Both the position numbers and the translations under genes were made by a program. A stretch of 9,363 nucleotides of DNA from Candidatus Hydrogenedentes bacterium CG07_land_8_20_14_0_80_42_17 (GTDB lineage Bacteria; UBA8481): the NCBI GenBank assembly GCA_002780065.1, contig PEWQ01000116.1, positions 1 through 9,363 of the forward strand, given 5' to 3'. Below the pieces are notes generated by a model, which saw only the letters and a list, made by a program, of their open reading frames with translations, was not told the DNA's origin and made no database searches. Position 1 is the first letter of the stretch. Every line of letters begins with the position of its first letter. Of the stretch, positions 1 to 9,363 are shown one piece after another.

Positions 1-3000
1 TCGCTGATCCAGCATATCGACCATCTTCGAGATCGAAGAGACTACATCGTTAGGTCCGATAAGGATAAGAGCATTCAGCCATTCGACCGGAACCACCTTT
101 AGCTGATTAATTCTGGTCCCTGCAATCGCCATCAGTTGCTGTTCTGTTGGTGTAGTAGAAGGTATTTGTTCGCCTGGTGAAAGAGTCACCACAGGTTCGC
201 CGTATTCGTTCAGAGCAACATCTCTTCTGTTTTGAGTTTGCCTTGCGCGGTTAGTAAGACCCGCGGCTTCGGTCTGAAGGTTCTTCAAAAGGGTTTGAAG
301 CGCTACGGCATTGGCGTATTTCAGCCGCCTCACAATAAGAGTATCGCCAACTTTGATTCCAGTGTCGAGAAATGATTCAATCAGCCGCTTCACAGGCACT
401 TCATCAAAATCCATCGGAACTAAGAGAACTGCTTTGCCCAACTTCGGATCAATGAACATCTTCGTTCCGGGATAAAGCGCAGTCATCATCTGTTCGAGAA
501 TCTGTGGATCAAGCCCCGCAGTATTAATCACAAAGGGCTTGACCGAGGCGGCAGGACTTACAGAACGCAGAGTCTTGACAATCTCCTCAATAGGAGCCTT
601 ATCGAATTGGGGATCTACAAAGAGAACGAGCTGACCTGACGGAACATCGGAAATTATTTTTATTCCCGGATACATTGTGCGGATCATGTCTTCAACTTTT
701 GCGAGGTCCACGCCTTGGGCATGAACAATAATCGGCTTAACTGAAGAGACTACTGTATCCAATTCCGCAACAAGAATCTCGATGGAGTTCATCAACTCCT
801 TCGGAGCGGTCACGATAAGTTTATTCGTTCTATCATCTGATACAGAAAGAATTTTCTGAGTTGCAACCTGCGACTGAGCCTGTTGATTCTGAGCCCTTTG
901 CTGAGGAGTAGGCTCCCCTTCTTCCGTAGGCTGAGGTGTTGCCCTGCGCCTCGAACGCGAAGTTCCTTGTCCGTCAAGCCCTACCTGCAATTCAGTCTGC
1001 TTGAAGAGCGAATCAAGAATCGGCACTATAGCTGAAGCAAGAGTAAATCTTATTTGAAATACTTTCGTGACAGCGGCAGTCGCTTCTTTATCCTGACTTG
1101 TAAATAGCCCGACATTTTCCGGCTTATCCAATTCAGTTAAAATTCGGGAGAGTTGTTCTGCTGTTGCAGATGATCCGACAAAAACAAATCCGCCCTGGCC
1201 GGGAAATATCTTATCTTCCGTGCCAATAAAATTCGCAAGATAATCTTTAAGCGAGTCGGCTTTCAAATTTTCGAGTCTGAATATTCTGCTTTCGAATCCG
1301 CGGCCGAGCCGTTCGATAATATCGTAAACTCTTCTTATGTTCACAATAAAATCGGTTATGACAATCTGCCCTGAAACAGGATCCGTAATCACTCGAGCAT
1401 CAGGCGTCAGCAGTTCTTTTGCAGAAGCCACAAGCTGTTCCATATTTCTACCGCGAACCGGAATCATCACTGTCCTAACAACATCCTGAGGCAAAGTCTT
1501 TAAGAGCTCCGGATCAGTGATCACATTCTGTCCTCTGGTCTGAGCTTCTACAAAGGTCATAATGCGTATCGAGCCGTCAGGCTCTTCAAGCCTCGTTAAA
1601 CTCTTCATTGCCAGAATCTTATCCAGAGCATCGTCGATGGGCATATTCTCGAAATGAACAGTCACGTTCGCATCGGCAACAGCATTGACTCCGTCGGATA
1701 TTATCAAATTCCAATTTGCAATGCGGCCAAGAAATCTCAAAATATCCGGAACAGGCGTCTGATAAAAATCCATCGAGACGAGCTGAGGCATCACATTAAT
1801 TTTGAACTGAGTAAATCGTGTAATCTCCCCTGTTGTAAAGGATGCCTGAAGAATCTGCTCACCTGATTGAGCCCCTGTAGACCACGATCTCAAAATTGCT
1901 TTTCCATCTCGATCCGACTCGATCTCATTCTGATTTCCCGGAGTTTCAGGATCAGCATCTATAGTTCCATTCCCCTTGATGTAACTCCATTCGACTTTAA
2001 CTCCGGGCACAGGATTTCCATAAACATCCTGCACAATCGCAATCAGCGGGTCTGAAACACTCTGCCTGGTCCTCACTCGAATATCATCGTAACCAATACC
2101 TTTTACAGTGTCAGGAGGTCTCGGAAGAGCATACAGCTCAAACGATGCTTCAGCAGGAGTGCCCTCAACCTGCGCCGAAACAATCTTGCGGCCGGCTGTC
2201 CTATCAAGAGCCACTCGCGTTGTAGCTACACCGCCGGCATCTGTCAAAGTTTCAGAAGGATCAATCTTCAAATCAGTTGCAACAGACTTGAACGCAACTT
2301 TAATTCCTGAAAGCGGAGCACCGGTCGAGGCGTCAGTGACTCTAATTGTCAAAGCTTCGGAAAGAGGATCTGCAACCAGCCCCCGTTGAAAATTTCCGCC
2401 CATAATTTCCAAGAAATATCTTTCAGTAGAAACCGGCGGTCTGTAAAGTCCGGTCGACTCGATACTAGAGCTTGGCTTCTGCTCAGTCATCTCAATCACT
2501 ATTTCATCTTCACCGCTGAAGATTGTCGGAGAAACAGCAGTATCCCGCAAATCAATCACAATGCGCGTCACAAGCGGTTCTGCTGAGAGCTGACTGTGCC
2601 TCACTCTCTTCACTGCGCCGTAATCGAGATCGAGCCCGCCTCTCGGCATTGCGTCCAAGAGCCCTGGGATATCGATAGCTATCATGGTTCCGATCTTTTG
2701 CTGAGACCATTCGCCGGTTCCGCCGACAAAATGAATCGTTATCGTTGTCTTTCGCCCTTCACCTTTTGCAGTCACAGCATAAACGCCGTCTTTTCGATAC
2801 TGACTCGGAGTTCCAGGAAACATTTTTTTCCAATTGAGAGGAATTTGAGAAGAAGGCGAAGTCAAAATTCGCGGGTCCGCGATTCGCGGAGACGCCGCAG
2901 TGTTACGATCAGGCTCGATATTCGCAACTGCTCCGGAATGCGTTCCTGAAAGAGTTCTGATTCTTTCGCGTTCAAGCTCAATTTTAATTTCAGTTAAAAG

Positions 3001-3204
3001 TTTTATCGCCTCGTCCATTCTCGGATGATTTGGATTTTCAGAAATAAATCTTCGCACTTCATTCTCAGCGGCGTCAAGCGAACCCAATGCAAAATAGACG
3101 GCAGCTTGTTCAATGGTTGCTGTCGGTTCAACCGAATGCGATGGAATCGCTCCTAAAAAAATAGTTGCTAGAAAAATCAGCGAAATTAAAAATTTACTTC
3201 TCAT
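1..3204 (-). CDS. pilQ: PilQ-type secretin, N-terminal 1068 residues (3' end outside window)
   Basis: Outer-membrane secretin of a type IV pilus. The frame is open from ATG 3204 to base 1 (1068 codons, no stop), so the C-terminal pore is outside the window. Visible order: signal peptide (1-24, MRSKFLISLIFLATIFLGA), a TPR-like helical stretch (26-78), AMIN domain (about 140-240), two invasin-like Ig domains (about 261-360 and 363-472, the second with DVYGNPVPGVKVEW), N0/STN domain (474-555, MDFYQTPVPDILRFL then NMPIDDALDKIL), and six N1-like ring modules (577-636, 639-695, 714-816, 822-882, 889-947, 955-1067). Modules 3 and 6 carry low-complexity loop insertions (about 737-785, Arg/Gln/Pro-rich, and about 977-1030). 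The start follows directly on the upstream TAG and has AGAGGA with GAGG 7 nt before the ATG. AMIN, N0 and N1 order is typical of PilQ; Ig domains and six N1 modules are not usual. The gspD alternative is less likely because of AMIN. The family call is firm, although the diagnostic pore is unseen. Confidence 0.9.
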   Translation of the reverse strand, partial: MRSKFLISLIFLATIFLGAIPSHSVEPTATIEQAAVYFALGSLDAAENEVRRFISENPNHPRMDEAIKLLTEIKIELERERIRTLSGTHSGAVANIEPDRNTAASPRIADPRILTSPSSQIPLNWKKMFPGTPSQYRKDGVYAVTAKGEGRKTTITIHFVGGTGEWSQQKIGTMIAIDIPGLLDAMPRGGLDLDYGAVKRVRHSQLSAEPLVTRIVIDLRDTAVSPTIFSGEDEIVIEMTEQKPSSSIESTGLYRPPVSTERYFLEIMGGNFQRGLVADPLSEALTIRVTDASTGAPLSGIKVAFKSVATDLKIDPSETLTDAGGVATTRVALDRTAGRKIVSAQVEGTPAEASFELYALPRPPDTVKGIGYDDIRVRTRQSVSDPLIAIVQDVYGNPVPGVKVEWSYIKGNGTIDADPETPGNQNEIESDRDGKAILRSWSTGAQSGEQILQASFTTGEITRFTQFKINVMPQLVSMDFYQTPVPDILRFLGRIANWNLIISDGVNAVADANVTVHFENMPIDDALDKILAMKSLTRLEEPDGSIRIMTFVEAQTRGQNVITDPELLKTLPQDVVRTVMIPVRGRNMEQLVASAKELLTPDARVITDPVSGQIVITDFIVNIRRVYDIIERLGRGFESRIFRLENLKADSLKDYLANFIGTEDKIFPGQGGFVFVGSSATAEQLSRILTELDKPENVGLFTSQDKEATAAVTKVFQIRFTLASAIVPILDSLFKQTELQVGLDGQGTSRSRRRATPQPTEEGEPTPQQRAQNQQAQSQVATQKILSVSDDRTNKLIVTAPKELMNSIEILVAELDTVVSSVKPIIVHAQGVDLAKVEDMIRTMYPGIKIISDVPSGQLVLFVDPQFDKAPIEEIVKTLRSVSPAASVKPFVINTAGLDPQILEQMMTALYPGTKMFIDPKLGKAVLLVPMDFDEVPVKRLIESFLDTGIKVGDTLIVRRLKYANAVALQTLLKNLQTEAAGLTNRARQTQNRRDVALNEYGEPVVTLSPGEQIPSTTPTEQQLMAIAGTRINQLKVVPVEWLNALILIGPNDVVSSISKMVDMLDQR

Positions 3205-6200
3205 CTATTTTCCTCTTCTCATTAAATTCATCAACTGTTCGATCCTTTGCTTCATTCTGACAGCGTTCTCGTCACCCGGATGAGCCTCGAGATAAGAATC
3301 AAGAATCCTCAAAGCTGAATCATATCTTCCCGCACGAATTTCAGTTTCGGCAGAACTTATGCTCGGCTCTCCGGATTCAATACGATTTTGTATAGGTAAT
3401 GAAGGAGTTTGTAAAGCTGGAAATGAAGATTGTATTCCATATTGTTGTTGAGGTGCAGATTGAATGTTCTGCTGATATGGAAGAATCAGCTCCAATCGCC
3501 TCTTCAGGTTCAATAGCGACGCATCTTGCGGATACGCTCCAAGCATGATATTGACGAGCTGTAGAGCTTCTCCGAAACGATTTTCTTTAACTAATTTGTC
3601 GATATCCGACATTGTCGGCAAAGAAGCTGTCGACGGCCGATTAGAAGCAGGCTGATTAATCGAAGGAGTCGTAGAAGAAGTTGGCGGCGCAAAAATTCCT
3701 ACAGGTGCGGCGTTGAGAACAGGATCCACGCTCAACAAAATTCTATTTGCGTCTTCTGCTGAACGAACAGTTGCCGGAGCTGAAGTATGAACCAAAACTC
3801 TAACGCCGAACTCATCCTGATTCATTGCAACAAGAGAAACTATTCCTGAAGACTTAACAATTCTCGGTCCTGCCGAAGAAAGAATTGCTCCCGGAATTAC
3901 CATTTCAAAGATAGATTCAGTCACTCGAGAAATATCAAACTTCGGAGTTTCCGAATTAAGCATAACGGAAATAATAGTGCCTCCGCCTTGCTCATTCGCC
4001 AATGCAGAAACCACTTCAGGTCTCGAAAGAGTTCCTGCGGCAATTCTATCCACTCCGACCTCTACAGCTTCAGCCTTGTCGTAAATCGCGTAGATAACTG
4101 CCTGCCCGTCTTGAAAGAGACTTCCGCGCAATGTCGACGGCAAAAATACGCCTGACGCAGGCATGGACACGTCATGCCGTGTCCCTACGGACGCAAACAA
4201 CCGAACTCCGCTTCCGTCTCTTCCAAAATTCGCCACTTGATTGTCAAACGCATCCAACGCAGTAATTCTCATCTTCATAGGTTCGCCTGCTTTCATTCCA
4301 TTCTGCATCAAGCTCTCAACTTTAAAATGATCAACCGGTCCTGCTGAAATATCTAAAACTCCAAACTTTCCGTTTATTCTTAAAACCTCGTCTTTGACTT
4401 CAAAAATAATTTTTCCTGATTTTTTCGGCAAAACGCTGACCTCGGCAATTCCTTCACGAAATCGCATTTGAGCTATATTGCCGAGTTCAACCGCATCATT
4501 CACGATTCCACCGTTAGAGTCGAGAACTCTAAGCGTAAGAGAAGTTGCCGGCGGCGAATAATCGCGGATACGATTATTCAACTTGTCTCTCATCTCTATT
4601 CGCAGAGTCATCGGGATTCCAACTTCCGCAGTCAAAGGCGACGAAACCAAAATCTTTGCGGGACGAGAAGGAAGTATTCGAATTAAATCACTTTTACCGG
4701 TCACTCTTCCTCCAACCTCTTCGGCAAAAAGAACTGCGTCGCCGGTTCTGATAAACGTTGCAGAAATCTCCGCAGTTCCGTTCTGAAAGAGCGAAGACGA
4801 AACAAGTTGAGGCGTCATCGGCTCGCCATTCTCCATGTAAAGCGAAATGCTTCTATTGAGCGCAGAATAGGCTACAACAGGGTTTCCGAACTCATCAAGC
4901 ACTTTAATTTTAATCTTTACCGGCTCGCCCGCAGTTGCCGATGAAGGTAATTCCAGACCAAAAATTTTCGGAGCCGCATGGGTCACAAGAACATTTCCGC
5001 TCTGTCCTTCTGCAACTCCGCCTTGCTCAGAAAGTGTTATCTTAATCTCTTCCGCAGTGTTATACGTAAACTTAACTTTTGCAATTCCGTTTTCGAAAGA
5101 AGAAGGAGGAATAGACGCAGGAGCAAAATCACCCTGACCGGAACTTTTAACAACAATACCGTTTCCGGTTCGCTGATAATCCTCAACTATATTTCCAAAA
5201 CGATCTAAAGCTGTTATCTCAACCTCGAACGGCTCATGAGCAATTGCAATAGTAGCCGTCTTAATCGAATAAGAAGCCACACCTCCGGATTTTATCTGAA
5301 CAGGATTTGATCTGCCGCCCGCTCCTGTCACTTCATCGATAACCTGAAGAACAAGCTGACCCGCGCGCTCCGGAGTGACAGAGATAAAAGCAACACCGTC
5401 TGAAAAAGATTCCGAATTCAAAGTCGGAGCAGAAATCAAAGATGCATCAGCAGAGGTCAGCACAGCCCGCATGTTTCTATTTCCGTAGTCACGAATAATG
5501 TTTCCGTAAAGATCATATCCGATTATCTGCACTGCAATCGGCTCGCCGGCTCTGCCGCGCTCGGCAGGTATAACATCGAACCGTCCCAATCTGCCGCCGG
5601 TGATCTCTACTTTTTCCCTGCTCTCGCCTCTCTTGGCTCCGCCTGCATCCTGAGCAATGACGGTTATTCTCTCTGCAACGTTGTATCTTACATTCACCAT
5701 CGCAATGCCCGCATTGAAGGCAGTAGGCGGCACTGTGGCCGGTTCCAGCATTCCAGTTCCCGAGGTCTTCAATTCGACAACTCCGCCAAATCTGTTGTAG
5801 TCAAGAATCGTGTTTCCGTTTTGGTCTTTCGCCTCGATCATAATGCTGAACGGTTCTCCTGCAGAAATCGGACGAGACGGAATTGAAACCGCAAACGTAT
5901 GCAGTTCGCCTGCTCTTACATCGAACTCGCGTGAAACTCCGCTGGCAGAACCTGATGCGCAAAGTATCGAAGTCCGCTCGGCTTGAGTATATCGAACCTT
6001 TACCGAAGCTCGGCCTTTGCTGAAATATGACGGCGAAATTCTTTCAGGCTCAAATCTTCCAATCGCTCCCACAGTTCCCGGCTTTATTACAACTTCAGAG
6101 CCGTATCTGTCATAATCGGCAACTGAATTTCCGTAAGCATCGTAGAGTTCGACAACGATGTCGAATGGATTAGAAACGCGAACTTCATTCGGAGCAGTGA

Positions 6201-6738
6201 CTCTGATCGTAGAAACTTTTCCGGGGCTGACATCGATTCGACCCGTGCGGGAAGAGACTCGCAGAATCGGATCGGCAACATCGAGTTCCATAGTTCCGGA
6301 TTTAGTTAAAACTACTTGAGCTGAAAGTATTCCTGCCCGAAACGCGCTTGCAGGGAATCTATTCGGTTCTATTCCGGCACTGCGTTCAGAACCTGATATT
6401 GTCTGAAGAGAAATTCCGCCGCCAATGCGATCGTAATCAGTCACAAGATTCCCCTGCGCGTCGCGCACTTCAATCTTCAATGTGACCGGTTCTCCTGCTC
6501 GAGCAATAGCAGGAACAGATATTTCAAACGTCGAAGGACGCCCTGGAGCAATATTTAGAACTTGAGCATTTGACGCAATTGAGAAGATGAAAAGAGAAAA
6601 AATCGCCTTCATGAATAGAGAAATTGCTTTTTTATTGGAAGCACGTGCGCCCACGCACATGCTCGATAAGCATTTCATCCGGAGGCACGTGCGCCCCGCA
6701 CGTGCTCGATAAGTCGTTCGAGCAAAATTACTAATCAT
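3205..6738 (-). CDS. Secreted protein with eight Ig-like repeats, AMIN domain and TPR-like C-terminus
   Basis: Not a recognised standard pilus gene. From ATG 6738 it has 1177 residues. An odd basic, Cys-containing leader (about 5-35) comes before a clear signal sequence (MKAIFSLFIFSIASNA, 43-58, probable cleavage before Q59). Eight repeats of about 100 residues follow (66-906), each with an AGEP-like turn, a D-x-x-GN-x-x-x-DY-like motif and a later F-x-x-G-x-A strand; then an AMIN-like domain (about 918-1006), a Pro/Ser/Thr linker, a TPR-like helix pair (1043-1086), a Gln/Pro-rich linker and a second TPR-like pair (1127-1172). AMIN domains in PilQ and AmiC bind peptidoglycan, so a periplasmic, wall-bound role is likely. 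It lies between pilP and pilQ, and its stop abuts the secretin ATG. Start choice: ATG 6738 has GGAGG 5 nt upstream; TTG 6750 and ATG 6612 are alternatives. Palindromic elements interrupt the leader and repeat 8 without breaking the frame. Inferred role: periplasmic scaffold for the secretin. Confidence 0.85.
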   Translation of the reverse strand: MISNFARTTYRARAGRTCLRMKCLSSMCVGARASNKKAISLFMKAIFSLFIFSIASNAQVLNIAPGRPSTFEISVPAIARAGEPVTLKIEVRDAQGNLVTDYDRIGGGISLQTISGSERSAGIEPNRFPASAFRAGILSAQVVLTKSGTMELDVADPILRVSSRTGRIDVSPGKVSTIRVTAPNEVRVSNPFDIVVELYDAYGNSVADYDRYGSEVVIKPGTVGAIGRFEPERISPSYFSKGRASVKVRYTQAERTSILCASGSASGVSREFDVRAGELHTFAVSIPSRPISAGEPFSIMIEAKDQNGNTILDYNRFGGVVELKTSGTGMLEPATVPPTAFNAGIAMVNVRYNVAERITVIAQDAGGAKRGESREKVEITGGRLGRFDVIPAERGRAGEPIAVQIIGYDLYGNIIRDYGNRNMRAVLTSADASLISAPTLNSESFSDGVAFISVTPERAGQLVLQVIDEVTGAGGRSNPVQIKSGGVASYSIKTATIAIAHEPFEVEITALDRFGNIVEDYQRTGNGIVVKSSGQGDFAPASIPPSSFENGIAKVKFTYNTAEEIKITLSEQGGVAEGQSGNVLVTHAAPKIFGLELPSSATAGEPVKIKIKVLDEFGNPVVAYSALNRSISLYMENGEPMTPQLVSSSLFQNGTAEISATFIRTGDAVLFAEEVGGRVTGKSDLIRILPSRPAKILVSSPLTAEVGIPMTLRIEMRDKLNNRIRDYSPPATSLTLRVLDSNGGIVNDAVELGNIAQMRFREGIAEVSVLPKKSGKIIFEVKDEVLRINGKFGVLDISAGPVDHFKVESLMQNGMKAGEPMKMRITALDAFDNQVANFGRDGSGVRLFASVGTRHDVSMPASGVFLPSTLRGSLFQDGQAVIYAIYDKAEAVEVGVDRIAAGTLSRPEVVSALANEQGGGTIISVMLNSETPKFDISRVTESIFEMVIPGAILSSAGPRIVKSSGIVSLVAMNQDEFGVRVLVHTSAPATVRSAEDANRILLSVDPVLNAAPVGIFAPPTSSTTPSINQPASNRPSTASLPTMSDIDKLVKENRFGEALQLVNIMLGAYPQDASLLNLKRRLELILPYQQNIQSAPQQQYGIQSSFPALQTPSLPIQNRIESGEPSISSAETEIRAGRYDSALRILDSYLEAHPGDENAVRMKQRIEQLMNLMRRGK
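4021..6543 (-). repeat. Array of eight Ig-like domain repeats (protein level)
   Basis: Eight units of about 100 codons in the large secreted protein. Unit starts (residues from ATG 6738) are near 66, 172, 276, 381, 484, 588, 690 and 799. Shared marks are AGEP, then DAQGNLVTDY, DAYGNSVADY, DQNGNTILDY, DLYGNIIRDY, DRFGNIVEDY, DEFGNPVVAY, DKLNNRIRDY and DAFDNQVANF, then F-x-x-G-x-A. DNA identity between units is low, so this is an old protein-level expansion. The first six keep GN; units 7 and 8 have degenerate turns (LNN, FDN). The pattern resembles bacterial Ig-like (Big/invasin-type) adhesin and filament repeats. Confidence 0.85.
4154..4194 (-). repeat. In-frame palindromic element inside Ig repeat 8
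   Basis: A 20-bp near-palindrome, GGACACGTCATGCCGTGTCC (4165-4184; 7-bp arms, six-base centre containing CATG), lies in a 31-bp segment (4159-4189). The segment is flanked on the coding strand by GCGTC at 4190-4194 and again at 4154-4158. Segment plus one flank is 36 bp, exactly 12 codons. It codes VGTRHDVSMPAS (residues 851-862). Without it, Ig repeat 8 reads LFASGVFLPSTL and aligns in length with the other repeats. Confidence 0.7.
6637..6670 (-). repeat. Palindromic repeat copy B, diverged
   Basis: 34-bp second copy starting with the same CTTATCGAGC on the coding strand and ending CTTCC where copy A ends CCTCC. It differs by a few substitutions and one extra loop base. In the coding-strand RNA the arm change gives a G-U wobble (GCAUGUGCG against CGCACGUGC), so the hairpin is kept. 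Ten bases (6671-6680) separate the copies, which are in direct orientation with a 43-bp period. No T-run follows the hairpin on the coding strand, so it is not a terminator. Confidence 0.8.
6681..6713 (-). repeat. Palindromic repeat copy A in the leader of the Ig-repeat gene
   Basis: 33-bp element beginning CTTATCGAGC on the coding strand. It contains a perfect hairpin: 9-bp arms GCACGTGCG and CGCACGTGC (6685-6693 and 6697-6705) around a 3-base loop. It shares its ends with copy B at 6637-6670. It is translated as part of the residues between the preferred ATG and the signal sequence. It is clearly more GC-rich than the AT-rich signal-peptide DNA beside it. Confidence 0.85.
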
Positions 6739-6751
6739 TCTATCCTCCAAT
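6739..6751 (-). promoter_or_regulatory. Shine-Dalgarno GGAGG that decides the Ig-repeat gene start
   Basis: The 13 bp between the pilP TGA (6752-6754) and ATG 6738 contain GGAGG (6744-6748) with 5 nt to the ATG. This favours ATG 6738. TTG 6750 also has an AGGAG 8 nt upstream within the end of pilP, and ATG 6612, directly before the signal sequence, has no clear site. Initiation at 6738 means the hairpin elements are translated. Confidence 0.6.
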
Positions 6752-7378
6752 TCATCTTCTCCTGGTTCCTTTGTATTCTATCCTTCCTCTTATTGCCGAT
6801 GTGTCGCCGCCGCTAAACCATGGTTGAGCAGACAAACCTGGCTGAGTCAAAGGTAGAAAAGTATTCTCTGCACCTGGTTGCGTCAACAATATCCCCTGAG
6901 CAGTTATCTTTGAAGCTCTTATGTTTTCGGTTCCCGGAATAATTTGCCCCTGCCGAACCTCAGCGGAATTTTCCTCCGAAGTGCTCATCAAAGCCATGTA
7001 TCTGCCGTTCAAACTAATTATGCCAAGTATTCGCAAGTTGTCTGTAGGAATAGGTAAAACTAATACTACCTCAGACTCAGTCTCTTCTTCCGAAGTATCT
7101 CCTTGCTTTGATTCAGTTTTCGGAGCTTCGAACGGGTCCCACGTTAATAGTTGTGACGGAGGAAAACCGGTCTTTATCTGAACTGTATCTTCTTCTTCCA
7201 ATCCTTGTTGCTTCAAATGTATTACCGAACCTGCTAATGTAGATTCATCGATTTTAGTCAGTTCGCTTATACCCTCTGTAGTTTTCAAATATAATGGATA
7301 CGCTATACCGAGGTCGAGCAGTAACAATATTAAAACACCAATCTTAGAATAATCAACTTTAGGCATTGCAAAGGCCAT
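6752..7378 (-). CDS. pilP: PilP-like inner-membrane-to-secretin linker protein, transmembrane anchored
   Basis: Small periplasmic linker of 208 residues. A short N-terminus is followed by one transmembrane helix (about 13-31, IGVLILLLLDLGIAYPLYL), an acidic flexible region with a WDPFEAP motif (80-86, like the DPF motif of PilP), and a compact beta-rich domain (about 114-175, LRILGIISLNGRYMALM then VRQGQIIP and ITAQGILL) matching the PilP/GspC homology-region pattern. PilP is usually a lipoprotein; this protein has no cysteine, so it cannot be lipidated and is held by the helix instead, as GspC is in type II secretion. ATG 7378 overlaps the pilO TGA by one base and has GGAGG 8 nt upstream, so it is preferred over the internal ATG at 7366. 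Expected role: contacts PilN-PilO below and the secretin N0 domain above. The family call rests on fold pattern and operon position. Confidence 0.8.
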   Translation of the reverse strand: MAFAMPKVDYSKIGVLILLLLDLGIAYPLYLKTTEGISELTKIDESTLAGSVIHLKQQGLEEEDTVQIKTGFPPSQLLTWDPFEAPKTESKQGDTSEEETESEVVLVLPIPTDNLRILGIISLNGRYMALMSTSEENSAEVRQGQIIPGTENIRASKITAQGILLTQPGAENTFLPLTQPGLSAQPWFSGGDTSAIRGRIEYKGTRRR

Positions 7379-8139
7379 CAGCGTGTCCTCCCGCCGGTGT
7401 CTTTTGTCGGAACGGCAATAGAAGATGATGAAGTTTCCTTACCTGCTTGACTGCCGATATGAGCCGTTGCTGACTTTTGTAAAGCTGAAGTATCAGTCGG
7501 CACTCCAGTATCAGTCGCTACTGAAGTATCAGCAGATTCTGAAGCCTGAACAGGCTCAGGATTATTAGGCGCCAACGGAGTTTGCTCTTCCGGCAAATTC
7601 AAAAGATCTTCACCTTCTCCGGCAATATACGAATAAGTCTCAAGATTTAAATCTAAATCGTACGCAGCTTTTCCGGTCCGGCTCATTGATAAATTTGTTA
7701 TGTTTACAATTCTATGAAACTGTCTGATTTCATAAATCAATCTAACAATTTGCGAAATTTTTAATCCTTTAATACCATTGATTCTAATCGGATGAACTCT
7801 ATAAATATCTTTTTCAACTGCAAGCTCCACATTCTTGGAAGCAATATCCGATGAAGAAATACCGGCTTTCTCCATAATGGGAGTAAGCATTACAAGCAGA
7901 TCCGAAAGTTCCGAAGCTGAAGGAAGCTTTTCAAGCGATACTTTCAGGCGTTTCTTCAGTTCTAATTCCTCTTCTTTAATTTGAGCCAATTTAGGAGCAT
8001 TGCTTCTTGCAGAGCTAATGTTTCCTTTTAGAGTTGCAATCTCTTCGCCCCATTTCTTATATTCAGGATAAAGCTGGTCGTAGCCGTAATAACCTGCAAG
8101 TCCCAGAAGTAGAACAACATAAATAATGTTCTTATTCAT
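7378..8139 (-). CDS. pilO: PilO, type IV pilus inner-membrane alignment protein
   Basis: 253-residue bitopic protein: transmembrane helix (about 4-20, NIIYVVLLLGLAGYYGY), charged coiled coil (about 24-75), and a ferredoxin-like domain (about 76-175) with LKVSLEKLPSASELSDLL and the YEIRQFHRIVNI stretch characteristic of PilO. In known systems PilO pairs with PilN in the periplasm and binds PilP. The last 75 or so residues are a low-complexity Ser/Thr/Ala/Pro tail with short TDT repeats (TSVATDTGVPTDTSA, DNA near 7490-7535 repeating agtatcagt-like words); it is longer than in typical PilO and probably disordered. The start overlaps the upstream stop in an ATGA arrangement (8136-8139), with GGAG 7 nt before the ATG, indicating translational coupling. 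The alternative GspM is less likely given the PilM-type actin domain upstream and AMIN domain downstream. Confidence 0.9.
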   Translation of the reverse strand: MNKNIIYVVLLLGLAGYYGYDQLYPEYKKWGEEIATLKGNISSARSNAPKLAQIKEEELELKKRLKVSLEKLPSASELSDLLVMLTPIMEKAGISSSDIASKNVELAVEKDIYRVHPIRINGIKGLKISQIVRLIYEIRQFHRIVNITNLSMSRTGKAAYDLDLNLETYSYIAGEGEDLLNLPEEQTPLAPNNPEPVQASESADTSVATDTGVPTDTSALQKSATAHIGSQAGKETSSSSIAVPTKDTGGRTR

Positions 8140-9363
8140 TGTGTGACTCCGGAATTATCCTGCGAAAATTCGGCTGATTCCATTTCATCAGCTGAACCTA
8201 AAGACTGAAATTTAAATGTAATTGGAGCATCCCATGACCAATAATCAACTTCGTCTTCTTTAGTTCGCTGAAGATTGATTCCTGTACCGGAATAAGTCAA
8301 ACATGCAGAAGATTGAATATTCTTGTAACAGATTCTTGCATTCTCTTCCACGTTTGTCTTTAGGTGAAGAGTGAAACCGGCTGGTGTCCAAACCAAAGTC
8401 TGGTCCGTAATCCAAACATTTTCCGGAATAGCCTTTCGCACTGACTCCATGATCGCAATCCAATCATATTTTGATACTTCAAGTTCGTTTATTGCTTTGA
8501 AGCGTTCGTCCAATTGGTCTCTTCTCTTCTGCATCTCGCTCATTCGCGCAAGAACATCTTTATTCAAAACAGGTTTGTCATCAATGATAAGAGGCTGTCC
8601 ATTAATTTTTACCTGTCCTTCATATTCAGCAGTTAACTCCGCCAAAGCTGTCTTCATGTTGTTGTAAGTAAACCAAAGAAAAGTGCCGACTTCACAAATA
8701 AGAATAATTCCTAAGACAGAAGCGTATTGCTTCCATACTACACGAGAGCTCATTGCAATTTGAGCATAAAGATCGCTTGGTAAAAGGTTCAGAGTGATAT
8801 TTTCTGTTGAAAGCAAAGTTAGAGCCAATCCGAAAGCAGATTGATAAATTGCAGGATTAGACATTGCAGATTCCGGAACTTTTGCAGAGCCAAAAGTGTC
8901 AAGTTCGATAACTTCAAGATTCAGTCTTGCACTCAAAAATTCCTTCAACCCATTCAAGCGCATTGCGCCGCCGGTTATGTAAATCTTCGAAACTGCAACT
9001 CCATCTTCTTGAGAGGTATAATATTCCAAAGAGCGGCGAATCTCCGCAAGTAATCGTTCAGCCAAAGGTTGAACAATTGCGTTAGGATCTTTTGCCGGGT
9101 CAGAATCCATTCCCTGTTCTTCACCTCCACTAGGTGGACGAGGTGGAGAAGGTGGACGAGGTGGAGCCATCGGCGGTGCAGGCGGCTTTGCACCCATCAG
9201 TCCCGCTCCCGGCGCAGACGGCGGTGGAGCCATCGGCGGTACGGGTGCCTTAGCGCCCATCAATCCCGCTCCAGGCGCAGACGGTGGTGAAGGCATCGGC
9301 GGTGCAGGCGGCTTTGCACCCATCAGTCCCGCACCCGGCGCAGGCGGCGGTAGAGCCATTGGC
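8136..9363 (-). CDS. PilM-PilN fusion protein, C-terminal part (start outside window)
   Basis: The reading frame enters from the right edge; the visible part holds the end of a PilM actin-like domain fused to a PilN-like protein. Counting from the Met codon at 9359, residues 1-80 are a Pro/Ala/Gly-rich linker made of 21-residue repeats; 93-185 are the C-terminal PilM lobe, with EIRRSLEYY and the phosphate-loop-like YITGGAMRLNGL (127-138); 186-193 (NITLNLLP) is the INLLP-type peptide by which separate PilN binds PilM; 212-231 is a transmembrane helix; 235-295 a coiled-coil stretch; about 297-385 a ferredoxin-like periplasmic domain with two Cys (345, 353). The Met at 9359 lies inside the repeat array, so it is not the start. 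Actin lobe, one helix and periplasmic domain in one chain is also the topology of GspL in type II secretion. Role: cytoplasmic and inner-membrane platform that pairs with PilO. Confidence 0.88.
   Translation of the reverse strand, partial: PMALPPPAPGAGLMGAKPPAPPMPSPPSAPGAGLMGAKAPVPPMAPPPSAPGAGLMGAKPPAPPMAPPRPPSPPRPPSGGEEQGMDSDPAKDPNAIVQPLAERLLAEIRRSLEYYTSQEDGVAVSKIYITGGAMRLNGLKEFLSARLNLEVIELDTFGSAKVPESAMSNPAIYQSAFGLALTLLSTENITLNLLPSDLYAQIAMSSRVVWKQYASVLGIILICEVGTFLWFTYNNMKTALAELTAEYEGQVKINGQPLIIDDKPVLNKDVLARMSEMQKRRDQLDERFKAINELEVSKYDWIAIMESVRKAIPENVWITDQTLVWTPAGFTLHLKTNVEENARICYKNIQSSACLTYSGTGINLQRTKEDEVDYWSWDAPITFKFQSLGSADEMESAEFSQDNSGVTQ
9168..9363 (-). repeat. 63-bp tandem repeats coding for a Pro/Ala/Gly-rich linker in PilM
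   Basis: Three complete 63-bp units start at 9168, 9231 and 9294, and a fourth begins at 9357 (cattggc against catcggc) and leaves the window. Each codes for a 21-residue unit of the form APPPSAPGAGLMGAKPPAP plus PM. The units differ at several positions, some synonymous and some not. The array ends in a simpler PPRPPSPPRPPSGG stretch (DNA 9124-9167). It lies before the EIRRSLEYY helix, where PilM proteins normally have a variable loop. The length is a multiple of three, so copy-number change would keep the frame. Confidence 0.93.

Follow-up and report, generated by a model that had tools for sequence, protein, structure and literature searches.

We describe a large exported protein, here called X, that is encoded between pilP and pilQ in a T4P operon and that, on balance, is probably soluble in the periplasm, where it would bind the wall and serve as a scaffold for a giant T4P secretin. 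The proposal is built on its operon position, its export signal, its Ig/AMIN/TPR anatomy and its co-occurrence with a giant PilQ that carries two Ig domains of its own. The window, by which we mean the whole 9,363-nt stretch of DNA analyzed, is contig C147 of a 2.39 Mb genome in 207 contigs, and its gene order is PilM-PilN fusion, PilO, PilP, X, PilQ:

8136 to 9362, minus strand: PilM-PilN fusion, C-terminal portion, truncated at the edge of the contig
7378 to 8139, minus strand: pilO (PF04350, 55 bits, 1e-14)
6752 to 7378, minus strand: pilP, assigned by position and by a PF04351 match (E 0.0013) that is below the cut-off
3205 to 6738, minus strand: ORF X, an exported 8xIg-AMIN-TPR protein, 1177 aa from ATG 6738 or 1135 aa from ATG 6612
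1 to 3204, minus strand: 5' part of pilQ, encoding the N-terminal 1068 aa (TPR unit, AMIN, two Ig (Big_1), STN and Secretin_N repeats)

The original prediction of a large Ig-AMIN-TPR protein at this place is borne out, including its spacing of 13 nt from the pilP stop (6752) to ATG 6738 and of 0 nt to pilQ, whose start (3204) ORF X abuts directly; pilQ itself runs off the contig. The following features were recognized within ORF X:

6565 to 6612, minus strand: signal-peptide core MKAIFSLFIFSIASNA, SPase I type with no lipobox, from sequence and hydropathy
3991 to 6546, minus strand: eight Ig-like domains, residues 23-874 of the 1135-aa form (HMM, AlphaFold2, and Foldseek matches to multi-Ig proteins)
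3718 to 4017, minus strand: AMIN-fold domain, residues ~866-965 (pLDDT ~85)
3472 to 3612, minus strand: first C-terminal TPR-like three-helix unit, residues 1001-1047 (AlphaFold2 models)
3217 to 3360, minus strand: second C-terminal TPR-like unit, residues 1085-1132 (PF13428, 26.1 bits, cut-off 23.5), kept in all orthologs

The eight Ig-like repeats claimed at the outset were recovered as exactly eight domains of ~105 aa each by a repeat HMM built from X, and they are also seen in the AlphaFold2 model. X matches PF23616 with 65 bits (cut-off 27), and its Ig domains stay below the cut-offs of both Big_1 (30.3 bits, cut-off 34.9) and Invasin_D3 (14.6 bits, cut-off 33). The model of full-length X, which had five sequences as input and a mean pLDDT of 75, consists of a beta-sandwich chain, an extra beta domain (866-962) and two three-helix units; a Foldseek search with this whole model returned only generic multi-Ig proteins such as a nuclear-pore luminal chain and A2M. 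Residues 863-1135 were modelled separately for fold comparison of the beta domain, whose closest folds are the AMIN domains of AmiC (Z 13.1), Neisseria PilQ (13.0) and Myxococcus PilQ (12.3), with a further row at 13.0, all well above unrelated rows; the predicted AmiC- and PilQ-like structure superimposes with an rmsd of 1.9-3.3 A over 95-101 residues that are 13-23% identical. The AMIN-like domain of the original prediction is thereby confirmed at the level of the modelled fold, and Pfam is silent: X gives no match to AMIN PF11741, which also misses the AMIN of the window PilQ, though PilQ orthologs score. A profile-profile comparison of X with PilQ AMIN regions is merely suggestive (p 0.0016, probability 16%), so the assignment is based on fold, and we describe the domain as AMIN-fold rather than as a member of the Pfam AMIN family. 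TPR-like units had been predicted at both ends of X; they are present at the C-terminus, two in the window protein and one in more distant orthologs, and not at the N-terminus, the operon's other TPR end being the N-terminus of PilQ. Profile searches of the single domains, which the prediction had called for, thus scored the Ig domains (PF23616) and the last TPR unit (PF13428) and left the AMIN unscored by Pfam. X and its relatives show no lipobox or conserved Cys and have SPase I-like N-termini; hydropathy gave no membrane helix after the signal peptide of X, and Pfam and hydropathy revealed no surface anchor, barrel or sorting signal. There is no Pfam match in X to LysM, nor to a PilP or GspC-HR domain, and a separate PilP is present.

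The 5' end of the frame contains an additional element:

6637 to 6713, no strand: dispersed palindromic repeat, two copies ~44 bp apart, in frame within the 5' end of ORF X

The copies read GGARGCACGTGCGCCC..GCACRTGCTCGATAAG and are situated downstream of the pilP stop and upstream of the sequence for the signal peptide of X, where they encode residues ~7-35 as counted from ATG 6738. A BLAST search of the same genome with this stretch returned, besides the self-match, 13 further sites at E < 0.01. Most genomic copies fall where there is no long frame; one sits in frame within an apparent lysyl-tRNA synthetase. ATG 6738 is preceded by a good Shine-Dalgarno sequence, GGAGG, and the hydrophobic signal-peptide core starts at ATG 6612, so that either codon may be the start of X; the mature protein is identical from both. 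The 13-bp spacing depends on the ATG upstream of the in-frame palindromic insert; since the start of X is uncertain, we do not take this spacing to prove coupled expression.

Full-length X forms a genuine protein family. A single-sequence scan of the genome contigs gave no matches to X, and a profile scan succeeded, detecting full-length X in seven of the 386 sampled genomes with E below 1e-240. These seven are all the sampled members of three tiny phyla, namely the window's own phylum (both genomes, the sister being RFFU01000058, labelled Candidatus Hydrogenedentota), the phylum holding Candidatus Lindowbacteria (all three) and the phylum holding bacterium T1Sed10_126 (both); the sample consists of metagenome-assembled genomes, and phyla of two or three sampled genomes represent few independent events. 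The original prediction had named homologs found mostly away from pilus operons as evidence against it; instead, the full-length gene is flanked by pilMNO(P) and pilQ in 7/7 genomes, and a fourth phylum (G133 and G270) has a shorter X at the same operon place, with the order pilMN-pilO-pilP-X-pilQ in G133 and a contig end inside X in G270. In a fifth lineage (G094 and G362), pilP is followed by a form with three Ig domains and then by a separate TPR-AMIN protein; PilQ there is of ordinary size, ~670 aa. The remaining matches at E 1e-10 are mostly either multi-Ig proteins unrelated to X or short relatives that stand alone, distant from pil genes, as one would expect of a common fold. According to the repeat HMM, the window protein and its six full-length relatives all have eight Ig domains. 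Eight was discarded as a universal count, given the shorter forms in G133, G270 and f95. Compared position by position, the Ig domains are strongly homologous within a lineage and weakly so between lineages (222 of 20,000 permutations overall; none between lineages A and B), although there is agreement across the three lineages for domains 7 and 8; with between-lineage orthology this weak, an ancestral eight-domain array is not claimed. We found no earlier description of the X family, or of Ig-AMIN proteins at T4P secretins, in the open-licence literature.

The secretin of the X lineages is itself unusual. It comprises a TPR unit, an AMIN, two Ig domains, ~5 to 20 Secretin_N-type ring domains and the secretin domain, followed at the C-terminus, where this is available, by HHH_3 (helix-hairpin-helix) repeats. 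The Ig pair of the window protein is located as follows:

1807 to 2406, minus strand: two Ig domains of the window PilQ, residues 267-466; in this survey limited to X-bearing lineages

This module is present in 8/8 PilQ of X-bearing loci (6/6 in one set, plus G133 and G001). Complete X-lineage PilQ proteins have 1,614 to 2,201 aa, and those of G001, where the gene is split by one frame break, and of the window each reach roughly 2,700-2,900 aa; judging from alignment to G001, the window PilQ probably continues on contig C204 (1547 aa) after a gap of ~100 aa. For comparison, 80 pilM loci from other lineages were surveyed, selected as the highest-scoring pilM matches and not as a random sample, of which 65 showed a secretin. 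These 65 secretins have a median length of 719 aa and a maximum of 1,084 aa, and the two-Ig module occurs in none of them (0/65). A survey of pilMNOPQ loci for the same insertion had been named as a check in the original prediction; the insertion is present in four phyla, and in the 65 other loci with a secretin no Ig ORF was found on the pilM side. X thus co-occurs with a giant (1,614 to roughly 2,900 aa), two-Ig PilQ. The Ig number of X does not scale with the rings of PilQ, eight Ig domains going with ~5 to 20 ring domains, and in the fourth lineage X is much shorter, yet PilQ is similarly large. X as a simple ruler for PilQ is unsupported, the Ig count being independent of the ring count.

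Multi-Ig arrays are frequent in adhesins, and X might be a surface adhesin or filament whose Ig rod points outward, anchored by AMIN and TPR and exported via, or presented beside, the secretin. A multi-Ig gene does lie within 2.6 kb downstream of pilQ in 9/65 of the other loci, which makes an Ig protein close to pilQ a recurrent feature and not one unique to X; the tested ones belong to Big_1/Invasin_D3, several have lipobox-like N-termini, and none gave a match to AMIN or TPR. Ig proteins near pilQ in other bacteria resemble surface lipoproteins, which leaves some room for a surface role of X. X shares with these Big_1/Invasin_D3 proteins a multi-Ig make-up and a pil locus, but differs in Ig family, in its position upstream and not downstream of pilQ, in its domain set and in having no lipid anchor. 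The adhesin reading is further weakened by the missing lipobox, barrel, sorting signal and membrane anchor, by Ig scores below the Big_1 and Invasin_D3 cut-offs, by an AMIN fold that would imply periplasmic wall contact, and by an Ig number fixed at eight in three phyla when adhesin arrays would usually be expected to vary. We consider it unlikely. The original prediction had also named surface adhesins without contact to the secretin as evidence against it; the search for a surface anchor was negative, and the AMIN fold is genuine. For single Ig domains, most distant matches are generic or stand-alone proteins encoded elsewhere.

Rather more doubtful is a role in which X would assist secretin assembly transiently, like a soluble version of the Tgl/PilF pilotins, with its TPR binding unfolded PilQ. 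The TPR unit of X is indeed encoded beside PilQ, Tgl is required for PilQ multimerisation in Myxococcus (PMC10653833), and an oversized PilQ may need help to assemble. Such pilotins, however, are outer-membrane lipoproteins with a multi-TPR groove, whereas X lacks a lipobox and contains just one or two TPR units, and a chaperone has no need of eight Ig domains. The likeness to PilF/Tgl-type pilotins drawn in the original prediction is accordingly abandoned, and X as a TPR pilotin (PilF/PilW/Tgl) is rejected, with one or two TPR units against a groove of ~six repeats. The likeness to FimV is likewise given up and X as FimV/HubP rejected: those proteins combine LysM, a membrane helix and a cytoplasmic part with C-terminal TPR, and X has neither a LysM match nor a membrane helix after the signal peptide. 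Improbable, finally, is a general envelope or wall protein with a merely historical place in the pilus operon and no contact to the pilus machine, since, although shorter X-like Ig proteins stand alone in G261, G148, G372 and G160, the operon position is kept in four phyla together with a two-Ig giant PilQ that is unique to them in the survey.

The preferred reading, a scaffold of the giant secretin, has parallels in known systems. TsaP is a wall-binding accessory of the pilus secretin that acts via LysM; in the scaffold reading both TsaP and X would be tied to the wall, but X gives no LysM match, and its identification as TsaP was rejected. PilQ AMIN domains bind the wall and enable secretin assembly (PMC10653833), and the PilQ and AmiC AMIN domains have the same fold as residues ~866-965 of X, where the domain comes after eight Ig domains and not at the start of a secretin. 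In Thermus (pilMNOWQ), the gene of PilW lies between pilO and pilQ, directly before pilQ as in X, and its product is an extended periplasmic protein that links the membranes, is long where the periplasm is wide and is needed for PilQ assembly (PMC13039148). PilW replaces PilP and has a GspC-HR-like domain, whereas the X locus keeps pilP and X has Ig, AMIN and TPR. PflA, the Campylobacter motor spoke, is a periplasmic scaffold with an AMIN-type domain and TPR repeats in a flagellar motor with T4P-derived parts (PMC11870540); it differs from X in its opposite domain order, its ~17 TPRs, its lack of an Ig array and its flagellar rather than pilus setting. The top Foldseek match is PDB 9hmf chain K, which from chain length and entry title appears to be PflA; it is absent among the VIA-align rows listed, so PflA is treated as a functional parallel and not as homology.

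Its sequence marks X for export by the Sec pathway, and we propose that its C-terminal AMIN would bind the cell wall, as expected from the modelled fold. The C-terminal TPR unit, perhaps together with the Ig domains, may dock on PilQ, whose N-terminus has the same three kinds of module as X (TPR unit, AMIN and two Ig). The eight-Ig rod, estimated at ~30 nm if extended (~4 nm per domain), could then run alongside the unusually long vestibule of stacked rings in the giant PilQ, like a strut or the stave of a cage, and would keep this vestibule aligned with both the wall and the platform in the inner membrane. Within the original view of X as a candidate accessory part of the pilus, the operon position in four phyla and the AMIN fold are retained and the pilotin and FimV comparisons are not. 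A more specific version can be put forward only tentatively, as a possibility we do not expect to hold in full: X may be a strut of fixed length, anchored to the wall, in a T4P class not described before, caging a giant secretin (~5 to 20 rings, Ig collar, ComEA-type HhH) that serves as a pilus or DNA-uptake channel across an unusually deep envelope.

Known T4P machines use a small conserved set of periplasmic parts, and in a handful of little-studied lineages X most likely adds a further scaffold component to this apparatus. A fixed eight-Ig, AMIN-ended protein restricted to oversized secretins would amount to a new structural component of the channel. Alongside PflA, PilW and TsaP, X would be another means by which a secretin or motor is tied to the wall, and it would show T4P adaptation in lineages known mostly from metagenomes.

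A short way downstream of pilQ, nine of the 65 surveyed pil loci with a secretin carry a multi-Ig gene, which is of the Big_1 type at L083, L089, L098, L102, L104, L108, L113 and L117 and has an X-type Ig match at L091, X being the exported Ig-AMIN-TPR protein encoded between pilP and pilQ; at L102 and L113 this gene lies between pilQ and an apparent aroC. In the lineage of L055 and L057, two distinct proteins are encoded after pilP, one with three Ig domains and the other of TPR-AMIN type, as if X had been divided between them; no Ig gene was seen at the corresponding place in the third genome of this family (L144). X-like Ig domains also occur in stand-alone exported proteins with no pil operon nearby.

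Split and stand-alone forms
L055 3516-6085, three-Ig and separate TPR-AMIN proteins after pilP
L057 1138-3656, the same
L056 7452-9191, stand-alone exported protein, X-like Ig domains
L058 6562-7989, the same
L059 7359-9194, the same
L060 6873-8009, the same

By eye, a protein of the sister genome (L192 4019-7531, G001:C136) combines TPR-like and Ig parts with an apparent BamA-type beta-barrel C-terminus.

A dispersed palindromic repeat occupies 14 genomic places (E < 0.01), including window 6637-6713; copies lie in frame within X at that position and within a lysyl-tRNA synthetase-like gene (L072 ~1428-1536, G000:C175), which is reminiscent of the Rickettsia palindromic elements. In the PilM-PilN fusion (window 9150-9362), the PilM parts are joined by tandem Pro/Ala/Gly-rich repeats (APGAGLMGAKPPAPPMAPPP...), and similar Pro-rich stretches are present in the sister genome and in G270, a fourth-phylum member.

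The giant PilQ secretins range from 1,614 to ~2,900 aa and comprise two Ig domains and about 5-20 Secretin_N-type domains.

Giant PilQ secretins
window 1-3204 with G000:C204 (L190)
L013 1880-10797
L014 1229-7834
L015 9555-14399
L065 2710-9090
L179 9752-15637

The sister-genome pilQ (L013) is split by a single frame break inside the AMIN domain (10024-10797 and 1880-10219), possibly an assembly error. Wherever the C-terminus is present, HHH_3 (ComEA-type) repeats follow the secretin domain, which suggests a role for giant PilQ in DNA uptake.
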